Positions 1 to 64,000 of a DNA stretch of 64,000 bases are shown here, one piece after another. The stretch spans positions 992,001 to 1,056,000 of the forward strand of contig NZ_FPAP01000002.1 in NCBI RefSeq assembly GCF_900116415.1. Reading direction: 5' to 3'. Source of the stretch: Chryseobacterium formosense (GTDB lineage Bacteria > Bacteroidota > Bacteroidia > Flavobacteriales > Weeksellaceae). The notes under the pieces are model-generated. The model made no database searches and had not been told where the DNA came from. It saw nothing but the letters and a program-made list of their open reading frames with translations. Position 1 is the first letter of the stretch, and each line of letters begins with the position of its first letter. A program made the translations under genes and the position numbers.

Positions 1-2
1 TC

Positions 3-2018
3 TGGACTCAGGGTGAAACAGAATCTTCTTCAGCCTGGTTTCCGACTATTGATAAACCCAATCAGAAAACAACACAGGAAATCTTTATGACCGTTCCTGA
101 TAAATACGTTACGCTTTCAAACGGAATTTTAAAAGAATCAAAAAAAGAATCCAACGGCGAAAGAACAGATCATTGGGTGATGGATAAAAGACATTCAACT
201 TACCTTTTCTTTATGGGAGTTGGTGAATACGCGGTTGTAAAAGATAAATGGAAAAATATTCCGGTAGATTATTATATCGAAAAAGAATATGAGCCTTACG
301 CAAAGCAGATCTACGGAAATACTCCTGAAATGATCGATTTTTTCTCTAAAAAACTGGGTTATGATTATCCCTGGGCGAAATATGCACAGATTTCGGGAAG
401 AGATTACGTTAGCGGCGCAATGGAAAATACAACAGCAACGCTTCACGGAAGCGATATTTTACAAAAACCAGGTCAGTTGATCGATGAAAATAAATGGGAA
501 GATACGATCGCTCACGAATTATTCCACCATTGGTTTGGAGATCTGGTTACCGCAGAAAGCTGGAGTAATTTAACGGTGAACGAATCTTTTGCCAATTACT
601 CAGAATACCTTTGGAACGAGTATAAATACGGAAAAGATCAGGCAGATTATCATCAGATGGAAGATGTAGGTCATTACATCCATAATCCTGGAGATTTCAA
701 AAAGAATCTGGTACGGTTTGACTACAGTTCTCGCGAAGATGTTTTCGATCTTGTTACGTATCAGAAAGGAGGCGGAATTCTGCACATGCTGAGAAATTAT
801 CTTGGTGATGATGCATTTTTTGCAGGAATCACAGACTATCTTAAAACCAACGAATACAAAAATGCCGAAGCGCATCAGCTTAGACTATCATTCGAGAAAG
901 TTTCAGGAAAAGATTTAAACTGGTTCTTCAATCAATGGTATTTCGGAAGCGGAAACCCGAAATTGAGTTATACTACATCATTTGAACCAGTAAAAAAACA
1001 GATTACCGTTACTTTGAATCAGTCACAGGATCTTCCGTTCGAATTTCCTTTGGCAATTGATGTGTATGATAATGGTAAACCTAAAAGATACAATGTTTGG
1101 GCAAATGCTGCTGCAAAAAATACATTTACATTTGATTCGTCTAAAAACCCGGATTTAATTAATATAAATGCCGACGGAATTTTACTTGCCGATATTACCG
1201 ATTCTAAAACACCGGAACAAAATCTTCTTCAATTTACCAATTCTAAGGAATTTAAGAGCAAATACAATGCGCTGAACGGTATCAAAGATCAGGTAGGTAA
1301 AAATCCTGCTGCCACAAAATTATTGTCTGCCGCTTTAAAAGATTCTTTTTTCAGAATCAGAATTAAAGCTTTGGAATTAATGGATTTAAGTATTCCCGAA
1401 CAAGCGAAAACTTTAGCCGGAGACGTTGAAAAATTAGCCGTAAATGATCCAAAAACATTGGTTCAGGGAGCTGCAATTGCCGCCTTAGCGAAAACCAAAG
1501 ACAAAAAATATGTGGCAATTTTTGAAAAAGGATTAAATGCAGTTTCCAATTCGGTAAAGGTAAATTCTTTGGCTGCTATTATTTCTGTAGACCCGTCAAA
1601 AGCCAATACATTTGCCGATAAAATAGATTTACAGGATGCTTCAGAAGAAATGCTGAATCAGCTTTTACCTGTTGTGGTTAAAAATAAGGTGACTTCTCAA
1701 ATGGCTAATTTAGCTCCTGTTGTAGCTTTTTATCCTTTTGTGAAATTCCAGGATCCCGAATTGGGGAAAGTTGCTGAAGAAGGCTACAACTGGATTATGA
1801 CTTCCGATAATCTGAAAGCTACAGAAAGTATTACAAAGATTTTGGGACAGGCAAAAGGTCAGATGGGAGACAATCCTCAAGTGAAAATGATGATTACCCA
1901 AATGCTGAAAGAAGGATTAAACAAAAAAATGGAACTCCTTAAACAAAATCCTCAGAAAGCGGCAAGTATCAATTCGCAGATTGATGCAATTAATAAGGCT
2001 ATCGAAAATTTTAAATAG
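3..2018 (+). CDS. M1 family zinc aminopeptidase, 5'-truncated by the window edge
   Basis: This is the C-terminal part of a gluzincin (M1) metallopeptidase, which removes N-terminal residues from peptides, probably in the periplasm. The frame is open from base 3, and the residues before the first in-frame ATG (87) still read as M1 sequence, so the true start lies outside the window. Numbering from that ATG, the substrate-binding GAMEN motif is at 110-114, the zinc motif HELFH at 143-147 and the third zinc ligand is Glu166 in the NESFAN segment. The C-terminal third is helical and resembles the HEAT-like tail of the family. A strong hairpin terminator follows the stop. Family assignment is firm; substrate is unknown. 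Confidence 0.93.
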   Translation, partial: WTQGETESSSAWFPTIDKPNQKTTQEIFMTVPDKYVTLSNGILKESKKESNGERTDHWVMDKRHSTYLFFMGVGEYAVVKDKWKNIPVDYYIEKEYEPYAKQIYGNTPEMIDFFSKKLGYDYPWAKYAQISGRDYVSGAMENTTATLHGSDILQKPGQLIDENKWEDTIAHELFHHWFGDLVTAESWSNLTVNESFANYSEYLWNEYKYGKDQADYHQMEDVGHYIHNPGDFKKNLVRFDYSSREDVFDLVTYQKGGGILHMLRNYLGDDAFFAGITDYLKTNEYKNAEAHQLRLSFEKVSGKDLNWFFNQWYFGSGNPKLSYTTSFEPVKKQITVTLNQSQDLPFEFPLAIDVYDNGKPKRYNVWANAAAKNTFTFDSSKNPDLININADGILLADITDSKTPEQNLLQFTNSKEFKSKYNALNGIKDQVGKNPAATKLLSAALKDSFFRIRIKALELMDLSIPEQAKTLAGDVEKLAVNDPKTLVQGAAIAALAKTKDKKYVAIFEKGLNAVSNSVKVNSLAAIISVDPSKANTFADKIDLQDASEEMLNQLLPVVVKNKVTSQMANLAPVVAFYPFVKFQDPELGKVAEEGYNWIMTSDNLKATESITKILGQAKGQMGDNPQVKMMITQMLKEGLNKKMELLKQNPQKAASINSQIDAINKAIENFK

Positions 2019-2038
2019 TTTTAAAAAAAATTATAATT

Positions 2039-2068
2039 AAAACCGTTGTGAAAGCAGCGGTTTTTTTT
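2039..2068 (+). terminator. Rho-independent terminator after the M1 aminopeptidase
   Basis: A nine-base-pair stem (AAACCGTTG paired with CAGCGGTTT, one G-T pair) is followed by a run of eight T, 21 bases after the stop codon. Confidence 0.85.
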
Positions 2069-2128
2069 GGTTCTAATATTACTTTATGAAAATTAATTTT
2101 TTAACGTATTGTTTAAAATGTTATTTAT

Positions 2129-2162
2129 TTGATAATTTAAAAAAATATTATTTATATATTTG
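2129..2162 (+). promoter_or_regulatory. Bacteroidetes-type promoter for the T9SS cargo gene
   Basis: The -7 box TATATTTG at 2155-2162 fits TAnnTTTG. A TTG at 2129-2131 lies 23 bases upstream, at the long end of the -33 spacing range. The start codon follows 29 bases downstream of the box. Confidence 0.55.
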
Positions 2163-2191
2163 ATATTAAAATAACTTAAATTATAATAATT

Positions 2192-3022
2192 ATGAAAACA
2201 AAAATATTTTTTGGTTTTACAATAAAGCCTTTATTATTTGCAATAGCTGTTGCTACAGGTGTTTTTGCAAATGCACAGATTACGACATTTCCCTGGACTG
2301 AAACTTTTGAAGACAATTCTCCCACAAGAGCAGACTGGACTCAAATTTATGAATTAAACAATATGTCCTGGACATTTGCAACTTCCGCAAGCACAGGAAG
2401 TTGGGGTGTTACAGCTTATCAAGGAACAAAATTTGCAAATTATCCCGGAACTTCTCATGATTTTGACAAGACCAAATTGGTAAGCCCTCCTTTGAACTTA
2501 TCGGCTGTTACAAGTCCTACCGTAAGTTTTTATTATATTAATCCTTATTGGAGCCCTGATCAGAATTGGCTGAGAGTTTTTTACAGAACGTCAACAACTT
2601 CAGCTTGGGTACAGATTGCAGAATTCCATTCTGATATTACTGCATGGACTTCATCAGGATCTATCGGTATTCCACCGACAACGTACCAGATTGCTATCGA
2701 ATGTGAAACAGATTACGGATATTCTACTTTGGTAGATGCAGTAGTAGTTTCTGGTAGTAATTTAGCTGTTAAAGATCTTCAAAAACCGACAAAATCGGCA
2801 ATCAGCTATTATCCTAACCCTGTTCAGGATGTTTTAAATTATAAGAGCAACGAGAAGGTTCATGAAATTTCTATCTATAATATTTCAGGTCAAAAAGTGG
2901 ATCAATATGAAGCAGGCGCGAATGAAGGTAGAATTAATGTTTCTTCTTTGGCAAGCGGAACCTATATCGTTAGTGGAAAAACTGATCGCGGTACAGAATC
3001 CTTTAAAATGATCAAGAAATAA
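2192..3022 (+). CDS. Secreted T9SS type A sorting domain protein
   Basis: A 276-residue exported protein. It has an N-terminal signal peptide ending near residue 28 (VFANAQ), a central beta-rich domain of cleaved-adhesin/MAM-like appearance (residues about 35-195, with many W, Y and T), and a C-terminal sorting domain from about residue 205 that starts with the typical YYPNPV motif and ends in basic residues (KMIKK). Known members of this domain family are moved across the outer membrane by the type IX system and attached to or released from the cell surface. The gene stands alone between two terminators. The passenger function is unknown. Confidence 0.85.
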   Translation: MKTKIFFGFTIKPLLFAIAVATGVFANAQITTFPWTETFEDNSPTRADWTQIYELNNMSWTFATSASTGSWGVTAYQGTKFANYPGTSHDFDKTKLVSPPLNLSAVTSPTVSFYYINPYWSPDQNWLRVFYRTSTTSAWVQIAEFHSDITAWTSSGSIGIPPTTYQIAIECETDYGYSTLVDAVVVSGSNLAVKDLQKPTKSAISYYPNPVQDVLNYKSNEKVHEISIYNISGQKVDQYEAGANEGRINVSSLASGTYIVSGKTDRGTESFKMIKK

Positions 3023-3059
3023 GACAATTAAAATTTAATCAAATCAGATATTCATCTTA

Positions 3060-3086
3060 AAGCATCTCGTCAGGGATGCTTTTTTG
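3060..3086 (+). terminator. Rho-independent terminator
   Basis: Stem AAGCATC / GATGCTT with an eight-base loop and a following T run. Confidence 0.8.
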
Positions 3087-3164
3087 TTTAATCATTAAAA
3101 ATTAATGTAATCATCAGTGATTTTTTGTATAATCTTTTATAAATTAGTTTAAAATTTAACGATT

Positions 3165-4493
3165 ATGGGTTTTGGAATTGAGGCAGCAAGCTATTATGTG
3201 CCTTCTTTGTATTTGGAAATTAAAGATTTAGCAGAAAAAAGAGGAATCGAACCTGCAAAACTGGAAAAAGGACTAGGACTGCATAAAATGGGATTTCCCG
3301 ATGTTCATGAGGATGCTGCAACATTTGCTGCTGAAGCTTTACTAAAGCTGATAAAAGATTATAACTTAAATCCAAAAGAAATATCTAGAATTTACTTAGG
3401 AACAGAAAGTGCAATCGATGCCGCAAAACCAACAGCTTCTTACGCGATGCAAATGGCAGAAAAAGTTTTGGAAACAGAATTTGGCGAAAGATGTTTTAAA
3501 AATTGTGATGTTGTAGATATGACTTTTGCCTGTATTGGTGCAGTTGATGCACTTCACAATTCATTAGATTTTGTGAGGGTAAATCCTGAAAAGAAAGCAA
3601 TCGTGATTGCAAGTGATTATGCAAAATACGAACTGGCTTCTTCCGGCGAATATACTCAGGGTGGAGGTGCTGTTGCTTTATTGGTTTCTGCAAAACCTGA
3701 TTTAATTGAAATTGAAAACAATTGGGGAGTTGCCACAGAAAGTGTTTTTGATTTTTTCAAGCCAAGACGTCAATTCAAAAAAGAAGATTTAGAAAATTCT
3801 CCGGAAAATTTCCCTGATAAAATTGAGATTTTTACAGATGAACCTGTTTTCGATGGGCAATATTCCAATCAGTGCTATCAGGACAGGATAAGAGAAGCTT
3901 ATAACCATTATAAAGAAATTACAAAGAGAGATAAACCTTATGAAGACTGGAAATACCTTATTTTCCACCTTCCGTATGCTTTTCATGGGAAAAGAGTTTT
4001 TACAGAGATCTATAGCCTGGAAAATGGACTTTCTTATGAAACTCAGGATGAACAGAAAACTGTGGCTAAATCTGAGGATTATCTTAATTTTATCAATAAA
4101 AAAATAGAGAAATCTCAACGTGCTTCATCAGAAATAGGAAATATGTACACGGCTTCGATTTTTATGGCTTTGCTTTCTGCCATGCAAACTTCGTTTAATG
4201 AAAATGAAGAATTAGCAGGTAATGAGATTGGGTTTTTAGGATACGGTAGTGGCTCGAAATCTAAAGTTTTTGCCGGAAAAGTTTCAGAAAACTGGAAAAA
4301 AGTTGTTGAAAAATGGAATTTATTTGAAAATCTGAAACACCGTTTGGCTATTGATTTTGATACCTACGAAAAACTTCACAGAAAACAGTTGGAACATTCT
4401 GTAAACCCGGATTACAAAGGATTTGGTTTGCAATCTGTAGAACTGGAGAATCCTGTGTTGAAAGGAGCGAGATATTATGGTTATAAAGGTTAA
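3165..4493 (+). CDS. Hydroxymethylglutaryl-CoA synthase (mevalonate pathway)
   Basis: A 442-residue thiolase-fold enzyme that condenses acetyl-CoA and acetoacetyl-CoA to HMG-CoA, the first committed step of the mevalonate route to isoprenoids used by flavobacteria. Visible catalytic residues are the acylated Cys123 in the MTFACIGAVDAL segment, Glu81 in the GTESAID segment and His268 in the FHLPYAFHGKR segment; the GSGSKS motif near residue 365 matches the CoA-binding end. The length fits the family. The gene is monocistronic, with no other isoprenoid gene next to it, and it ends at a hairpin shared with the convergent symporter gene. Confidence 0.93.
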   Translation: MGFGIEAASYYVPSLYLEIKDLAEKRGIEPAKLEKGLGLHKMGFPDVHEDAATFAAEALLKLIKDYNLNPKEISRIYLGTESAIDAAKPTASYAMQMAEKVLETEFGERCFKNCDVVDMTFACIGAVDALHNSLDFVRVNPEKKAIVIASDYAKYELASSGEYTQGGGAVALLVSAKPDLIEIENNWGVATESVFDFFKPRRQFKKEDLENSPENFPDKIEIFTDEPVFDGQYSNQCYQDRIREAYNHYKEITKRDKPYEDWKYLIFHLPYAFHGKRVFTEIYSLENGLSYETQDEQKTVAKSEDYLNFINKKIEKSQRASSEIGNMYTASIFMALLSAMQTSFNENEELAGNEIGFLGYGSGSKSKVFAGKVSENWKKVVEKWNLFENLKHRLAIDFDTYEKLHRKQLEHSVNPDYKGFGLQSVELENPVLKGARYYGYKG

Positions 4494-4502
4494 AGTGATA
4501 AA

Positions 4503-4528
4503 AAAGCACTTCATCTGAAGTGTTTTTT
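4503..4528. terminator. Bidirectional terminator between HMG-CoA synthase and symporter genes
   Basis: Stem CACTTCA / TGAAGTG with A-rich and T-rich flanks on both sides, so it can act on both converging transcripts. Confidence 0.75.
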
Positions 4529-4546
4529 TATTTAAACTAAAAAAAA

Positions 4547-5746
4547 TCAAACCTTCACAAACCGATTTACAAACATTGCTGCGACAATATCACCAACTGC
4601 ATTTAAAACTGTTGCCAAAGGATCAACCAATGTTCCGATGATGATAACGGCAGGAACGGCTTCCTGCGGCAGATTGTAAACAGAAATCATCAGCATTTCT
4701 CCAATATATCCGCCATTGGGAATTCCGCCTGCGACAATGCTTACAAAAACAGTGATTCCTAAAGCCAAAAGAAGATTCGACGGTTCAAAAAAATCTCTTC
4801 CGATAATCTGAAATGCTACATAAATTTTAATAATTGACGACATCGACGAGCCATTTTTATGCAGTGTTGTCCCAATCGGAATAACCAAATTGGCAATCTG
4901 ACTCGGAATACCAATTTTTGAAGCCGCCACCAAATTGGATGGCATCGTGGCAAAGCTGCTGCAGGTACTCAACGCTGTTAATGTTGGGTAGGTAGCATGT
5001 TTCCAGAAGCTTTTAATTCCGTTTTGTCCGTTTGCCATGAAAGCATACAGCGTAAAAAACACAAAGAAGTAAACAATTCCTGCAATATAATACAAACCGA
5101 GAGGCTTTGCATAAAATCCGAAAAGCTGAGGTCCAAGTGTGGCAACCTGAAAGGCAAAATAAGCGCCCAAACCAATCGGAGCAATTTTCATAATCATTAA
5201 AAGCAACTCTTTCATCACCTCATATCCGGAAGCAATAAAAACTCTGAAAGGTTTGCCACTTTCTCCTGCTTTTCGCGCTGCAAAACCAGTCAGGAATGCG
5301 AAAATGAGCAAAGCCAACATATTTTTCCTTGAAAACAGTTCGGTAAATTCTCCCACCGTGAAAAAGCTTACAATCCGGTCGCTCCAGTTTTCTTCTTTAG
5401 TTGCTTCCGCAATCAGTTCCGAACTTCCAGAGATCGAAGAAACCGGGAAAAGATAAACTGCACCAATTGTAAAAACTGCAGCAATGAGTATGAATAAGAG
5501 AAACGTAAAAGACATCACCAACAGGATCTTCCCAAATTTTGAGTCCTGTTCGAGAGAAGCTATAGAATTAGAAACCGCAAAAAATACCAGCGGAACAACA
5601 CTTACAAAAAGAAGATTCAGAAAAATGTCACCTAAAGGTTTGATATAAGAAACTACTTCCGGTAAAAAGATTCCGATAAGGCTTCCAATGGTGATTCCCA
5701 AAAGAAGAAGAATGATTCCCGAATAGTTTTTTAAGACTTCTTTCAT
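4547..5746 (-). CDS. Dicarboxylate/amino acid:cation symporter (DAACS family)
   Basis: A 399-residue inner-membrane carrier of the glutamate/aspartate transporter (SDF) family, driving uptake of dicarboxylates or acidic amino acids with sodium or protons. About eight hydrophobic segments are visible, plus the two re-entrant loop motifs: a Ser-rich [11 protein letters not shown] stretch and [12 protein letters not shown] followed by the last transmembrane segments. The reading frame can be extended to a TTG at 5761, but that TTG lies inside the promoter box TATCTTTG, so the ATG at 5746 is the better start. The gene is divergent from cbpA. Exact substrate cannot be read from sequence. Confidence 0.9.
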
Positions 5747-5758
5747 GGTTATTTTTAT

Positions 5759-5766
5759 CAAAGATA
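5759..5766 (-). promoter_or_regulatory. -7 promoter box of the symporter gene
   Basis: TATCTTTG on the minus strand, 12 bases before the ATG at 5746. It decides the start codon because the upstream TTG is part of the box. Confidence 0.6.
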
Positions 5767-5837
5767 GATTTAATTTTTTAATATTTAAACAGACAATTTC
5801 GGTCTCAAATTTGTTGATCTTATGGAAAATTGTTTCT

Positions 5838-6755
5838 ATGGCTTATATAGATTATTATAAAATTTTAGGCGTAGACAAAAACGCATCACAGGATGATATC
5901 AAAAAGGCATATCGAAAATTAGCACGAAAACTGCATCCTGACTTGAACCCCGATGATAAAGAAGCGGAAAAGAAGTTTAAAGAACTGAATGAAGCCAATG
6001 AAGTTCTCAGCAATGTTGAAAACCGTACAAAGTATGATAAATACGGCGAAAACTGGAAGCATGGTGAAGAATACGAAAAAGCTCAACAACAGCAAAGGCA
6101 GTATCAAAGCCAAAGCGGAAACTTCGGAGGCGGATTTTCCGGAGCTGACTTTGGGGAAGGTGAAGATTTTTCCGATTTCTTCCAAAATATGTTTGGTGGA
6201 GGGGGAGGAGGTTTCGGAAGAAGCTCGAGAGGAAGTGCTTCAGGAAAATTTAAAGGACAGGATGTGCACGCAGAGTTGAATTTAAACTTAAAAGATGCGG
6301 CTACAACGCATCCGCAAACATTTGAAATTAATGGTAAAAAAGTAAGAATTACAATTCCTGCAGGAGTGTATGATGGGCAACAGATAAAATTGAAAGGTCA
6401 CGGAAATCCAGGCTTTAATGGCGGTCCGAACGGAGATTTATACATCACCTTTAATATTATAGCAGATCCGAATTTTGAAAGAACTGGAAATGATTTAAAA
6501 ACAAAAGTTGTTATTGATTTGTATACTGCAGTTTTAGGTGGCGATGTTGAAGTGAATACTTTGGACGGAAGCGTTAATCTGAAAGTAAAGCCTGAAACCC
6601 AAAACGGGACAACTGTGAGATTGAAAGGTAAAGGTTTTCCCGTCTATAAAAAAGAAGGGGAATTTGGTGACCTGTTTGTGACTTACGAAGTAAAATTGCC
6701 AACAAATCTTACGGCTAAGCAGAAAGAACTTTTTGAACAACTTAAAAATTCCTAA
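5838..6755 (+). CDS. cbpA: DnaJ-like co-chaperone CbpA (class II J protein)
   Basis: A 305-residue curved-DNA-binding-protein-type DnaJ. The J domain occupies residues 1-67, with the HPD motif at 33-35 that stimulates DnaK ATPase. A Gly/Phe-rich linker with poly-Gly runs from about 85 to 135, and the two beta-sandwich substrate-binding domains follow. The DnaJ zinc finger is absent, as expected for CbpA. I chose the ATG at 5838 because [12 protein letters not shown] is the canonical N-terminus; the 31 codons upstream in frame are not J-domain sequence. The modulator gene cbpM follows after three bases, so the pair is an operon. Confidence 0.92.
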
Positions 6756-6758
6756 GCC

Positions 6759-7061
6759 ATGAGTGAAAGAATATCGCGAGAAGAACTCGTAAAAATATAC
6801 AAAGTTGAAATCACTTTTTTTGATGAGCTGGTTAATTCCGGTTTGCTGAATGTTCAAACAGAAAATGAAACTCGTTACCTGATGTATGAAGATTTACCCT
6901 ACTTCGAAAGATTTGCCAATTGGCATTATGACTTAGAGATCAATCTTCCGGGATTGGAAGTTATTCATGAAATGCTTAAAAAAATGAACGATTTAAGACA
7001 AAAGAACCGTGAACTGATGAATAAGCTTTCTGCAATCAATGATAAATATGAGGATGGGTAG
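6759..7061 (+). CDS. cbpM: Chaperone modulator CbpM (MerR-like)
   Basis: A 100-residue protein of the CbpM family, a small MerR-like helical protein that binds the J domain of CbpA and inhibits its co-chaperone and DNA-binding activity. The N-terminal part (residues 1-60) reads like a winged helix-turn-helix (ISREELVKIYKVEITFFDEL, then a segment ending YLMYEDLPYFERF), and the C-terminal part is a coiled helix. It starts three bases after the cbpA stop, which strongly supports the assignment. Confidence 0.85.
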   Translation: MSERISREELVKIYKVEITFFDELVNSGLLNVQTENETRYLMYEDLPYFERFANWHYDLEINLPGLEVIHEMLKKMNDLRQKNRELMNKLSAINDKYEDG

Positions 7062-7090
7062 CTTTAAGGTTGAGGTTGAGTTTGAGATTG

Positions 7091-7142
7091 AAAGAGTCCT
7101 GAAAGGACGATTTTCTGAAGGATAGGATAAAATCCTATTAAA
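7091..7142 (+). repeat. 52-base double-hairpin dispersed repeat, copy 1
   Basis: It contains the small hairpin GTCCTGAAAGGAC and then ATAGGAT-AAA-ATCCTAT. It matches 21562-21613 at 45 of 52 positions in the same orientation. Both copies lie just upstream of a start codon. Confidence 0.8.
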
Positions 7143-7197
7143 AATATCCATTAGAGAAATCTTAAAAAGTTATCTTTACGGGCACAAATTAATCAGC

Positions 7198-7728
7198 ATG
7201 AATCAGAATCAGGATAAGATCATCAATTTAAATATCAACAGGAAAGATTTCGAAGAAGTATATTTTGCGGGAAATCAAGGAAGTTTGTTTTTTTCTTCCT
7301 CTACGAAAGGCAAAACGGTTACGACCATTGTTATAGGTTTGATTTTAGTGATTCTTTTTATTTTTAAAGATGATTTAAGTAAAGAAAAATTCGGAATTCT
7401 GTATTTTGTGAGCTTTTTGTTCTTGCTTTGTGCAGTGTATCTTTCTTTAGCAATCAATAAAGTTTCAAAATGGAGAAAAGAGGTGATTGCTTATTTGAAG
7501 ACCTTAGAAAATCCTGAAATTTACCAGATTAAATTCAATAATAAAGTTTTTAAGGTTAATTTAAATAATAAAAAAGAAGCAAGTTTGTGGACGGAATTTA
7601 CTTCGGCGGAAATCGGCGAGAAATTTATTGCCTTGGAAGGGAAATTTAATTATATGTTTCCGAGAAAATCAATGAGTGATTCAGATTATCAGTTCCTTAA
7701 AGAAGCAGTACAGAAGAATGTCAAATAA
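7198..7728 (+). CDS. YcxB-like membrane protein
   Basis: A 176-residue protein with two central transmembrane segments (about residues 41-56 and 68-88) and a C-terminal soluble part with the YcxB-like pattern (W-T-x-F near 130, FIALEGKFNYMFPRKSM around 143-159). The function of the family is not known. It probably starts at the ATG at 7198, with an imperfect -7 box TATCTTTA at 7171-7178. A second protein of this general type is encoded at 57282-57770. It stands alone between the repeat copy and a terminator. Confidence 0.7.
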   Translation: MNQNQDKIINLNINRKDFEEVYFAGNQGSLFFSSSTKGKTVTTIVIGLILVILFIFKDDLSKEKFGILYFVSFLFLLCAVYLSLAINKVSKWRKEVIAYLKTLENPEIYQIKFNNKVFKVNLNNKKEASLWTEFTSAEIGEKFIALEGKFNYMFPRKSMSDSDYQFLKEAVQKNVK

Positions 7729-7732
7729 ATAA

Positions 7733-7762
7733 AAAACTCAGAGCAAATTACTCTGAGTTTTG
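7733..7762. terminator. Bidirectional terminator
   Basis: Stem AAAACTCAGAG / CTCTGAGTTTT with a seven-base loop between two convergent genes. Confidence 0.85.
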
Positions 7763-7782
7763 TTTTATAGTTTGAAAGCTGA

Positions 7783-8766
7783 TTAGTCTAACCAACCCAT
7801 TTCTTTCATCCACTCATCGTTGTAGATTTTCCCAACGTATCTTGAACCGTGATCGTGAAGAAGTACAACAATCACATCATCTTTGGTAAACTGATCTTTC
7901 ATCTGAACCAAAGCTGCCATCGCACTTCCTGCAGAATATCCACAGAAAATTCCTTCTTCTTTTGCCAGTTTTCTTGCGTAAACAGCACCGTCTTTATCAG
8001 TAACTTTTTCAAAATGATCAATCACAGACATGTCGTAGTTTTCAGGAAGAATATCTTCGCCAATTCCTTCCGTAATGTACGTATAAGCATTTCCCAAATT
8101 GATTTCCCCTGTTTCGTGAATTTCTTTCAAGATCGAGCCATAAGTATCAACTCCGATTACTTTAATGTCTTTATTTTTCTCTTTAAAAAACATTCCACAA
8201 CCTGTAATGGTTCCTCCGGTTCCTGCTCCAACCAAAAAGTGAGTCAGTTTTCCTTCCGTTTGTTCCCAGATTTCAGGCGCAGTAGACTCGTAATGAGCGG
8301 CTCTGTTCGATAAATTATCGTATTGGTTTACATACCATCCGTTTTCTGTTTCTTTTGCTAATCTTTTTGAAACTGAATAATAAGAACGCGGATCAGTCGG
8401 CTTTACATCTGTCGGGCAAACAATTACTTCAGCTCCAACCGCACGAAGAATGTCGCATTTTTCTTTTGATTGTTTAGAATTGGTTACAAAAATACATTTG
8501 TAACCTTTGATGATTGCTGCAAGAGCCAATCCCATCCCTGTATTTCCTGAAGTTCCTTCGATTATCGTTCCTCCTGGTTTCAATCTTCCGTCTTTTTCGG
8601 CGTCTTCAATCATTTTCAGCGCCATTCTGTCTTTTACCGAATTTCCGGGATTGAAAGTTTCTACTTTTGCCAAAACCAATGCCGGGAAATCTTCACCAAG
8701 AACTTTGTTAAGTTTCACAAGTGGCGTATTTCCTATGGTTTCGAGTATATTTTCTGCGTATTTCAT
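7783..8766 (-). CDS. PLP-dependent cysteine synthase / cystathionine beta-synthase family enzyme
   Basis: A 327-residue fold-type II PLP enzyme. Lys45 in NPGNSVKDR should carry the cofactor, TSGNTG at 72-77 binds the substrate carboxylate, and GAGTGGT binds the PLP phosphate. The C-terminal segment SRYVGKIYNDEWM is typical of cystathionine beta-synthase cores rather than CysK, so the enzyme may act in reverse transsulfuration (serine plus homocysteine) or make cysteine from O-acetylserine. No CBS regulatory domains are present. The frame extends ten codons further to 8796, but that extension contains the promoter box, so the ATG at 8766 is used. Confidence 0.88.
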   Translation of the reverse strand: MKYAENILETIGNTPLVKLNKVLGEDFPALVLAKVETFNPGNSVKDRMALKMIEDAEKDGRLKPGGTIIEGTSGNTGMGLALAAIIKGYKCIFVTNSKQSKEKCDILRAVGAEVIVCPTDVKPTDPRSYYSVSKRLAKETENGWYVNQYDNLSNRAAHYESTAPEIWEQTEGKLTHFLVGAGTGGTITGCGMFFKEKNKDIKVIGVDTYGSILKEIHETGEINLGNAYTYITEGIGEDILPENYDMSVIDHFEKVTDKDGAVYARKLAKEEGIFCGYSAGSAMAALVQMKDQFTKDDVIVVLLHDHGSRYVGKIYNDEWMKEMGWLD

Positions 8767-8785
8767 AAATGTTTTTTCTGCATCG

Positions 8786-8793
8786 CAAAGATA
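8786..8793 (-). promoter_or_regulatory. -7 promoter box of the cysteine synthase gene
   Basis: TATCTTTG on the minus strand, 19 bases before the ATG at 8766, predicting a 5' leader of only about 13 bases. Confidence 0.6.
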
Positions 8794-8957
8794 CATTTTT
8801 CAGAATAATTGATGGTCTATATAAATGATTAGAAGTAATTTAGTTTAAGTGCAGATTTTACAATACACCAAAATAGCTGATAAATAATCGGTAAATCCTT
8901 GTCTAATTTATTAGTGATATGATTTTTAGGAGCTTTTTCCGGCTTTCGCTACTCGCT

Positions 8958-9006
8958 TTTTCTTTGGTTTCTGCGGCGGCTATGCCGCCGCAGAAACCAA
9001 AGAAAA
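8958..9006. repeat. Perfect 23-bp palindrome with three-base loop (REP-like), in a 355-base gene-free stretch
   Basis: Left arm 8958-8980 and right arm 8984-9006 are exact reverse complements around the loop TAT. The arms hold GGTTTC and GAAACC around a GC-rich core (TGCGGCGGC), unlike the AT-rich surroundings. The same GGTTTC...GAAACC frame with different cores occurs at 54243-54323. It lies in the interval 8767-9121 between the start of the cysteine synthase gene and the end of the permease gene, where I see no coding region; the open frame across it is a palindrome artefact. Confidence 0.85.
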
Positions 9007-9121
9007 GAGCTCAAACATACCGCTCAATCCGGGCTAAGACATATTTAGCCATAATTCAAAAGTTTAGAATAACCAGAAAATTCACTGCGAAGCAAATTGA
9101 CAATTCACAATTCGCCATTCA

Positions 9122-10351
9122 CTAATTATACTTAATCGCTTTCACCGGAGAAATTTTACTGATCAGATAACTAGGAATCACCAAAGCCAGTCCCGAAATG
9201 ATCAAAATTCCTACAGAAATTGAAACAATCATTAAAGGATTTAGATCAACAGGAACAACGCTCACATAATAATCCTTAGGATTTAATTTAATAATCCCGA
9301 AAAACTTTTGAGCAAGTAAAAGTCCAAGACCAATTGCATTTCCGTATAATAGTCCGGGAACCATGATGATCAGAGTGTAGTTAATAAATGTTGCACGAAT
9401 CTGTCCGTTGGTTGCGCCCAAAGTTTTTAATAATCCGATAGAATTGGTTCTCTCGATGATCAGAATCAGCAAAACCATAATGATATTAATGATCACCACC
9501 AAAAGCATAATTGAAATAATAATTCCGATATTGGTGTCGAAAAGACCGATCCAGTCATTGATCTGTGGATATTTATCGGTTGCTTTTTCAGCGTAATTTT
9601 TATATCCGATAAACTTTTCAACTTTCGGTGTATCCTGATCAATTTTGTTGATGTTTTTAAAAAAAATGTCAAGACCGCCAATTTCTTCTGGTTTCATATC
9701 CTGAATTCTTCTTACATGATTAATGTCGCCAATGACGAACTGGTCATCAATCATTTTAATATCGGTTTTATAAATTCCGGCTACCTCAAAGTTTCTGTAG
9801 ATCGGCTTCTGATCGGCTTTTGAAAAGATGGTAACAATACTGTCTTTCACCTTAAGATGCAGATCATTGGCAATTTTTTCCGAAATCACAACACCATTAT
9901 TATACCCTTCTCCGCTAAAAAACGGAGTTTTTCCTGCAATTAAAAACTTTTTAAATCTTAAACTGTCAAAATCCTTATCTACACCTTTAAAAATAATTCC
10001 CGCAAAGCTATTTTCGTTTCGCATAATTCCCGTAACCATTGCATATTGCTGAACTGTAGCCACATCGGGAAGAGCTTTGATATTTTTAATATTCAGACCT
10101 TCCTGATCAAGAACCGAGGTGTTGTAAGAAGAATTTGACTTGGTAGATTTTATAGTAATATGTCCGCTAAAATCACCCAATCTTTCCTTGATCGCTTTTT
10201 TTGAGCCCAAACCTGTAGAAACGGTAATCAAAGATACGATGATTCCCAAAGCTACAGAAAGTCTGCCGATGAAGATGATAACCCGGGATAGGTTATTTTT
10301 GTTATCTTTGGAAAACGCTATTTTTCGGGAGAAATATAATGGAAATTTCAA
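9122..10351 (-). CDS. FtsX/LolC-type ABC transporter permease
   Basis: A 409-residue inner-membrane permease of the MacB/LolCDE class. It has one N-terminal transmembrane helix (about 23-45), a large periplasmic domain of about 230 residues, and three C-terminal helices containing the FtsX core around the LLKTLGATNGQIR segment. Family members extract lipoproteins toward the outer membrane or drive mechanotransmission. The start is a TTG at 10351, giving MKFPLYFSRKIAFSKDN, which matches the usual N-terminus; the longer TTG start at 10372 lies in the promoter box TAATTTTG. No ATPase gene is adjacent, so the LolD partner must be encoded elsewhere. It diverges from the NamZ-like gene with only four bases between the start codons. 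Confidence 0.85.
   Translation of the reverse strand: MKFPLYFSRKIAFSKDNKNNLSRVIIFIGRLSVALGIIVSLITVSTGLGSKKAIKERLGDFSGHITIKSTKSNSSYNTSVLDQEGLNIKNIKALPDVATVQQYAMVTGIMRNENSFAGIIFKGVDKDFDSLRFKKFLIAGKTPFFSGEGYNNGVVISEKIANDLHLKVKDSIVTIFSKADQKPIYRNFEVAGIYKTDIKMIDDQFVIGDINHVRRIQDMKPEEIGGLDIFFKNINKIDQDTPKVEKFIGYKNYAEKATDKYPQINDWIGLFDTNIGIIISIMLLVVIINIIMVLLILIIERTNSIGLLKTLGATNGQIRATFINYTLIIMVPGLLYGNAIGLGLLLAQKFFGIIKLNPKDYYVSVVPVDLNPLMIVSISVGILIISGLALVIPSYLISKISPVKAIKYN
10303..10310 (+). promoter_or_regulatory. -7 box for the NamZ-like gene, inside the permease coding sequence
   Basis: TATCTTTG on the plus strand, 45 bases before the ATG at 10356 and antisense to codons near the start of the permease gene. 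No clear TTG at -33. Confidence 0.5.
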
Positions 10352-10355
10352 GCTT

Positions 10356-11552
10356 ATGAATTTAAATTTCAAAATTAAAACATTAGTTCTTATTTGCCTA
10401 ATTTTTTTAGGAGTATTCAGTCGATATTATTCTCAGACTTCAGATAAAGACGGTTTTAGAACCGGCGCAGACCAACCGGAAATTTATCTTCCTCTTTTGA
10501 AAAATAAAACAATAGGAATTGTAACCAATCAGACCGGTTTGTTGAAAGATAAAACGCACCTTGTGGATTTCCTGGTTAAAAATAATGTGAAAATTAAAAC
10601 CATTTTCGCACCTGAACATGGCTTCAGGGGTGATGCAGATGCTGGAGAAAAAGTAAAAAACGGAGTAGATGTAAAAACCGGAATCCCAATTGTTTCGCTT
10701 TACGGAAATAATAAAAAACCAAAACCTGAACAGTTAAAAGGAATTGATATTGTCGTATTTGACATTCAGGATGTGGGTGTGAGGTTTTATACCTATATCT
10801 CAACATTGACTTATTTAATGGAAGCCGGAGCAGAAAACAATGTTGAAATCATGGTTTTAGACCGGCCAAATCCACATGACGGTTATATTGACGGGCCTGT
10901 TTTAAAGAAAAAATGGACAAGTTTTGTAGGAATGCATGAGGTTCCCGTAGTTTACGGTTTAACAATAGGTGAATACGGTAAAATGGTAAACGGTGAAAAA
11001 TGGCTGAAAAATAATGTTCAGGCTAAATATACTTTAATAGAAATGAAGGATTATCATAAGAAAAAAAGGTACGCATTTTTAGATAAACCTTCTCCGAATT
11101 TACCTAATGATAAATCTATCAATTTATATCCGAGTTTATGTTTTTTTGAAGGAACTCAGGTTTCTGTAGGAAGGGGAACAGATTTACCTTTTCAGATTTA
11201 TGGTTCGCCGTGGACGACTTCTTTGCCTTATCAGTTTACGCCAAAACCAAATTTCGGTGCAAAAGATCCTTTTCTGAACGGGAAATTGTGTTATGGGGAA
11301 AATCTTTCGGAATACAGTCAAGATTTGCGTGAATTGAATTTAGAATGGTTGCTCAGAGCACATAAAAATTATCAAAACCCACAACAGGATTTCTTTCTGA
11401 AGAATCTCTTCTTTGATACTTTAGCGGGAAGTGATGAATTGAGAAAACAAATCGTTGGCGGAAGATCAGAGAAAGAAATTAAATCTTCCTGGAAACCGGA
11501 TTTAGATAAGTTTGAAAAAATAAGAAAGAAATATATTGTTTATCAGGATTAA
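10356..11552 (+). CDS. DUF1343 / NamZ-like exo-beta-N-acetylmuramidase
   Basis: A 398-residue exported protein of the DUF1343 family, whose characterised member NamZ removes terminal MurNAc from peptidoglycan fragments. The signal peptide covers about residues 1-26. Family signatures are the TNQTG segment, FAPEHGFRGDADAGE, the FDIQDVGVRFYTYISTL stretch and SVGRGTDLPFQIYGSPW further on. I chose the ATG at 10356 because it gives a proper signal peptide; 72 further codons upstream are open but are the reverse strand of the permease gene. A role in cell-wall recycling is inferred from the family. Confidence 0.85.
   Translation: MNLNFKIKTLVLICLIFLGVFSRYYSQTSDKDGFRTGADQPEIYLPLLKNKTIGIVTNQTGLLKDKTHLVDFLVKNNVKIKTIFAPEHGFRGDADAGEKVKNGVDVKTGIPIVSLYGNNKKPKPEQLKGIDIVVFDIQDVGVRFYTYISTLTYLMEAGAENNVEIMVLDRPNPHDGYIDGPVLKKKWTSFVGMHEVPVVYGLTIGEYGKMVNGEKWLKNNVQAKYTLIEMKDYHKKKRYAFLDKPSPNLPNDKSINLYPSLCFFEGTQVSVGRGTDLPFQIYGSPWTTSLPYQFTPKPNFGAKDPFLNGKLCYGENLSEYSQDLRELNLEWLLRAHKNYQNPQQDFFLKNLFFDTLAGSDELRKQIVGGRSEKEIKSSWKPDLDKFEKIRKKYIVYQD
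10370..10377 (-). promoter_or_regulatory. -7 box for the permease gene, inside the NamZ-like coding sequence
   Basis: TAATTTTG on the minus strand, 18 bases before the TTG start at 10351. It overlaps codons 5-8 of the divergent gene. Confidence 0.5.
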
Positions 11553-11554
11553 AA

Positions 11555-11592
11555 AAAATGTCAACTGTAAACTTTACGGTTGACATTTTTAT
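11555..11592. terminator. Terminator after the NamZ-like gene
   Basis: Long stem AAAAATGTCAAC-GTAAA / TTTAC-GTTGACATTTTT with a two-base loop, followed by T and AT sequence. Confidence 0.85.
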
Positions 11593-11635
11593 ATATTTCT
11601 ATTGATCTTAATCAAAATTCTGTGGCGGATTTTTA

Positions 11636-11812
11636 TCATCCTTTCCTTTGTTTAAAATAAACAAACCTCGTTAGTCCGATTACTCCTGCTAAAGCTGTCA
11701 TCAAAGCACGTTGCAACTTATCCGCTTCTTCGTTTCCCAAATAATTCATCAGAAAAAGTATTGCAAACGTAATAATAGAGATGATGATGTGGTTTCTTCC
11801 TAATAATTTCAT
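11636..11812 (-). CDS. Small membrane protein, 58 residues
   Basis: A short gene starting at the ATG at 11812 and ending with TGA at 11636-11638. The product begins MKLLGRNHIIISIITFAILF, which forms one hydrophobic helix (residues 9-24). A charged stretch (NEEADKLQR) and a second moderately hydrophobic segment ending in basic residues (KQRKG) follow. It begins five bases after the stop of the upstream DUF3575 gene, so the two are probably co-transcribed. Codon use and composition look normal for the window. I do not recognise a family; the evidence is the clean frame, the spacing and the membrane-protein pattern. Confidence 0.6.
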   Translation of the reverse strand: MKLLGRNHIIISIITFAILFLMNYLGNEEADKLQRALMTALAGVIGLTRFVYFKQRKG

Positions 11813-11817
11813 GTTGT

Positions 11818-12468
11818 TTACTTTAATCTGTAAGAAATCATTAAACCTCCTCTGTAAGGAATGATTTCACCGCTTCTGTTGTAACCGTCTGCGCTGTCAT
11901 ATCTTTCACCAGTTCCGCGTACATAGCCTTTATAGAAATCCTGTGAACTTCCTATTCCAGCAAAAATATCCATGTTCCAATTTTCTGCTAATCTGAATTG
12001 ATAACCTCCTTCTATACCAAATAAGAAAGAATAACCTTTTTGATACAATTGAGAGTTAATATATTTACTAGGAGTACCAATTTGAGCATCTACGTAGACA
12101 TTGTCATTCCAATAGTTTGGTTTTTGTAAAATATAAGTACCAAAAGAGATATTAGCTCCTACATGCCATCCTGCAAATGCTTCTTTGAAGTAATATCTTC
12201 CTTCAACAGTTCCCATATAAATTTGAGCTTCATGACCTGCGAAAGATTTCCATGGAGAAACTAAAATATCCCCTTGTAGAGTTATTTTTTTGCTTATTTG
12301 ATATTCTATTCCTACATTAACGACTCCAATAGGAATAAATAAAGCATTCCCTTTTATATATACTTTCTTCTCAGATTCAGGTTTTACCTCTGTAGTCTGA
12401 GTTTCTTGAGCGTTAATATTTATGATTGAAAATAAGCTTACTGCGGCGATAAAAAATTTATGTTTCAA
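11818..12468 (-). CDS. DUF3575-like outer membrane beta-barrel protein
   Basis: A 216-residue protein with a signal peptide (MKHKFFIAAVSLFSIININAQ) followed by alternating aromatic/glycine beta strands that end in SYRLK, as in small outer-membrane barrels. Patterns such as YIKGNALFIPIGVVNVGIE and GIEGGYQFRLAENW are typical of the DUF3575 family of Bacteroidetes. Function is unknown. It is followed five bases later by the small membrane protein gene and lies ten bases downstream of the thioredoxin gene, suggesting a three-gene operon. Confidence 0.75.
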   Translation of the reverse strand: MKHKFFIAAVSLFSIININAQETQTTEVKPESEKKVYIKGNALFIPIGVVNVGIEYQISKKITLQGDILVSPWKSFAGHEAQIYMGTVEGRYYFKEAFAGWHVGANISFGTYILQKPNYWNDNVYVDAQIGTPSKYINSQLYQKGYSFLFGIEGGYQFRLAENWNMDIFAGIGSSQDFYKGYVRGTGERYDSADGYNRSGEIIPYRGGLMISYRLK

Positions 12469-12478
12469 ATCGTAAGTT

Positions 12479-13657
12479 TTATTTAATTTGGTTTAATAAT
12501 GTTTGAGCCAAGCTTGCATCTTTACCTGATTGTGCAGCTATATTCTTAGATTGTTCTGCAAAATTCTTTGCTAAATCTTTGCTTCCCAAATTGAAATAAA
12601 TTTTAGCCAGAATATAAGTGTTTTCAGAGGTTTCTCCACGCATCACAGATTTTTCTGCCCATTCTGCGGCTTTCTTCAATGAAGATGGGTTTTTGATGTT
12701 GTCAGAAAAAATCCAGGCTGCTTTTAGAAGTTCATTAGGTTCAAAAGAATCGGCATTTTTATAATATTCCAACGCTGCTTTTTCGTACTCGGCAAAATTA
12801 GCATTTTGCTCATAGTACGCGAGCTTTGTTTGGTTTAATTTTAAAATTGCTGCTTCTTTTCCAACTAAAGGTTCGGCGGTTTTCAAGAAATAGGCATCGT
12901 TGATTTTTTTGTTCTTTTCGTCAATAGATTCCTGAACAACTTTTCCCAAAATTAACTGACTGTTGAATTCATTATAATTTTCTTCGGGTAAGAATTTAAT
13001 AATCTCAGCTTTTCTGGCTACAAAAGTTTTATAGTTCGGATCTTCCGAAGATTTAAGAAAATAAAATAAAAATCCGGCATCATCTTTTGTAAGTTCTTCA
13101 TCTTTAGGTTTATTTCCAAAATATCTTTCTGAAGCTTGTTTGGCAAACTCATAATCCGAGTTTGAATGAAGTTTCATGATGTTTTTTAAAAATTCTGGGC
13201 TTTTTTCACCTTTGGCAAATCTTTCTTTAGATGAACCTTCTTTAGAATTTACAGCATTTACATCTTGTGCCATAGAAAGAAAAAGGCTTGGTTCCATATA
13301 ACCGTAATTTTGAGAAACCAATTCTCCGTCACCATTTAGAAAAAGAAAAGTAGGATAGGAGCGCACCGAAAATTTTTGAGCAATCTCTCTTCCTTCACCT
13401 TTTTCCATGTCGATTCGGGAACTCACAAAGTTTTTGTTGAAATAATCTCCTACCGATTTTTGGGTGAAAACATTTTTGTCCATCATCTTACACGGACCGC
13501 ACCAAACTGCGTAAGCATCAATGAAAATAAGTTTTTTTTCTTTTTTTGCTTTTGCTAAAAGATCCTTAAAAGCACTTTGATCAAATTGAATACCTTCCTC
13601 TTGGGCTAAAATGAGTATGCTGAGAAAAATAAATAATCCGGAGATCAATTTTTTCAT
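12479..13657 (-). CDS. Secreted thioredoxin-fold protein with helical repeat tail
   Basis: A 392-residue exported protein. A signal peptide (residues 1-19) precedes a thioredoxin domain (about 22-140) with the redox motif WCGPC at 52-56 and the cis-proline motif SYPTF near 98. Residues 150-392 are helical with TPR-like spacing. Such proteins reduce or isomerise disulfides in the periplasm; the tail may bind a partner. I chose the ATG at 13657 because the frame upstream runs through a tRNA gene and cannot be coding. A near-consensus -7 box TATCTTCG lies about 25 bases upstream. Confidence 0.85.
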   Translation of the reverse strand: MKKLISGLFIFLSILILAQEEGIQFDQSAFKDLLAKAKKEKKLIFIDAYAVWCGPCKMMDKNVFTQKSVGDYFNKNFVSSRIDMEKGEGREIAQKFSVRSYPTFLFLNGDGELVSQNYGYMEPSLFLSMAQDVNAVNSKEGSSKERFAKGEKSPEFLKNIMKLHSNSDYEFAKQASERYFGNKPKDEELTKDDAGFLFYFLKSSEDPNYKTFVARKAEIIKFLPEENYNEFNSQLILGKVVQESIDEKNKKINDAYFLKTAEPLVGKEAAILKLNQTKLAYYEQNANFAEYEKAALEYYKNADSFEPNELLKAAWIFSDNIKNPSSLKKAAEWAEKSVMRGETSENTYILAKIYFNLGSKDLAKNFAEQSKNIAAQSGKDASLAQTLLNQIK

Positions 13658-13740
13658 GATGAATAAAATTTTAAAAAAACGAAGATACTTATTTTTGATT
13701 GTAAATAAATGATGAAATGCTTTAAAAGATTGAAAAACAA

Positions 13741-13769
13741 AAAACCACCCTTGAAAAAAGAGTGGTTTT
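13741..13769 (-). terminator. Terminator of the first tRNA-Phe unit
   Basis: Stem AAAACCAC / GTGGTTTT with an AAG/CTT inner part, directly after the 3' end of the tRNA at 13771. Confidence 0.7.
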
Positions 13770-13770
13770 G

Positions 13771-13843
13771 TGGTTTCTCCAGGAATCGAACCAGGGACAC
13801 ATGGATTTTCAATCCATTGCTCTACCAACTGAGCTAAGAAACC
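13771..13843 (-). tRNA. tRNA-Phe (GAA), copy 1
   Basis: A 73-base cloverleaf on the minus strand. The acceptor stem is GGTTTCT / AGAAACC, discriminator A, and CCA is not encoded. The anticodon arm ATGGA-TTGAAAA-TCCAT gives anticodon GAA (phenylalanine). The D arm (GCTC...GAGC) and the T arm (CCTGG TTCGATT CCTGG) are intact. Sequence of the tRNA body is identical to copy 2. Confidence 0.95.
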
Positions 13844-13876
13844 TTTTGGTTTGTGCTTTTATCAACTTTTGAAAAG

Positions 13877-13902
13877 AAAACCGCCTAATGAAAGGCGGTT
13901 TT
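13877..13902 (-). terminator. Terminator of the second tRNA-Phe unit
   Basis: Stem AAAACCGCCT / AGGCGGTTTT with a short loop, one base after the tRNA 3' end. Each tRNA therefore has its own terminator. Confidence 0.75.
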
Positions 13903-13903
13903 G

Positions 13904-13976
13904 TGGTTTCTCCAGGAATCGAACCAGGGACACATGGATTTTCAATCCATTGCTCTACCAACTGAGCTAAGAAACC
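13904..13976 (-). tRNA. tRNA-Phe (GAA), copy 2
   Basis: A 73-base tRNA on the minus strand with the same acceptor stem, anticodon GAA and T arm as the copy 60 bases away. The promoter must lie in 13977-14040, where the sequence is AT-rich with no obvious consensus box. Confidence 0.95.
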
Positions 13977-14072
13977 ATTCTTTTACTTCGTTGTTTTAAA
14001 GTGATGCAAAAGTAGGAAGTTTTGGTATATGAAGCAAATATTAATCGAAGTTTTTTTGAATTAAATAAAAAC

Positions 14073-15914
14073 TTACTGATTTTCAGTCTGATTATTTTCC
14101 TGCTCTTTTCTTATTTGTTCGCTCATTTCTTCCAAAACAGGCTTTATGGTGCTTTCCGGAAGATCACTTATTCTGATGTACATTAAGCCATCAATCGCAT
14201 CATTGAAATTAGGATCAACATTGAATGCTATTACTTTCGCATTTTGTTTAATGTATTTTTTAATTAAAACAGGCATTCTCAGTTCCGGTTCAAGATCATC
14301 GATGATTTTGTCTAATTTATTTAAATCAGATTCCATTTCATTCATGAACAGATTTTTATCGCGATCTCTCAGCTTTACTTTGTAATCATTTCTTGGAGTA
14401 ATATATTGAGCAACAGCTGAGTCGTAATAATTTGATCGCATGAATTCGATCATCAATGATTTGGAAAATTCAGAAAATTTATTGGAAATACTTACACCGC
14501 CCATCAAAAATTTATGATCCGGATTTCTCAGGCAGACGTGTACAATTCCTCTCCATAAAAGGAATAAAGGAAGTGGCTTCTGCTGATATTCTTCACAGAT
14601 ATAAGCTCTTCCCATTTCAATTACCTTTTTGAAAAACGGATGGATATCCTGTTCAAACTCAAATAAAGAACTGGTGTAAAACCCTTTGATTCCGAATTTC
14701 TTCATGACATCTTTACCCAAAGCCATTCTGTAAGCTCCTGCCAATTTTTCGGCGGCGTTGTCCCACAAAAATAAGTGATGATAATGTTTGTCGTATTCGT
14801 CAAGGTCAAACGGAAGATTGCTTCCTTCACCAACTGCACGGAAAGTGAGCTCCCTTTGTCTTCCGATTTCCCTCATTACCGAAGGTATTTCTTCGTAAGG
14901 CGTAAAATAAATTTCATAATTACCGTTGCTGAAAAGCATCCTGTCGGTTCCTCTTATTTTACTGATGTCTTTCAGTATATCTTCTTTCGGCGTTTCATCA
15001 ATAATGTTCTGAACAATATTTTCTTCCCGTAATAAGGGGAATTTTACATATAGATTTTTCAGATTTATAGCCTGAGCCAGAGATTTTCTTTTTTCGTAGT
15101 AAGATTTCATCATGTAAACCTTACGTTTAAGAAATTCTCCCAGTTCTTCGATATTTTCCATTTCGTCCATCACTTTTACTGTGATTGGGCGGCCAATTCT
15201 GATTCTGATTGGTTTTTCCCTGTCATTCATCATTTCTGCAGGAAGCATCAACGTCTGCAAATTGGGGTGAATTTTTGCAACCTGATAAAATAAAGTACTG
15301 TTTTTAGCGTGAAAATACATTGGGACCACCGGAACTTTAGCCATTTTTATCAGCTTCAAAGCTGGTTTTTCCCACTCTTTATCTAAAATCTCACTGTACG
15401 GATTATTTTTATTGGAAACTTCACCTGCCGGGAAAATTCCGACACAGCCACCATTTTCGAGATGCTTTAAAGTTTCACGCATTCCGGTTGAGCTGTTTCT
15501 GATTTCCTTTCTCCCTTCAAAAGGATTTACAGGGATTACATAAGGTTCCATTGGTTTTATTTTCTCTAAAAGAAAGTTTCCCATCACCTTAAAATCCGGA
15601 CGGACTTCCGACAGAATTTTACACATCAGAATTCCGTCGATCGCTCCAAGAGGATGATTTGAAACCAAAATAAACGGCCCCGTTTTCGGAATTTTTGCCA
15701 AATCTTCTTCAAAAGCAACATAGCTTAAGTTGCGCTCTCTTACAAATGAATCGAAAAAGTCTTTACCTTCCTTATCTTTTAGTTTATCATAAAGTCTGTT
15801 GACTTCATTTATTTTTGCAATGCTCATCACAGCAGAAGCGACAGGGTTTTTTAGAAAACCTATCTTATGTAAGCCGGAAGCTTTAATTAAATCGTTTTTC
15901 GAGATTAAGCTCAT
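14073..15914 (-). CDS. olsF: Bifunctional acyltransferase OlsF-type (amino-acid lipid synthesis)
   Basis: A 613-residue fusion. The N-terminal half (about 60-290) is a glycerolipid-type O-acyltransferase with the NHPLGAID box at 86-93 and an FPAGEVS block. The C-terminal half (about 310-540) is a GNAT-like N-acyltransferase of the hemolysin/OlsB type (AGAYRMALG, EMGRAYICEEYQQKPLPLF, LMGGVSIS). This order, O-acyl domain first and N-acyl domain second, is that of OlsF from Flavobacterium johnsoniae, which makes ornithine lipids; in Bacteroides the same two activities (GlsA, GlsB) make glycine lipids. The head-group amino acid cannot be predicted. It follows the aspartokinase gene by 22 bases in the same direction. 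Confidence 0.8.
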   Translation of the reverse strand: MSLISKNDLIKASGLHKIGFLKNPVASAVMSIAKINEVNRLYDKLKDKEGKDFFDSFVRERNLSYVAFEEDLAKIPKTGPFILVSNHPLGAIDGILMCKILSEVRPDFKVMGNFLLEKIKPMEPYVIPVNPFEGRKEIRNSSTGMRETLKHLENGGCVGIFPAGEVSNKNNPYSEILDKEWEKPALKLIKMAKVPVVPMYFHAKNSTLFYQVAKIHPNLQTLMLPAEMMNDREKPIRIRIGRPITVKVMDEMENIEELGEFLKRKVYMMKSYYEKRKSLAQAINLKNLYVKFPLLREENIVQNIIDETPKEDILKDISKIRGTDRMLFSNGNYEIYFTPYEEIPSVMREIGRQRELTFRAVGEGSNLPFDLDEYDKHYHHLFLWDNAAEKLAGAYRMALGKDVMKKFGIKGFYTSSLFEFEQDIHPFFKKVIEMGRAYICEEYQQKPLPLFLLWRGIVHVCLRNPDHKFLMGGVSISNKFSEFSKSLMIEFMRSNYYDSAVAQYITPRNDYKVKLRDRDKNLFMNEMESDLNKLDKIIDDLEPELRMPVLIKKYIKQNAKVIAFNVDPNFNDAIDGLMYIRISDLPESTIKPVLEEMSEQIRKEQENNQTENQ

Positions 15915-15936
15915 GTGTTTTTAGTCGAAATTAGTT

Positions 15937-17175
15937 TTAATGTGTTACCATTTGCAGTGTATTTTTTGCAATTTGCTCCAATAATACACTTTTTCCCTGG
16001 TAAAATTTGTCGATGTTTTCCATCTTTGCATTCCTTACCGTAAATAAAGATACATTTTTTATAACATCAGTCTTGAAAACCTTTTGAAGTTCGTCATTCA
16101 ACTCATCCACTTTATTAAATTTATCTTCCAGACATAATTCCAGCGAGATTGCTGAGTTTTGCATTAAAGATACTTTAATTTTATATTTAGCTAAATTATT
16201 GAAAATTAAACTCATGTGGTCTTCTGCAATAAATGAGAAGTCTCTTGTTGAGATTTTTAATAAAGTTTGGTTTTCTTTTAAAATATAAGATTCTTCACTT
16301 TGGTTTTTATCTGAAATTCCAACCTTGGTTCCCGCTTTTGAGGGATCTATGAAAGATTTCACATAAAAAGGAATGTTTTTTTGCTGAAGCGGTTGTAACG
16401 TTTTTGGGTGAATGACACTCGCTCCGTAATAAGCCATTTCAATTGCTTCTTCATAAGAAATATTAGAAAGAAGACTTACATCTTCAAATTTTCTTGGATC
16501 TCCCGTCATTACGCCGGGAACGTCTTTCCATATCGTCATTGCGTCTGCATTTAGACAATACGCAAAAATTGCAGCTGAATAATCTGACCCCTCTCTTCCT
16601 AAAGTTACGGTGAAATTATTTTCATCAGAACCGATAAAACCCTGCGTAACGTAGCAGATTTCTTTATTTAAATTTGAAATAAATTCTGCTGTTCTTGCCC
16701 AGTCTACAACTCCATCCCTGTAAGAGTTATCCGTTTTTACATAGTCTCTTGCATCGAGCCATTGGTTAGTAAACTGAATATCATTCAAATATTCACTAAC
16801 GATTTTAGTCGAAATCATTTCACCACAGCTTACAACCTGGTCGTAAACAAAGTTGTAGTTCGGAGATTTGTTTCTTCTTAAAAATGAATCGATATCATCA
16901 AAAAACAGATTGATTTCTGCAAAAACTGCATGATCTTCCGAGAAAAGCCCCTTAGCTATTTCGATGTGTTTCTGTTTTATCTCTTCAATTTCAGTTTGAT
17001 AGTTATCTTTCTTAAAGTACATTTCTACTACTTTTTCCAGCGCATTGGTCGTTTTACCCATTGCTGAAATTACAAGCAGGCATTTCTCAAAACCCTGGCT
17101 TTGAAGTACCATAGAAACATTTTTTACACTTTCGGCATCTTTCACAGAAGCCCCACCAAACTTAAAGATTTTCAT
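15937..17175 (-). CDS. lysC: Aspartate kinase (monofunctional)
   Basis: A 412-residue aspartokinase, the first enzyme of the aspartate family pathway (lysine/DAP, threonine, methionine). The kinase motif KFGGAS is at 5-10, the TLGREGSDYSAA segment lies near 212 and the DPR motif (MTGDPRKF) near 238. A short C-terminal ACT-like region follows from about 305, indicating feedback control. Lack of a homoserine dehydrogenase domain makes it monofunctional. It is the first gene of a probable two-gene unit with olsF. Confidence 0.92.
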   Translation of the reverse strand: MKIFKFGGASVKDAESVKNVSMVLQSQGFEKCLLVISAMGKTTNALEKVVEMYFKKDNYQTEIEEIKQKHIEIAKGLFSEDHAVFAEINLFFDDIDSFLRRNKSPNYNFVYDQVVSCGEMISTKIVSEYLNDIQFTNQWLDARDYVKTDNSYRDGVVDWARTAEFISNLNKEICYVTQGFIGSDENNFTVTLGREGSDYSAAIFAYCLNADAMTIWKDVPGVMTGDPRKFEDVSLLSNISYEEAIEMAYYGASVIHPKTLQPLQQKNIPFYVKSFIDPSKAGTKVGISDKNQSEESYILKENQTLLKISTRDFSFIAEDHMSLIFNNLAKYKIKVSLMQNSAISLELCLEDKFNKVDELNDELQKVFKTDVIKNVSLFTVRNAKMENIDKFYQGKSVLLEQIAKNTLQMVTH

Positions 17176-17488
17176 TAAAGTATTAAAAATAAAATTGTTA
17201 GATAAATTGCGTTGTCGAAATTTTAAGATGTCAAAATTATAAATTTACACCGAGATATGAAATAGACTGCGAGAATGATGTCCTTAAGATTTTATTAAAA
17301 TCAAAATTTGTCTCCAAATAGTGTATTTACTGCAATGATTTGGTTTTTTCTAAACATCAAATTTTATATTTGAAGAATTTGTTTATAGTTGTATTTGATT
17401 GATTTACAGTTGTTAATGTCTGAATTGAGATTTATTTTAAAAATAGGATAAATTTTACGAAATTTGGGAAAAGTGTAAAAAGAAAAAT
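17176..17488. other. 313-base divergent intergenic region between lysC and fbp
   Basis: AT-rich. On the minus strand it contains a -7 box TAATTTTG at 17232-17239 about 57 bases before lysC. On the plus strand the fbp leader has no perfect TAnnTTTG box. No convincing small gene, repeat or RNA structure is visible. Confidence 0.6.
17232..17239 (-). promoter_or_regulatory. -7 promoter box of the lysC-olsF unit
   Basis: TAATTTTG on the minus strand, predicting a leader of about 50 bases before the lysC ATG. Confidence 0.5.
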
Positions 17489-18505
17489 ATGTCAGATCAG
17501 TCATTACAAACTTTAGGAGAATTTCTTATTGATAAACAGGAAGATTTCCAATATTCCACAGGAGAATTTTCACGTCTTCTGAGCGCAATAAGATTAGCTT
17601 CAAAAGTGGTAAACAGAGAAGTAAATAAAGCAGGAATTGTAGATATTACGGGTGCTGCAGGAAACCAGAATATTCAGGGTGAAGAACAGCAGAAACTGGA
17701 TGTTATTGCTAATGATATTTTTATCACTGCTTTATCGCAAAGAGAAGTTGTCTGCGGAATTGCTTCTGAAGAGAATGACGATTTTATTGATATTAAATGT
17801 GGTGAAAACGGACATCTAAGTAAATATGTTGTTTTGATTGATCCGCTTGATGGTTCTTCGAATATTGACGTAAATGTTTCTGTGGGAACAATTTTCTCAA
17901 TCTACAGAAGAGTTACTGAGCCAGGAACTCCTGTTCAGTTGGAAGATTTTTTACAGAAAGGAATCAACCAGATTGCGGCAGGTTATGTGATCTATGGTTC
18001 TTCTACAATGATCGTTTACACGACAGGAAATGGCGTAAACGGATTTACGCTCGATCCTTCATTAGGAACATACTATCTTTCTCATCCTAATATGACTTTC
18101 CCAAAAACAGGTAAAATTTATTCAATCAATGAAGGAAATTATATCAAATTTCCTCAAGGTGTAAAGAATTATCTGAAATATTGTCAGATGGAAGAAGGCG
18201 ACCGTCCTTATACTTCGAGATACATCGGTTCATTGGTTGCCGATTTCCACAGAAATATGCTGAAAGGCGGAATTTACATTTATCCATCTTATTCACAGGC
18301 TCCAAACGGAAAACTGAGATTATTGTATGAGTGTAATCCAATGGCATTTTTGGCTGAACAGGCGGGTGGAAAAGCAACAGACGGTTTCAGAAGAATTCTG
18401 GAAGTTGAACCGACAGAACTGCATCAAAGAATTCCATTTTTCTGCGGAAGTATTGATATGGTTGAAAAAGCAGAAGAATTTATGCGAATTGACAGCGTAA
18501 AATAA
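17489..18505 (+). CDS. fbp: Fructose-1,6-bisphosphatase class I
   Basis: A 338-residue gluconeogenic phosphatase converting fructose 1,6-bisphosphate to fructose 6-phosphate. The metal-binding motif DPLDGSSN spans 118-125, preceded by the SEEND segment, and the phosphate-binding segment with [21 protein letters not shown] is at about 231-251. Length and motifs are canonical for the class. The stop codon is directly followed by the ATG of menC with no spacer, so the two genes are translationally close although they belong to different pathways. Confidence 0.95.
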
Positions 18506-19510
18506 ATGACAGCAAAATATTTTCAATATTTATTAGAATTCAAACGCCCGAGTGGAACATCTCGCGGCGTTTTGCTTGAAAAAGAGACTTTTATTCTTGA
18601 GATTTTTCAGGATGATAAAAAAGGAGTGGGAGAGTGTGCTGTTTTCAGAGGATTGAGTTTTGATGACAGACCCGATTATGAAGAAAAATTAAAATGGCTT
18701 TGCGAAAATATCAGCAGTGATTCTGAATTTTTAAAACAAGAATTAGAAGAATTTCCGTCAATTTGGTTTGGCTACGAACAGGCTCTTTTAAATTTAAAAA
18801 ATGGTGACAACCTTTATTTTCCAAGTGAATTCACTGAAGGTAACACGCCTATCACGATCAATGGTTTGATCTGGATGGGTGATATTGGTTTTATGGAAGA
18901 ACAGATTCAGGAAAAGCTTGAACAAGGATTCCATTGCATTAAACTAAAAATCGGTGTCGATTGGATATCAGAGCATGAAATTCTTCAGAAATTAAGACAA
19001 AAATTTACAAAAGATCAGTTGGAACTTCGTGTAGATGCAAACGGAGGTTTTACGAAAGACGAAGCCAAAATTGTCTTACAGCAATTAGCTGATCTACATA
19101 TTCATTCAATTGAACAACCGATTAAAGCGGGGAACTGGAATGACATGGCAGAATTGTGCGCTGAAACTCCAACGCCGATTGCTCTGGATGAAGAACTCAT
19201 TGGAATCATTAATTTTAATAAGAAGAAAGAGTTGTTAGAAGTTATAAAACCTCAATACATTATTTTGAAACCAGCATTAGTAGGTGGCTTTTCGGGATCT
19301 GACGAGTGGATATCTCTAGTTGAGCAGCAAGATATTGGTTGGTGGATTACTTCAGCATTGGAAAGTAATATCGGTTTGAATGCAATCGCTCAATATACCT
19401 TTACAAAAAAAAATCAGATGCCCCAAGGTTTAGGAACAGGAAGTTTATTTACTAATAATTTTAAAAGCTGTTTAGAGCTTAATGGCGAAAAACTTTTTTA
19501 TAAAGGCTGA
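18506..19510 (+). CDS. menC: o-Succinylbenzoate synthase-like enolase-superfamily enzyme (MenC)
   Basis: A 334-residue member of the muconate-lactonizing subgroup of the enolase superfamily. It has the acid/base lysines in KLKIG (Lys146 and Lys148), metal ligands Asp177 (VDANGG), Glu203 (IEQP) and Asp228 (LDEE), and the second catalytic lysine Lys256 (LKPALVGG). The sequence fits o-succinylbenzoate synthase of menaquinone biosynthesis better than dipeptide epimerase, because menF and a MenI-like thioesterase are also encoded in this window. It starts immediately after the fbp stop. An alternative racemase function cannot be excluded. Confidence 0.82.
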   Translation: MTAKYFQYLLEFKRPSGTSRGVLLEKETFILEIFQDDKKGVGECAVFRGLSFDDRPDYEEKLKWLCENISSDSEFLKQELEEFPSIWFGYEQALLNLKNGDNLYFPSEFTEGNTPITINGLIWMGDIGFMEEQIQEKLEQGFHCIKLKIGVDWISEHEILQKLRQKFTKDQLELRVDANGGFTKDEAKIVLQQLADLHIHSIEQPIKAGNWNDMAELCAETPTPIALDEELIGIINFNKKKELLEVIKPQYIILKPALVGGFSGSDEWISLVEQQDIGWWITSALESNIGLNAIAQYTFTKKNQMPQGLGTGSLFTNNFKSCLELNGEKLFYKG

Positions 19511-19512
19511 TA

Positions 19513-19590
19513 TTAAATTACACCGTCAATGAAAATGGCTTTTTTTATAGATTCAATGATATTCAAAAGCTGTCTTTTTATCTTCTTCAT
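19513..19590 (-). CDS. Possible 25-residue peptide gene (low confidence)
   Basis: A minus-strand frame from ATG 19590 to TAA 19513 encodes a basic amphipathic peptide starting MKKIKRQLLNIIESIKKAI. It lies in the 232-base gap between menC and glnS, on the opposite strand to both. No consensus promoter or terminator is clear, so this could be chance. Confidence 0.2.
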   Translation of the reverse strand: MKKIKRQLLNIIESIKKAIFIDGVI

Positions 19591-19695
19591 GATGTTATTA
19601 TATCTGTTTTTTCTGAATGTAAATTTCTGAAAAAAAATTCAATAATATGTGAATTTAGTCTTAAATTATTATTTTCATAGAATTTTAAATTTTCC

Positions 19696-19703
19696 TAAAT
19701 TTG
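19696..19703 (+). promoter_or_regulatory. -7 promoter box of glnS
   Basis: TAAATTTG, 39 bases before the glnS ATG; no clear TTG at -33. Confidence 0.5.
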
Positions 19704-19742
19704 CAAATTGTCGTAAGTGCGGCATATTAAAGCGAATTTTTA

Positions 19743-21416
19743 ATGGAAGAAGAAAAAAAATCACTCAATTTTATTGAGCAAATTATCGAAGATGATTTGG
19801 CAAACGGTTTGAAAAGAGATCAGATCCGTTTCCGTTTTCCGCCTGAACCAAATGGTTATCTGCATGTAGGTCATACAAAAGCGATCTGCATCAACTTCGG
19901 TTTGGGTGAAAAATACAATGCTCCCGTAAACCTTCGTTTCGACGATACGAACCCTGAAAAAGAAGAACAGGAATTCGTAGATTCTATCATGAAAGACGTT
20001 GAATGGTTAGGTTTCAAATGGGATAAAGTTTTGTACGCATCCGATTACTTCCAGCAGCTTTACGATTGGGCAGTTCAGTTGATTAAAGAAGGAAAAGCTT
20101 ATGTAGATGAGCAGCCGTCTGAAGTGATTACTGAACAAAGAAAAAATCCTGCAGAGCCGGGAATAGAATCTCCTTTTAGAAACCGTCCTGTTGAAGAGTC
20201 TTTAGACTTATTCGAAAGAATGAAAAACGGTGAATTCGAAAGTGGTTCAATGTCTCTGCGTGCAAAAATCGACATGCTTTCGCCAAACATGAATATGCGT
20301 GACCCTGTGATGTACAGAATTTTGAATAAGCCTCATCACAGAACAGGTACAGCTTGGAAAATTTATCCGATGTACGACTGGGCTCACGGTGAATCTGATT
20401 ATATCGAACAAATTTCTCACTCACTATGTTCTTTGGAGTTTGAAAACCACAGACCGCTGTACAATTGGTATTTAGATCAAGTGTATGAGGAAGGAAAGGT
20501 GAAAAATAAGCAGAGAGAATTTGCAAGGATGAACGTTTCTTACATGATCACCTCCAAAAGAAAACTACAAAGGCTGATTGCTGAAAATGTGGTGAACGGT
20601 TGGGATGATCCAAGAATGCCTACAATTTCAGGAATGAGGAGAAAAGGCTTTACAGCCAACGCTATCAGAAATTTTATTGATAAAGTAGGAGTTGCGAAAA
20701 GAGAAAATTTAATTGAAATTCAGCTATTGGATTTCTGTGTTCGTGAAGATCTGAATAAGGTTGCAAAACGTGTAATGGCGGTTGTTGATCCTATTAAATT
20801 AGTCATTGAAAACTATCCTGAAGGACAAGAAGAATGGTTAACAACCGAAAATAATAACGAACAGGAAAATGCAGGAACGAGAGAAATTCCGTTCTCAAGA
20901 GAATTATATATTGAGCGTGAAGATTTCAAGGAAGAAGCTGGAAACAAGTTCTTTAGATTGAGATTAGGAGGAGAAGTTCGTCTGAAATCTGCTTACATCA
21001 TTAAAGGTGAAAGAGTTGAGAAGGATGAAAATGGAGAAATCACGACTATTTATGCATCTTACGACGAAAAATCTAAGTCAGGAAGCGGAACTGAAGAAAG
21101 TTTAAGAAAAGTAAAAGGAACGATTCACTGGGTTTCTGCAAAACATGCGATTCCTGTAGAAGTAAGAAATTACGAAAAATTATTCACTGTTGAACAGCCT
21201 GATGCCGAGAAAGATGTAGATTTCTTGAATTTCATCAATCCGGAATCAGTCAATGTCATTCAAGGATTTGGTGAGCCTAGCTTAAAGGATGTGGCAGTTG
21301 GAGAACCTCTTCAATTCCAGAGAATTGGCTATTTCACAAAGGATCAGGATTCTACAGATACAAATTTTGTGTTCAATAGAACTGTGACTTTAAAAGACTC
21401 TTATAAGCCGGAGTAA
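19743..21416 (+). CDS. glnS: Glutaminyl-tRNA synthetase
   Basis: A 557-residue class I aminoacyl-tRNA synthetase charging tRNA-Gln directly. The HIGH-type signature is HVGH at 41-44 within PEPNGYLHVGHTKAIC, and the KMSKS-type loop is the MITSKRKL segment near residue 267. The C-terminal anticodon-binding beta-barrels run from about 340 onward. The segment IEQISHSLCSLEFENHRPLY is characteristic of GlnRS rather than bacterial GluRS. It has its own promoter and a strong terminator, so it is a single-gene unit. Confidence 0.96.
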   Translation: MEEEKKSLNFIEQIIEDDLANGLKRDQIRFRFPPEPNGYLHVGHTKAICINFGLGEKYNAPVNLRFDDTNPEKEEQEFVDSIMKDVEWLGFKWDKVLYASDYFQQLYDWAVQLIKEGKAYVDEQPSEVITEQRKNPAEPGIESPFRNRPVEESLDLFERMKNGEFESGSMSLRAKIDMLSPNMNMRDPVMYRILNKPHHRTGTAWKIYPMYDWAHGESDYIEQISHSLCSLEFENHRPLYNWYLDQVYEEGKVKNKQREFARMNVSYMITSKRKLQRLIAENVVNGWDDPRMPTISGMRRKGFTANAIRNFIDKVGVAKRENLIEIQLLDFCVREDLNKVAKRVMAVVDPIKLVIENYPEGQEEWLTTENNNEQENAGTREIPFSRELYIEREDFKEEAGNKFFRLRLGGEVRLKSAYIIKGERVEKDENGEITTIYASYDEKSKSGSGTEESLRKVKGTIHWVSAKHAIPVEVRNYEKLFTVEQPDAEKDVDFLNFINPESVNVIQGFGEPSLKDVAVGEPLQFQRIGYFTKDQDSTDTNFVFNRTVTLKDSYKPE

Positions 21417-21439
21417 AAATTATTTATACCATATAAATG

Positions 21440-21474
21440 AAACAGGGCTTAATTTTTTAAGTCCTGTTTTTTAT
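21440..21474 (+). terminator. Rho-independent terminator of glnS
   Basis: Stem AAACAGG-CTTAA / TTAAG-CCTGTTT with one G-T pair, followed by a T run. Confidence 0.85.
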
Positions 21475-21561
21475 TTAAACACTAATAGCACAAATAGTCA
21501 TCACAAAGTCTACAAATATGAATGGTATTATTTGTGAAAAAATTACTGCAATCTGTGTTTA

Positions 21562-21613
21562 AAAGAGTCCCGAAGGGACGACCTTCTAAAGGATAGGATG
21601 CAATCCTATTAAA
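21562..21613 (+). repeat. 52-base double-hairpin dispersed repeat, copy 2
   Basis: GTCCCGAAGGGAC hairpin followed by ATAGGAT-GCA-ATCCTAT. It matches 7091-7142 at 45 of 52 positions, with paired changes in the first stem (CC/GG). It ends 27 bases before the MFS start codon. Confidence 0.8.
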
Positions 21614-21640
21614 TAATAATTAAATTAAAAAATCAAAATT

Positions 21641-22855
21641 GTGAAATTTTTAAAGATATACATCAACTCATTCAAAGGACTTTCAGCGGAAAGCTGGATG
21701 CTCGCTTTGGTAATGCTCATCAACCGGTCGGGGTCGATGGTTTTACCGTTTCTTGGAGTTTACATGACAGATCATTTGAATTTCGACCTCAAAAGTGCCG
21801 GAATCGTTTTAAGTTTCTTCGGAATCGGTTCCGTAGTAGGTTCATGGTTTGGCGGAATGATCACCGATAAAATAGGAGAGTTTAAGGTTCAGAGCTTAAG
21901 TCTTTTTCTCAGTGTTCCCATGTTTTGCTTAATCCCGCTTTTTCATACAGAAGTGGGTTTGGCTGCAATTATTTTTATTCAAAGTTCGATCAGTGAAGCT
22001 TTTCGACCTGCGAATTCTGTGGCGGTTTCAAAATATGCAAAACCGGGAAATGTAACCAGAGCATTCTCTCTAAACCGAATGGCAGTCAATCTTGGGTTTT
22101 CTGTAGGTCCGGCTTTAGGCGGAATTTTAGCGGCGATTTCTTATGATTTTCTCTTTTACTCCAACGCAATCGGGGCTTTATTGGCGGGATTAACGTATGT
22201 TTTCTTTTTTAGAAACAGAAGTTATCGAAATAAAGATAAGATCAATAAAACGGCTGATCCAAAAGCAATTTCTCCTTATAAAGACACCCAATTCATTCTT
22301 TTTGCGGCTGCATGTTTTATGTTTTCCGTATGCTTTTTCCAGTTGCTGAATACATTGACGATTTTCTACAAGCAGGAAGCCGACCTTTCGGCTCAGACCA
22401 TCGGGTATATCTTAGGATTCAGCGGGGTTATCGTTGTAGTTATGGAAATGATCATGGTTCAGATTGCAGAAAAATATTTAAAGCTGAAAACCACAATGTT
22501 TTTAGGTACTCTTTTCTGTGCCGTTTCTTTCGGAATGTTGGCTGCAGATACTTCAATCTGGCTTTTAGTGGTGTCAATATCCATTTTAAGTTTAGGAGAA
22601 ATCTGGGCTCTTCCGTTTATGGCGACCATTACTTCACTTCGTTCAGGAACGCACAATAAAGGGGCTTATATGGGACTTTTAGGAATCGCATTTTCGCTTT
22701 CATTCATCATTACACCATCTTTGGGAACTTTCATTGCCGAGAATTTTGGCTTTACAATTCTCTGGATTGGTACGGGAATCCTTCTCGGAATCACGGCTGT
22801 TGCTTTTTATTACATTGTTCCTTGGATGATTGGCAATAAAAATTCTGAAGAGTAA
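21641..22855 (+). CDS. Major facilitator superfamily transporter
   Basis: A 404-residue inner-membrane protein with about 12 hydrophobic segments. The MFS loop 2-3 signature appears as GSWFGGMITDKIG (about residues 66-78), and the N- and C-halves are separated by a basic cytoplasmic loop near 190-205 (RNRSYRNKDKINK). This pattern fits drug:H+ antiporter-like (DHA1) carriers; the substrate is unknown. The start is a GTG at 21641; the next in-frame start would remove part of the first helix. It lies directly downstream of the double-hairpin repeat, which may form part of its leader. Confidence 0.87.
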   Translation: MKFLKIYINSFKGLSAESWMLALVMLINRSGSMVLPFLGVYMTDHLNFDLKSAGIVLSFFGIGSVVGSWFGGMITDKIGEFKVQSLSLFLSVPMFCLIPLFHTEVGLAAIIFIQSSISEAFRPANSVAVSKYAKPGNVTRAFSLNRMAVNLGFSVGPALGGILAAISYDFLFYSNAIGALLAGLTYVFFFRNRSYRNKDKINKTADPKAISPYKDTQFILFAAACFMFSVCFFQLLNTLTIFYKQEADLSAQTIGYILGFSGVIVVVMEMIMVQIAEKYLKLKTTMFLGTLFCAVSFGMLAADTSIWLLVVSISILSLGEIWALPFMATITSLRSGTHNKGAYMGLLGIAFSLSFIITPSLGTFIAENFGFTILWIGTGILLGITAVAFYYIVPWMIGNKNSEE

Positions 22856-22893
22856 TTTTTTAATTTGGGCGTGTCCCTACGTTTTCCCAGGCT

Positions 22894-22927
22894 AAACCTC
22901 ATAGATTTTAGAAATCTATGAGGTTTT
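22894..22927. terminator. Terminator after the MFS gene
   Basis: A perfect 15-bp stem, AAACCTCATAGATTT with its complement around TAG, followed by further T. Confidence 0.85.
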
Positions 22928-23060
22928 TTCCGTCGCAAAACTTCGGGTCGGGCTGCTTTGGGGTTCGCTTCGCTTCCGTACTCGTTCGTTCCTCACTCGC
23001 ACCGGCTCCTTTGTCGCCGCCCGCCGTATCCCTCACGTGGTTTTTAGCGTGAAATACAAA
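22928..23060. repeat. GC-rich non-coding element within a 324-base gene-free stretch
   Basis: Between the MFS terminator and the TonB receptor promoter lies about 120 bases of markedly GC-rich sequence containing short motifs such as TCGGGCTGCTTTGGGG, CTTCGCTTCCGTACTCG and GTATCCCTCACG. The composition is unlike the surroundings and resembles the dispersed GC-rich palindromic elements of Bacteroidetes genomes. An open frame on the minus strand across it lacks protein character. The family assignment is from memory of such elements and needs a genome search. Confidence 0.45.
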
Positions 23061-23089
23061 ATTAAGTTTGTCAACAGAAAATATCAGCC

Positions 23090-23114
23090 TTGTCAAAGTT
23101 CAAAACTTTGACAA
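23090..23114. promoter_or_regulatory. Inverted repeat at the -33 region of the TonB receptor gene (possible operator)
   Basis: TTGTCAAAGTT and AACTTTGACAA are perfect 11-base arms around a three-base centre. The TTG at 23108-23110 in the right arm is 24 bases before the -7 box. It could also fold as a hairpin in RNA. Confidence 0.45.
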
Positions 23115-23134
23115 TGTTTTTTCTACCACAACTT

Positions 23135-23142
23135 TAAATTTG
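23135..23142 (+). promoter_or_regulatory. -7 promoter box of the TonB receptor gene
   Basis: TAAATTTG, 37 bases before the ATG at 23180. Confidence 0.55.
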
Positions 23143-23179
23143 AGCCTTAAACAGTACAGTTTTTGCATAGCTTTTCGCA

Positions 23180-25210
23180 ATGAAAAAAATCTACATTATT
23201 CTTCCTCTTTTTTCTGCTGCTTTTTTGTTAGCTCAAAAAAAAGATTCCGCAACATTAATTTCAGAAGTAAGAATTGATGCTTACAAAAAGCCGACGGCAT
23301 TTATTAATTCCACAAAGTCGGTTTCCGTTGTTTCTGAGAATTTACTCAATCAAAATACACCTGAAAGAATGCTCGAATCGATCAATCAGATTGCAGGAGC
23401 AAGAATGGAAGAACGCTCACCGGGAAGCTACAGGATTTCGCTTCGTGGAAGCACGTTAAGATCACCTTTTGGCGTTCGCAATGTGAAAGTTTATCTTGAT
23501 GATTTTATTTTATCGGATGCTTCTGGAAATACCTATTTCAATGTGATTTCTCCTGAGTTGATCGACAGAATAGAAATTTACAAAGGCCCGGAAAGCGGTG
23601 ATTACGGTGCAGCGACAGGCGGAACAGTACTTTTGAAAACAAAATCTTCTGAAAATTTATCAGCCAATATTTCTGTCGGAAGTTACGGAACTTTCAATCA
23701 GAGTATAGATTTTTCAAAACAGATGGGGAAACATTTTTTTGAAGTTTTTCAGAATTATTACCAGACAGATTCTTATCGTGAACAATCTAAAGTGCAGCGA
23801 AAACAGATTTTCCTGAAAGACAATTTCCAATATTCTCAAAAAGGATTATTGAAAGCCATGTTGATGTATTCAGACCTCGATTATCAAACTCCGGGCGGAT
23901 TAACTTTAGAGCAAATGAACTTCAACGGAAAACAGGCAAGGCCAGGAACAGCAACTGTTCCCGGGGCAAAAGAACAAAATGCAGGAATTCGAAATAAAAT
24001 GATTTTAGCCGGACTTTCAAATGAATATCGGTTCAATCCCAATCTTTCGCATTTTATTTTGGTTCAGGGTTCGTATGTTGATTTTGAAAATCCGTTTATT
24101 ACCAATTTTGAAAATCGTTTTGAAAACAATTTCGCTTTAAGAACCCATTTTAATTATGAAAAAAACTGGGAGAAAATTTCTTTAGCCTACCGATTGGGTT
24201 TTGAAGGCGGAATGAATGATATTCTGATTAAAAATTATGATAATAACAAAGGAATTGAAGGAAATCCGCAAAATTTTGACAAACTAAAAAATACATCAGG
24301 ATTTTACTTTCTTTCTCAGAAAATGAATTTTAATGAAAAGCTATTTACCGATATTTCCATTAGCTTAAACTCAAATTCATATGATTGGGAAAGGATTTTC
24401 CCACGAACTGAAAATGGGAAAATTCATTTTAAAAATCAATGGCTTCCAAATTTCGGAGTGACTTATCTTTTAGGAAATGGCTTTTCGGCGAGAGGAAAAA
24501 TTGGTAAAGGAAATTCTGCTCCCACTAATGAAGAAATCCGTTCTTCAACGCAGGAATTTAATCAAAATCTAAATCCGGAGTATGGCTGGAATAAAGAAAT
24601 AGGTATTAGAAAACAATTTGGAAATTTTCTTTTCTTAGAAGGAAGTTATTTTGATTTTCGAATGAAAGATGCGATTGTAAGACGACAGAATGAAGCCGGA
24701 CAAGAATATTTTGTCAATTCAGGTGAAACCGCTCAAAAAGGTTTTGAAATTCTCTTGGAATCTAAAAGTTTCAATTTAAAGAATGACTTTTTCAGCCAAT
24801 TTAAATTCAGATTTTCAGGAAGCTTTTATGATTTTAAGTTTAAAAATTATCAGCAAAATGAAAATGATTTCTCAGGGAATGATTTAACGGGAGTTCCAGG
24901 AACGACAATCAACAGTTTATTAAATTTCACTTTTTTCAAAAAATTGAATATTGATTATTCTCATTTTTATACTTCAAAAATACCTTTGAATGATGCCAAT
25001 TCCGTTTGGTCAGAACCAAATTTAATCGGAAATATTCAGTTTAGATTTCCTGTAGATTTTGAAAAAACGAGAGTCAATTTATATCTGCAGATTCAGAATT
25101 TATATAATGAAAATTATGTTTTGGGTTTTGACACTAATGCTTTCGGAAACCGTTATTACAATCCCGCAGCAAAAAGAAATTTTGTCTTGGGAATGAAGGT
25201 TGATTTTTAG
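23180..25210 (+). CDS. TonB-dependent outer membrane receptor
   Basis: A 676-residue outer-membrane transporter energised by TonB. The signal peptide covers residues 1-18 (ending FLLAQ). The plug domain covers about 30-155 with SVSVVSENLLNQ, the LRGSTLRSPFGVRNVKVYLDD stretch and RIEIYKGPESGDYG. The 22-strand barrel fills the rest and ends in Phe (GMKVDF), as required for barrel assembly. The Bacteroidetes SusC-type N-terminal carboxypeptidase-like domain is missing, and no SusD partner follows, so it is probably a siderophore, heme or cofactor receptor rather than a glycan one. The substrate is unknown. Confidence 0.9.
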   Translation: MKKIYIILPLFSAAFLLAQKKDSATLISEVRIDAYKKPTAFINSTKSVSVVSENLLNQNTPERMLESINQIAGARMEERSPGSYRISLRGSTLRSPFGVRNVKVYLDDFILSDASGNTYFNVISPELIDRIEIYKGPESGDYGAATGGTVLLKTKSSENLSANISVGSYGTFNQSIDFSKQMGKHFFEVFQNYYQTDSYREQSKVQRKQIFLKDNFQYSQKGLLKAMLMYSDLDYQTPGGLTLEQMNFNGKQARPGTATVPGAKEQNAGIRNKMILAGLSNEYRFNPNLSHFILVQGSYVDFENPFITNFENRFENNFALRTHFNYEKNWEKISLAYRLGFEGGMNDILIKNYDNNKGIEGNPQNFDKLKNTSGFYFLSQKMNFNEKLFTDISISLNSNSYDWERIFPRTENGKIHFKNQWLPNFGVTYLLGNGFSARGKIGKGNSAPTNEEIRSSTQEFNQNLNPEYGWNKEIGIRKQFGNFLFLEGSYFDFRMKDAIVRRQNEAGQEYFVNSGETAQKGFEILLESKSFNLKNDFFSQFKFRFSGSFYDFKFKNYQQNENDFSGNDLTGVPGTTINSLLNFTFFKKLNIDYSHFYTSKIPLNDANSVWSEPNLIGNIQFRFPVDFEKTRVNLYLQIQNLYNENYVLGFDTNAFGNRYYNPAAKRNFVLGMKVDF

Positions 25211-25297
25211 TTTTGGCTTACGCAGATTTAGTCGATAAAACAGATTTTTAGACTGTAAAATCTGCGAAATCTGCATAATCTGCGAGAAATTACTTAA

Positions 25298-26257
25298 TCA
25301 TTTCGAAAGAATATGTTGAACAATTATTTCCGCATGAATTCTGGAGTTTTCAATAAACCAAAGATGGGTGTCTTTTCCGCCACAAACTACGCCTGCCAAA
25401 TATAAATTCGGAACATTGGTTTCCATAGTTTCAGTGTTGTAAAAAGGATTTAAACAATCGCCCTGCAATTCAATTCCTGAATTTTTGAGGAAGTCAAAAT
25501 CGGGAAGATAGCCGGTCATTGCGAGAACAAAATCATTTTCAATTTCATTGATTTTTCCGTTTCTATCTTTAAAAATGACAGAATTTTCTTTAATTTCAAT
25601 CAGTTCAGAATTAAAATGAGCTGTAATACTTCCTTCTGCAATTCGGTTTTCAATATCAGGTTTTACCCAATATTTTACGTTTGGCGAAATCTCAGAATTA
25701 CGGATTATCATCGTGACTTCTGCACCCTTTCGATACGTTTCTAAGGCAGCATCAACTGAGGAATTACTTGAGCCGATAACAACGATTTTCTGTCTAGCAT
25801 AAGGATAAGGTTCAGTGTAATAATGTTTAACTTTCTCCAGATTTTCTCCGGGAATGTTCATCAGATTCGGAATATCATAAAATCCGGTTGAGATGATGAC
25901 GTTTTTTGAGTAATATTTTGCTTTTGAAGTTTCAATTTCGAAAATCTCATTGTTTTTAGAAACTTTTAAAACTTTTTCATAAAGATTGATATTCAAATTT
26001 TTCTGTCTTGCGATTCCCTGATAATATTCCAGAGCTTCCTGTCTTCCGGGTTTTGCAGCAGAAATAAAAGGAATTTCATCAATTTCAAGTTTATCTGCGG
26101 TTGAAAAAAACTTCATATACAAAGGATAATTGAAGAGTGAATTGACAATTGTTCCTTTTTCGATAATTAAATAATTGAGGTTGTTTTTATTGGCTTCGAG
26201 CGCACAGTTGAGACCGATTGGTCCTGCTCCGATAATCAGAAGATCAAGAATTTTCAT
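25298..26257 (-). CDS. ypdA: YpdA-family FAD/NAD(P)-dependent oxidoreductase (putative bacillithiol disulfide reductase)
   Basis: A 319-residue flavoprotein with an FAD-binding GxGPxG motif at 10-15 and a second nucleotide-binding motif (VVIGSSNSSVDAA) near 160. It lacks the CxxC of thioredoxin reductases, as YpdA/Bdr proteins do; these regenerate bacillithiol from its disulfide. Bacillithiol use by Weeksellaceae is plausible but not shown here. It is convergent with the TonB receptor gene. The -7 box TATTTTTG ends only four bases before the ATG, suggesting a leaderless mRNA. Confidence 0.82.
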   Translation of the reverse strand: MKILDLLIIGAGPIGLNCALEANKNNLNYLIIEKGTIVNSLFNYPLYMKFFSTADKLEIDEIPFISAAKPGRQEALEYYQGIARQKNLNINLYEKVLKVSKNNEIFEIETSKAKYYSKNVIISTGFYDIPNLMNIPGENLEKVKHYYTEPYPYARQKIVVIGSSNSSVDAALETYRKGAEVTMIIRNSEISPNVKYWVKPDIENRIAEGSITAHFNSELIEIKENSVIFKDRNGKINEIENDFVLAMTGYLPDFDFLKNSGIELQGDCLNPFYNTETMETNVPNLYLAGVVCGGKDTHLWFIENSRIHAEIIVQHILSK

Positions 26258-26261
26258 CTAT

Positions 26262-26269
26262 CAAAAATA
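26262..26269 (-). promoter_or_regulatory. -7 promoter box of ypdA, four bases before the start codon
   Basis: TATTTTTG on the minus strand. The expected transcription start would coincide with the ATG. Confidence 0.5.
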
Positions 26270-26409
26270 CAAAAATGCTTTAAGTAATCGGTTTAAAGTA
26301 ATATGTGAAAATCAATCATTTTTATATTTAAACTCTATTGACGTCAAAAAAACTCAAACTCTCCAACTCAATGTGGCATCGCTTTTGAACTTTTTTCAAA
26401 AATTTTGAA

Positions 26410-27045
26410 ATGAAAAAAACTTTTTTGGCATTCTTACTTTTAGCAGTTTTATCATGTGAAAAGAAAGTAGATAAAGAACCTGCAATTTCTACAGATAACC
26501 TGAAAAGGTCAAACGAAAGAACCGATACCGAGCAGGAAGCTTTCTCGAAAGAAGTTGCATTAAAAAAGACCAATGATGAACTTTTACAAGCTATAAAAGT
26601 TGGTTATTATGATGTTTTTGCGAATTACATTCATCCACAGAAGGGTGTCAGGTTTTCAATGTATGCTTTTGTTAATCGCAATGAAGACAAGCATTTTTCA
26701 AAAGCTGATTTCGAAAAGTATTTTCCCGCAAAAACCGTTTTTACATGGGGTTCAAGAGATGGTTCCGGTGAAATTTATAAGGCTACCATTCAACAGTATT
26801 TTAAAGACTGGATTTTTAAGAAAGATTTTACAAAATCCGAATATGCATTCAATAAATTCCTCGGCGGCGGAAATTCTTTAAATAATTTAAAAGAAGTCTA
26901 TCCGAATACAGATTTCACAGAAAATTATATTTCCGGTTCAGAGAAAAATGGCGGAATGGATTGGAATGTGCTTCGTTTTGTCTTTGAAGAATTTGAAGGA
27001 AAATATTATGTGGTTGCTGTGATTAATGATGAATGGACGATATAA
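26410..27045 (+). CDS. Hypothetical lipoprotein
   Basis: A 211-residue protein with a short signal peptide ending in the lipobox LSCE (Cys16), so it should be lipid-anchored. The mature part begins with a charged linker, followed by a compact alpha/beta domain (residues about 55-211) with many aromatic residues (VRFSMYAFVNRNEDKHF, then YFKDWIFKKDF) and a C-terminal KYYVVAVINDEWTI. I do not recognise a family. The gene stands alone, divergent from ypdA, with a terminator after it. Confidence 0.7.
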   Translation: MKKTFLAFLLLAVLSCEKKVDKEPAISTDNLKRSNERTDTEQEAFSKEVALKKTNDELLQAIKVGYYDVFANYIHPQKGVRFSMYAFVNRNEDKHFSKADFEKYFPAKTVFTWGSRDGSGEIYKATIQQYFKDWIFKKDFTKSEYAFNKFLGGGNSLNNLKEVYPNTDFTENYISGSEKNGGMDWNVLRFVFEEFEGKYYVVAVINDEWTI

Positions 27046-27050
27046 ATTAA

Positions 27051-27080
27051 AATTCCCCTTCTGTTGCAGATGGGGAATAA
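27051..27080. terminator. Terminator hairpin between lipoprotein and glycosyltransferase genes
   Basis: Nested stem ATTCCCC-T-TCTG-TTG-CAGA-T-GGGGAAT followed by AATTTT. Useful to both converging genes. Confidence 0.7.
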
Positions 27081-27082
27081 TT

Positions 27083-28375
27083 TTATAAGATTTCGGAAAG
27101 TTGTTTGGTTAAATTTTTTCTAGAAAACTGTTCTATATTTTCGGTGTTTTCTGAAAGGTTTCCATTTTTCCACAGTGCAAATTTTTCTAAAATGAAATCT
27201 TCAATTTCTTGTGAATCACGATAGCCGAAATGTTTTCCAGCTTTTGTTTCATCAAGAATTTTCGAAACATCTGCTTTTTCCGGGCCAAATGAAATAATCT
27301 GTTTTCCGGTTGCCAAATATTCGAATATTTTCCCCGGAATAATCCCTTTTGACGAATCGTTTGGGAAATTGGTAATCAAAAGCAGCGAAGATTTCGACAT
27401 TTCATCGACCGCTTTGTCATGAGAAACGTAACCAAGATTCAGGATATGATTTTTTAAACTTGAATTTTCAATCGTTTCTAAAATTTTATCATCAATTCGT
27501 CCAACAAACTTCAGGCTGAAATTTTCAGCAAAATCTGAATGAGTTTTAACTAAATTATCTAATGCTTTCCAAAGGTTTTCTGGGTTTCTCAACTGTTCCA
27601 AAACGCCGATGTAGCTCAACGTGAATTTTGGTTGAGAGTTTGAGAGTTTAAGGGTTTGAGAGTTTGAGTCTGATTCGTCGAACCCATTGGTAATGCAAAA
27701 GGCATTGGCGCCGTTTTTACGGAAATTTTCTGCATCGGTATAACTTGTCGCCAAAGTAATATCAGCATTTTTGAAGATTTCACTTTCCAGAAAACGGTGT
27801 TTTTTATCGGATCGGTTCGTTAGTTTTAAATGCTTATAATAAGAAATTTCTGTCCACGGATCACGGAAATCGGCAATCCATTTCAGAGTGGGCATTGCTT
27901 TTTTTAAATTTAAACCAATCAGATGCATCGAATGAGGCGGTCCTGAAGTTATAATGGTTTCAATCTTATTTTCCTTTAAATATTTTTCTAAAAACTTTGT
28001 AGAAGGCTTTACCCAAAAAACTCGGGCGTCCGGAATGAAAAAATTTCCTCTTACCCAAATTGAAAGCCTAGATTTCCAGCTTTGATTTTTTCCCACATCA
28101 AATTGCCCTGCTTTGAATTTTTTATTGCTTTTATTCAGCTTTTCAGCAAGTTGATAAGGTTCCCAAATTTTTGTTCGGATAATTTCTAAATCTTTTGGAA
28201 CATCTTTCATCAGACTTTCATCCAATAAAGGATAACTGGGGTTTTCTGGAGTGTAAATAATAGGTTTCCAGCCAAATTCAGGAAGGTATTTTGCGAATTT
28301 CAGCCATCGCTGAACTCCCGGCCCTCCTGCAGGTGGCCAATAATAGGTAATGATAAGGATTTTTTTATTTTCCAT
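27083..28375 (-). CDS. Glycosyltransferase family 4-like protein
   Basis: A 430-residue GT-B fold glycosyltransferase. The N-terminal domain starts with the typical ITYYWPPAGGPGVQRWLKFA segment, and the C-terminal nucleotide-sugar domain includes SYIGVLEQLRNPENL and GIIPGKIFEYLATGKQIIS with the conserved E. It probably adds a sugar to cell-surface polysaccharide or lipid. Between residues about 238 and 252 the sequence NSQTLKLSNSQ is encoded by an in-frame run of the heptamer TTTGAGA (27632-27671), which also occurs in nearby intergenic DNA. That run looks like a tolerated repeat insertion in a surface loop. Confidence 0.85.
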   Translation of the reverse strand: MENKKILIITYYWPPAGGPGVQRWLKFAKYLPEFGWKPIIYTPENPSYPLLDESLMKDVPKDLEIIRTKIWEPYQLAEKLNKSNKKFKAGQFDVGKNQSWKSRLSIWVRGNFFIPDARVFWVKPSTKFLEKYLKENKIETIITSGPPHSMHLIGLNLKKAMPTLKWIADFRDPWTEISYYKHLKLTNRSDKKHRFLESEIFKNADITLATSYTDAENFRKNGANAFCITNGFDESDSNSQTLKLSNSQPKFTLSYIGVLEQLRNPENLWKALDNLVKTHSDFAENFSLKFVGRIDDKILETIENSSLKNHILNLGYVSHDKAVDEMSKSSLLLITNFPNDSSKGIIPGKIFEYLATGKQIISFGPEKADVSKILDETKAGKHFGYRDSQEIEDFILEKFALWKNGNLSENTENIEQFSRKNLTKQLSEIL

Positions 28376-28389
28376 GTATTTTCAAGGCT

Positions 28390-28785
28390 GTCATTCTGAA
28401 TAGAGCAAAGCGTAATGAAGAATCTTTTTAATTTCGTCATTTAAAAAACTCCAATTTGGATTAAATTCACCAATAAGATTTTCTTTTTTAATTCTTGTCC
28501 AACCTTCTATTTGTTTTTCTCTTTTAATAGCAGTTTCTACATCAATAAATTGTTCAAAATAAACTAAATAAAAACATTTATATTTTGTAGTGAAATTCTT
28601 ATCAATTACTTCAGGATTTTGATGCTAATATAATCTGTTTTTTAAATCATTGGTGACTCCAGTATATAAAACCGTTTTTATTTTATTTGTTAAAATATAA
28701 ACGTAATAATTATGAGTTCCCAAAGTTTTCATTGCTTAAATTTTTAATGAGATTCTTCACTCCCCTTTGCTACGTTCAGAATGAC
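28390..28785. mobile_element. Inverted-repeat cassette enclosing a GIY-YIG nuclease gene
   Basis: A 35-base sequence at 28390-28424, starting GTCATTCTGAA and ending GAAGAATC, is repeated in inverted orientation at 28751-28785 with 29 of 35 positions identical. Between and partly inside the repeats lies a single gene, the nonsense-interrupted GIY-YIG reading frame. The unit exactly fills the space between the YfhO and glycosyltransferase genes. No target duplication is obvious. The interpretation as a mobile or formerly mobile unit is inferred from structure. Confidence 0.5.
28391..28732 (-). pseudogene. GIY-YIG nuclease domain protein with in-frame stop
   Basis: From ATG 28732 the frame reads as a small GIY-YIG endonuclease of the UvrC/UPF0213 type: NYYVYILTNK and LYTGVTNDLKNRLY, then later FEQFIDVETAIKREKQIEGW and the usual C-terminal LIGEFNPNW. 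Codon 36 is TAG (28625-28627), where a Glu or similar codon would be expected before HQNP. There is no frameshift, and the frame continues to TGA at 28391-28393, giving 113 codons in total. The last codons lie inside the left inverted repeat. The product would be inactive unless the stop is read through. Confidence 0.85.
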
Positions 28786-28791
28786 AAAATC

Positions 28792-31332
28792 TTAAACGGC
28801 TTTTTCAACAAGGGTAGCCTCTTTTTTCTTTTTATTCAACCAGTAAATCCCAAAAGCACTCAATACAATGAACAATCCGAAGCAAATAAGAGAAATCCAT
28901 TTTCCTTTTTCGATAACTTCCGGCTCGAAAATCATTTTGATGTTGTGATTTCCTGCAGGAACATGTACTGCGCGAAGCAGATAATCAGCTTTAATATATG
29001 GAACTTCTTTTTCGTCAACAAAAACTTTCCAGCCATGAGGATAATAAATTTCTGAGAAAACAGCTAATTGCGGAGCTTTCGACTGAGATCTAAACTCCAG
29101 CTCATTGGCTTCATATTTTGTCAGATTGATTGTCGCTGTTGAATCTGCCTGAACCTGCTTATTGTCGAAATAAGATTTATCAGAAGCATTGATAACTGCC
29201 GTTTTTTTACTGTCGATTTCCCCGATCGATTTGATTTCTTCATTCGGAGTGTTTACAAATTTAAGATCACTTACAAACCATGCATTTCCGTTTGCATTCG
29301 GATTCGGAACAACTTGGGGCTCTCCCGGATTTCCGAAAATCATGTATTTTGTGTTGAGTAAATTTAAAATTTTCGGCGTTTTTACACTGTCTGGTTGTAC
29401 GATATATTCGTTTAGTAAATCGTCGTATCTTCTCAATTTTACGGCATGATAACCTCCGATTGACGACTTAAAGTAAGACGTATTGGTTTCGCTGGTTGTT
29501 CCTAAAACCTGATTGTAAATTCTGTAATGCTTCTGGTCTTTCTCAGCAATAGTTTCCAATGTTTTGTTTACCGGAATACTTGCTAAAATAGACTGTAAGT
29601 TGGCATTATCACCTACTTTTTCAGCCAGATAATCTGAACCTTCAGTTTGGAATGGGTTTTCAGCAAAGATTTTATCTACATAATTGTCATCATTCAAATA
29701 ACGCCTGTTAACTGACCAGAGATCAAATAAACTTACGGCACCAATGATAATTAAGGCAATGTTTTGGTTTAATTTTTCCTTTAAAGCAAAGAATAAAACA
29801 GCTACGGTAATTCCTACATAAAGTAATGCTTTGATTGCATCTGTTCTGAACATATTAAAACGTTCATCTACCAAATAATCAAGAAGGAAAGGCGGTAAAT
29901 ATAATTTTTCGTTTTCTGTAGCAAAGCCTAAAATTGATTTTCCGAAAAGAATTAGAATTAATGTTAAGCCTAAAGTTCCACCACCAACATACGTAAGGAT
30001 TTTCTTTTTGTATTCTGCATCAAGATTTTCACTTTTGAAGAATCTGTACAATCCGATAATTGCGATTAATGGGAATAACAATTCCACGACAACCAAAATT
30101 GAAGACGGCGCTCTGAATTTGCTGTAGAACGGAACAAAATCAATAAACAAATCGGATAAGAACATGAAGTTGCTTCCCCATGCCAATAAAATTGTAAGAA
30201 TGGTTGCTCCTAAAATCCAGTAACGGTATTTTTTTGGAGCAAAAAAGAATCCTAAAAGTGCTAAGAAACAAACAATTGCACCTTGATAAGCGGGTCCTGA
30301 AGTTCCCGGCTGATCTCCCCAATAAGTCAAGCTTCCGAATCCTTTGGAAATTCTGTCCATTTCTGCCTGAGAAGTGACGTTATCCTGAACCATTTGCTGA
30401 ACTTTCTCCATCATTGCAGCGCCTTCCGGTTCCTGACTTCCGCCACCCATTAATCTAGGAATGAAAAGGTTTAAAGTTTCCAGTTTTCCATAACTCCACA
30501 TCAAGATACTTTCTTTATCCATCCCTGAATTTCCGGCTTTGTGACTGTCATTTGTCAAAACTTGTTTTCCTCTTACAGTCTCTTTAATGTACTCGGAATT
30601 TGCCATAATTCGCTGTGAATTCATCCCAACTCCGATGATTAAAGCTCCCGCAATAATTCCTGATGAAATCAAGAAATGTTTCATCGGAACTTTCTTTTTA
30701 ATCGCTCTTACTAATTCAGATATAAATAAAAATCCAAGTCCTAAGAACAAATAATAGGTCATTTGCGGGTGATTTGCCGCGACCTGTAATCCGAAGAAAA
30801 GGGTGGTGACAATAAAACCAATAACATATTTTTTACGAATGTAAACCAATAAAATTCCGGCTAAAAGTGGCGCAAAATATTCAATGGTATTTACTTTTCC
30901 GTTGTGTCCTGCCGCAATAATAATATAGAAATACGTGGAAAGTCCGAAAAATGTGGCTCCTAAAAGCGCATACTTCCAGTTTCGTACGGCAACCATTCCC
31001 AGAAGAAAAAATCCTGAAAACAGTAAAAAGAGATAATTAACCGGCCTAGGCAAAATATTCAGATAGCTGTCTAATTTTTTAATAATATCACCTTCAAAGC
31101 GGCTTCCCATTTGGTAAGTTGGCATTCCGCCAAACATAGAGTCGCTCCAGTAGGTTTCTTTATCAAAATTTTCCCTGTAATCAATCAACTCTTTTGCACC
31201 CCCACGATATTGTACAATGTCATGTTGGAAAAGCTGTTTTCCCGTAAAAACAGGAGTAGAATATAAAAATGCTAAAACTAAAAATGCAATCAGTGAAACT
31301 GCAATGTATATTAAGCTTTTGTTTTTTGCCAT
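28792..31332 (-). CDS. YfhO-family large membrane protein
   Basis: An 846-residue integral membrane protein of the YfhO family (GT-C-like topology), with about 12-14 hydrophobic segments, an early periplasmic loop carrying VQYRGGAKELIDYRENF, and a large soluble C-terminal region (about 570-790) before a final helix (WISLICFGLFIVLSAFGIYWL) and a Lys-rich tail. Members are thought to transfer sugars from polyprenyl carriers to lipoteichoic acids or other envelope polymers; the substrate here is unknown. It lies upstream of the glycosyltransferase gene in the same direction, separated by the GIY-YIG cassette. Confidence 0.82.
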   Translation of the reverse strand: MAKNKSLIYIAVSLIAFLVLAFLYSTPVFTGKQLFQHDIVQYRGGAKELIDYRENFDKETYWSDSMFGGMPTYQMGSRFEGDIIKKLDSYLNILPRPVNYLFLLFSGFFLLGMVAVRNWKYALLGATFFGLSTYFYIIIAAGHNGKVNTIEYFAPLLAGILLVYIRKKYVIGFIVTTLFFGLQVAANHPQMTYYLFLGLGFLFISELVRAIKKKVPMKHFLISSGIIAGALIIGVGMNSQRIMANSEYIKETVRGKQVLTNDSHKAGNSGMDKESILMWSYGKLETLNLFIPRLMGGGSQEPEGAAMMEKVQQMVQDNVTSQAEMDRISKGFGSLTYWGDQPGTSGPAYQGAIVCFLALLGFFFAPKKYRYWILGATILTILLAWGSNFMFLSDLFIDFVPFYSKFRAPSSILVVVELLFPLIAIIGLYRFFKSENLDAEYKKKILTYVGGGTLGLTLILILFGKSILGFATENEKLYLPPFLLDYLVDERFNMFRTDAIKALLYVGITVAVLFFALKEKLNQNIALIIIGAVSLFDLWSVNRRYLNDDNYVDKIFAENPFQTEGSDYLAEKVGDNANLQSILASIPVNKTLETIAEKDQKHYRIYNQVLGTTSETNTSYFKSSIGGYHAVKLRRYDDLLNEYIVQPDSVKTPKILNLLNTKYMIFGNPGEPQVVPNPNANGNAWFVSDLKFVNTPNEEIKSIGEIDSKKTAVINASDKSYFDNKQVQADSTATINLTKYEANELEFRSQSKAPQLAVFSEIYYPHGWKVFVDEKEVPYIKADYLLRAVHVPAGNHNIKMIFEPEVIEKGKWISLICFGLFIVLSAFGIYWLNKKKKEATLVEKAV

Positions 31333-31389
31333 CTTGGTTATTAAGTAGATTTTTAAATTTTCATTAGGTTTAAAAGTTCTGAATTACTT

Positions 31390-31500
31390 TAATTTACCAT
31401 TAAGAATTTTATAAGGTTTATAAGGTTTGCCGATGGCAAATTAAGTTTAATACTTAATATCCTCTAAAACTCAACAGTCTTAATGTTTTAAACATAAATT
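31390..31500. repeat. AT-rich intergenic repeat related to 59993-60104
   Basis: The stretch contains ACCATTAAGAATTTTATAAGG and TTAATACTTAATATCC, resembling the left part of the ACCATTA...TAATGGT inverted repeat near 60 kb. Similarity is judged by eye. Confidence 0.35.
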
Positions 31501-31516
31501 TTAAAACTTTTAAAGA

Positions 31517-31744
31517 TTATTTTTTCTCTTTCACCTCTTCATAGTCCACAGTTTCTGCGTCCCATTTTACTTTTTTCTCAATACTTGATTTTGAGTTTTT
31601 GTTTTCCTGCTGTTGATTGCTATTTGGTTTCAATCCCATGAAATTATAGAACTTCTTGAAGAAAATTCTTTTTAAAATATTCCAGACAAAAAAGATAATA
31701 ATCGTAGCAAGAACAATCTCAAAAATCCCTTTGATAAAAGACAT
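31517..31744 (-). CDS. DUF4834-like small membrane protein
   Basis: A 75-residue protein with one N-terminal transmembrane helix (about 3-22, FIKGIFEIVLATIIIFFVW) followed by a short basic stretch (KRIFFKKFYNFMG) and a charged cytoplasmic tail ending in EEVKEKK. The pattern matches the DUF4834 family of flavobacteria; its function is unknown. It is followed by the YfhO gene in the same direction, about 180 bases away. Confidence 0.7.
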   Translation of the reverse strand: MSFIKGIFEIVLATIIIFFVWNILKRIFFKKFYNFMGLKPNSNQQQENKNSKSSIEKKVKWDAETVDYEEVKEKK

Positions 31745-31844
31745 ATTACTTTTTATTTAATATTCAAAGTTCAAGATTCGAGGTTTTTAGAATTTCTCAT
31801 TTTTACTCAAATTCTGCAACTCTAAAACCCTCAAACTCTCCAAC

Positions 31845-32891
31845 TTATTTAGACGAAGGATTCACCATTACAGAAGAATTGGAAACGCTCTTCATCGACT
31901 GAGATTGTTTTCCGTCTGAAATTGTTTCTACCTGCGTTGTTTTTACACTGATGTTCTGATTGTTGATCCAGCCTGTGTTTTGATCAAACTTGATGGTTCC
32001 GTTTTGAGACAATTCGCTGCTCATGCTGTGCGTCATTGCACCTTGCGATTTTTTCTCTTCTTTTTTCGGAATTCCTCCGGCAATTGAAATTTCTACAATT
32101 CCGTTTCCTGCGCTTTTTAAAGTATAATTTGAAGTAACTTTTATTTTTCCGTTTGCATCGGCATTTTCAGAAGTGCTCCATTTGTCACCGATTTTAGCTC
32201 CTTTTTTCGGAAGGATAGAAAGGTTTTTTTCAAACTGATCTTTCAAAACCTTTTCATTGAAGCTTTCTTTTAAACTCGCAACCACACTTTCTCTTTGATT
32301 GGCATCTTTCACGATATTTTTAAGAGCATTGGAAATTTTTGTGTACACTGCATCAAAACCTGTAATAGAAATCACATTTCCTTTGTTATCCATCTTCATA
32401 TTCAGCTTGTTTCCTGTAAGTGCTTTGTTGACATTCCAAAGCATCTTAAGATCATCTTCTTTCGGAATTGGCAGTTTAGTATCAACAACAATGGTTTTAC
32501 CCTGAGCTGACTGAGAATTTCTTTTTCCGATAAGATTGATGGTCATATCGTAAATGTTACCCTTGATGTCGTTTACCGTAAAGCTCATTTCATCGGTAGA
32601 TTCGCTGGTTCCGTTCATGGTTTGTCCTTGCGGATCGGTCATTGTTTTTGTATCTCTCTGATAGGTTGTCAAAGGATAAGTTTTTCCTTTTTCAAGCTTG
32701 AAAGTTTGTTTGAAAAATCCTAAAGAATCTTTAATCGCCGCATCTGCTTTTACTTCTTTTACAGAATCTGCAGGAACTTCTACGGTTATTGTTTTCCCGG
32801 TTTTTGGATCTACTTTGGTGATGGTTGCTGTTTCTTTTTTACATGAAACAACTGCTATTGAGATAAGCGCTAAAGCTGCTATATTTTTCAT
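31845..32891 (-). CDS. DUF6263-like lipoprotein
   Basis: A 348-residue protein with a lipoprotein signal (lipobox VVSC, Cys17). The mature part has a KKETATITKVDPKTGKTITV linker and a beta-rich domain with conserved-looking patterns such as YPLTTYQRDTKTMTDPQG and LPKKGAKIGDKWSTSENA, which fit the DUF6263 family of Bacteroidetes surface or periplasmic lipoproteins. Function unknown. It has about 50 bases of upstream sequence before rlmB, in the same direction. Confidence 0.7.
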   Translation of the reverse strand: MKNIAALALISIAVVSCKKETATITKVDPKTGKTITVEVPADSVKEVKADAAIKDSLGFFKQTFKLEKGKTYPLTTYQRDTKTMTDPQGQTMNGTSESTDEMSFTVNDIKGNIYDMTINLIGKRNSQSAQGKTIVVDTKLPIPKEDDLKMLWNVNKALTGNKLNMKMDNKGNVISITGFDAVYTKISNALKNIVKDANQRESVVASLKESFNEKVLKDQFEKNLSILPKKGAKIGDKWSTSENADANGKIKVTSNYTLKSAGNGIVEISIAGGIPKKEEKKSQGAMTHSMSSELSQNGTIKFDQNTGWINNQNISVKTTQVETISDGKQSQSMKSVSNSSVMVNPSSK

Positions 32892-32942
32892 AATAAATTT
32901 TCTTAGTTTAGGATATGCTTATTAGCAAAGTCATTTTAATAA

Positions 32943-33740
32943 TTAAATTTTCACCAGTTTCTGTCTCATCGCCTCGTACAAAATTGCTCCACAAGCCACT
33001 GAAACATTTAGAGACTGGGTTTTCCCTTCGATCGGAAGTTTTATTTTTTCGTCTGAATGATGCAGAACTTCTTTAGAAATTCCGGTTTCTTCATTACCCA
33101 TTACAATCGCACAAGGTTCTGTGAAATCGACATCATATATCAATTTCTGCGCCTTTTCTGTTGCTGAAAATACAGAAATTCCACTTTGCTGTAAAAAGTC
33201 AACAACATGAGCAAGATTAGGTTCTTTACAGATCTTAATATTGTACATCGCTCCGGCTGAAGTTTTAATAGCGTCTGAATTTACCGGTGCTCCGCCTTTT
33301 TCAGGGATTACAACGGCATCAATTCCTACACATTCTGCAGTTCTGCAAATTGCTCCGAAGTTTCTCACATCCGTTAATCTGTCCAGAATTAGAATGAAAG
33401 GCGTTTTTCCCTGTTCGAATAATTCAGGAATAATATCTTCTACTCTGTGAAAAGGAACATCAGAGATAAAAGCAACGACACCTTGGTGGTTTTTTCTTGT
33501 AAAACGGTTAAGTTTTTCTACCGGAACGTAGTTGGGACGGATTTTATGTTTCGCTAAAATAGCTTTCAGTTCGGCATAAATTTCTCCTTGCAATGCATTT
33601 TGCACAAAAATTTTGTCAATTGTTTTTCCAGCTTCAATAGCTTCTAACACGGGACGCAATCCGAAAATGAAATCATCTTTTTTATTAGGTTCTGAATTTC
33701 TGAATTCAGATTTTGAGTTTCTATGTTGAAAATCTTCCAA
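32943..33740 (-). CDS. rlmB: 23S rRNA (guanosine-2'-O-)-methyltransferase RlmB-type (SpoU family)
   Basis: A 265-residue SPOUT methyltransferase. The N-terminal substrate-binding domain (about 22-95) starts with FIFGLRPVLEAIEAGKTIDK. Motif 1 (ILDRLTDVRNFGAICRTAE), motif 2 (VMGNEETGIS) and motif 3 (LPIEGKTQSLNVSVACGAIL) form the SAM-binding knot. Such enzymes methylate G2251 of 23S rRNA. The start appears to be TTG at 33740. The first 20 residues (MEDFQHRNSKSEFRNSEPNK) are encoded by repeat-like ATTCAGAA sequence and are not part of the family core, so the true start is uncertain. Confidence 0.88.
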   Translation of the reverse strand: MEDFQHRNSKSEFRNSEPNKKDDFIFGLRPVLEAIEAGKTIDKIFVQNALQGEIYAELKAILAKHKIRPNYVPVEKLNRFTRKNHQGVVAFISDVPFHRVEDIIPELFEQGKTPFILILDRLTDVRNFGAICRTAECVGIDAVVIPEKGGAPVNSDAIKTSAGAMYNIKICKEPNLAHVVDFLQQSGISVFSATEKAQKLIYDVDFTEPCAIVMGNEETGISKEVLHHSDEKIKLPIEGKTQSLNVSVACGAILYEAMRQKLVKI

Positions 33741-33826
33741 AATATTATTTTTTATTTTTTTAATGAATAAAGCTAATTATTCAAATTTGTTTTTACTTGG
33801 CTCTTTTTACTTTTGCCTTGGCTCTT

Positions 33827-34297
33827 TTAATACTTTTCTCCTAAAATTGCACGTTTCTGCGCGATGGTGTAACCATAATGCAGGCTTTCGTGCATATTGT
33901 TGAAAATAATTGCATCCTGAATACTTTTCAGATCCATCCCGAAACTTGTTGTGTATGGCGTGTAATCTGAAAAGAAATCACTGTCGAAATCTTTCATTAA
34001 AGTTTTTGAAGTTTCAGTCAGCAAGAACTCCAGATCTTCCACCTCAGATTTTTGTACGTTCAGATTGGGTAAAGTTCCTTTTTTGTAGGTTTCAATCCAA
34101 TATTTATCAATTCTGAAAGGATTTCCGCTCAGGTAATAATGCAGCAATTGCTGTGTGGCAACGGTATGTGCAATATTCCAGTAAATATTATTATTAAAAC
34201 CATCCGGAATCAGCAAAAGATCTTCGTGAGAAGTGTTTTGGAGAATATCTAAAAGGTTTTTTCTTACTTGTCGGTGAGCTTGAAAATGATAATTCAT
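33827..34297 (-). CDS. DinB-family putative metal-dependent hydrolase
   Basis: A 156-residue four-helix protein of the DinB superfamily. The metal-binding histidines are visible in NIAHTVATQQ (residue about 49) and in NMHESLHYGY (His137 and His141). Members include thiol-dependent transferases such as bacillithiol S-transferases; the YpdA-like protein encoded in the same window makes such a role conceivable but unproven. The -7 box TATTTTTG at 34317-34324 gives a leader of about 13 bases. Confidence 0.82.
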   Translation of the reverse strand: MNYHFQAHRQVRKNLLDILQNTSHEDLLLIPDGFNNNIYWNIAHTVATQQLLHYYLSGNPFRIDKYWIETYKKGTLPNLNVQKSEVEDLEFLLTETSKTLMKDFDSDFFSDYTPYTTSFGMDLKSIQDAIIFNNMHESLHYGYTIAQKRAILGEKY

Positions 34298-34316
34298 TTT
34301 GCAATATTTTAATCTT

Positions 34317-34324
34317 CAAAAATA
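34317..34324 (-). promoter_or_regulatory. -7 promoter box of the DinB-family gene
   Basis: TATTTTTG on the minus strand, 19 bases before the ATG. Confidence 0.5.
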
Positions 34325-34548
34325 GTTTAATAAACTGAAAATGACAATTCTTGATCGATTCAATCAACGAAAATTTATAGATTTTTATGAAATTAAAGGT
34401 TTCAGTGATAATGATTTAGAAAAATGTCTCTTGATTACTTAAAAAATTAATCAGAATATTTAACAAACTTTAACTCAAATATGGCATGTATTATGTTGAT
34501 TAATGCGTGGATTTATCAGAAATTTACCCATTAATTTAATTTAAAAGA

Positions 34549-35553
34549 ATGTCAGATTCATATCAAGCAGAAGACATCCGTCAGCTGACGGAGAAAGTGA
34601 AAGAGCAAAATTTCTTTTTTAATCTTCTGAGGCAGGAAATCAATAAAGCTATCATTGGTCAGCAATACATGATAGACCGTCTTTTGATAGGGCTTTTAGG
34701 AAATGGGCACGTTCTTTTAGAGGGTGTTCCGGGATTGGCTAAAACCTTAGCAATAAAGACTTTGGCAGAAGCTGTTCATGGCGATTTTTCAAGGATTCAA
34801 TTTACACCCGATTTACTTCCTGCAGATGTTGTAGGAACAATGATTTACAACATAAGAGAAAATGATTTTTCCATAAAAAGAGGTCCTGTTTTTGCGAATT
34901 TCGTCTTGGCAGATGAGATCAACCGTGCTCCGGCAAAAGTGCAGTCAGCTCTTCTTGAGGTAATGCAGGAAAAACAGGTGACGATTGGAGACGAAACAAT
35001 GCCATTACCAAAACCATTTTTAGTTTTAGCGACTCAAAACCCGATTGATCAGGAAGGAACTTATCTTTTACCGGAAGCGCAAAGCGACCGTTTTATGCTG
35101 AAATGTAAAATCGATTATCCTGAATTTGAAGATGAAAGAAAAGTGATGAGGATGGTTTCTACATCACATCAGCCGGAAATTAAACCGGTGATTTCTCTGC
35201 AAAATATTATGGAGGCAAAATCTCTGGTCAATCAGATTTATTTGGATGAAAAGATTGAAAAATATATTCTGGATATGGTTTTTGCAACCCGTTATCCTGA
35301 AAAATACGGACTTTCTGAACTGAAAAATTATATCAGCTTCGGAGCTTCACCAAGAGCATCTATCAATTTGGCAATTGCTTCGAGAGCATATGCATTTTTG
35401 AAAGGCAGAGCTTTTGTAATTCCTGAAGATGTAAAAGCTTTAGCACAGGACGTTTTACGACACAGAATCGGACTAACATTCGAAGCGGAAGCAGAAGAAA
35501 TTACGTCGGAGGAAATCGTGAATAGAATTTTAGCGAAAATACAAGCTCCCTAA
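34549..35553 (+). CDS. MoxR-type AAA+ ATPase
   Basis: A 334-residue AAA+ ATPase, first gene of the Bat operon. Walker A is GVPGLAKT at 59-66, and Walker B is the FVLADEINRAP segment near 121-131, followed by sensor 1 (LATQNP). MoxR proteins act as chaperones that activate VWA-domain proteins, and the next genes encode a DUF58 protein and two VWA proteins, which fits this role. The upstream 251-base gap holds no recognisable -7 box that I trust. Confidence 0.93.
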   Translation: MSDSYQAEDIRQLTEKVKEQNFFFNLLRQEINKAIIGQQYMIDRLLIGLLGNGHVLLEGVPGLAKTLAIKTLAEAVHGDFSRIQFTPDLLPADVVGTMIYNIRENDFSIKRGPVFANFVLADEINRAPAKVQSALLEVMQEKQVTIGDETMPLPKPFLVLATQNPIDQEGTYLLPEAQSDRFMLKCKIDYPEFEDERKVMRMVSTSHQPEIKPVISLQNIMEAKSLVNQIYLDEKIEKYILDMVFATRYPEKYGLSELKNYISFGASPRASINLAIASRAYAFLKGRAFVIPEDVKALAQDVLRHRIGLTFEAEAEEITSEEIVNRILAKIQAP

Positions 35554-35633
35554 TTAATTCTATATTCAAGGTTTAAAATTCAAAATTTTCATAGAATCTG
35601 AATTTTGAATATTGAATCTCAAATTTTATTTCA
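35554..35633 (+). repeat. AT-rich ATTCAAAATT-type inverted repeats between moxR and the DUF58 gene
   Basis: The 80-base spacer holds ATTCAAAATT and GAATTTTGAAT in inverted orientation plus related ATTCAAGG/ATTGAATC words. The same word type occurs at 31755-31790. No gene is seen. Confidence 0.45.
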
Positions 35634-36497
35634 ATGCAGATAAAAGATATTGTAAAAAAGGTAAAGCAAATAGAAATCCGTACCAGAAGGAAAACGGAGG
35701 CTACTTTGATGGGGCAATATCACAGTGCTTTTAAAGGGCAGGGAATGACGTTTGCCGAAGTTCGTCCTTATCAGTTTGGAGACGAAATCCGAAGAATCGA
35801 CTGGAACAAAACCGCACGTTTTCGTGAACCATTTGTAAAAGTAATGGAGGAGGAGCGTGAACTGACGATGATGCTTTTGGTTGATATTTCCGCATCAATG
35901 GATTACGGAACGAAAACTCAGCTTAAAAGAGAATATGTCGCAGAAATTGCGGCAAGTTTAGGTTTTTCGGCAGCTGGAAATAATGATAAAGTAGGCTTGA
36001 TTTTATTTGCAGATAAAGTGTATAAAGTGATTCCGCCACAAAAAGGAAGAAAACATATTTTGTCGATGATCAGCCAAATTTTGACTGCGGATTATATTCC
36101 TGCAGTTTCAAAAATCGATAAGGCTTTAGAATACATGATGGGGATTTTCAAAAGAAAATCACTCGTGTTTTTACTTTCGGATTTTGAAGATGATTATGAT
36201 TCTAAAATTCTGAGAGTGGCTTCTAAAAAGCATCAGCTTTTGGGAATGAGAATTTATGACGAAAAAGATAATGATATTCCGGATGTAGGCTACGCACTTT
36301 TAAACGACGCAGAAACAGGAAAGCAGATTTGGGTAAATACATCGAGCGCACGATGGAGATATACTTTTGCGGAAGCTCAAAAACAGAAACAGAGAAATCT
36401 GGAAGAAGATTTTGCCAATTCTTCAGCAGAGTTTATGAATATCAATACCGGAACAGATTACTCCAGATTATTATATAATTATTTTCAGAAAAAATAA
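35634..36497 (+). CDS. DUF58 / VWA-like protein of the Bat operon
   Basis: A 287-residue cytoplasmic protein of the DUF58 family. The core motif FAEVRPYQFGDEIRRIDWN is at about 40-58, and a VWA-like fold with the metal-site pattern LLVDISASMDYG follows at about 82-93. In Bat/MoxR systems the DUF58 protein works with MoxR. It begins 80 bases after moxR and is followed by the rest of the operon. Confidence 0.9.
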   Translation: MQIKDIVKKVKQIEIRTRRKTEATLMGQYHSAFKGQGMTFAEVRPYQFGDEIRRIDWNKTARFREPFVKVMEEERELTMMLLVDISASMDYGTKTQLKREYVAEIAASLGFSAAGNNDKVGLILFADKVYKVIPPQKGRKHILSMISQILTADYIPAVSKIDKALEYMMGIFKRKSLVFLLSDFEDDYDSKILRVASKKHQLLGMRIYDEKDNDIPDVGYALLNDAETGKQIWVNTSSARWRYTFAEAQKQKQRNLEEDFANSSAEFMNINTGTDYSRLLYNYFQKK

Positions 36498-36507
36498 AAT
36501 ATTCAGT

Positions 36508-36557
36508 AGCGGACTTTAGTCCGCTTTAAATTATAAAACAGAAAATAGGCTTTAGCC
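36508..36557 (+). repeat. Two-hairpin intergenic repeat
   Basis: AGCGGACTTTAGTCCGCT (36508-36525) and GGCTTTAGCC (36548-36557) are two perfect small palindromes sharing the CTTTAG centre, 22 bases apart, in the spacer between two Bat-operon genes. Confidence 0.65.
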
Positions 36558-36568
36558 AAAATTTAGAA

Positions 36569-37471
36569 TTGAAATTGAAAAAGATATTCTTTTTACTCTT
36601 ATTTTTTATCTGTGTAAATGCATTTTCACAGCTGCTTTCTTCAAATCTCGAGAAGAAAACGCTTGCATTGGGAGAAACAGATCATTTGGTAATTAAGATC
36701 GAAAATCTCAGAAGTCGGGCAGTTATCACGGCTCCGAAAGATGAGTTGTTGCCTTTTCATTTTGAAGAAATCAAAGACAGTATCGGTATTAACGCCAATA
36801 CTTATGAACGGCGTATAGAATTTGCAGTTTACGAAGAAGGAACTTTTAAAATTCCCGAACTTGAATTTAAAGTCGGAGAAAAACTTTTAAAAACAATTCC
36901 TTACGAGATTGAAGTTGTCAATACAGCAACCAAAGAAGATCAGATCAACGATATTATGAAAAATAAAGAAGTTGATCTGGAAGCAATAGATTACTGGGAA
37001 CTTTATAAATGGTATGTTTTTACGGCTTTAGCCGTTATCGCTTTGATTTTTGTAATCGTCATGTTTGTGAAATACGGAAAAAAGAAGAAAAGCTCGCCTG
37101 TTGTAACGACCAATCAGACTTTGAAAGAATTAGATTCTTTAAAAAAGAAAAAATATATTGAAGAAGGAAATTACCGGGCGTTTTATGTTGAGCTGATCGA
37201 TATTTCGAGAAAGTTTATTACCAAACAATACAGAATTCCTGCAGATGTTTTATTGACGGATGATTTGGTTGCTTTAATGAAAGAAAATAATACCATCTCA
37301 CAAGACAACGAAAAAATTGTGGAAGATGTATTTTTAAGAGGTGATCTGGTAAAATTTGCCAAGACTTTCCCAGATAAAGATCTAATGGAAAAAGATTTTA
37401 CAGAAATACGGGATTTTGTAAAAAGATCATCCGAGGATATTGAATTTGAAAACCTGAGAAAAGATGTTTAA
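36569..37471 (+). CDS. Bat operon membrane protein (BatD-like short protein)
   Basis: A 300-residue exported and membrane-anchored protein. A signal peptide (residues 1-20) leads into a beta domain (about 22-118), followed by one transmembrane helix (about 149-167) and a cytoplasmic helical domain. Proteins of this kind (BatD- or DUF4381-like) sit between DUF58 and BatA in flavobacterial operons. The only available starts are TTG at 36569 or TTG at 36575 (giving MKKIFFLLLFF, which I find equally likely). The gene overlaps batA by eight bases. Confidence 0.75.
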   Translation: MKLKKIFFLLLFFICVNAFSQLLSSNLEKKTLALGETDHLVIKIENLRSRAVITAPKDELLPFHFEEIKDSIGINANTYERRIEFAVYEEGTFKIPELEFKVGEKLLKTIPYEIEVVNTATKEDQINDIMKNKEVDLEAIDYWELYKWYVFTALAVIALIFVIVMFVKYGKKKKSSPVVTTNQTLKELDSLKKKKYIEEGNYRAFYVELIDISRKFITKQYRIPADVLLTDDLVALMKENNTISQDNEKIVEDVFLRGDLVKFAKTFPDKDLMEKDFTEIRDFVKRSSEDIEFENLRKDV

Positions 37472-38456
37472 TTTCGAGTTTTACAGTCCGTGGTTTTTTC
37501 TGCTGTTCTTGGTGTTTATTCCGCTTCTATTCAGGGATTTTAGTCAGAAAAAAAGAAAAGGAATTAAAGTTCCTACGACCAGCAATATGGATGGTAATAG
37601 TGGAATTCTGCCCGTACTTTTCCTGCTGAAAATCTCAAAATATATTATTCTTTCTGCGTTAATCATTGCTATGGCGAGACCGAGAACTTTTTCGGTTTCT
37701 CAGGACAGAGATGAGTCGAAAGGAATTGATATTATGCTGGCTGTAGATGTTTCGTTGAGTATGTTTTCTAAAGATTTTGATCCCGATCGATACGCCGTTC
37801 TGAAAAAAATTGCTGTTGATTTTATCAATAAGCGTCCGAATGACCGATTTGGTCTTGTTAATTATAAATTAGAAGCCTTCCTGAAAGTTCCGCTGACTTT
37901 TGATCATGATGCCGTAAAATATGAGATCGAAAACATGAATCAGCGTGAAATGACCGACGGAACTTCTGTAGGAGACGGTTTGGCAGTTGCGGTAAATCAT
38001 TTAATGAAAAGTAAGGCAAAAAGTAAAATTGTTATTCTGATGACTGACGGACAAAATACAAGGATAAGCGGACTCTTTCCGCCACAGCTTGCTGCAGTTT
38101 TAGCCAAAGAGAATAATATTAAAGTCTATTGTGTCGGGATCGGGACAAACGGATATGCTTTAATGCCTTATGATTATGATGAATTCGGATATTATTACCG
38201 TGAACAGCCTGTTTCTATCGATGAAGATATGCTGCGTGAAATTACGCAGACTACAGGCGGAATTTACTACAGAGCCGATTCTGAAAATAAGCTTGATGAA
38301 ATTTATTCCGATATTAATAAATTGGAGAAAACAGATATTCGGGTTTCCCGAAATTATAATTATGAAGAGTATTTCAAGATTTTTCTCTGGATTGCTTTAG
38401 GAATGTTGGTCTTTGATGCCATTTTACGTTGGGTATTTTATAAATTTTTAAGCTGA
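37464..38456 (+). CDS. batA: BatA-type von Willebrand factor A protein
   Basis: A 330-residue inner-membrane protein. The N-terminal aerotolerance-regulator segment has two transmembrane helices (about 8-24 and 57-71), the VWA domain (about 88-275) has an intact MIDAS motif D95-V-S97-L-S99 and MTDGQNTR near 193, and a C-terminal helix (about 307-326) ends the protein. Bat proteins are linked to oxidative stress tolerance in Bacteroides. Its stop overlaps the next ATG by one base (TGATG), so the two VWA genes are translationally coupled. Confidence 0.9.
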   Translation: MFNFEFYSPWFFLLFLVFIPLLFRDFSQKKRKGIKVPTTSNMDGNSGILPVLFLLKISKYIILSALIIAMARPRTFSVSQDRDESKGIDIMLAVDVSLSMFSKDFDPDRYAVLKKIAVDFINKRPNDRFGLVNYKLEAFLKVPLTFDHDAVKYEIENMNQREMTDGTSVGDGLAVAVNHLMKSKAKSKIVILMTDGQNTRISGLFPPQLAAVLAKENNIKVYCVGIGTNGYALMPYDYDEFGYYYREQPVSIDEDMLREITQTTGGIYYRADSENKLDEIYSDINKLEKTDIRVSRNYNYEEYFKIFLWIALGMLVFDAILRWVFYKFLS

Positions 38457-39463
38457 TGAACTGGTATTTAGGGAACAATTGGTATTTGTTATTATTGCTG
38501 CTTCTGCCGCTTTTATCTTTTTTTCTGATCAATTTTTTACGATGGAAAAAAAGAAAGAGAGAGCTGTTTGCAGATCCAAAATTTCATGAAGTTTTGTTTG
38601 AAAAAAACTCCGGGTTTTTGAAGATTTTTCCTGTACTTTATTTTCTTGCTATATTATTTTTAATCTTTTCTATTATTGATCTTTTGAGCGGTTCTGAAAG
38701 AATAGAAACCAATCAGAAAATGAATAATGTAATTTTCATGATGGATGTTTCGAACTCGATGAATGCGGAAGATATTGATCCCGATCGACTTACCCAGGCA
38801 AAAAATCTGATCATTAATACCATTCATGAACTTAAAAACGACAAGATCGGAATCGTAGTTTTTGCAGGGGAAGCAGTCTCAGTAATGTCATTGACAACGG
38901 ATTATGGAAGTGTGGAAAATTATATTTCAGATTTGCAGACCAAAGATATTACCATTCAGGGGACAGATTTTCTGCAGGCTATGGAGAGTGCGGTAGCTAA
39001 ATTTAAAAATATAAATAAAGGAGCCAGAAAAGTAGTTTTGATAAGTGACGGAGAAGATAATGAAGGAAATGACAATGCAGCCATCCGACTCGCTAATAAG
39101 GAAGGAATAACTATTACTTCGGTTGGTGTTGGTTCAGATGAAGGAGCCCCGATTCCTGTTTATCTATATGGGCAATTACAGGGGTATAAATTTGATAATA
39201 ATGGTGAAACCGTTATTTCAAAAAGACAAACGGAAGCCTTAAGAAAAATGGCACAATCTACCGGTGGGAACTATATTGATGGCAACAATATGAATGATGC
39301 TCCGAAAAGAATTGCAGATGAGCTCAACAAAAAAGCTGCAAACACCAGTACAACCGTAAAGACTCAAAATGCAAATCATTATTACCAGTATTTTTTGGCA
39401 GTTTCAATATTTTTATTCGTCATTATTTATCTTTTTAATCCTAAAAGAGATTTTAATGTTTAA
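38456..39463 (+). CDS. batB: BatB-type von Willebrand factor A protein
   Basis: A 335-residue paralogue of BatA with the same topology: two N-terminal transmembrane helices (about 9-27 and 58-75), a VWA domain with MIDAS residues D97, S99 and S101 (MDVSNSM) and ISDGEDNEGND further on, and a C-terminal helix (about 310-329). It probably pairs with BatA in a membrane complex activated by MoxR. It is coupled to batA by a one-base overlap. Confidence 0.9.
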   Translation: MNWYLGNNWYLLLLLLLPLLSFFLINFLRWKKRKRELFADPKFHEVLFEKNSGFLKIFPVLYFLAILFLIFSIIDLLSGSERIETNQKMNNVIFMMDVSNSMNAEDIDPDRLTQAKNLIINTIHELKNDKIGIVVFAGEAVSVMSLTTDYGSVENYISDLQTKDITIQGTDFLQAMESAVAKFKNINKGARKVVLISDGEDNEGNDNAAIRLANKEGITITSVGVGSDEGAPIPVYLYGQLQGYKFDNNGETVISKRQTEALRKMAQSTGGNYIDGNNMNDAPKRIADELNKKAANTSTTVKTQNANHYYQYFLAVSIFLFVIIYLFNPKRDFNV

Positions 39464-39551
39464 AAAGACCCAAGTGATGCTGAGTTTTGCAGGGACAATA
39501 CTTTAACCCAATTTTAACAAATAATACGCTGTTTATTAACATATAAAGGGA

Positions 39552-39559
39552 TAATTTTG
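39552..39559 (+). promoter_or_regulatory. Internal -7 box before batC
   Basis: TAATTTTG lies six bases upstream of the ATG at 39566 in the 94-base gap after batB. This could give a leaderless internal transcript for batC-batD. Confidence 0.4.
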
Positions 39560-39565
39560 CAAGTG

Positions 39566-40306
39566 ATGAATACTAAAATTGTATTTTTAGCGTTAATATT
39601 TGCTTTTTCGTTCTCAGGTATATTATTTGGGCAGGAAAGTTATAAGACTTTGGTCTACGAAGGCAATAAAAAATTTGATGCTAATGACTATGATGGTGCT
39701 TCCTCAAAATATATGGAAGCTATAAAATCAAACTCTGGTGATTTTACGGCACATTATAATTTAGGAAACGCTTTGTATAAAAAGAAAATGTATCAGGAAG
39801 CGAAAGAAGAGTATGCCAAAGCAGAAAAATTTTCTCAGACTTTACCAGACAAAGCAGCGGCGCTTCACAACCTGGGAAATACGATGATGCAGATGAATCA
39901 GCCCGAAAAAGCAGCAGATTATTACAAGCAGTCTCTAAAACAGGATCCTTACAAAGAAGCAACAAGGAAAAATTATGAAATTGCAAAGTTGAGGCTGAAG
40001 GAAATACAGAGAAACAAAAAACAGGAACAGGAGAACAAATCCGGTAAAAACGGAGGTGGCGAAGATAAAAAGAAGGGAGAGGAAGGAAACTCCAAGAATC
40101 AGAAAAATGAACAGGGAAATGGTCCGCAACAGGATAAAGGAGAAGATTCTAAACCCAAAGGTAATGGTAGTAAAGGAAAGCAGCTTCCTAAGGAATTAGA
40201 AAAAGCAATCCTTGATACGATAAACGGTAGAGAAAGAAAAACTGCCAGAAGAATTTTAGACGAAAAATCTTCTTCAAAGCCGCAAAGCAACGAGAAAGAT
40301 TGGTGA
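39566..40306 (+). CDS. batC: BatC-type TPR protein
   Basis: A 246-residue exported protein. The signal peptide ends near residue 20 (ILFGQ), then three TPR units run from about 25 to 130 (YEGNKKFDANDYDGASSKY, AHYNLGNALYKKKMYQEA and ALHNLGNTMMQMNQPEKA segments). A very low-complexity Lys/Glu/Gly/Gln/Asn-rich region (about 145-200) follows. TPR domains in Bat operons are thought to connect the VWA proteins. The frame can be extended to a TTG at 39557, but this lies in a -7 box, so ATG 39566 is preferred. Its stop overlaps the batD start (TGATG). Confidence 0.85.
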   Translation: MNTKIVFLALIFAFSFSGILFGQESYKTLVYEGNKKFDANDYDGASSKYMEAIKSNSGDFTAHYNLGNALYKKKMYQEAKEEYAKAEKFSQTLPDKAAALHNLGNTMMQMNQPEKAADYYKQSLKQDPYKEATRKNYEIAKLRLKEIQRNKKQEQENKSGKNGGGEDKKKGEEGNSKNQKNEQGNGPQQDKGEDSKPKGNGSKGKQLPKELEKAILDTINGRERKTARRILDEKSSSKPQSNEKDW

Positions 40307-42039
40307 TGACACAAAGAATTATTTACGCAATATTTACCTTTTTATCTGTAATTTCTTACGGACAGGTAAAACTTACCATGAAGCCGGATAAAACGGACTA
40401 TAGTGGAAGAGAAGTCGTAAATCTTACGATCACCCTAGAATTAAACGGAGACAACCTTGTTCAGCAAAGTAAACTGATGCTGCCGGATTTATCTAAATTT
40501 AATATGATCGGCAGCGGATCTTTTAATCAGGGGGTAAGAGACGCTGAAACCAATACTGCAATCGACGAATATGTCACCAGAATTGCGCTTGAACCCAAAC
40601 AGAAAGGCAAAATCCGCATTGGTTCCGTTTTAGTGACGGTTAATAATAAAATCTATAAGACCGAACCTTTCGATATTTTCATCAGAGATATTGAAAAGAA
40701 ACCGATTGCCAATGTTTCTAATGATGTTTACCTCAATATGGAAATCGACGATCGTGAAGTGTATCAGGATCAGCCTACAGTAGCAGTTCTCAGAGTTTAT
40801 TCCAAAAACATCGACAATTTCAGAAAAGTAAAGAACATCAAGCTTCCTGAACAGGAAAATATCAATGTACATCCAGTTAATTTAAAAAGATCAGAAATAG
40901 ATCCGTCTGGCTATGGGAATATGGCATCGCAGATTTTGGCTGTATTTATGGTATTCCCGAATGAAGCAGGCTACGTTGAAGTTCCTGCAGTTTCTGCGTC
41001 TGTCAATACTTTTTCAAATAAAAGTAAAATAGCTTCCAATAAAGTAAAGCTTAATGTAAAAAAGCTTCCTGAAGGCTCACCGGAAAGTTTTAAAAATGCG
41101 GTGGGTAATTTTAAAGTGGATGTCTTTCATTCATCAAAAGAAAAAGTTGAGGTTAAAAAACCGGTTAATGTAACGGTAAAAGTTTCGGGAGAAGGAAATC
41201 TTGCAGACCTTAATCTTCCTAAAATTGAAGAGTCACCCGATTATGATGTTTTTGCACCAAAAATTACAACCCGACTCAGCCCGGGACTTACAGGATTGAA
41301 GGGAGAAGTTTTGGCAAAGTATATTCTGATTCCTAAAAAAGCGGGTGATCTTATTGTTAAAACAGAACCTTTTGCTTATTTCAATCCGGCAGCAAAAGAG
41401 TATGTAAATCTGGGACAGGAAAAATTAGATCTTACCTCCTTTTCTCATGATGAGGTTCTTGAAGCAAGATCTACCGTAGAAAAAGTAAATGACTACACCA
41501 ATACTTTGCTTGAAACCGTTGATAGCCCTGTTTTAAAAACAACTTCATTCAAGGTTAAAGAAAAAAGTAAGTTCAACTGGAATGTGCTTTTGGTGAACAT
41601 ATCTATTTTAATTGTGCTGTTTTTAGCCTATCTGGTGTTTAGAAATTGGCAAAAAAACCGAGATATAATTAAAGAAAAGCCAACTTCGAAACCTTTAGGA
41701 TCTGTTGCGGAAACAGAACAGGAGATTAGAGAAAGTTTAAAAACTGATATTACCGATTATTTTGCTTATCTGGAAAATCTTAAAATTTCGGGAGATTACC
41801 AAAAGTTTTTCGAAACATTTGAAGAGATGGATCAGGAAGTGAGAAGCCAGTATTTCCAAAGCTCTAAAGAAGATTTTAAAGTTTTTCTTGAACGTCATAA
41901 CGGAAGATCTGTTGCTGAAAGTTATCAGGAGCTTCTGCAGAAAATTCAGATTGAGAAATATTCTCCGCTTACTTCAGAAGACTCTATTAACGATCTGCTA
42001 AAAGATATTGTTAAATTATATTCTTTAATTAGTAAATAA
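40306..42039 (+). CDS. batD: BatD protein
   Basis: A 577-residue protein with a signal peptide (to about residue 20, ISYGQ), several immunoglobulin-like beta domains through the periplasmic region (about 22-410), one transmembrane helix (about 430-450, VLLVNISILIVLFLAYLVF) and a helical cytoplasmic C-terminus. This layout is that of BatD. The ATG at 40306 overlaps the batC stop by one base. No separate batE gene follows; the downstream marC gene has its own promoter. Confidence 0.88.
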   Translation: MTQRIIYAIFTFLSVISYGQVKLTMKPDKTDYSGREVVNLTITLELNGDNLVQQSKLMLPDLSKFNMIGSGSFNQGVRDAETNTAIDEYVTRIALEPKQKGKIRIGSVLVTVNNKIYKTEPFDIFIRDIEKKPIANVSNDVYLNMEIDDREVYQDQPTVAVLRVYSKNIDNFRKVKNIKLPEQENINVHPVNLKRSEIDPSGYGNMASQILAVFMVFPNEAGYVEVPAVSASVNTFSNKSKIASNKVKLNVKKLPEGSPESFKNAVGNFKVDVFHSSKEKVEVKKPVNVTVKVSGEGNLADLNLPKIEESPDYDVFAPKITTRLSPGLTGLKGEVLAKYILIPKKAGDLIVKTEPFAYFNPAAKEYVNLGQEKLDLTSFSHDEVLEARSTVEKVNDYTNTLLETVDSPVLKTTSFKVKEKSKFNWNVLLVNISILIVLFLAYLVFRNWQKNRDIIKEKPTSKPLGSVAETEQEIRESLKTDITDYFAYLENLKISGDYQKFFETFEEMDQEVRSQYFQSSKEDFKVFLERHNGRSVAESYQELLQKIQIEKYSPLTSEDSINDLLKDIVKLYSLISK

Positions 42040-42053
42040 TCATTTTTTATTTA

Positions 42054-42061
42054 TATTTTTG
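42054..42061 (+). promoter_or_regulatory. -7 promoter box of marC
   Basis: TATTTTTG, 20 bases before the ATG at 42082. Confidence 0.55.
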
Positions 42062-42081
42062 CGAAATTAATAATCGTAGAA

Positions 42082-42684
42082 ATGGAAATATTTGACAGCT
42101 TTTCTATAAAGGAGGTTATTACCAGCTTTATGGTACTTTTTGCAGTGATCGATATCATCGGATCGGTTCCTATTGTGGTAAGCCTTCAGCAGAAATTCGG
42201 ACAGATTGAAGCGGGAAGAGCTTCAATTACGGCAGGATTGATCATGATCGTATTTCTTTTTGTAGGAAATAAAATCTTGAAATTCATCGGGGTAGATGTG
42301 AATTCTTTTGCGATTGCGGGAGCTTTCGTTATTTTTATCATCGCTCTCGAAATGATTTTAGGAATTGAGATCAATAAAACCACCGAAGCCAAATCTGCTT
42401 CCATCGTTCCGATTGCGTTTCCTTTGGTTGCAGGAGCAGGAACTTTAACGACAACCTTGTCTTTAAGAGCGGAGTTTCATGATATTAACATTATTTGTGG
42501 CATCATTCTCAATACAATTTTCGTATATTTGGTGCTGAAATCGGCGAAGTGGATCGAGAAGAAAATGGGGGAGGCGTCTTTGGCAATTCTTCAGAAAGTT
42601 TTCGGAATTATTCTCCTTGCAATTTCAATTAAATTATTTACCGCAAATTTTGCACAACTTGTGTCAAATTATATTAATTTTTAG
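42082..42684 (+). CDS. MarC-family integral membrane protein
   Basis: A 200-residue protein with six hydrophobic segments and the MarC/UPF0056 patterns FAVIDIIGSVPIVVSL near the N-terminus and SIVPIAFPLVAGAGTLTT in the middle. Despite the name, no transport substrate is established for this family. The small two-helix protein gene follows after three bases, so the two form an operon. Confidence 0.88.
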   Translation: MEIFDSFSIKEVITSFMVLFAVIDIIGSVPIVVSLQQKFGQIEAGRASITAGLIMIVFLFVGNKILKFIGVDVNSFAIAGAFVIFIIALEMILGIEINKTTEAKSASIVPIAFPLVAGAGTLTTTLSLRAEFHDINIICGIILNTIFVYLVLKSAKWIEKKMGEASLAILQKVFGIILLAISIKLFTANFAQLVSNYINF

Positions 42685-42687
42685 ATC

Positions 42688-42888
42688 ATGCAGAAGTTTT
42701 ATAAAGTATTTTTGATCGTGTTTATCGTGATTATTGCCATTAATGGTTATGCCTTAAGCAGAAATTTAGGGGCAGATCTTACCTCTGAAGACAATATGAA
42801 GTTTTTAATTTCAATCGCTTGCGGATTGCTGGGTATAGGTCTCCTTTTCATCCTGAATACGTGGAGTAAGATTGGCGTAAAGAAGTAA
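42688..42888 (+). CDS. Small two-helix membrane protein
   Basis: A 66-residue protein with two transmembrane segments (about 5-23 and 38-58) and a basic C-terminus (SKIGVKK). It starts three bases after marC and ends at a terminator, so it is probably co-expressed with MarC. I do not recognise a family. Confidence 0.7.
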   Translation: MQKFYKVFLIVFIVIIAINGYALSRNLGADLTSEDNMKFLISIACGLLGIGLLFILNTWSKIGVKK

Positions 42889-42908
42889 TTCTTTATCAGT
42901 ATAAAAAT

Positions 42909-42940
42909 AAAACCTCTTTCATTTTGGAAGAGGTTTTTTT
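42909..42940. terminator. Bidirectional terminator after the marC unit
   Basis: Stem AAACCTCTT / AAGAGGTTT with a T run on the plus strand, between convergent genes. Confidence 0.8.
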
Positions 42941-42972
42941 GTAAGTTATATTACTTTAAATTTCATCTAAAT

Positions 42973-43953
42973 TTAGGAATGATTTATAACCAAATTCTTC
43001 AGCACCGCCTCAGATTTCAGCTCCGTCTCTCTCCATTCTTTTTCAGGGTTGCTTTGAGCGGTAATTCCACCTCCGACAAACAGATGAACAGAATTTTTAT
43101 ATAATCTTGCACAACGCAGATTCACAAAATATTGTATGTAATCCTGGGTCTCAATCTTGATGAATCCGGCATACAATTCACGAGGGAATTTTTCCGCTTT
43201 TTCAATAATCTTTTTACAAAAATCCTTGGGAATTCCGCAAACTGCAGGGGTGGGATGAAGATCTTTTATTAAATGGTCTAAATTTTCAGGATTGATTTTT
43301 ATTTTAAAATCGGTGCGTAAATGCTTGATATTTCCTGAAATATGGTCATACGTTTCAGACTCCTGAATTGAATTGGAATTACTGTATTTTTCTAAAATAT
43401 TTCTGATGTATGTAGAAACAGGTTTCTGCTCTTCAATTTCTTTCTTCGTCCATTCTTCGGCAACAGGAATTGTTCCTGCAAGACTCATCGCTTCAAACTC
43501 ATGGGTTAACTTGTTGAATTTCCCTAAAACTTCAGAAAAAGCTCCCATCCACGAAGTTTCTCCCTTATAAAACAAATACTTGAATGCATTCGGATAACTT
43601 TTACACAGATTATTGAAGCTGCTTTTCAGATCTATTTCTTTAAAATCAATATAGATTTTTCTTCTGGAAAGAACTAACTTCGGAAGATTACTTTCTTTAA
43701 TAATTTCAATAACTTCTTCCAATTTTTGCAGATATTCTTCTTTATTTTCTGCAGTAAACTGTGTTCTGTCTTCCGGTAGGATTTGTGAGTTGATCCTTAA
43801 ATTATCAAATTCTGACTGATCTTTTTCAACAATATTTCCTGAAATATTAATTTTCTCATCATTATTAAAAGAGTGAAAAGTAATTGAATGTGTATTCTGA
43901 TTTTCGTCTGTAGAATAGAGTTTTTCGTCAAAAGGAAATTTGAAATAGATCAT
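42973..43953 (-). CDS. menF: Isochorismate synthase (MenF/EntC-type)
   Basis: A 326-residue chorismate-binding enzyme that converts chorismate to isochorismate, the entry to menaquinone. Recognisable motifs are KLVLSRRK (about 91-98), MSLAGTIPVAEEW (about 157-169), the HLRTDFKI segment, LHPTPAVCGIPK (about 236-247) and the Mg-binding end VGGGITAQSNPEKEWRETELK. At 326 residues it is shorter than most MenF and lacks much of the N-terminal domain, which is common in Bacteroidetes. It lies 24 bases after the OMP gene, so read-through from the sigma operon is possible, although a separate promoter is likely. Confidence 0.88.
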   Translation of the reverse strand: MIYFKFPFDEKLYSTDENQNTHSITFHSFNNDEKINISGNIVEKDQSEFDNLRINSQILPEDRTQFTAENKEEYLQKLEEVIEIIKESNLPKLVLSRRKIYIDFKEIDLKSSFNNLCKSYPNAFKYLFYKGETSWMGAFSEVLGKFNKLTHEFEAMSLAGTIPVAEEWTKKEIEEQKPVSTYIRNILEKYSNSNSIQESETYDHISGNIKHLRTDFKIKINPENLDHLIKDLHPTPAVCGIPKDFCKKIIEKAEKFPRELYAGFIKIETQDYIQYFVNLRCARLYKNSVHLFVGGGITAQSNPEKEWRETELKSEAVLKNLVINHS

Positions 43954-43977
43954 AATTTTGAAAATTTAAGAGCATCA

Positions 43978-44862
43978 TTATTTAGAAATGAAATAAGAAA
44001 TTCCTAAACTGATTTTTCTTTCAGCAAAGGTATTATTAGTCTTAAAAATGTCAAAATCAAATGAACTGTTTTTTAACGAAAGATTCCTGATTTTATAGTG
44101 TTGATATTCGAGATCGATCAGAAAACGGCTGAAAATTCGATATTGCAGCCCAAATGAAAAACCAAGATTGATCTGATCACTTTTAAAATCATCCAACTTA
44201 TTCAAAATGTTATTCTCAGGAACTAAAAACTGCATTTTGTACCTATTTTTATTGATTAGAAAACCTGCGAACGGACGAAAGTTTTTCCATTCGTAGATTG
44301 CTTTTAGCTGTACAACATATTCATAATGTTTATTGTTGAATCTCTGAAAAAGTAAAGGTTTAGAGTTTTCAGTAAAATAAAATCCGTTCAGAAAAGTCTC
44401 TTCCCGATTGGCATCAAGATCGAATGTAGAATTCCAGTGAAAAACATTTGCAGAAAGCATGAGCGAAAAATTGGGATTGATAATGCTTTTTGAAATCCAG
44501 ATACCCAGATTTTGCCCAAACTGCTGTTTTTTACCAGATAAATTTTCTGCCCAATTAGCATTTTTTAAACCAATTCCGGCCTGAATTCCATATTTAAAGC
44601 CTGTGTTTGAAGTTTTTTTTATCTGTTCTTCAAGATCCTCTTTATTGATGATCTTGCTATTTGAAAGAATCTCCTGATGCTGAATCTGTAGAGGTGAAAA
44701 AGTGAGATGTGCAAGTTTTATTTTGATGGCTTTTTCGATATAGATCGTGTCATAAACAATCACTTTTTCATAAACATATACCGTATCTGTTTTTTTGCGT
44801 TGCGCAAAGGTTTGGATAAATACGATGGCAGAAAAAAGTAAAATTATTTTTCTTAAAAGCAT
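43978..44862 (-). CDS. Outer membrane beta-barrel protein of the sigma-factor operon
   Basis: A 294-residue protein with a signal peptide (residues 1-20, IQTFAQ). A short periplasmic segment with the repeat-like words TDTVYVYEKVIVYDTIYIEK (about 24-43) precedes a barrel-like region (about 90-294) with alternating aromatics, for example FGFSFGLQYRIFSRFLIDLEY, and a C-terminal SLGISYFISK. The DTIYIE word also closes the sigma factor encoded just upstream (DTIYIER). It starts 12 bases after the sigma gene. Function is unknown; I infer a surface or envelope partner of the sigma factor. Confidence 0.72.
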   Translation of the reverse strand: MLLRKIILLFSAIVFIQTFAQRKKTDTVYVYEKVIVYDTIYIEKAIKIKLAHLTFSPLQIQHQEILSNSKIINKEDLEEQIKKTSNTGFKYGIQAGIGLKNANWAENLSGKKQQFGQNLGIWISKSIINPNFSLMLSANVFHWNSTFDLDANREETFLNGFYFTENSKPLLFQRFNNKHYEYVVQLKAIYEWKNFRPFAGFLINKNRYKMQFLVPENNILNKLDDFKSDQINLGFSFGLQYRIFSRFLIDLEYQHYKIRNLSLKNSSFDFDIFKTNNTFAERKISLGISYFISK

Positions 44863-44874
44863 GGTTTAGTCAGT

Positions 44875-45969
44875 TTATCTTTCGATATAAATGGTGTCTC
44901 TCTGAATGATCTTCTTTACGACAATTACTTTATGTGCCGTAGTTTTAGCAGAATCTTTTTTATTTATAATTTTTGAAGATACTAAGTTTTTTGTTTTATT
45001 TGGTTGTTTTTCTTTGCTTAAATCTATGCTGAATTTTTTGTCTGATTTTTCTTCGGTCTGATTACTTTCCAAGCTTTTTTTGACCGCATTTTTATTCTTG
45101 ATATTGCTTTGATGATTATCTGCAATTTTCTCCGTCAAGTTTAAATTTTGGGAATCCGAATGATTTATAGCGCCCCAATTTTTTTTAGGATTAAAAAAGA
45201 ATATACTTCCAACAATAATGATAAAAAATGCACATGCGATAATGGCTTTTTGCTTCCAATGATGATGAGCAGATGAAAACGTAATGTTATTCACCATAAT
45301 ATCTGACGGAATTTCAAAATTTTGGGAAGGAGAAACTGTGAAATCTGAAAATTTACTCTGAAAGGTTTGTGCCCACAATAATCCACCAAAACCTAAGAAA
45401 ATTAAGAGCTGTGCCGTTTTATTTTTTGAACTTTCTTTATTGACAAAATGTGTGAGCAAATAATTCTGAACCGATTTCTTCGCTCTCATCAGATGAGATT
45501 TTGAAGTATTAACCGGGATTTCCAAGATCCCTGAAATCTCTGCATGAGAATAATTTTCGAGGTAATATAAATTGAAAACCGATTTGTGATGTGGAGCCAG
45601 ATTATCGATGGATTTCAGCAGTTCTTCCTGCGTAAAATCGTATGCTAAAATATTCTTCTTCTCGTCAAAAGCTGCTGTATTCATTTCGGTATATATATCC
45701 GGGATTTCTGATGTTTCTGTGGTAATAAATGTATCCTTGGTCGTTTTTCGAATAACCTGTAAAGCATTATTGACTACAATTTTTTTAAGCCATCCAAAAA
45801 CTGCTTTTTCATCTTTCAACTGGTAGTTTTTCTGCATTGCTGTGATAAAGCTATCCTGCACAATGTCTTCCGCAGTTGGTAGATCTGCGATATATCTGCG
45901 ACAAATCCCCAAAAGTTTCGGGGAATGGTCGAGATAGATTTTTTGCCAGTTGAGTTTTGTTTGAGACAT
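44875..45969 (-). CDS. ECF-type RNA polymerase sigma factor with membrane-spanning C-terminal extension
   Basis: A 364-residue protein. Residues 1-175 are an ECF sigma factor: region 2 (AEDIVQDSFITAMQ, about 33-46) and region 4 (NLAPHHKSVFNLYYLENYSHAEISGIL, about 123-149). Unlike normal ECF factors (about 170-200 residues) it continues with a hydrophobic stretch (187-200), a strong transmembrane helix (241-259) and a Lys/Asn/Ser-rich tail that would be periplasmic and ends in QRDTIYIER. The tail may replace a separate anti-sigma factor. The gene starts one base after the stop of the upstream lipoprotein gene and precedes the OMP gene, so all three are coupled. Confidence 0.82.
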   Translation of the reverse strand: MSQTKLNWQKIYLDHSPKLLGICRRYIADLPTAEDIVQDSFITAMQKNYQLKDEKAVFGWLKKIVVNNALQVIRKTTKDTFITTETSEIPDIYTEMNTAAFDEKKNILAYDFTQEELLKSIDNLAPHHKSVFNLYYLENYSHAEISGILEIPVNTSKSHLMRAKKSVQNYLLTHFVNKESSKNKTAQLLIFLGFGGLLWAQTFQSKFSDFTVSPSQNFEIPSDIMVNNITFSSAHHHWKQKAIIACAFFIIIVGSIFFFNPKKNWGAINHSDSQNLNLTEKIADNHQSNIKNKNAVKKSLESNQTEEKSDKKFSIDLSKEKQPNKTKNLVSSKIINKKDSAKTTAHKVIVVKKIIQRDTIYIER

Positions 45970-45970
45970 T

Positions 45971-46945
45971 TTAAAGTTTTACTACGGTAATATTATTAAA
46001 ACTAGAGTTAAAATTTAAGTTCTGAATACTTTGAGTCTCTATATTATTAATATAAACTTTATATTCTATATTGTTCGGATCCATTCTAATCATATAGATG
46101 TTTTCATCTTTTACCTTTAAATCTACAATTATTGGCTTTGATAAATTTGCTGTATATATATAAGTGGAATTTTTATAGTAAGAATCCATCCCTCCATTTA
46201 TGTAAACATCGTTTAAATCTAAAGCCGGTTTATAATTTCTGGTATATGTTGTAGGTGTAATTGGAGTTTCTATACCTGTAATCAAATTTTTATAAAAGAA
46301 AATGGAACTAAAATAAACTTGATTGTCATTTGATACGACAAAGGTATGCTGAGGAAAGCTTGTAGCATTTGATAGTGGATAAAAAACAGAGTTTTTAAAG
46401 TATCCTCCAGTTATTACATTACCTATATCTTTGTTTGCACCAATATATACATCGGAATTGAATACGGTAATTGTAGCAAAATCATTATGCGCTGTCGTAC
46501 TTGTAAACAAAATGTTTTTTGACCCGTTTTTCCAATAACAGAATTCTGCTGGAGTGCTTGATGATATATTAGACCATGTGTAGCCTACAAAATAAATTTC
46601 TCCATTGTTTACATGAAAATCGAAAATATCTAATGCAAATTGGCTGGGAGAATTGGAAGCTTGTCTATAAGTTGTATAATTTCCATTTTTCCAAAAACCG
46701 TATCTGCCTTTCACATAGACATCGTTATTGTCTACAAATAATTTTGTTGGAGCTTCCTCTGGAGATAAGTTATAATTTAATGAATGTTTTACATTATTTT
46801 TCCAGTAACACAAATCTCCATTGTCCTTACCTGATATATAAACGTCATAAGAAGCCGTTTTCTCAAGCCCTTCATCAACATCACTTTCCCTACAAGAAAA
46901 TACTAACGTCAACAACAAAACAAATGGTAAAATTAAATTTTTCAT
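45971..46945 (-). CDS. Repeat-containing lipoprotein of the sigma-factor operon
   Basis: A 324-residue lipoprotein (lipobox VFSC, Cys18). The mature part consists of repeated beta motifs of the type DVYISGKDNGDLCYWKNN, DVYVKGRYGFWKNG, EFCYWKNGS and DVYIGANKD, with the recurring words DVYI and YWKNG, suggesting a beta-propeller of short blades. It would face the periplasm or cell surface and could sense or bind a ligand. It is the first gene of the operon with the sigma factor (one-base gap) and the barrel protein. An ECF-like promoter lies upstream. Confidence 0.72.
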   Translation of the reverse strand: MKNLILPFVLLLTLVFSCRESDVDEGLEKTASYDVYISGKDNGDLCYWKNNVKHSLNYNLSPEEAPTKLFVDNNDVYVKGRYGFWKNGNYTTYRQASNSPSQFALDIFDFHVNNGEIYFVGYTWSNISSSTPAEFCYWKNGSKNILFTSTTAHNDFATITVFNSDVYIGANKDIGNVITGGYFKNSVFYPLSNATSFPQHTFVVSNDNQVYFSSIFFYKNLITGIETPITPTTYTRNYKPALDLNDVYINGGMDSYYKNSTYIYTANLSKPIIVDLKVKDENIYMIRMDPNNIEYKVYINNIETQSIQNLNFNSSFNNITVVKL

Positions 46946-46961
46946 GGCTGTTTTTTTATTA

Positions 46962-46991
46962 TAAGATGCAGAATTATAAAAACGTTGCAGC
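46962..46991 (-). promoter_or_regulatory. Putative ECF-sigma promoter A, before the lipoprotein-sigma-OMP operon
   Basis: GCTGCAAC (46984-46991) and CATCTTA (46962-46968) on the minus strand, 15 bases apart, 17 bases before the ATG at 46945. The same pair occurs at 48007-48036. Confidence 0.5.
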
Positions 46992-46996
46992 TGATC

Positions 46997-47455
46997 TTAA
47001 TTAAATAATATAGGTTTTATTGTTTTAGGAATTTTTACAATGTGATAAGGTTGCGTAATAACAGAAGTAGCATTACCCTGAAGTAATTTTTCTATATCAA
47101 CATTAATATATTGAGGATGTTCTTCAACAGCTATAATATCGATAGAATGACCACCGTTCGGATATACTTCATCAACCACAACAATTGCCATAAACTCATT
47201 AAAATCGATGTAGGTTTGGGTAAAACTTGCAGAAGTCTGATGAGTCGGAGTATCGATTTGATTTAAAAACTGATTCCATTGTGCAGAATTGGTCATCACT
47301 GTATTTTGCTGAACCACATAGTTTGCCGTGATAATGCCTTTACCAATCAGCTGAGAGGTGAACAGGTTTTTGCTTTCTGTGTTGTCATGATGATCATTAC
47401 AAGAAGTGATGATTAAAAAGACGAAACATAGTAGCAGGAATAAATGTTTTTTCAT
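46997..47455 (-). CDS. PrcB-domain-like lipoprotein, copy 1
   Basis: A 152-residue lipoprotein (lipobox ITSC). The C-terminal half shows the pattern of the PrcB C-terminal domain: VVVDEVYPNGGHSIDIIAV followed by TQPYHIVKIPK at the end. PrcB binds the surface protease dentilisin in Treponema, but outside that case the domain function is unknown. It is clearly paralogous to the next upstream gene, with the same length and the same N-terminal MKKHL start. It probably arose by tandem duplication, including the promoter region. Confidence 0.75.
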   Translation of the reverse strand: MKKHLFLLLCFVFLIITSCNDHHDNTESKNLFTSQLIGKGIITANYVVQQNTVMTNSAQWNQFLNQIDTPTHQTSASFTQTYIDFNEFMAIVVVDEVYPNGGHSIDIIAVEEHPQYINVDIEKLLQGNATSVITQPYHIVKIPKTIKPILFN

Positions 47456-47482
47456 AATCTATAAAGTTAGGAGTTCTTTATA

Positions 47483-47509
47483 TAAGATGAAAAAATATAA
47501 AGAGTTATC
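47483..47509 (-). promoter_or_regulatory. Putative ECF-sigma promoter B, before PrcB-like copy 1
   Basis: GATAAC (47504-47509) and CATCTTA (47483-47489) on the minus strand, 14 bases apart; a weaker version of promoters A and C, 27 bases before the ATG. Confidence 0.4.
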
Positions 47510-47516
47510 ATAGATT

Positions 47517-47978
47517 TTAGTTAAATAAAACCGGCTTTGCAATTTTAGGAATTTTCACAATATGATAAGGTTGCGTGACAACAGTTGTAACATCTCCCTG
47601 AAGCAATTTTTCTACATCAACTTCAATATTTTGCGGATTTTCATCAATCGTCATAATATCAACTGAATGTCCGCCGTTTGGATAAACTTCATCAACGACA
47701 AGAATCACCATAAACTGATTAAAATCGATATTGGTTTCCGTAAAACCGGAAGAAGGATGATTGTTTGGGCCGTCAATTTGATTTAGAAAATTATTCCATT
47801 GGGTAGAGTTTGTAATAACTGTATTTTGTGGGGTAGCATAAGTTGCCATAAAATTTCCTTTTCCGATTAACTGAAAATTAATCTGGTTTTTGCTCTCAAT
47901 ATTTTCATCATTATGATCACGACATGAAGTCGAAATCAATAAGATGAAACATAATAAAAATAGTAAATGTTTTTTCAT
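47517..47978 (-). CDS. PrcB-domain-like lipoprotein, copy 2
   Basis: A 153-residue lipoprotein (lipobox STSC) with the same plan as its neighbour: NQFMVILVVDEVYPNGGHS and the C-terminal QPYHIVKIPK. The two copies agree over most of their length and differ mainly in the N-terminal third. It is the outermost gene of the sigma-associated group and carries the strongest-looking ECF-type promoter of the group. Confidence 0.75.
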   Translation of the reverse strand: MKKHLLFLLCFILLISTSCRDHNDENIESKNQINFQLIGKGNFMATYATPQNTVITNSTQWNNFLNQIDGPNNHPSSGFTETNIDFNQFMVILVVDEVYPNGGHSVDIMTIDENPQNIEVDVEKLLQGDVTTVVTQPYHIVKIPKIAKPVLFN

Positions 47979-48006
47979 ATCTATAAATTTAGGGGTTTCT
48001 TTATAT

Positions 48007-48036
48007 TAAGATGAAAAAAAATAAAAAGGTTGCAGC
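48007..48036 (-). promoter_or_regulatory. Putative ECF-sigma promoter C, before PrcB-like copy 2
   Basis: GCTGCAAC (48029-48036) and CATCTTA (48007-48013) on the minus strand, 15 bases apart with a T-rich spacer, as in promoter A. Confidence 0.5.
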
Positions 48037-48048
48037 AGGAAATAAAAA

Positions 48049-48070
48049 AAGACTCAAAATTTTGAGTCTT
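48049..48070 (-). terminator. Terminator of the MenI-like thioesterase gene
   Basis: Perfect palindrome AAGACTCAAAA / TTTTGAGTCTT, followed on the minus strand by a T run. Confidence 0.75.
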
Positions 48071-48090
48071 CTGTATTTTTGTTGAAAATC

Positions 48091-48525
48091 TTATCGGTTG
48101 ATAATATTATTGGTCATCGTAGTATGATTGATGAGTTGCCCTTTCTCATCACGAATTTCAATTTCAGAAACGTGCATGGTCTTTCCTTTTCGGATGAACC
48201 TTGCAACCGCAGTTACAATTCCGTCTTTTTTGCTTCTTAAATGATTGGAATTAATGTTGGTTCCTACACCAAAATATTTGCTTCCGTCGATGAAAATATT
48301 AGACAGGCTTGAGCCCATTGTTTCTGCTAAAACACAGCTTGCACCGCCATGCATAATTGCGAAAGGCTGATGGATTTTTGGTGAAACAGGCATTGTTGCA
48401 GTAAGCGTTTCATTTTCAAGATCAATATCGATGAAATTGATACCAAGTGTTTTGGCAAAAGTTTCTTCTCCCCAGTGGTTGATGAATTTCAGAATTTCTT
48501 CTTTTGTTTTACCTTCAGTGTACAT
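48091..48525 (-). CDS. menI: Hotdog-fold thioesterase, DHNA-CoA hydrolase (MenI/YdiI) type
   Basis: A 144-residue hotdog thioesterase. The active-site helix HGGASCVLAETMGS has the HGG at 59-61 and catalytic Glu68, as in YdiI/MenI, which hydrolyses 1,4-dihydroxy-2-naphthoyl-CoA in menaquinone biosynthesis. General PaaI-type thioesterases look similar, so the substrate is inferred from the motif and from the presence of menF and menC in this window. An array of GCTTCTA heptamers lies 60-115 bases upstream. Confidence 0.72.
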   Translation of the reverse strand: MYTEGKTKEEILKFINHWGEETFAKTLGINFIDIDLENETLTATMPVSPKIHQPFAIMHGGASCVLAETMGSSLSNIFIDGSKYFGVGTNINSNHLRSKKDGIVTAVARFIRKGKTMHVSEIEIRDEKGQLINHTTMTNNIINR

Positions 48526-48584
48526 TTTATGAGTAGTGAGTAATGTTTAATAAATAATATATTTAAAAAGTAAAAAGTAATTTT

Positions 48585-48642
48585 GCTTCTAGCTTCTAGC
48601 TTCTAGCTTCTAGCTTCTAGCTTCTAGCTTCTAGCTTCTAGC
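48585..48642. repeat. Heptanucleotide tandem repeat (GCTTCTA)8
   Basis: Eight perfect GCTTCTA units (48585-48640) plus GC. The right end encodes the last residues and the TAG stop of the acyltransferase gene on the minus strand; the left end lies in the leader region of the MenI-like gene. Confidence 0.95.
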
Positions 48643-49227
48643 GTCCGAATCATTTCCCATCAGATTAGGGTTCCAGTTGGCTGGGATTTTCGGAACAATA
48701 TCATTTTTCACATAGTAATCCTGAATTTCCTGCATAATTTCTGCAAAAGTTGCAGTTACTAATCTTTCGTAAGGAATCTGATATCCTAAATACACAATTT
48801 TTCTTTTGAAATCTCCCGCCGCCAGAACGATTGGAACTTTCGCTGCCAAAGCCATGTGGTAGAATCCTTTTCTCCATTTCGGCACCCAGCTTCTTGTTCC
48901 TTCAGGAGTGATTACCAAGCTGAAATCGTCTTTTTCAAATTCTTTTGCAACAAAATTCACGAGGTCATTTTTCTGGCTTCTGTCGATCCCAATTCCACCT
49001 AAACCTTTTACTGCAGAACCATACCAAGCTTTGGTATGAGCATCTTTGATGATGATTTTTAAAGGTTTTTTTAAAGACCAATAGGCTAAATTTCCCAAAA
49101 GATATTCCATATTGTGAGTATGCGGTGCTACAACCAGAATACATCGGTTAAGATTGTTGACATCGCCCTGTAAAACGACTTTCCAACCCAATAATTTTAG
49201 CATCAATTTACCGATCAGTTTCCTCAT
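48631..49227 (-). CDS. PlsC-like 1-acyl-glycerol-phosphate acyltransferase family protein
   Basis: A 198-residue membrane-associated acyltransferase. The family motifs are APHTHNMEY, where the usual H-x4-D box reads H36-x4-E41, and PEGTR at 108-112. The glutamate in place of the catalytic aspartate is unusual and worth noting. The final residues ARS and the stop TAG are encoded by the heptanucleotide repeat, so the natural C-terminus was probably altered by the repeat. A terminator hairpin sits just upstream of the start codon. Confidence 0.82.
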   Translation of the reverse strand: MRKLIGKLMLKLLGWKVVLQGDVNNLNRCILVVAPHTHNMEYLLGNLAYWSLKKPLKIIIKDAHTKAWYGSAVKGLGGIGIDRSQKNDLVNFVAKEFEKDDFSLVITPEGTRSWVPKWRKGFYHMALAAKVPIVLAAGDFKRKIVYLGYQIPYERLVTATFAEIMQEIQDYYVKNDIVPKIPANWNPNLMGNDSDARS

Positions 49228-49240
49228 GAATTTTAATTTT

Positions 49241-49277
49241 AAACAAAAAAAGTATAACCAAATCTTGGTTATACTTT
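49241..49277 (-). terminator. Terminator between the 20-residue peptide gene and the acyltransferase gene
   Basis: Perfect 13-bp stem AAAGTATAACCAA / TTGGTTATACTTT around ATC, followed on the minus strand by seven T. It ends 14 bases before the acyltransferase ATG. Confidence 0.85.
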
Positions 49278-49278
49278 A

Positions 49279-49286
49279 CAAATATA
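49279..49286 (-). promoter_or_regulatory. Possible -7 box of the acyltransferase gene
   Basis: TATATTTG on the minus strand just upstream of the hairpin. If used, the mRNA would begin inside the hairpin. Confidence 0.35.
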
Positions 49287-49303
49287 TTGAAATATTGTCG
49301 CTC

Positions 49304-49366
49304 TTAAAATAAACGGCTGATTAAATCTACGATTTTTACAGCGATTTCTAAAACTACTTGTACCAT
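49304..49366 (-). CDS. 20-residue hydrophobic peptide gene
   Basis: ATG 49366 to TAA 49304 encodes MVQVVLEIAVKIVDLISRLF. Eleven of the 20 residues are Val, Ile or Leu, with charged residues spaced along one face (E, K, D, R), so it would form an amphipathic or membrane helix. The frame is closely followed by a perfect terminator (49241-49277), which argues for a discrete short transcript. It could be a small membrane-active peptide, a type I toxin-like peptide or a leader peptide for the acyltransferase gene. No known family is recognised. Confidence 0.45.
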   Translation of the reverse strand: MVQVVLEIAVKIVDLISRLF

Positions 49367-49541
49367 GGTTTAAATTTTTTTGTGTTTGTTTTTAATAGAA
49401 TTTGGATATACGAATATACAAAGATTTTATGATATAAAACACTTTCTATTGAAATTTCTTTATATTTCTTTGAGAGAAGAAGAGTGTGAATTTCAAACGG
49501 TTGTCTTTCCACTCACACCTTCTGCCACTCTCTGAAGTTAA

Positions 49542-51269
49542 TTATTTAGTTTTAATAGAAATTTCGTTTTCACCGTCTTTTATCTTAATGTTTTTTATTT
49601 CGTTTTCGCTCTGTTTAATAATGTTTTTTATAGAATCAATCTTTTTCTTGGCAGCATTCTGAGGAACTTTCACTCCGTTGATGATAACGCTGTCTTTATC
49701 GTCCGAACTGTACTCGATGGTTGAGCCATTTATAGAGATTTTATTCTTTTCAATCTGTAAAGTATTATCATCTCCATTGTTGTCATCGTTATTTTCATCA
49801 TCATCGTTGATTCCGTTATTATCAAGATCTCCGTTGAAATCAATTCCACGGTCTTTTACCGGGATCACGATCATATTTTGAGGGATTACAAGTTCATAAT
49901 CGATATGATAATCTCTGAATCTGTGATCGTAAGGATATTTAATGTAATTTGGAAGCATAACCTTGTTGTTCACGATTTCTACAGGAACGTTTACATTAAG
50001 CGGAACATTGTAGCCTTTAGCTTCTTTTTTAATAACAAGATAAGGAGCTTTGATGTTTTCTTTTCTTGTTACTTCCACGTAAATATAATCTTCTTCATAA
50101 ACCGATATTTTATCAGAATAAATATCATTATCGTAGCCTACAAAGTTTTGTGGAATTGCAACTTGTTTTACATCTACATAAATGCTGTCTGATGCAGTAT
50201 TGATCGCAATTTCTTCAGTATCTTCCTTATGACCTTTGAAAAGCATTTCTCTTTTTGCCATGCTCAGTCCGAAGTATGTTCCAAGACCGATTACTGTTAA
50301 GAATAAAGCTCCTAAAACCCAACCGATATTTCTCAGTTTTGTTTTTGGTGAGAAAATTTTGATGCTTACTAAACTGAAAAGTATAGCTGGAATCAAAGAT
50401 CCGATGATGATGATGGCTGCTAAAACATTATACAATCCGTCGTTGTCAAAATAAAATCTCATTTCATTAGCTCCAGGAAAGTTAGATTCAACCCCAAACA
50501 TGCCAAACAATACAAATACCCCGATGATGCTGCTTACTGCCATGATGGCAAAGAAGATTCCGATGATGTATTTAATGACATTCCATACTCCGCTACCTGC
50601 ATTTTTTACATAAGGTTTATTTTCTATGAAGATTTCTCCTGCTCTTGTTGTCGTTTCATTTGCAAACTGTACAATTTTACTTGACTCTTCCTTTAAGTTG
50701 TCAAAATTCAGAGGCTTTCCCTTCATTTTCAAAAAATCGGAAGCCGTTTCTGCTTTTGGTAAAACTGCCCAAAGAATGAAATATAGGATAATAACTAGTA
50801 AAGAAGATCCCGGCGCAACAATCAGAAATAAAAGTGTTCCTACCCAGATCAGTCTCATCCAGCTGATTTCCATTCCGAAATAAGCAGCTAAACCAGCACA
50901 AACTCCGGCAATTTTCTGGTTTTCAGGATCACGGAACAGTTGTTTCTTATCGCTGTAGCTTGTTCCTGAAGTTTTAGTTTTTGTACTTTTTTCAGAATAA
51001 TAGGCTTCTTCCTGTTCTTCGATTTTTTCAGGCGAACCGATCTGTGCTATTACTTTTTCTACATCAGCATCGTTGATTACTTCACGTTTTCCTAAAGTAT
51101 CTCTGAAGATTTCAACCATTCTGATTTCTATGTCATGCATTACCTCATCAGCTTCAGAAGCGTCCAAAGAGCTTCTCAGAGCATTCAGATAATCGCTGAG
51201 CTTTATAAATGCGTGTTCTTCTATGGTAAAAGAAAAACCTGCGAGTCCTATTGAGAGTGTCTTGTTCAT
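49542..51269 (-). CDS. PspC-domain envelope-stress membrane protein
   Basis: A 575-residue protein. The N-terminal cytoplasmic part (1-110) resembles a DUF1700-like helical region, then the PspC domain (about 108-172) contains LFRDPENQKIAGVCAGLAAYFG and two helices. Further transmembrane helices occur near 232-254, 283-303 and 317-334, and the C-terminal part (about 345-575) is a soluble beta domain with an Asp/Asn-rich stretch (DNNGINDDDENNDDNNGDDN) that may bind calcium. It starts 11 bases after the padR gene, giving a regulator-effector operon. Confidence 0.87.
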   Translation of the reverse strand: MNKTLSIGLAGFSFTIEEHAFIKLSDYLNALRSSLDASEADEVMHDIEIRMVEIFRDTLGKREVINDADVEKVIAQIGSPEKIEEQEEAYYSEKSTKTKTSGTSYSDKKQLFRDPENQKIAGVCAGLAAYFGMEISWMRLIWVGTLLFLIVAPGSSLLVIILYFILWAVLPKAETASDFLKMKGKPLNFDNLKEESSKIVQFANETTTRAGEIFIENKPYVKNAGSGVWNVIKYIIGIFFAIMAVSSIIGVFVLFGMFGVESNFPGANEMRFYFDNDGLYNVLAAIIIIGSLIPAILFSLVSIKIFSPKTKLRNIGWVLGALFLTVIGLGTYFGLSMAKREMLFKGHKEDTEEIAINTASDSIYVDVKQVAIPQNFVGYDNDIYSDKISVYEEDYIYVEVTRKENIKAPYLVIKKEAKGYNVPLNVNVPVEIVNNKVMLPNYIKYPYDHRFRDYHIDYELVIPQNMIVIPVKDRGIDFNGDLDNNGINDDDENNDDNNGDDNTLQIEKNKISINGSTIEYSSDDKDSVIINGVKVPQNAAKKKIDSIKNIIKQSENEIKNIKIKDGENEISIKTK

Positions 51270-51280
51270 AGCTTTTGTTT

Positions 51281-51610
51281 TTAGTGTTTTTGAGTGATTT
51301 GGTTTACAGAATCTGTCAATTCTTGCCAGGTATTTTGCAGTTCATTAAGAAAAGTTTTTCCTTTTTCTGTAATCTGATAATACTTTCTTGGTGGGCCTCC
51401 TGTAGATTCTTCCCATCTGTAGGAGAGAAATTCTCCGTTTTTCAGTCTTGTGAGAAGAGGGTAGAGTGTTCCTTCCACAACGTCCAGTTTTCCTTTTTTC
51501 AGCTCGTCGATCAGATCAGAAACATACATTTCTTTGTGATTGATGAGGCTTAAAATACAGAATTCCAGAATCCCTTTTCGCATTTGCGCTTTGGTATTTT
51601 CGGTATTCAT
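51281..51610 (-). CDS. PadR-family transcriptional regulator
   Basis: A 109-residue winged helix-turn-helix protein. The typical PadR start EFCILSLINHKEMYVSDLIDEL, the wing GTLYPLLTRLKNGEFLSYRWEES and the following GPPRKYYQITEKGK are present. PadR proteins are repressors that often control a neighbouring membrane protein; here it precedes the PspC gene. A palindrome overlapping its promoter suggests autoregulation. Confidence 0.92.
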   Translation of the reverse strand: MNTENTKAQMRKGILEFCILSLINHKEMYVSDLIDELKKGKLDVVEGTLYPLLTRLKNGEFLSYRWEESTGGPPRKYYQITEKGKTFLNELQNTWQELTDSVNQITQKH

Positions 51611-51689
51611 CTTTAATAGGTTTTTGTTAATTAGTTATATAAATTTTCAGATTTTGGTTCCTAGCTAGATGAACCTATTCTGATTTTAC

Positions 51690-51707
51690 ATTACAAAGAT
51701 ATGTAAT
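51690..51707 (-). promoter_or_regulatory. -7 box of the padR operon inside a palindrome (possible PadR operator)
   Basis: ATTACA-N6-TGTAAT is a perfect palindrome, and the minus-strand -7 box TATCTTTG (51694-51701) lies in it. ACAT and ATGT words typical of PadR sites are included. Confidence 0.5.
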
Positions 51708-51851
51708 TAAAATGGTATTATGCAATACAAAGTAGTGGAATTATTTTAAATTAATAGTTAAATAATTGATTATCAGTGTAATAATTTTTAATCTAATTTT
51801 TAAATGACGATTAAATATTAGAAATAAATTCAATTTTTGGGGTTTAATCTT

Positions 51852-51859
51852 TATCTTTG
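51852..51859 (+). promoter_or_regulatory. -7 promoter box of the XAC2610-like gene
   Basis: TATCTTTG, 29 bases before the ATG at 51889. Confidence 0.5.
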
Positions 51860-51888
51860 TTATCAACTGTAACCTAAATTAACGCGAG

Positions 51889-52584
51889 ATGAATACCAAA
51901 AAACTACTATTTACTTTAGTATGTTGGGGAATGTTTTGTAATGCTCAGAATGTTTTTGAGCTGTCGGATGTTTCAAAAACATACCATGTTATTGTGAATG
52001 CAGAGCGTTGTAATGGAAAAAGTTGTGACGGGAAAGCGATAATTGATCTCTATAATAAAAGTACGATGAAGAAATACCAGACTTTATCTTCAGAAAATTT
52101 TTATTTAGAACTAAACGAGAACAGAAAACCTTCGGTTGATTCCTTGAAAAACTCAATTATTTTTGATGATTTTAATTTTGACGGTTTTGAAGATGTTGCC
52201 GTAAGAGATAGAAGTAGTGATCATGGGAATTTGCTTTTTGATGTTTATTTGAATAATAATTCTGAAACAAAATTTGCTTTGCACCAGGAGCTTACCGATC
52301 TGGTCACTGCTAATTCCGGAATGTTTACAATTGATTCGGAACGTAAACTTATTGTTTCTCATCTGAAAAATGGATGTTGCTGGAATCTTACATCAGAATA
52401 TCAGTATATTCCCGAAAGAGGATTGCTGAAAGTGTTGGAATTTGAAGAAGATACAAGAAATTCAAAAGAAGTGAAAACCATAAAAAGAGAGTTTATAGAT
52501 TATAAATGGTTTGCAAAAACCACAATTTACCCAAGAAAATTATATTTTAAAGAAGAAAAAAATGAAAATACAGAAAGAAATTGA
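51889..52584 (+). CDS. XAC2610-like exported protein
   Basis: A 231-residue protein with a signal peptide (residues 1-20, FCNAQ). The mature part includes SLKNSIIFDDFNFDGFEDVAV, a D-x-N-x-D-G motif of FG-GAP/calcium-binding type, and LKNGCCWNLTSEYQY. This pattern resembles the XAC2610 family of unknown function. The last 23 bases overlap the start of the HD hydrolase gene, so the two are likely co-translated. Confidence 0.7.
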   Translation: MNTKKLLFTLVCWGMFCNAQNVFELSDVSKTYHVIVNAERCNGKSCDGKAIIDLYNKSTMKKYQTLSSENFYLELNENRKPSVDSLKNSIIFDDFNFDGFEDVAVRDRSSDHGNLLFDVYLNNNSETKFALHQELTDLVTANSGMFTIDSERKLIVSHLKNGCCWNLTSEYQYIPERGLLKVLEFEEDTRNSKEVKTIKREFIDYKWFAKTTIYPRKLYFKEEKNENTERN

Positions 52585-53152
52585 TTTTATCCTTGCTGTA
52601 GATGCACTGAAAAATGTGCAAAGGAGGAATTATAATGCAGATGATTCCAGAAGAGAAAATACGGCTGAACATTCGTGGCAGATTATTATTCTCGCTCAGA
52701 TTCTTTTTCCTTATGCGAAAAACAGAGCCGATATTGATTTGTTGAGAGTTATCAGAATGTTGTCTATTCACGATCTGGTAGAAATTGAAGCTGGAGACAC
52801 CTTCCTTTTTGATGAAGCAGCAATGGTTGGGAAATTTGAGAGGGAAAAATTGTCTGCTCAAAATATTTTCGGGATTTTAGATGAACCGCTTCGCTCAGAA
52901 TTTTTTAACCTATGGCTTGAATTTGAAGAAGAACAAACTCCCGATGCTATTTTCGCATGCGCAATAGACCGAATTATGCCATTCATTTTAAATTCTCATA
53001 CTTCCGGAAAAAGCTGGACTGAAGCCAAAGTAACCGAAATACAAATCAGAAATATGCTGGAAAATGCGATCAGTAGAGCATCAGACGAAATGGGAGAGGC
53101 TTTCCATCATCTTTTAAATCTCAATTTGGAATCGGAAAAGGTTTTGAGGTAA
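52562..53152 (+). CDS. HD-domain hydrolase (YfbR-like)
   Basis: A 196-residue all-helical metal-dependent phosphohydrolase. The metal ligands are His37 in ENTAEHSWQ and the HD pair His70-Asp71 in SIHDLVEIEAGD, with a further Asp near 145 (ACAIDRIMP). Relatives such as YfbR remove phosphate from deoxynucleoside monophosphates; the substrate here is inferred from the family. The ATG at 52562 is used because it gives the canonical start; earlier codons overlap the upstream gene. Overlap with the preceding gene is 23 bases. Confidence 0.85.
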   Translation: MKIQKEIDFILAVDALKNVQRRNYNADDSRRENTAEHSWQIIILAQILFPYAKNRADIDLLRVIRMLSIHDLVEIEAGDTFLFDEAAMVGKFEREKLSAQNIFGILDEPLRSEFFNLWLEFEEEQTPDAIFACAIDRIMPFILNSHTSGKSWTEAKVTEIQIRNMLENAISRASDEMGEAFHHLLNLNLESEKVLR

Positions 53153-53299
53153 ATTATTCATTCATTTCAGGTCTTTCATAGTTTAAACGTTTTAAATTAA
53201 AAAGGTATTATTGTAAATTCAATATTTTATACAATGTTGATGATAAATTTACAATGATATATCTATTTGTTTATCTGTTATTTAATGATTTTTAATTAA

Positions 53300-53307
53300 T
53301 ATATTTG
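53300..53307 (+). promoter_or_regulatory. -7 promoter box of the T9SS protein gene
   Basis: TATATTTG, 27 bases before the ATG at 53335. Confidence 0.5.
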
Positions 53308-53334
53308 TTTTAGTAATTAATTAAATTTATATCT

Positions 53335-54240
53335 ATGAAAAAAACTTTACTTTCTGTCGCTATTTTAGCGGCAAACTTGTTTTACTCACAAGTAACAATT
53401 GGTTCTGGAACCAGAGTGGATAGTAATATTGGCTTGTCAACTCCCATATCTATTTATTATGGGTATAGCTTATCTCAGCAAATTTACTTAGCTAGCGAAA
53501 TTGGCTCCGCGATGAACATTCAACAGTTGAAGTTTTATGTGCAAAACCCAATATCATCATTAAGTAATACAGCACAGGTTGATGTCTGGATCGGGCATAC
53601 AACATCAACGGGTTTTCAAAATGTTGTCAGTACAACGGGAGCAGGATGGATTCCTGTTTCTCAGCAACAAAAGGTTCTGACGACAGGAACCCTTACCTAC
53701 AGCGGAAATGAGGTAACCATTACTTTGACGACTCCTTTTGCCTATAATGGGACTCAAAACCTGGTAATCACCGTGGACGAAAATAAATCTGGAGATGACG
53801 GTAATTCATATCCCTTTTACCAAACTGTGGATTATGCTAACGATATGACTTTAATTAATAGAAGTGATACCGTTAATCCTGATCCGTTAAATCCGCCGAC
53901 AAACTATACCGGACCGTCTTCATTTGCAACAACTGAAGTTCAAGGTAAAAAATACAAAGCTATCGTTACTTTGATCGCCCAGAATTTGGGAGTTGCTGAT
54001 GTAAGAACAGTGGGAGATGCATCAATAAGTCCGAATCCTGCAGCTGATTTTGTTGTTATTAAATCCAAACTGACTGTTGAGTCGGTTGATATCTTCGATG
54101 CAAACGGAAGAAAAGTATCAAATAATCTTTCTTTGAATCATGATAAAATCGACATAAGACATCTTTCTTCAGGAGTTTATTTGTTGAAAATTAACTACAA
54201 AGAAGGACTTTCTACCACCAAAAAAATTATTAAGAAATAA
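53335..54240 (+). CDS. Secreted T9SS type A sorting domain protein
   Basis: A 301-residue exported protein. The signal peptide ends near residue 19 (FYSQ), a beta-rich passenger (about 20-215) follows with repeated Thr/Ser/Asn patterns (for example STTGAGWIPVSQQQKVLTTG and GTQNLVITVDENKSGDDGN), and the C-terminal sorting domain starts near 227 (SISPNPAADFVVIKS) and ends in KKIIKK. It should be exported through the type IX system. Its function is unknown. It ends next to a pair of palindromes that probably terminate transcription. Confidence 0.82.
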   Translation: MKKTLLSVAILAANLFYSQVTIGSGTRVDSNIGLSTPISIYYGYSLSQQIYLASEIGSAMNIQQLKFYVQNPISSLSNTAQVDVWIGHTTSTGFQNVVSTTGAGWIPVSQQQKVLTTGTLTYSGNEVTITLTTPFAYNGTQNLVITVDENKSGDDGNSYPFYQTVDYANDMTLINRSDTVNPDPLNPPTNYTGPSSFATTEVQGKKYKAIVTLIAQNLGVADVRTVGDASISPNPAADFVVIKSKLTVESVDIFDANGRKVSNNLSLNHDKIDIRHLSSGVYLLKINYKEGLSTTKKIIKK

Positions 54241-54242
54241 AA

Positions 54243-54323
54243 GGTTTCGGCGGGCTTTGCCCGCCGAAACCGTCGAAAAAATAATCTGAATTGGAGTTTC
54301 GGCGACCGAAGGTCGCCGAAACC
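54243..54323. repeat. Pair of perfect GGTTTC...GAAACC palindromes (REP-like), also likely terminator
   Basis: Hairpin A: arms 54243-54255 and 54259-54271 (13 bp, core GGCGGGC, loop TTT). Hairpin B: arms 54296-54307 and 54311-54322 (12 bp, core GGCGACC, loop GAA). Both keep the GTTTC/GAAAC arms of the palindrome at 8958-9006 while the cores change in a paired way. They sit between two convergent genes. Confidence 0.85.
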
Positions 54324-54330
54324 TTTTCAT

Positions 54331-54714
54331 TTATAGAATTTGAATTGGTTTCTTAAATTCGTCAATCGCTACAAAAGTAAAATCTCCCACAATCGCCTTT
54401 TCTCTTTCGTAAGAATACATTTGTTCGGTATAGATCTCAACATTTACTTTCATACTTGTTTTTCCAACATGAGAAACTTTTCCGATCAGTTCTACAATTG
54501 TTCCTGCAGGAATTGGTTTTTTAAAATCGATTTTGTCGCTGCTTACGGTTACCACACGTTTTCTTGCAAATCTTGTAGCAGTGATAAATGCAACTTCATC
54601 CATTAGCTGCATCGCAGTTCCACCGAAAAGAGTGTCGTAATGATTGGTTGTGTTAGGGAAAACGGCTTTGAAAATTCGGGTTTCCGATGCTTGAATTCTT
54701 TCTTCTGTAGTCAT
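54331..54714 (-). CDS. Acyl-CoA thioesterase, hotdog family (YciA-like)
   Basis: A 127-residue single hotdog domain. The acyl-CoA hydrolase signature NHYDTLFGGTAMQLMDEVAF has the Asn24-His25 and the catalytic Asp39-Glu40 region. Members hydrolyse various acyl-CoAs to release CoA. The gene lies 123 bases downstream of a cobalamin riboswitch on the same strand, an unusual association for this family. The protein itself is complete. Confidence 0.82.
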   Translation of the reverse strand: MTTEERIQASETRIFKAVFPNTTNHYDTLFGGTAMQLMDEVAFITATRFARKRVVTVSSDKIDFKKPIPAGTIVELIGKVSHVGKTSMKVNVEIYTEQMYSYEREKAIVGDFTFVAIDEFKKPIQIL

Positions 54715-54837
54715 ATTTCATTATTAAATAAAGCGAAAATGAAATCGTATTGGAATCCACAGAATGATTCAGGAACACAAAGTTCCCGAAACTCATGAGA
54801 TCAATAAACTTCAAATCGCGAAAGTTTTTGTCTAAAG

Positions 54838-55025
54838 AAAAAGGCAGGTCTCCTGACTTGTAACATCTTTATGCCTTCCCATGCTTCTGCACAGTGGCTT
54901 TTTATAAAGACTTTGGTTACTTACAGTTGCGCGACAGTTCGTGATTTTCACACGATTCCCTTTTAATCTGTAGTTAAACAGAACCGGTTTCCGGAAAAGT
55001 TTTAAGCGAAAGGAAAATGCCTCAA
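54838..55025 (-). ncRNA. Cobalamin (B12) riboswitch
   Basis: On the minus strand the sequence has the conserved parts of a cobalamin riboswitch in order: a P1 strand with AGGCA, GGTTCTG...TTAAAAGGGAATC, GTGAAAATCACGAACTG, the core GCGCAACTGTAAGTAACC, the ATGGGAAGGC element, and the B12 box GTCAGGAGACCTGCC that also closes P1. The length of about 188 bases fits the class. It would control the downstream gene on the minus strand, which is the acyl-CoA thioesterase. No B12 transport or synthesis gene is found next to it. Confidence 0.9.
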
Positions 55026-55044
55026 AGCTTACTCTTTTCGGGTG

Positions 55045-55052
55045 CAAAAATA
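55045..55052 (-). promoter_or_regulatory. -7 promoter box of the riboswitch transcript
   Basis: TATTTTTG on the minus strand directly upstream of the riboswitch, so the element has its own promoter after the preceding gene. Confidence 0.5.
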
Positions 55053-55078
55053 AGAATAATAAAATGAATTTTCAGAAT

Positions 55079-55876
55079 TTATTCAGGGTTGGCATAAACA
55101 ATCTGGCTGATTGCCTTTCCTTCTTTAATCGTCCAGAAAGTAGTATACCGGTGTTCTCCTGAACCATTGATCATGTAAAGATAAATGTGGTCGTCATCAA
55201 TTGCAGTTACACCCATATTTTCAAAATCCATCGTAGGATTAAACATATTTTTGATGGCTTCTCTTACGAAAACTGAGCCTCTTCCGGGTTGCTGAACACG
55301 CACAGATTTAATCTCTTTTAAATCTTCAGGAAGTTCTTTTCCGATTCCCCAGGTTTTTTGTTTGTCGATTTTTACAATGTTTCCTTCAGAATCTTTTTCC
55401 TGTTTTTTGAATTTTGCGCTGGAAGGATAAATGTCAATCACAACTTTAGTTCTCTGGTTGGCAGGAATTTTAGAATTATTGTTATCCACAAAAGTGATTG
55501 ATCTTCCGTTTTTAGAAAGGGTTGGAGTGAATTTTGGAAGTTGGTCGATAAATGCAATACGGCCTTTATTCACCATACCTTCTTTGGTAAGACTGTCGTA
55601 TCTCACAAAGGGTTTTGGAAGTTCTTCTTTTTCGGGATATTTAATCCAGATCCATTCAGTTTCTCCGGGAGCAGGCTTTACATAAACAAAAACGTCACCT
55701 TTTCGCATTCTGATTTTATCGACGATTTTTCGGTAATCTTCCTTGTGGACACGTACCATCGCATAACCTTCTTCGGCTTTCACCACACCAAAAGGAACTT
55801 TAGTTTGAGCGTGTAGCAGCACGAAAGAAAAAATACTGAATATCGATATATAGATTGCTTTGTTGATGAAAGTCAT
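55079..55876 (-). CDS. Exported protein of unknown function
   Basis: A 265-residue protein with a signal peptide (residues 1-23, ending VLLHAQ). The mature part is beta-rich, with patterns such as VRYDSLTKEGMVNKGRIAF, KVVIDIYPSSAKFKKQEKD and a C-terminal HRYTTFWTIKEGKAISQIVY. I do not recognise a family. It lies upstream of the riboswitch and downstream of the small ABC operon, all on the minus strand, 32 bases after the ATPase gene. Confidence 0.65.
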   Translation of the reverse strand: MTFINKAIYISIFSIFSFVLLHAQTKVPFGVVKAEEGYAMVRVHKEDYRKIVDKIRMRKGDVFVYVKPAPGETEWIWIKYPEKEELPKPFVRYDSLTKEGMVNKGRIAFIDQLPKFTPTLSKNGRSITFVDNNNSKIPANQRTKVVIDIYPSSAKFKKQEKDSEGNIVKIDKQKTWGIGKELPEDLKEIKSVRVQQPGRGSVFVREAIKNMFNPTMDFENMGVTAIDDDHIYLYMINGSGEHRYTTFWTIKEGKAISQIVYANPE

Positions 55877-55908
55877 TATAAAAAATATTTATAGCTCAAA
55901 GATATAAA

Positions 55909-56571
55909 TTAAATATTTTTTGGCAGATAATTAAACCGTTTCAATTCATCCAAATCTTTGATTAATTTAAGATGACCATCAGAAAGGAGAAAAATATCAT
56001 CGGAAATAGCTAATACATCATGATATTGATGGTCGGAGATAATAAATCCTTTGCTTTCTGTCTGTTGTTTGATGATTATTTTTAGTTCAGTAACAATTTT
56101 AGGAGATAAGCTGTGAAATGGCTCATCCAATAAAATAAATTCTGCTTTTGAGTAAATAATCAGTATTGCTTCTAAAACTCTGAGTTCTCCACCAGAAAGT
56201 GTTTTTGCAGTGTCATTTAAAAAAGGTTGAATTAGTCTCAAATTTGAAACTTGATCGATATTGTCTTCGCTGCAAAACAGACTAACGAGATTTTTAATCT
56301 TCACATTCTTCGGGAGAAAAGAAGACTGCGGCAGATAAGCAACCCTGTTTTTCCGGTCATATTGATTCTGCAAAATGGTATTGTTGAACTTAATATATTG
56401 TGTATTTCCTTTCAGTGTTCCGAAAATAATCTGGAATAATGTAGATTTTCCAGAACCATTTCTCCCTAAAATTCCTGAAACTTTTCCGGTTTCGGATCGT
56501 AAATAAATGTCTTTCAAAATGTCTTTTTCACCAAAAGATTTTATAATGCTGTCAATATGAAGTATACTCAT
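55909..56571 (-). CDS. ABC transporter ATP-binding protein
   Basis: A 220-residue ABC ATPase. Walker A is GRNGSGKST at 36-44, the ABC signature LSGGE at 125-129, Walker B FILLDEP at 145-151 and the H-loop His in SDHQYHD near 180. The domain is complete but carries no membrane part. Its start overlaps the upstream small membrane protein gene by four bases (ATGA), so the two proteins probably work together. Direction of transport and substrate are unknown. Confidence 0.88.
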   Translation of the reverse strand: MSILHIDSIIKSFGEKDILKDIYLRSETGKVSGILGRNGSGKSTLFQIIFGTLKGNTQYIKFNNTILQNQYDRKNRVAYLPQSSFLPKNVKIKNLVSLFCSEDNIDQVSNLRLIQPFLNDTAKTLSGGELRVLEAILIIYSKAEFILLDEPFHSLSPKIVTELKIIIKQQTESKGFIISDHQYHDVLAISDDIFLLSDGHLKLIKDLDELKRFNYLPKNI

Positions 56572-56846
56572 AAAAAAGCGGCAAAAAATTTTAATCCAAT
56601 CGCTAAACTAACTGTTAGGATCCACAAATTTAGCCTGGAAAAACCAAAATTTGCATAAAAATGGTATTCATTTTTTAATCTCAGTTCATAAATAAAATAG
56701 TGAAGCAAAGGCAATATCAAAAGAAAACACAGGCTGAAATTTTCAAAAGTCAATCCAAGCTGCAAAGACAGAAATAAAGAAAACAAAATTCCCGGGATGA
56801 GAAGTTTTCTGTAAAAAATCCACAATACTTTCAGGTTAATAAGCAT
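56568..56846 (-). CDS. Small hydrophobic protein paired with the ABC ATPase
   Basis: A 92-residue protein with about three hydrophobic segments (about 13-30, 35-52 and 70-90) separated by a basic loop (YELRLKNEYHFYANFGFSRLN). Gene overlap with the ABC ATPase (four bases) indicates coupling. It is much smaller than known ABC permeases, so it could be a truncated or minimal membrane partner. I do not recognise the family. Confidence 0.65.
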   Translation of the reverse strand: MLINLKVLWIFYRKLLIPGILFSLFLSLQLGLTFENFSLCFLLILPLLHYFIYELRLKNEYHFYANFGFSRLNLWILTVSLAIGLKFFAAFL

Positions 56847-56937
56847 TTTTCAAAATTAGTGTAATATTTACTCACTTTTATTGGAATATTTTAATTTAAA
56901 TGGATTAGTTTTAAACTCATCACTTATCAATAAAAAT

Positions 56938-57233
56938 ATGATTAAAAATTTACTCTGTTTATTCTTTGGTTTATTCGCTTTTGCTTTTATCAGTCAAAAG
57001 ATAAAGCTGAAAATAATAAATTTTTTTGCAACACACTTGCTCCGCTAAATTTGATTGTAACAAACATTTCTTCTGAACAGAATTACACAATTTATAATGC
57101 AGTCGGACAGAGCATCAGTAAAGGCAAAACAAATGACAAAAAAAACAATGTTAATCAATTAATCAAAGGGGTGTATTTTATTGAGCTCAATGGAAAAGAA
57201 AATAAAGTCAGGTTGAAATTTATTAAGAAATAA
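56938..57233 (+). pseudogene. Frameshifted stub of a T9SS cargo gene (signal peptide plus sorting domain only)
   Basis: From ATG 56938 the first frame encodes a signal peptide (MIKNLLCLFFGLFAFAFISQ) and then stops at 57046. The next frame, open from 56946 to 57233, encodes KDKAENNKFF and a complete type A C-terminal sorting domain (PLNLIVTNISSEQNYTIYNA followed by VGQSISKGK and ending LKFIKK). A single-base shift joins the two. The passenger domain is absent, so this looks like a relic after internal deletion. A bidirectional terminator follows. Confidence 0.75.
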
Positions 57234-57236
57234 ATA

Positions 57237-57272
57237 AAAAAATAGAGCATCATATTTGGCGCTCTATTTTTT
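57237..57272. terminator. Bidirectional terminator
   Basis: Stem AAAAAATAGAGC / GCTCTATTTTTT around a 12-base loop between convergent genes. Confidence 0.8.
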
Positions 57273-57281
57273 TAAATGATT

Positions 57282-57770
57282 TTAATCGTTTCTTAGCTTC
57301 GCTTTTACATTATTCTTTTGAACTAAATTTCTAAGCTCCCGAATCTGATCTTTTGTAAAATATTTTTTAGGAATCATATTCATCGTGGTTTTGCTTTGAT
57401 AAATCAGAAACCAGTCTTTATTTTCTTTTACTCTGTGAACTGTTTTCCAGGTAAACTCTCCGTCAAATGTTTCTCCTTTTGTATGAATTTTCTCTTCAGT
57501 GAAAGTGTAGGAAATCTTTTCCTGAATTTTTTTGTTGGAATAAAATGCATTTTTCAAACGGAAATAAGACCGTACCATCATAAAAACAACCACTATCAAT
57601 AGCCAAATCACGGCAGACCTGAAAATTTCCCTTATATCGTATTCCGTATTATATAAATTCAATCCCAAAAACACCAAGATAATCAATGAAAAAATAATCA
57701 GCCTTGGTAGTGAATTTTTAAAATTGAAATTCAGAAAGTCCTTAAAAGTGATATGGGTTTCTACAGTCAT
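57282..57770 (-). CDS. YcxB-like membrane protein
   Basis: A 162-residue protein with two transmembrane helices (about 19-37 and 51-68) and a C-terminal cytoplasmic domain with the YcxB pattern: YTFTEEKIHTKGETFDGEF, then WKTVHRVKENKDWFLIYQSK and IPKKYFT. The family has no assigned function. It is transcribed in the same direction as the MutS2-like gene upstream, with ten bases between them. Confidence 0.78.
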   Translation of the reverse strand: MTVETHITFKDFLNFNFKNSLPRLIIFSLIILVFLGLNLYNTEYDIREIFRSAVIWLLIVVVFMMVRSYFRLKNAFYSNKKIQEKISYTFTEEKIHTKGETFDGEFTWKTVHRVKENKDWFLIYQSKTTMNMIPKKYFTKDQIRELRNLVQKNNVKAKLRND

Positions 57771-57779
57771 TTCCCGAAA

Positions 57780-59927
57780 TTAAATTCTTTCCAGCTCGTC
57801 TGCGTCAATTGTGGTTTTGAATGTTCCATAATTCACGATGACCTTATTTCTTGAGATTTTCTCAATCGTTCCAACACTTGTACTTCCTGTAATTCTTACA
57901 CGTTGCCCAACTTTCATCCAAAGTGCGCGATCGGTTTTACGTTTTTCTTCAATCTTTTCGTTGGTTTCCGTAATTTTTTCAATAACGTCTTCTTTTTTCA
58001 GCTGCTGAGTGATTTTTCTCTTTACCACCTGAAGTCGTTTAGATTCGTCTTTATCTGCGCCGATTTTTCTGAATTTTTCCTGCTCCAGAATCTTCACAAA
58101 ATCTTTCACAACATCTTTCCTCGATTTACCTTTTACATAGCTGTCTATAAAAGATTCGATCTTCGTTCCGAACTGAAGTTTACGATGTTCATCTTCATAC
58201 AATTTCTGGAAATTGAATAATTTCTGCTGAAGCTGCTCGTTCAGTTTTTGCAGATTATCGCGTTTGTCTTCTACCGATTCTTTTCTTTCTGCAAGGTCAG
58301 ATTTCAGTTTTTCAACTTCATATTTTTCCTGCTGAAGCTTTACAATGGTTTTATCTAAATTCACAATGTCATGTTCCACCTTTTTCTTAGCAGAATGTAT
58401 GATAAACCTTGGAATTTTATTCTTTTCTGCCACTTCAAACGTGAATGAACTTCCGGCTTGCCCGATTTCCAGCTTGTACATCGGCTCAAGTGTTTCTTCA
58501 TTAAACAACATGGCTGCGTTTTGCGCATTCGGAAGCTGTTCTACCACCAATTTAATGTTGGTATAATGTGTTGTAATAATTGCAAAACTTTTCTTATCGT
58601 AAAAAAACTCAAGGAAACTTTCCGCTAAAGCTCCGCCCAATTCAGGATCTGAACCTGTACCAAATTCGTCAATCAGTAACAAGGTTTCGGCATCAGCTTC
58701 ACGAATGATTCCACCCATTTTTTTCAATCTTGAAGAGTACGTCGAAAGATGATTTTCAATAGACTGGTTATCACCAATATCGGTCATGATTTTATCAAAG
58801 AAAAACATCTCGGATTTTGGATGTACTGGAACCAAGATTCCGCTCTGAATCATCAGTTGAAGCAATCCTACAGTTTTCAGCGTAATCGATTTTCCACCGG
58901 CATTCGGCCCGGAAATACAGATAATCCTGTTATGTTCCGTAAAACTAAGGCTTTGTGGGAAAATCGTTTTGTTCTCTATTTTATTTCTCAGCCATAACAA
59001 AGGATGGAATGCATCTTTTAACCTGAGTGTTTTATGCCTGTTGATTTTCGGTAAAACTCCGTTGATGAGTTCTGCAAACTTTGCTTTTGCTCTCGTTAAA
59101 TCCAGGTCAAAAATATACATCTGGTATCTCCAGAGTTGCGGTTGAAATTCTGCTAATTCTGCAGTAAGCTGTCTCAGGATTTTATCAATCTCCTTCTTTT
59201 CTTCCTCTTCGCTTTCTTTTAATTTAAAATGATGTTTAACCACAGAATCCGGCTGCATATACGTAATAGAACCTGTTTTTGAAAGTCCTAAAACTCTTCC
59301 TGCAACTCTTTTTTTATAAGCAGATTTTACCGCCAAAACTCTTTGGTCATCGATGATCGTTTCGCGAATGTCATCCAGAAAATCGCTTTGCCCGTAGTTG
59401 AATAAGGCTCTGTTGAAATTCTCGGTAATCGCTTTTTTAGCATGCTGAATTTCAGTTCTCAAACCTTTCAAAATTGGCGAGGCTTCACTTTTTACTTCCC
59501 CAAAACGGTTAAAAACTTTGTCAACTTTATCGATGATTTCCTTTTTAAACTCAAGCACAGAAACATCCTGAATCAATGTGGGGAAAGTTTCGGGCATGGT
59601 CGGGAAGAATTTCTGCAGCTTTCCGATTTGCTCGGTCAGCGTTTTTATTTTAATGAAAGCAACGTTTTCCAACCGGTAGTTTTCGATCAGCATTAATTTC
59701 AGTTCGCTTTCTATATCTTCATATTCATCAAACGGAATGGCGTTGGAACTTTCGAAGCTCGATAAATATTCGGAAGCTTTTTTCAATGAAAGTTCTGCTT
59801 CGTCAATTTTCATCGGACGAAGTTCAAGGATTTTATTTTTTGTTTTCTGAGAATATGCAAAGGGAGAAATTTCCGCGAGCAATTGCGGAAATTCTAATTC
59901 GTCTAAATCTTCTTTATCTATATACAC
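57780..59927 (-). CDS. MutS2-like ATPase lacking the Smr domain
   Basis: A 715-residue MutS-family ATPase. The core shows MutS2-type helices (1-330), Walker A GPNAGGKS at 340-347, Walker B LLLIDEFGTGSD near 416-427 and the long coiled-coil region with KOW-like end (VGQRVRITGSTSVGTIEKI). MutS2 of most bacteria ends in an Smr nuclease domain; this protein stops before one, so it may be a structural or ribosome-rescue type rather than an endonuclease. Start is GTG at 59927, only four bases after a -7 box. Confidence 0.85.
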   Translation of the reverse strand: MYIDKEDLDELEFPQLLAEISPFAYSQKTKNKILELRPMKIDEAELSLKKASEYLSSFESSNAIPFDEYEDIESELKLMLIENYRLENVAFIKIKTLTEQIGKLQKFFPTMPETFPTLIQDVSVLEFKKEIIDKVDKVFNRFGEVKSEASPILKGLRTEIQHAKKAITENFNRALFNYGQSDFLDDIRETIIDDQRVLAVKSAYKKRVAGRVLGLSKTGSITYMQPDSVVKHHFKLKESEEEEKKEIDKILRQLTAELAEFQPQLWRYQMYIFDLDLTRAKAKFAELINGVLPKINRHKTLRLKDAFHPLLWLRNKIENKTIFPQSLSFTEHNRIICISGPNAGGKSITLKTVGLLQLMIQSGILVPVHPKSEMFFFDKIMTDIGDNQSIENHLSTYSSRLKKMGGIIREADAETLLLIDEFGTGSDPELGGALAESFLEFFYDKKSFAIITTHYTNIKLVVEQLPNAQNAAMLFNEETLEPMYKLEIGQAGSSFTFEVAEKNKIPRFIIHSAKKKVEHDIVNLDKTIVKLQQEKYEVEKLKSDLAERKESVEDKRDNLQKLNEQLQQKLFNFQKLYEDEHRKLQFGTKIESFIDSYVKGKSRKDVVKDFVKILEQEKFRKIGADKDESKRLQVVKRKITQQLKKEDVIEKITETNEKIEEKRKTDRALWMKVGQRVRITGSTSVGTIEKISRNKVIVNYGTFKTTIDADELERI

Positions 59928-59931
59928 ATTG

Positions 59932-59939
59932 CAAAGATA
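59932..59939 (-). promoter_or_regulatory. -7 promoter box of the MutS2-like gene
   Basis: TATCTTTG on the minus strand, four bases before the GTG start; suggests a leaderless mRNA. Confidence 0.5.
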
Positions 59940-59992
59940 ATTAATTTGAAAATGAATTAATTTGAGAATTCGAAAATGTATTTTTAAATTAA

Positions 59993-60104
59993 ACCATTAT
60001 AAGAAATTTAAGGTATTAAGAATACTAAGTTTTTAAGCCTGCTTCTAAAAAGAAATCTATTGATTTCCTTAATAAAACTTAACTTCTTAACTTGCCTTAA
60101 TGGT
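59993..60104. repeat. Imperfect long inverted repeat ACCATTA...TAATGGT
   Basis: The outer seven bases are perfectly complementary (59993-59999 and 60098-60104). Inside, TTAAGG/CCTTAA and TTAAGAA/TTCTTAA words recur in inverted order. Related words occur at 31390-31500. Confidence 0.5.
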
Positions 60105-60122
60105 ATAATTTTTAATTTTAGA

Positions 60123-60130
60123 TAAATTTG
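60123..60130 (+). promoter_or_regulatory. -7 promoter box of the GNAT gene
   Basis: TAAATTTG, four bases before the ATG at 60135; suggests a leaderless mRNA. Confidence 0.5.
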
Positions 60131-60134
60131 AGAT

Positions 60135-60638
60135 ATGATACTGGAAACAGAAAGACTAGTTCTAAAAGAGATCAATGAAAATCATGCGGAAGATATTCTG
60201 AAAATACGAAGCAACGAGGAAATCAATAAATTTCTCAGAAGAATTCCGCCTCAAGACAATTATGATGCACTCAGCTTTATTTTAACCATCAAAAGAAGAA
60301 TCGAAAATAAGCAGACTGTTTTCTGGGGAATTTCCTTTAAAGATCAACCCAATCTGATTGGAACAATCTGTCTATGGAATTTTTCGGAAGACCGCAAAAC
60401 GGCAGAAGTAGGTTATGAACTGTTACCAGATTATCACAGAAAAGGAGTGATGTCCGAAGCTTTACAGTCTGTTCTGAATTTTGGTTTTAAAGATTTAGAT
60501 TTAAGCCAGATTTTGGCATTTACTCATAGATTGAACGAAAACTCGAAAAGACTTCTTTTGAAGCATCATTTTGTTTTGGAAGAGGGTAGAAAAGATGAAG
60601 GTTTTCCGGACAATGTGGTGTTTAGTTTGAAGAGATAA
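60135..60638 (+). CDS. GNAT-family N-acetyltransferase (RimJ/RimL-like)
   Basis: A 167-residue acetyltransferase. The start MILETERLVLKEINENHAED is typical of the RimJ/RimL group. The acetyl-CoA-binding motif is within AEVGYELLPDYHRKGVMSEAL, followed by AFTHRLNENSKRLLLKHHF. The substrate could be a protein N-terminus or a small amine. It is monocistronic. Confidence 0.86.
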   Translation: MILETERLVLKEINENHAEDILKIRSNEEINKFLRRIPPQDNYDALSFILTIKRRIENKQTVFWGISFKDQPNLIGTICLWNFSEDRKTAEVGYELLPDYHRKGVMSEALQSVLNFGFKDLDLSQILAFTHRLNENSKRLLLKHHFVLEEGRKDEGFPDNVVFSLKR

Positions 60639-60799
60639 CATTTTGTTTATCTTTCAACGAAGTAGAAATCTATTTTTCTTTTTAATCACTAAATTTGCAT
60701 TGTTGATTTTTACGAAGTTTAGCTTTATTTGGAATGAAGGCTTGGCTTTAAAATTGAATTATCAAATTAAAAGCATTCTCAAATTTTCAAATTGAATTT

Positions 60800-61441
60800 A
60801 TGACCTGGACAGAAATATTAGCCCCGATAAAAAACACGCCCTATTTTACCAACCTTTGGGAAAAAGTAAAGCAGGAATACGCAACAACGAAAGTTTTCCC
60901 ACCCAAAAATCAAATTTTCAGAGCATTGGAAATTACACGTTTTGAAAAGGTTGAGGTGGTGATTATTGGGCAAGATCCTTATCATAATGATTTCCAGGCA
61001 AACGGATTATGTTTTTCTGTTTCCGAGCAGGTAACAGCTCCGCCCTCGCTTAAAAATATTTTTATTGAATTAAAAAATGATATTGGAGTGGAAAGAAGCT
61101 CAAAAGAGCTTGATGACTGGGGAAAACAAGGGGTTTTATTATTGAATGCTACATTAACGGTTCGTGCTCATTCACCGAATTCGCACAAAGATTTGGGCTG
61201 GGAAAAATTCACGGATTTTATCATTAAAGAAATTTCAGATAAAAAAGAAAATGTGGTCTTCGTTTTGTGGGGTGCTTTTGCACAAAAAAAAGCCGAACTC
61301 ATCGATCCGGCTAAACATTTTATTTTAAAATCTGCACATCCGTCACCGTTTTCTGTTCACAGAGGGTTCTTCGGAAGCAAACCTTTTTCAAAAATTAATG
61401 AATATCTTGCCTCAAAAGGAAAGAAACCTATTTCGTGGTAG
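60800..61441 (+). CDS. ung: Uracil-DNA glycosylase (family 1)
   Basis: A 213-residue enzyme that excises uracil from DNA in base-excision repair. The catalytic water-activating motif GQDPYHN is at 57-63 (Asp59), and the DNA-binding loop HPSPFSVHRGFFGS begins at His180. Length and motifs are canonical. The last 14 bases overlap the convergent lipoprotein gene. Confidence 0.96.
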   Translation: MTWTEILAPIKNTPYFTNLWEKVKQEYATTKVFPPKNQIFRALEITRFEKVEVVIIGQDPYHNDFQANGLCFSVSEQVTAPPSLKNIFIELKNDIGVERSSKELDDWGKQGVLLLNATLTVRAHSPNSHKDLGWEKFTDFIIKEISDKKENVVFVLWGAFAQKKAELIDPAKHFILKSAHPSPFSVHRGFFGSKPFSKINEYLASKGKKPISW

Positions 61442-61919
61442 AACTTTGCTGATCACCTTCTTTGCTAATGGAAATGCCAATTTTATATTTTCCTGAAAGT
61501 GATTTTGCTCCTTCTTGAGAAGTCGGGTGGGGAGTAACTTCTTTTAGGGTAATGTTGTATCCATTAAAAGATTGTGTCTTGTGGTAATTCTTTCCATTGA
61601 CTTCTGCTGTCGATAATTGTAAAATCATAGGTCTGCTTGTTGTACTCATAAATTCTACGTTGGCAACAGCAACTCCCGCCCAAATGCACTGAGTGCCCTG
61701 TGGACAACGACTGTCTTCAGCAATATTTTTAAAAGTAATATTGGTCTGAAATTCTTTGATGAATTTATTTTCACCCTCATTCAAATAGATAATATCTCCA
61801 CTATTTTTCAAAGAGATTTCACTTTTTGTGTTCTCAGAATTTTGAGTCGTTGCATCTTTCTGAGCCTTACAATTGATCAGACTGATTAAACCTAAACTGA
61901 AAAGAATATTTTTATACAT
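61428..61919 (-). CDS. Cysteine-containing lipoprotein of unknown function
   Basis: A 163-residue lipoprotein (lipobox LINC, Cys17). The mature domain has the pattern EDSRCPQGTQCIWAGVAVANV, typical of a group of Bacteroidetes secreted domains with a Cys-Cys pair, then KNYHKTQSFNGYNITLKEVTPHP. Function unknown. It starts seven bases after the DUF456 gene, so the two form an operon, and it overlaps ung at its 3' end. Confidence 0.7.
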   Translation of the reverse strand: MYKNILFSLGLISLINCKAQKDATTQNSENTKSEISLKNSGDIIYLNEGENKFIKEFQTNITFKNIAEDSRCPQGTQCIWAGVAVANVEFMSTTSRPMILQLSTAEVNGKNYHKTQSFNGYNITLKEVTPHPTSQEGAKSLSGKYKIGISISKEGDQQSSTTK

Positions 61920-61926
61920 TTTATAA

Positions 61927-62418
61927 TTAAATTACATTAACAATATCCAAAATTACAACCAAAAGCATGGCAATACCAACGACCAGGCTAAATCCTGTTC
62001 CGTAAATAAAACCGATAAATGCACCTTTTGTAGATTTTAAAGCTTTATTCATGTCTTTGCTGTCATGCAAGAGTTCTCCGATGAAAACCCCGGCAAACAT
62101 CCCTACTAAAAACCCAAGAGGAATTGGTAAAAACATTCCTATAATAGTCCCGATTACCGATCCGATGCTTCCCCAACGTGTCCCGCCGTATTTTCTGTTT
62201 GTTTTTGCGGGGATCACATAATTTAAAACTGCAGAAGCGAGTGTTAAGATTACGAATGTCCAAATATACAGCATGGAGAGATCAGCGTCTGTCCCGTATT
62301 TGTAAATTAATAATCCTGCGAGACTCAGAACAAGTCCCGGTAAAACAGGTAATAAAGTTCCTAATATTCCCAGTATAAGTAAAATAATACTGAGAAAAGT
62401 TATTACTGAATGATCCAT
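61927..62418 (-). CDS. DUF456-family membrane protein
   Basis: A 163-residue membrane protein with four to five hydrophobic segments and Gly-rich patterns ILGTLLPVLPGLVLSLAGLL and GMFLPIPLGFLVGMFAGVFIGE, as in the DUF456 family (two Gly-rich halves). Function is unknown. It is followed by the lipoprotein gene after eight bases. Confidence 0.85.
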   Translation of the reverse strand: MDHSVITFLSIILLILGILGTLLPVLPGLVLSLAGLLIYKYGTDADLSMLYIWTFVILTLASAVLNYVIPAKTNRKYGGTRWGSIGSVIGTIIGMFLPIPLGFLVGMFAGVFIGELLHDSKDMNKALKSTKGAFIGFIYGTGFSLVVGIAMLLVVILDIVNVI

Positions 62419-62430
62419 ATGTATTTAAAT

Positions 62431-62460
62431 AAAAAAGTGACCTTAAAAAGCCACCTTTTG
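62431..62460 (-). terminator. Terminator of the carboxypeptidase-like lipoprotein gene
   Basis: Minus-strand stem AAAAGGTGGC / GTCACTTTTTT with G-T pairs and a T run. Confidence 0.6.
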
Positions 62461-62483
62461 TTTATCAATTTTTAAGCCGATTT

Positions 62484-63662
62484 TTAAAGATTTAAAATAA
62501 CATACTGAAGAATTACTCCGGCATTTCCGATATTTCCTGTAGCATGATTATGGAAGCTTGTGTAGTAAATGTATCCACTGTTTGTAGATCCTGAACAAGG
62601 TCCTACTGTTGCACCTAATGCTACTAAGTAAGGAACGGCAGCGGTAGGTACAGAAATGCTGATCTGAATATTTCCCGGTAAAGTAATGCAAACGGTTGTA
62701 AATGTTGTATTTGGAGCGTTTCCAATTGGTGTATTCGGAGTTCCGCTTGTTGTAAAATGATTGGTTCTGATCATTAGTGCGTTATTCGAAGAAGTTTCTT
62801 TTACCAGAACTTCCCAATAAGCAGGATCATAGTTTACGATTTTCTGCCATGAACCTAAATCGAAATCAATATTCAATGTGTTGAAACCTAATGCTGTAGA
62901 TAATCCTGCATTGCTTACTGTTGCCGGAACAATACCTGAGCTTCCTGTGTTTGTTGAGCATAATTTCGAATCAGGAACAAATCCTCCCGGAAGCATACAA
63001 TTATTGGTATTGTCCGTTCCGCCAACCAAATACGAAACATCCCAGTCTGAAGCATAAATACTTCCGCCATTCGCTACAAAAGTTGCAAGATTAGCATCGA
63101 TTGCAGGATAAAGTGATTGGTTTAAAGAATAGTTTCTTGATCCGCAATTCAGAAAGATAATATCATACTGAGCGATTGTAGTAATGTTTGCGAGATCTGC
63201 ATTTGTAATTTCGGTTGCGGTATACCCTAAATTCTGAATAATATCTTCAATTTTATCATAGCTTCCTTTTACATAAGCAATTTTTGCAACCTGGTTCAGT
63301 TTGGTCTGATTAGCATTTAAATTAGCCGTTTCGTTATGTTTTACCGATGTTGAAATTTCTGTACGGAAATTACTTCCGTCGCCTGTCTGAATGTGAATCG
63401 TTCGGTCACCAACAGGAGCCTCAAGGGTAAAATTGCCGTCGGCATCAGAAGTGGTGTAATAAATCTTATATTTTTCGTCAAAAGTAAAAACAGAAGCTCC
63501 TCCAATGGGTTTGCTGCCGTTCTGAGATATTACTTTTCCTGAGAGTTTACCGGTTTTTACGGTATTGTCAATGGTGACTTCTGCAGGTGTTTCAGAGTCG
63601 GATCTACACGATCCGAACGATAAAAGAACAATAAAAATCAAGAGTAAGTTGAATTTTTTCAT
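62484..63662 (-). CDS. Lipoprotein with carboxypeptidase-like regulatory domain
   Basis: A 392-residue surface lipoprotein (lipobox FGSC, Cys19). Residues about 38-115 form a carboxypeptidase-regulatory-like beta domain (GKLSGKVISQNGSKPIGGASV, TTSDADGNFTLEAPVGD). The middle part (about 125-260) resembles a glutamine-amidotransferase-like or ThuA-like fold (AYVKGSYDKIEDIIQNLGYT, DIIFLNCGSRNY, FVANGGSIYASDW). The C-terminal part has a beta-rich domain with TNHFTTSGTPNTP and YYTSFHNHA. Function is unknown; it may bind or process a surface ligand. Confidence 0.75.
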   Translation of the reverse strand: MKKFNLLLIFIVLLSFGSCRSDSETPAEVTIDNTVKTGKLSGKVISQNGSKPIGGASVFTFDEKYKIYYTTSDADGNFTLEAPVGDRTIHIQTGDGSNFRTEISTSVKHNETANLNANQTKLNQVAKIAYVKGSYDKIEDIIQNLGYTATEITNADLANITTIAQYDIIFLNCGSRNYSLNQSLYPAIDANLATFVANGGSIYASDWDVSYLVGGTDNTNNCMLPGGFVPDSKLCSTNTGSSGIVPATVSNAGLSTALGFNTLNIDFDLGSWQKIVNYDPAYWEVLVKETSSNNALMIRTNHFTTSGTPNTPIGNAPNTTFTTVCITLPGNIQISISVPTAAVPYLVALGATVGPCSGSTNSGYIYYTSFHNHATGNIGNAGVILQYVILNL

Positions 63663-63796
63663 ATAATTTAGTTTTTGGAGTTTTGAACTACTAAATTAAT
63701 AATTTTATTGTTAGTTTGGTTTTATTTTTGAATCAAATTTTTAAAATCATTGAATTAATTTTAATTTACATAGTTTTTATTCTTATTTTGAAGGGG

Positions 63797-63826
63797 TTGA
63801 AGTGAACCTTTATTTTATTAAATTTG
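63797..63826 (+). promoter_or_regulatory. Full promoter of the MscS-like gene
   Basis: TTG at 63797-63799, 19 bases, then TAAATTTG at 63819-63826. The ATG follows five bases after the box, suggesting a leaderless mRNA. This is the best complete -33/-7 match in the window. Confidence 0.65.
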
Positions 63827-63831
63827 TTTTA

Positions 63832-64000
63832 ATGAAAGACGAAATAAAAGATACCAAAAGTTTTTTTCAGGAAATCAGCGAGCAGCTTTATATTTACATC
63901 AGCAAGATTTCTCCTGCTGGTCTCGATTGGGTGTTTCATATTATTGTGAAACTGGGTTTATTGGTAGCCATCTTTCTGTTTCTGGATTTTATATTCAAAA
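63832..64000 (+). CDS. Probable mechanosensitive ion channel (MscS type), 3'-truncated by the window edge
   Basis: The first 56 codons encode MKDEIKDTKSFFQEISEQLY, a segment ISPAGLDWVFHIIVKLG and a hydrophobic helix (LLVAIFLFLDFIF). This N-terminus resembles that of flavobacterial MscS-family proteins, but the diagnostic pore domain is outside the window, so the call is tentative. Confidence 0.5.
   Translation, partial: MKDEIKDTKSFFQEISEQLYIYISKISPAGLDWVFHIIVKLGLLVAIFLFLDFIFK

Follow-up and report, generated by a model that had tools for sequence, protein, structure and literature searches.

A tethered ECF sigma factor, a small outer-membrane barrel and a conserved promoter in Chryseobacterium: a candidate one-polypeptide switch

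How might an ECF sigma factor be held inactive when no separate anti-sigma gene lies beside it? A locus of Chryseobacterium formosense raises this question. In the window, the whole stretch of 64,000 nucleotides that was analyzed, genes for a lipoprotein, a sigma factor with its own transmembrane (TM) helix and an outer-membrane protein (OMP) follow one another as a single minus-strand operon. An earlier, sequence-only reading had proposed that this sigma factor is held at the membrane through its own tail and controls both itself and the surface proteins around it.

Operon layout and architecture of the sigma protein

The genes of the region and the elements at its edges are listed below.

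43978–44862, minus strand: outer-membrane beta-barrel protein, OmpX/OmpA-like (PF13505, predicted model, Foldseek)
44025–44056, minus strand: TAnnTTTG-type promoter TACCTTTG, inside the 3′ end of the OMP gene (sequence comparison)
44875–45969, minus strand: ECF sigma factor with C-terminal extension, 364 aa (Pfam, full-length orthologs)
45971–46945, minus strand: propeller-like lipoprotein bearing six [YF]xKN repeats, the operon's first gene (sequence)
46997–47455, minus strand: PrcB_C-like lipoprotein 1 (PF14343, 21.5 bits)
47517–47978, minus strand: PrcB_C-like lipoprotein 2 (PF14343, 20.7 bits)
48050–48069, minus strand: inverted repeat AGACTCAAAATTTTGAGTCT, then a T run (read from sequence)

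As first described, one base separates the lipoprotein gene from the sigma ATG, 12 bases separate the sigma stop from the barrel gene, and no separate anti-sigma gene adjoins sigma in the window; none was found at the orthologous loci either. The operon lipoprotein gave no Pfam or NCBIfam match. The barrel protein scored 28.6 bits against PF13505, marginally below the cut-off of 28.7, and Pfam, the predicted model and Foldseek together describe an 8-stranded OmpX/OmpA-like barrel. The earlier label "PrcB-like" for the duplicated lipoproteins proved weak, with neither reaching the PrcB_C cut-off of 24 bits. At the edges, the inverted repeat, judged from its letters, is likely the terminator of the upstream thioesterase gene (like repeats are present in several orthologous loci), and the TAnnTTTG-type element is probably the housekeeping promoter of the next gene, which encodes a chorismate-binding enzyme, and marks the boundary of the regulon.

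Within the sigma protein, five segments stand out.

45739–45936, minus strand: sigma region 2, residues 12–77 (PF04542, 37.8 bits, cut-off 24)
45472–45627, minus strand: sigma region 4, residues 115–166 (PF08281, 48 bits, cut-off 25.7)
45304–45423, minus strand: conserved cytoplasmic juxtamembrane segment, residues 183–222, candidate built-in anti-sigma element (conservation)
45193–45249, minus strand: TM helix, residues 241–259 (hydropathy)
44878–44934, minus strand: conserved C-terminal motif HKVIVVKKIIQRDTIYIER, residues 346–364 (ortholog comparison)

By domain content the protein is a member of the ECF sigma-70 family: regions 2 and 4 both exceed their cut-offs, the Pfam search lists no other sigma region, and TIGR02937 matches at 66.6 bits (cut-off 42.9). 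Hydropathy agrees with the helix that the sequence-only reading had placed at residues 241–259 (best 19-mer Kyte–Doolittle (KD) mean 2.55); the corresponding mean is at least 1.6 in 72 of 74 aligned rows, and one locus (L138) lacks a clear helix. Sigma domain, helix and predicted extracytoplasmic part form one chain, the side on which the tail lies being a prediction. Beyond the helix, a variable leash, disordered in the AlphaFold model, leads to a conserved C-terminus (KVIVVKKIIQRDTIYIER). Across the alignment of orthologs, the mean commonest-residue fraction is 0.68 in the juxtamembrane segment and 0.76 at the tail end, against 0.26 in the leash, and [RK]DT occurs near the C-terminus in 66 of the 69 parsed orthologs; tails at the other three loci (L138–L140) lack DT, yet the OMP motif described below is kept there. 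The extension has no conserved cysteine, the single invariant or nearly invariant one being C23 in region 2, and a Pfam search of sigma up to E = 1 returned no FecR- or STN-like periplasmic domain. Comparison of residues 176–240 with the N-termini of separate anti-sigma factors (hhalign; anti-sigma gene located in 8 of 11 loci tried) gave the expected register with P = 0.015, against 0.15–0.87 for three control regions, and a probability of only 2.9%; despite the right register this profile match is too weak for us to claim homology.

Full-length sigma orthologs with helix and tail were present in 17 of the 35 other same-genus genomes and in 2 genomes from other genera of the family, and the operon occurs in many Chryseobacterium and some Flavobacterium. 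We compared a set of 18 loci and a named set of 71 loci, which share strains and are not independent; 69 of the named loci were parsed, while L147 and L148, whose sigma was not matched by the pattern, entered the residue-conservation and hydropathy comparisons. All 69 parsed sigma proteins are 348–374 aa long, gene order is identical in the 7 Flavobacterium loci of the named set, and the sigma gene adjoins the OMP gene in 18/18 loci of the smaller set and 66/69 named loci. Scars of the lost operon were found in eleven sigma-less genomes (G019, G011 and nine more), which retain no more of the OMP gene than a 3′ fragment. The shared neighborhood and joint loss of sigma and OMP point to joint function, not to contact.

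Promoter sites at the locus and across genomes

Three sites in the window had been put forward as matching promoters.

46962–46991, minus strand: ECF-type promoter of the operon, GCTGCAAC-N15-CATCTTA (window and ortholog comparison)
48007–48036, minus strand: ECF-type promoter upstream of the first PrcB-like gene in reading order, GCTGCAAC-N15-CATCTTA, exact strong form (pattern scans)
47483–47509, minus strand: degenerate promoter copy upstream of the second PrcB-like gene in reading order, GATAAC-N14-CATCTTA (sequence)

ECF promoters typically have AAC at −35, and an AAC-type −35 with a short spacer (TGCAAC-N15-CATCTT) lies upstream of sigma's own operon. Two of the three proposed sites are exact in both words. 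The third retains just AAC of the −35, has a spacer of 14 and is absent from the results of whole-pattern scans of window and genome; we set it aside as an equal of the others, and it is probably a decayed copy. The site at 48007 shows 0 mismatches to the T-rich pattern, and the operon's own site, in which G follows TGCAAC and the spacer is less rich in T, shows 3. Within the window, CATCTTA occurs 12 times against 10.9 expected, no excess over chance. When up to two mismatches are allowed, the whole pattern occurs 4 times against 1.96 expected, a count reached in 17 of 100 shuffles; that the pattern is non-random follows from comparison across orthologous loci rather than from these counts.

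Upstream of the 69 orthologous sigma genes, TGCAAC-N15-CATCTT with a T-rich spacer matched 71 sites exactly, 14 with one mismatch and 20 with two, whereas the reversed pattern gave 0, 0 and 12 in the same regions. The spacer is 15 in all 71 exact sites. The best site is exact in 56/69 loci, has one mismatch in 6/69 and two in 6/69, and in 1/69 none lies within two; the distance from the −10 to the first ORF ATG has a median of 17 bases and is at most 60 in 47/56. Flavobacterium loci retain TGCAACC with a different −10. Across 58 distinct Chryseobacterium sites, information averages 2.24 bits a position over TGCAACC and 1.24 over positions 21–30, the −10 onward, with 0.39 and 0.34 in the flanks; these sites were selected by TGCAAC and CATCTT, and information is unbiased only outside those words, where C is found at +6 in 90%, C at −1 in 93% and T at positions 7–10 in 95–100%.

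A motif scattered at random through the genome, or orthologs lacking both motif and tail, had been named as speaking against the sequence-only model. The 4.43-Mb genome of the strain itself holds one exact strong-form site, at the sigma locus, and looser words give 6 matches, of which the 2 with a T-rich spacer both lie at that locus; orthologs keep motif and tail alike. Of 36 same-genus genomes, 17/18 sigma-plus and 0/18 sigma-minus members carry the strong form. Motif and sigma share one locus, however, and their joint loss is therefore no independent proof. Two-mismatch sites are little above the reversed control, and when whole genomes are scanned with up to three mismatches, sites outside the locus are about as frequent as in that control; weak members of the regulon therefore cannot be identified. 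On another contig of G001, a second lipoprotein of the operon-lipoprotein kind (28% identity) carries the promoter. Extra promoter copies in G506, on a small contig where the locus is repeated, could be an assembly artifact and were set aside, as were the smpB sites in G008 and G026.

Could the motif be a product of chance, accompanying an ordinary sigma with a meaningless extension? The window alone would allow this, but the exact-site counts upstream of orthologs, the −35 retained in Flavobacterium and the conservation of the tail end over the leash contradict it, and we find it scarcely credible. An unlikely but weightier reading is that another ECF, or several with overlapping specificity, reads the promoter, and that the tethered sigma is not its autoregulator. 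Upstream of a second sigma in the same genome lies CCAACC...CATCTAT; G013 and G014 carry a TGCAACC...CATCT site between a second ECF with its TM anti-sigma gene and an OmpA-type lipoprotein gene; and in sigma-less G019 a like site precedes an OmpA-type gene, so that another sigma could read such a promoter. Overlapping ECF regulons are discussed for F. psychrophilum in PMC9723704. Against this reading, the strong form tracks the tethered sigma, although sigma-minus genomes still contain other ECF-like matches. The earlier interpretation is supported, with the correction that the promoter words are not this sigma's alone. Motif placement and the conservation of motif and tail support a membrane-held sigma reading its own promoter, and the similar promoter at the second ECF leaves autoregulation itself a proposal rather than proven.

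The sigma tail and the outer-membrane barrel

The tail of roughly 100 residues noted earlier is present and conserved; it also carries a motif, overlooked at the time, that recurs in the neighboring OMP.

44731–44787, minus strand: near-N-terminal OMP motif DTVYVYEKVIVYDTIYIEK, residues 26–44, like the sigma C-terminus (sequence comparison)

The two motifs have a median BLOSUM62 score of 41, whereas control windows give 13, with a 99th percentile of 24 and a maximum of 36; the motifs share a register in 55 of 62 loci, the other seven of the 69 being omitted because the OMP start was not found there. This resemblance of the sigma C-terminus to the start of the mature OMP suggests docking. Tentatively, and at a little under even weight, we propose that sigma spans the inner membrane and that its disordered leash reaches the outer-membrane barrel, where a terminal strand mimicking the barrel's N-terminal strand would dock. 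An AlphaFold model of sigma fused to OMP, folded from an alignment of 36 of the loci, was good for the barrel and region 2 and middling for region 4; it contained no strand pairing between tail and OMP N-terminus, both of which were disordered (pLDDT under 50), and the model therefore lends no support to such pairing. A structure prediction made without an alignment was discarded (mean pLDDT 33.7).

The missing pairing, and the fact that the motifs are alike rather than complementary, would also fit a reading in which tail and OMP motif do not touch, either because both compete for a third partner (a periplasmic protease, peptidoglycan or a scaffold) or because the OMP is merely a regulated product. 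We judge this somewhat improbable, given the near-constant adjacency of the sigma and OMP genes and the loss of all but a 3′ OMP fragment in sigma-less genomes. The tail might instead lie back in the cytoplasm, with a hydrophobic segment at about residues 188–206 serving as a second membrane helix and the extension forming a hairpin. In favor of this, the median 19-mer KD of that segment is 1.36, and 8/74 rows attain 1.6; against it, in a Chitinophaga-labelled member the segment is down to about 7 hydrophobic residues (19-mer KD 0.16, compared with 2.17 for the TM helix), and the model splits it into two short helices. We set this second helix aside and consider the hairpin very unlikely.

A proposed tethered switch and its known relatives

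Architecture, gene order, promoter conservation, joint loss and tail/OMP likeness are established by comparison at the sequence level. The interpretation we favor, and hold to be reasonably probable, is that the operon constitutes an autoregulated one-polypeptide sigma/anti-sigma switch, tethered and proteolytically released, with the OmpX-like barrel as partner. The protein's own helix would anchor the ECF domain at the inner membrane, and the conserved cytoplasmic segment just before the membrane would keep that domain inactive, while a flexible leash of about 85 residues would extend into the periplasm and end in the conserved motif, a similar one being predicted at the mature N-terminus of the neighboring 8-stranded barrel. 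At rest, the barrel may hold or shield the tail; a surface signal would free the tail for trimming, and a site-2 protease cut at the membrane would then release the sigma domain (the genome gave 1 M50 and 7 S41 protease-gene matches). Judging from the placement of sites, freed sigma would transcribe from TGCAAC-N15-CATCTTA promoters of its own operon and the adjacent lipoprotein genes, and rarely elsewhere; we infer that it reads its own operon's promoter. The lipoprotein of the operon is a likely sensor or output.

The closest parallel is IutY of Pseudomonas putida, an ECF243 sigma/anti-sigma fusion whose release by Prc and RseP is reported in PMC8999054 and PMC5411451; the former, a 2022 review, describes it as the sole ECF whose activation through proteolytic cleavage of the fused extension had been characterized experimentally. 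Both systems place an ECF sigma, a TM helix and a periplasmic C-terminal part in one chain that works with an outer-membrane protein. Unlike IutY, the Chryseobacterium protein has a leash with a conserved end where a FecR-like periplasmic domain was not found, its partner is a small OmpX-like barrel rather than a TonB-dependent transducer, and the phylum differs. In FoxI–FoxR–FoxA, as in the docking proposed here, the sigma regulator's periplasmic C-terminal end meets an OMP at that protein's periplasmic N-terminal part, and the receptor part shields the anti-sigma against proteolysis (PMC11637429); Fox sigma and anti-sigma are separate, however, the transducer is TonB-dependent with a signaling domain, and the signal is iron carriers. 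The actinobacterial ECF48, ECF52 and ECF53 are fused C-terminally to TM anti-sigma parts (PMC8999054) and have a zinc-finger domain, whereas the extension here has no conserved cysteine. The second ECF of the same bacteroidotal genome shares similar promoter words, a TM inhibitor and a loosely similar anti-sigma N-terminal motif, but its sigma and anti-sigma are two separate genes. Within the literature searched, as far as those sources extend, the one lead to a fused sigma in this group is ECF240, with Chryseobacterium scophthalmum as exemplar, placed under "Others" among ECFs with regulatory extensions in Table 2 of PMC8999054; this ECF with an extension, from the same genus, is compared here by its table entry and may be the same family.

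Given the conserved promoter and the paired motifs, direct tests of regulon, topology and docking are possible. The operon appears unusually compact as a carrier of a cell-surface signal to genes: if our reading is right, a minimal surface-to-promoter route would consist of three genes, for a tethered sigma, a small barrel and a lipoprotein, together with a sharply defined promoter. Should the docking proposal also be true, it would represent cell-surface signaling in Bacteroidota that uses neither a TonB receptor nor a separate anti-sigma factor.

Gene order and spread of the locus

On its minus strand the window carries, in order, genes for a thioesterase, a pair of PrcB_C-like lipoproteins, a further lipoprotein of 324 aa, the ECF sigma factor, an outer-membrane barrel protein (OMP) and a chorismate-binding enzyme. 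In a search of 59 relatives, full-length sigma orthologues (52-70% identity) were found in 17 of 35 other same-genus genomes. Two genomes from other genera of the family also have a full-length orthologue; the remaining matches listed covered the sigma core alone or reached the extension only by reading past stop codons. The order thioesterase, zero to two PrcB-like genes, lipoprotein, sigma, OMP, chorismate-binding enzyme was conserved in 18 loci, window included, except that no lipoprotein was found in L035 and L042 and that L031 has two copies. A scan of named genomes returned 71 loci, mostly from Chryseobacterium, which also holds the named sigma genes nearest to that of the window, with seven from Flavobacterium and one each from MAGs labelled Limnohabitans and Chitinophaga, labels that may be wrongly assigned.

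48050-48069, minus strand: terminator-like repeat just after the thioesterase gene
45971-46945, minus strand: lipoprotein gene, fast-diverging, as are its orthologues

Pfam clearly matched regions 2 and 4 of the window sigma, and searches of Pfam and NCBIfam returned no family match for the 324-aa lipoprotein. Its six [YF]xKN repeats are in line with a propeller, and the modelled barrel fold is OmpX/OmpA-like. Across the 18 loci, lipoprotein identity to the window was 30-39%, versus 49-69% for sigma and 53-79% for the OMP, the faster divergence expected of a surface-exposed part.

Tandem repeats of period 7 lie between the acyltransferase and thioesterase genes (window about 48588-48645; same interval in L031-L047). 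Arrays of more than two copies occur in 14 of the 17 loci having this interval; the unit varies among species, the period staying at 7. Separately, locus L205 (G506:C2) is present in its entirety as inverted, near-identical copies on a 28-kb contig, reflecting either amplification or an assembly artefact.

The sigma extension and the outer-membrane protein

Conservation, measured as the mean fraction of the commonest residue over 74 aligned sigma sequences, was 0.81 and 0.82 in regions 2 and 4, 0.68 in residues 183-222, 0.51 in the transmembrane (TM) helix, and 0.26 in the leash versus 0.76 in the last 19 residues, a profile indicating a TM helix joined to a conserved end by a variable leash. 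The helix reached a KD of at least 1.6 in 72 of 74 sequences, and a single TM segment with the tail on the outer side is highly probable. In the Chitinophaga-labelled member the helix is preceded by DKIYKDAFTTFEVPP, which closely resembles N-terminal residues of separate anti-sigma factors; profile comparison of the family's juxtamembrane segment with anti-sigma N-termini is only suggestive.

The sigma end, VIVVKKIIQRDTIYIER, aligns without gaps to the mature OMP start, VYVYEKVIVYDTIYIEK. Over 62 loci the median score was 41, with the same register in 55 and shuffle p <=0.01 for 87% of comparisons; for 1193 control windows of the OMPs the median was 13, the 99th percentile 24 and the highest score 36. 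The likeness is present in Flavobacterium too, and a motif-bearing OMP was observed beside sigma in 66 of the 69 loci, all except L104, L107 and L110. No tail-OMP pairing was seen in an AlphaFold model, so docking of the tail on the OMP stays conjectural, and we consider contact between them an even call.

Promoter sites at the locus, elsewhere and after gene loss

In 56 of 69 loci an exact TGCAAC-N15-CATCTT lies no more than 1700 bases ahead of sigma, giving 71 sites overall; the reversed pattern yielded no site in the same regions. Where the lipoprotein is absent or set apart, a copy precedes sigma itself (locus L042, genomes G024 and G026); in L209 another small lipoprotein occupies the PrcB position with its own copy. 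The second PrcB-like copies of L031 and L032 and the single one of L039 have the site, and the first copies of L031 and L032 are without it. Flavobacterium keeps TGCAACC in 7/7 and part of the T run, with GCTCTT, ACTCTT or TGTCTT as -10; L145 carries TGCAACCTTTTT, and its -10 diverges further.

Among 36 same-genus genomes, the strong form TGCAACCTTTTN10CATCTTA was found in 17 of the 18 that have sigma, the exception being G033 with CATCTTT, and in none of the 18 that lack it. Genus-wide it occurs in 64 of 148 genomes, with none for the reversed control. The window's own genome has one such site, preceding the first PrcB-like gene; its operon promoter differs by a G after TGCAAC.

Off-locus sites with up to three mismatches occurred at roughly the rate of the reversed control, so no wider regulon was called. 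Single sites lie at a same-kind lipoprotein (28% identity) on a different contig in G001, near similar neighbours without a recognised gene in G015, and upstream of a secreted-looking 503-aa protein in G486. Two genomes carry TGCAAC-N15-CATC(T/A)TA directly before a putative smpB-like gene (L177 about 3561, L178 about 3567). Other sites count against a promoter exclusive to the tethered sigma. G013 and G014 each have TGCAACC...CATCT downstream of a second ECF and its TM anti-sigma gene, ahead of an OmpA-type lipoprotein gene; G019 carries a similar site before a similar OmpA-type gene; and CCAACC...CATCTAT lies upstream of the second sigma in the window's own genome.

L179 (G000:C5:198000-206000), 2002-4901: second ECF sigma, then a large TM-helix protein, likely its anti-sigma; upstream region resembles the tethered sigma's promoter

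We regard the promoter as almost certainly real and very probably ECF-type, and its reading by the tethered sigma as likely.

The sigma-less genomes examined once carried the system. In G019 the promoter is joined to an OMP gene remnant between thioesterase and chorismate enzyme, G011 has the promoter with an OMP 3' fragment farther along, and nine others keep only the final 32-70 OMP codons, with internal stops in three. TTTTGACAnnTTTAAGACTAnTAATACCTTTG is retained in 8 of these nine and TACCTTTG in all nine. Because TACCTTTG matches TAnnTTTG, the box of the primary sigma (PMC9723704), it probably serves the chorismate-binding enzyme gene as its housekeeping promoter, from inside the OMP gene's 3' end. 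Such a promoter would explain why all 18 loci share an identical TAATACCTTTGC within the OMP coding sequence, and it probably survives as a fossil in genomes without the operon.

44025-44056, minus strand: probable promoter of housekeeping type for the chorismate-binding enzyme gene; also in L176, L193 and L195-L202

Related signalling systems

The literature searched for fused sigma factors of this group yielded no study of the tethered-sigma family. A Chryseobacterium ECF with an extension is already listed as ECF240, with no mechanism given (PMC8999054), and the family may therefore have been noticed earlier. Among systems studied in detail the closest is IutY of Pseudomonas putida, a fusion of sigma and anti-sigma that Prc and RseP are reported to release (PMC8999054, PMC5411451); in Fox cell-surface signalling, the periplasmic part of the receptor protects the anti-sigma against proteolysis (PMC11637429). 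We lean slightly towards proteolytic release of the tethered sigma, which would follow the same logic as IutY and Fox, acting through a small barrel and the terminal strand of the sigma factor.
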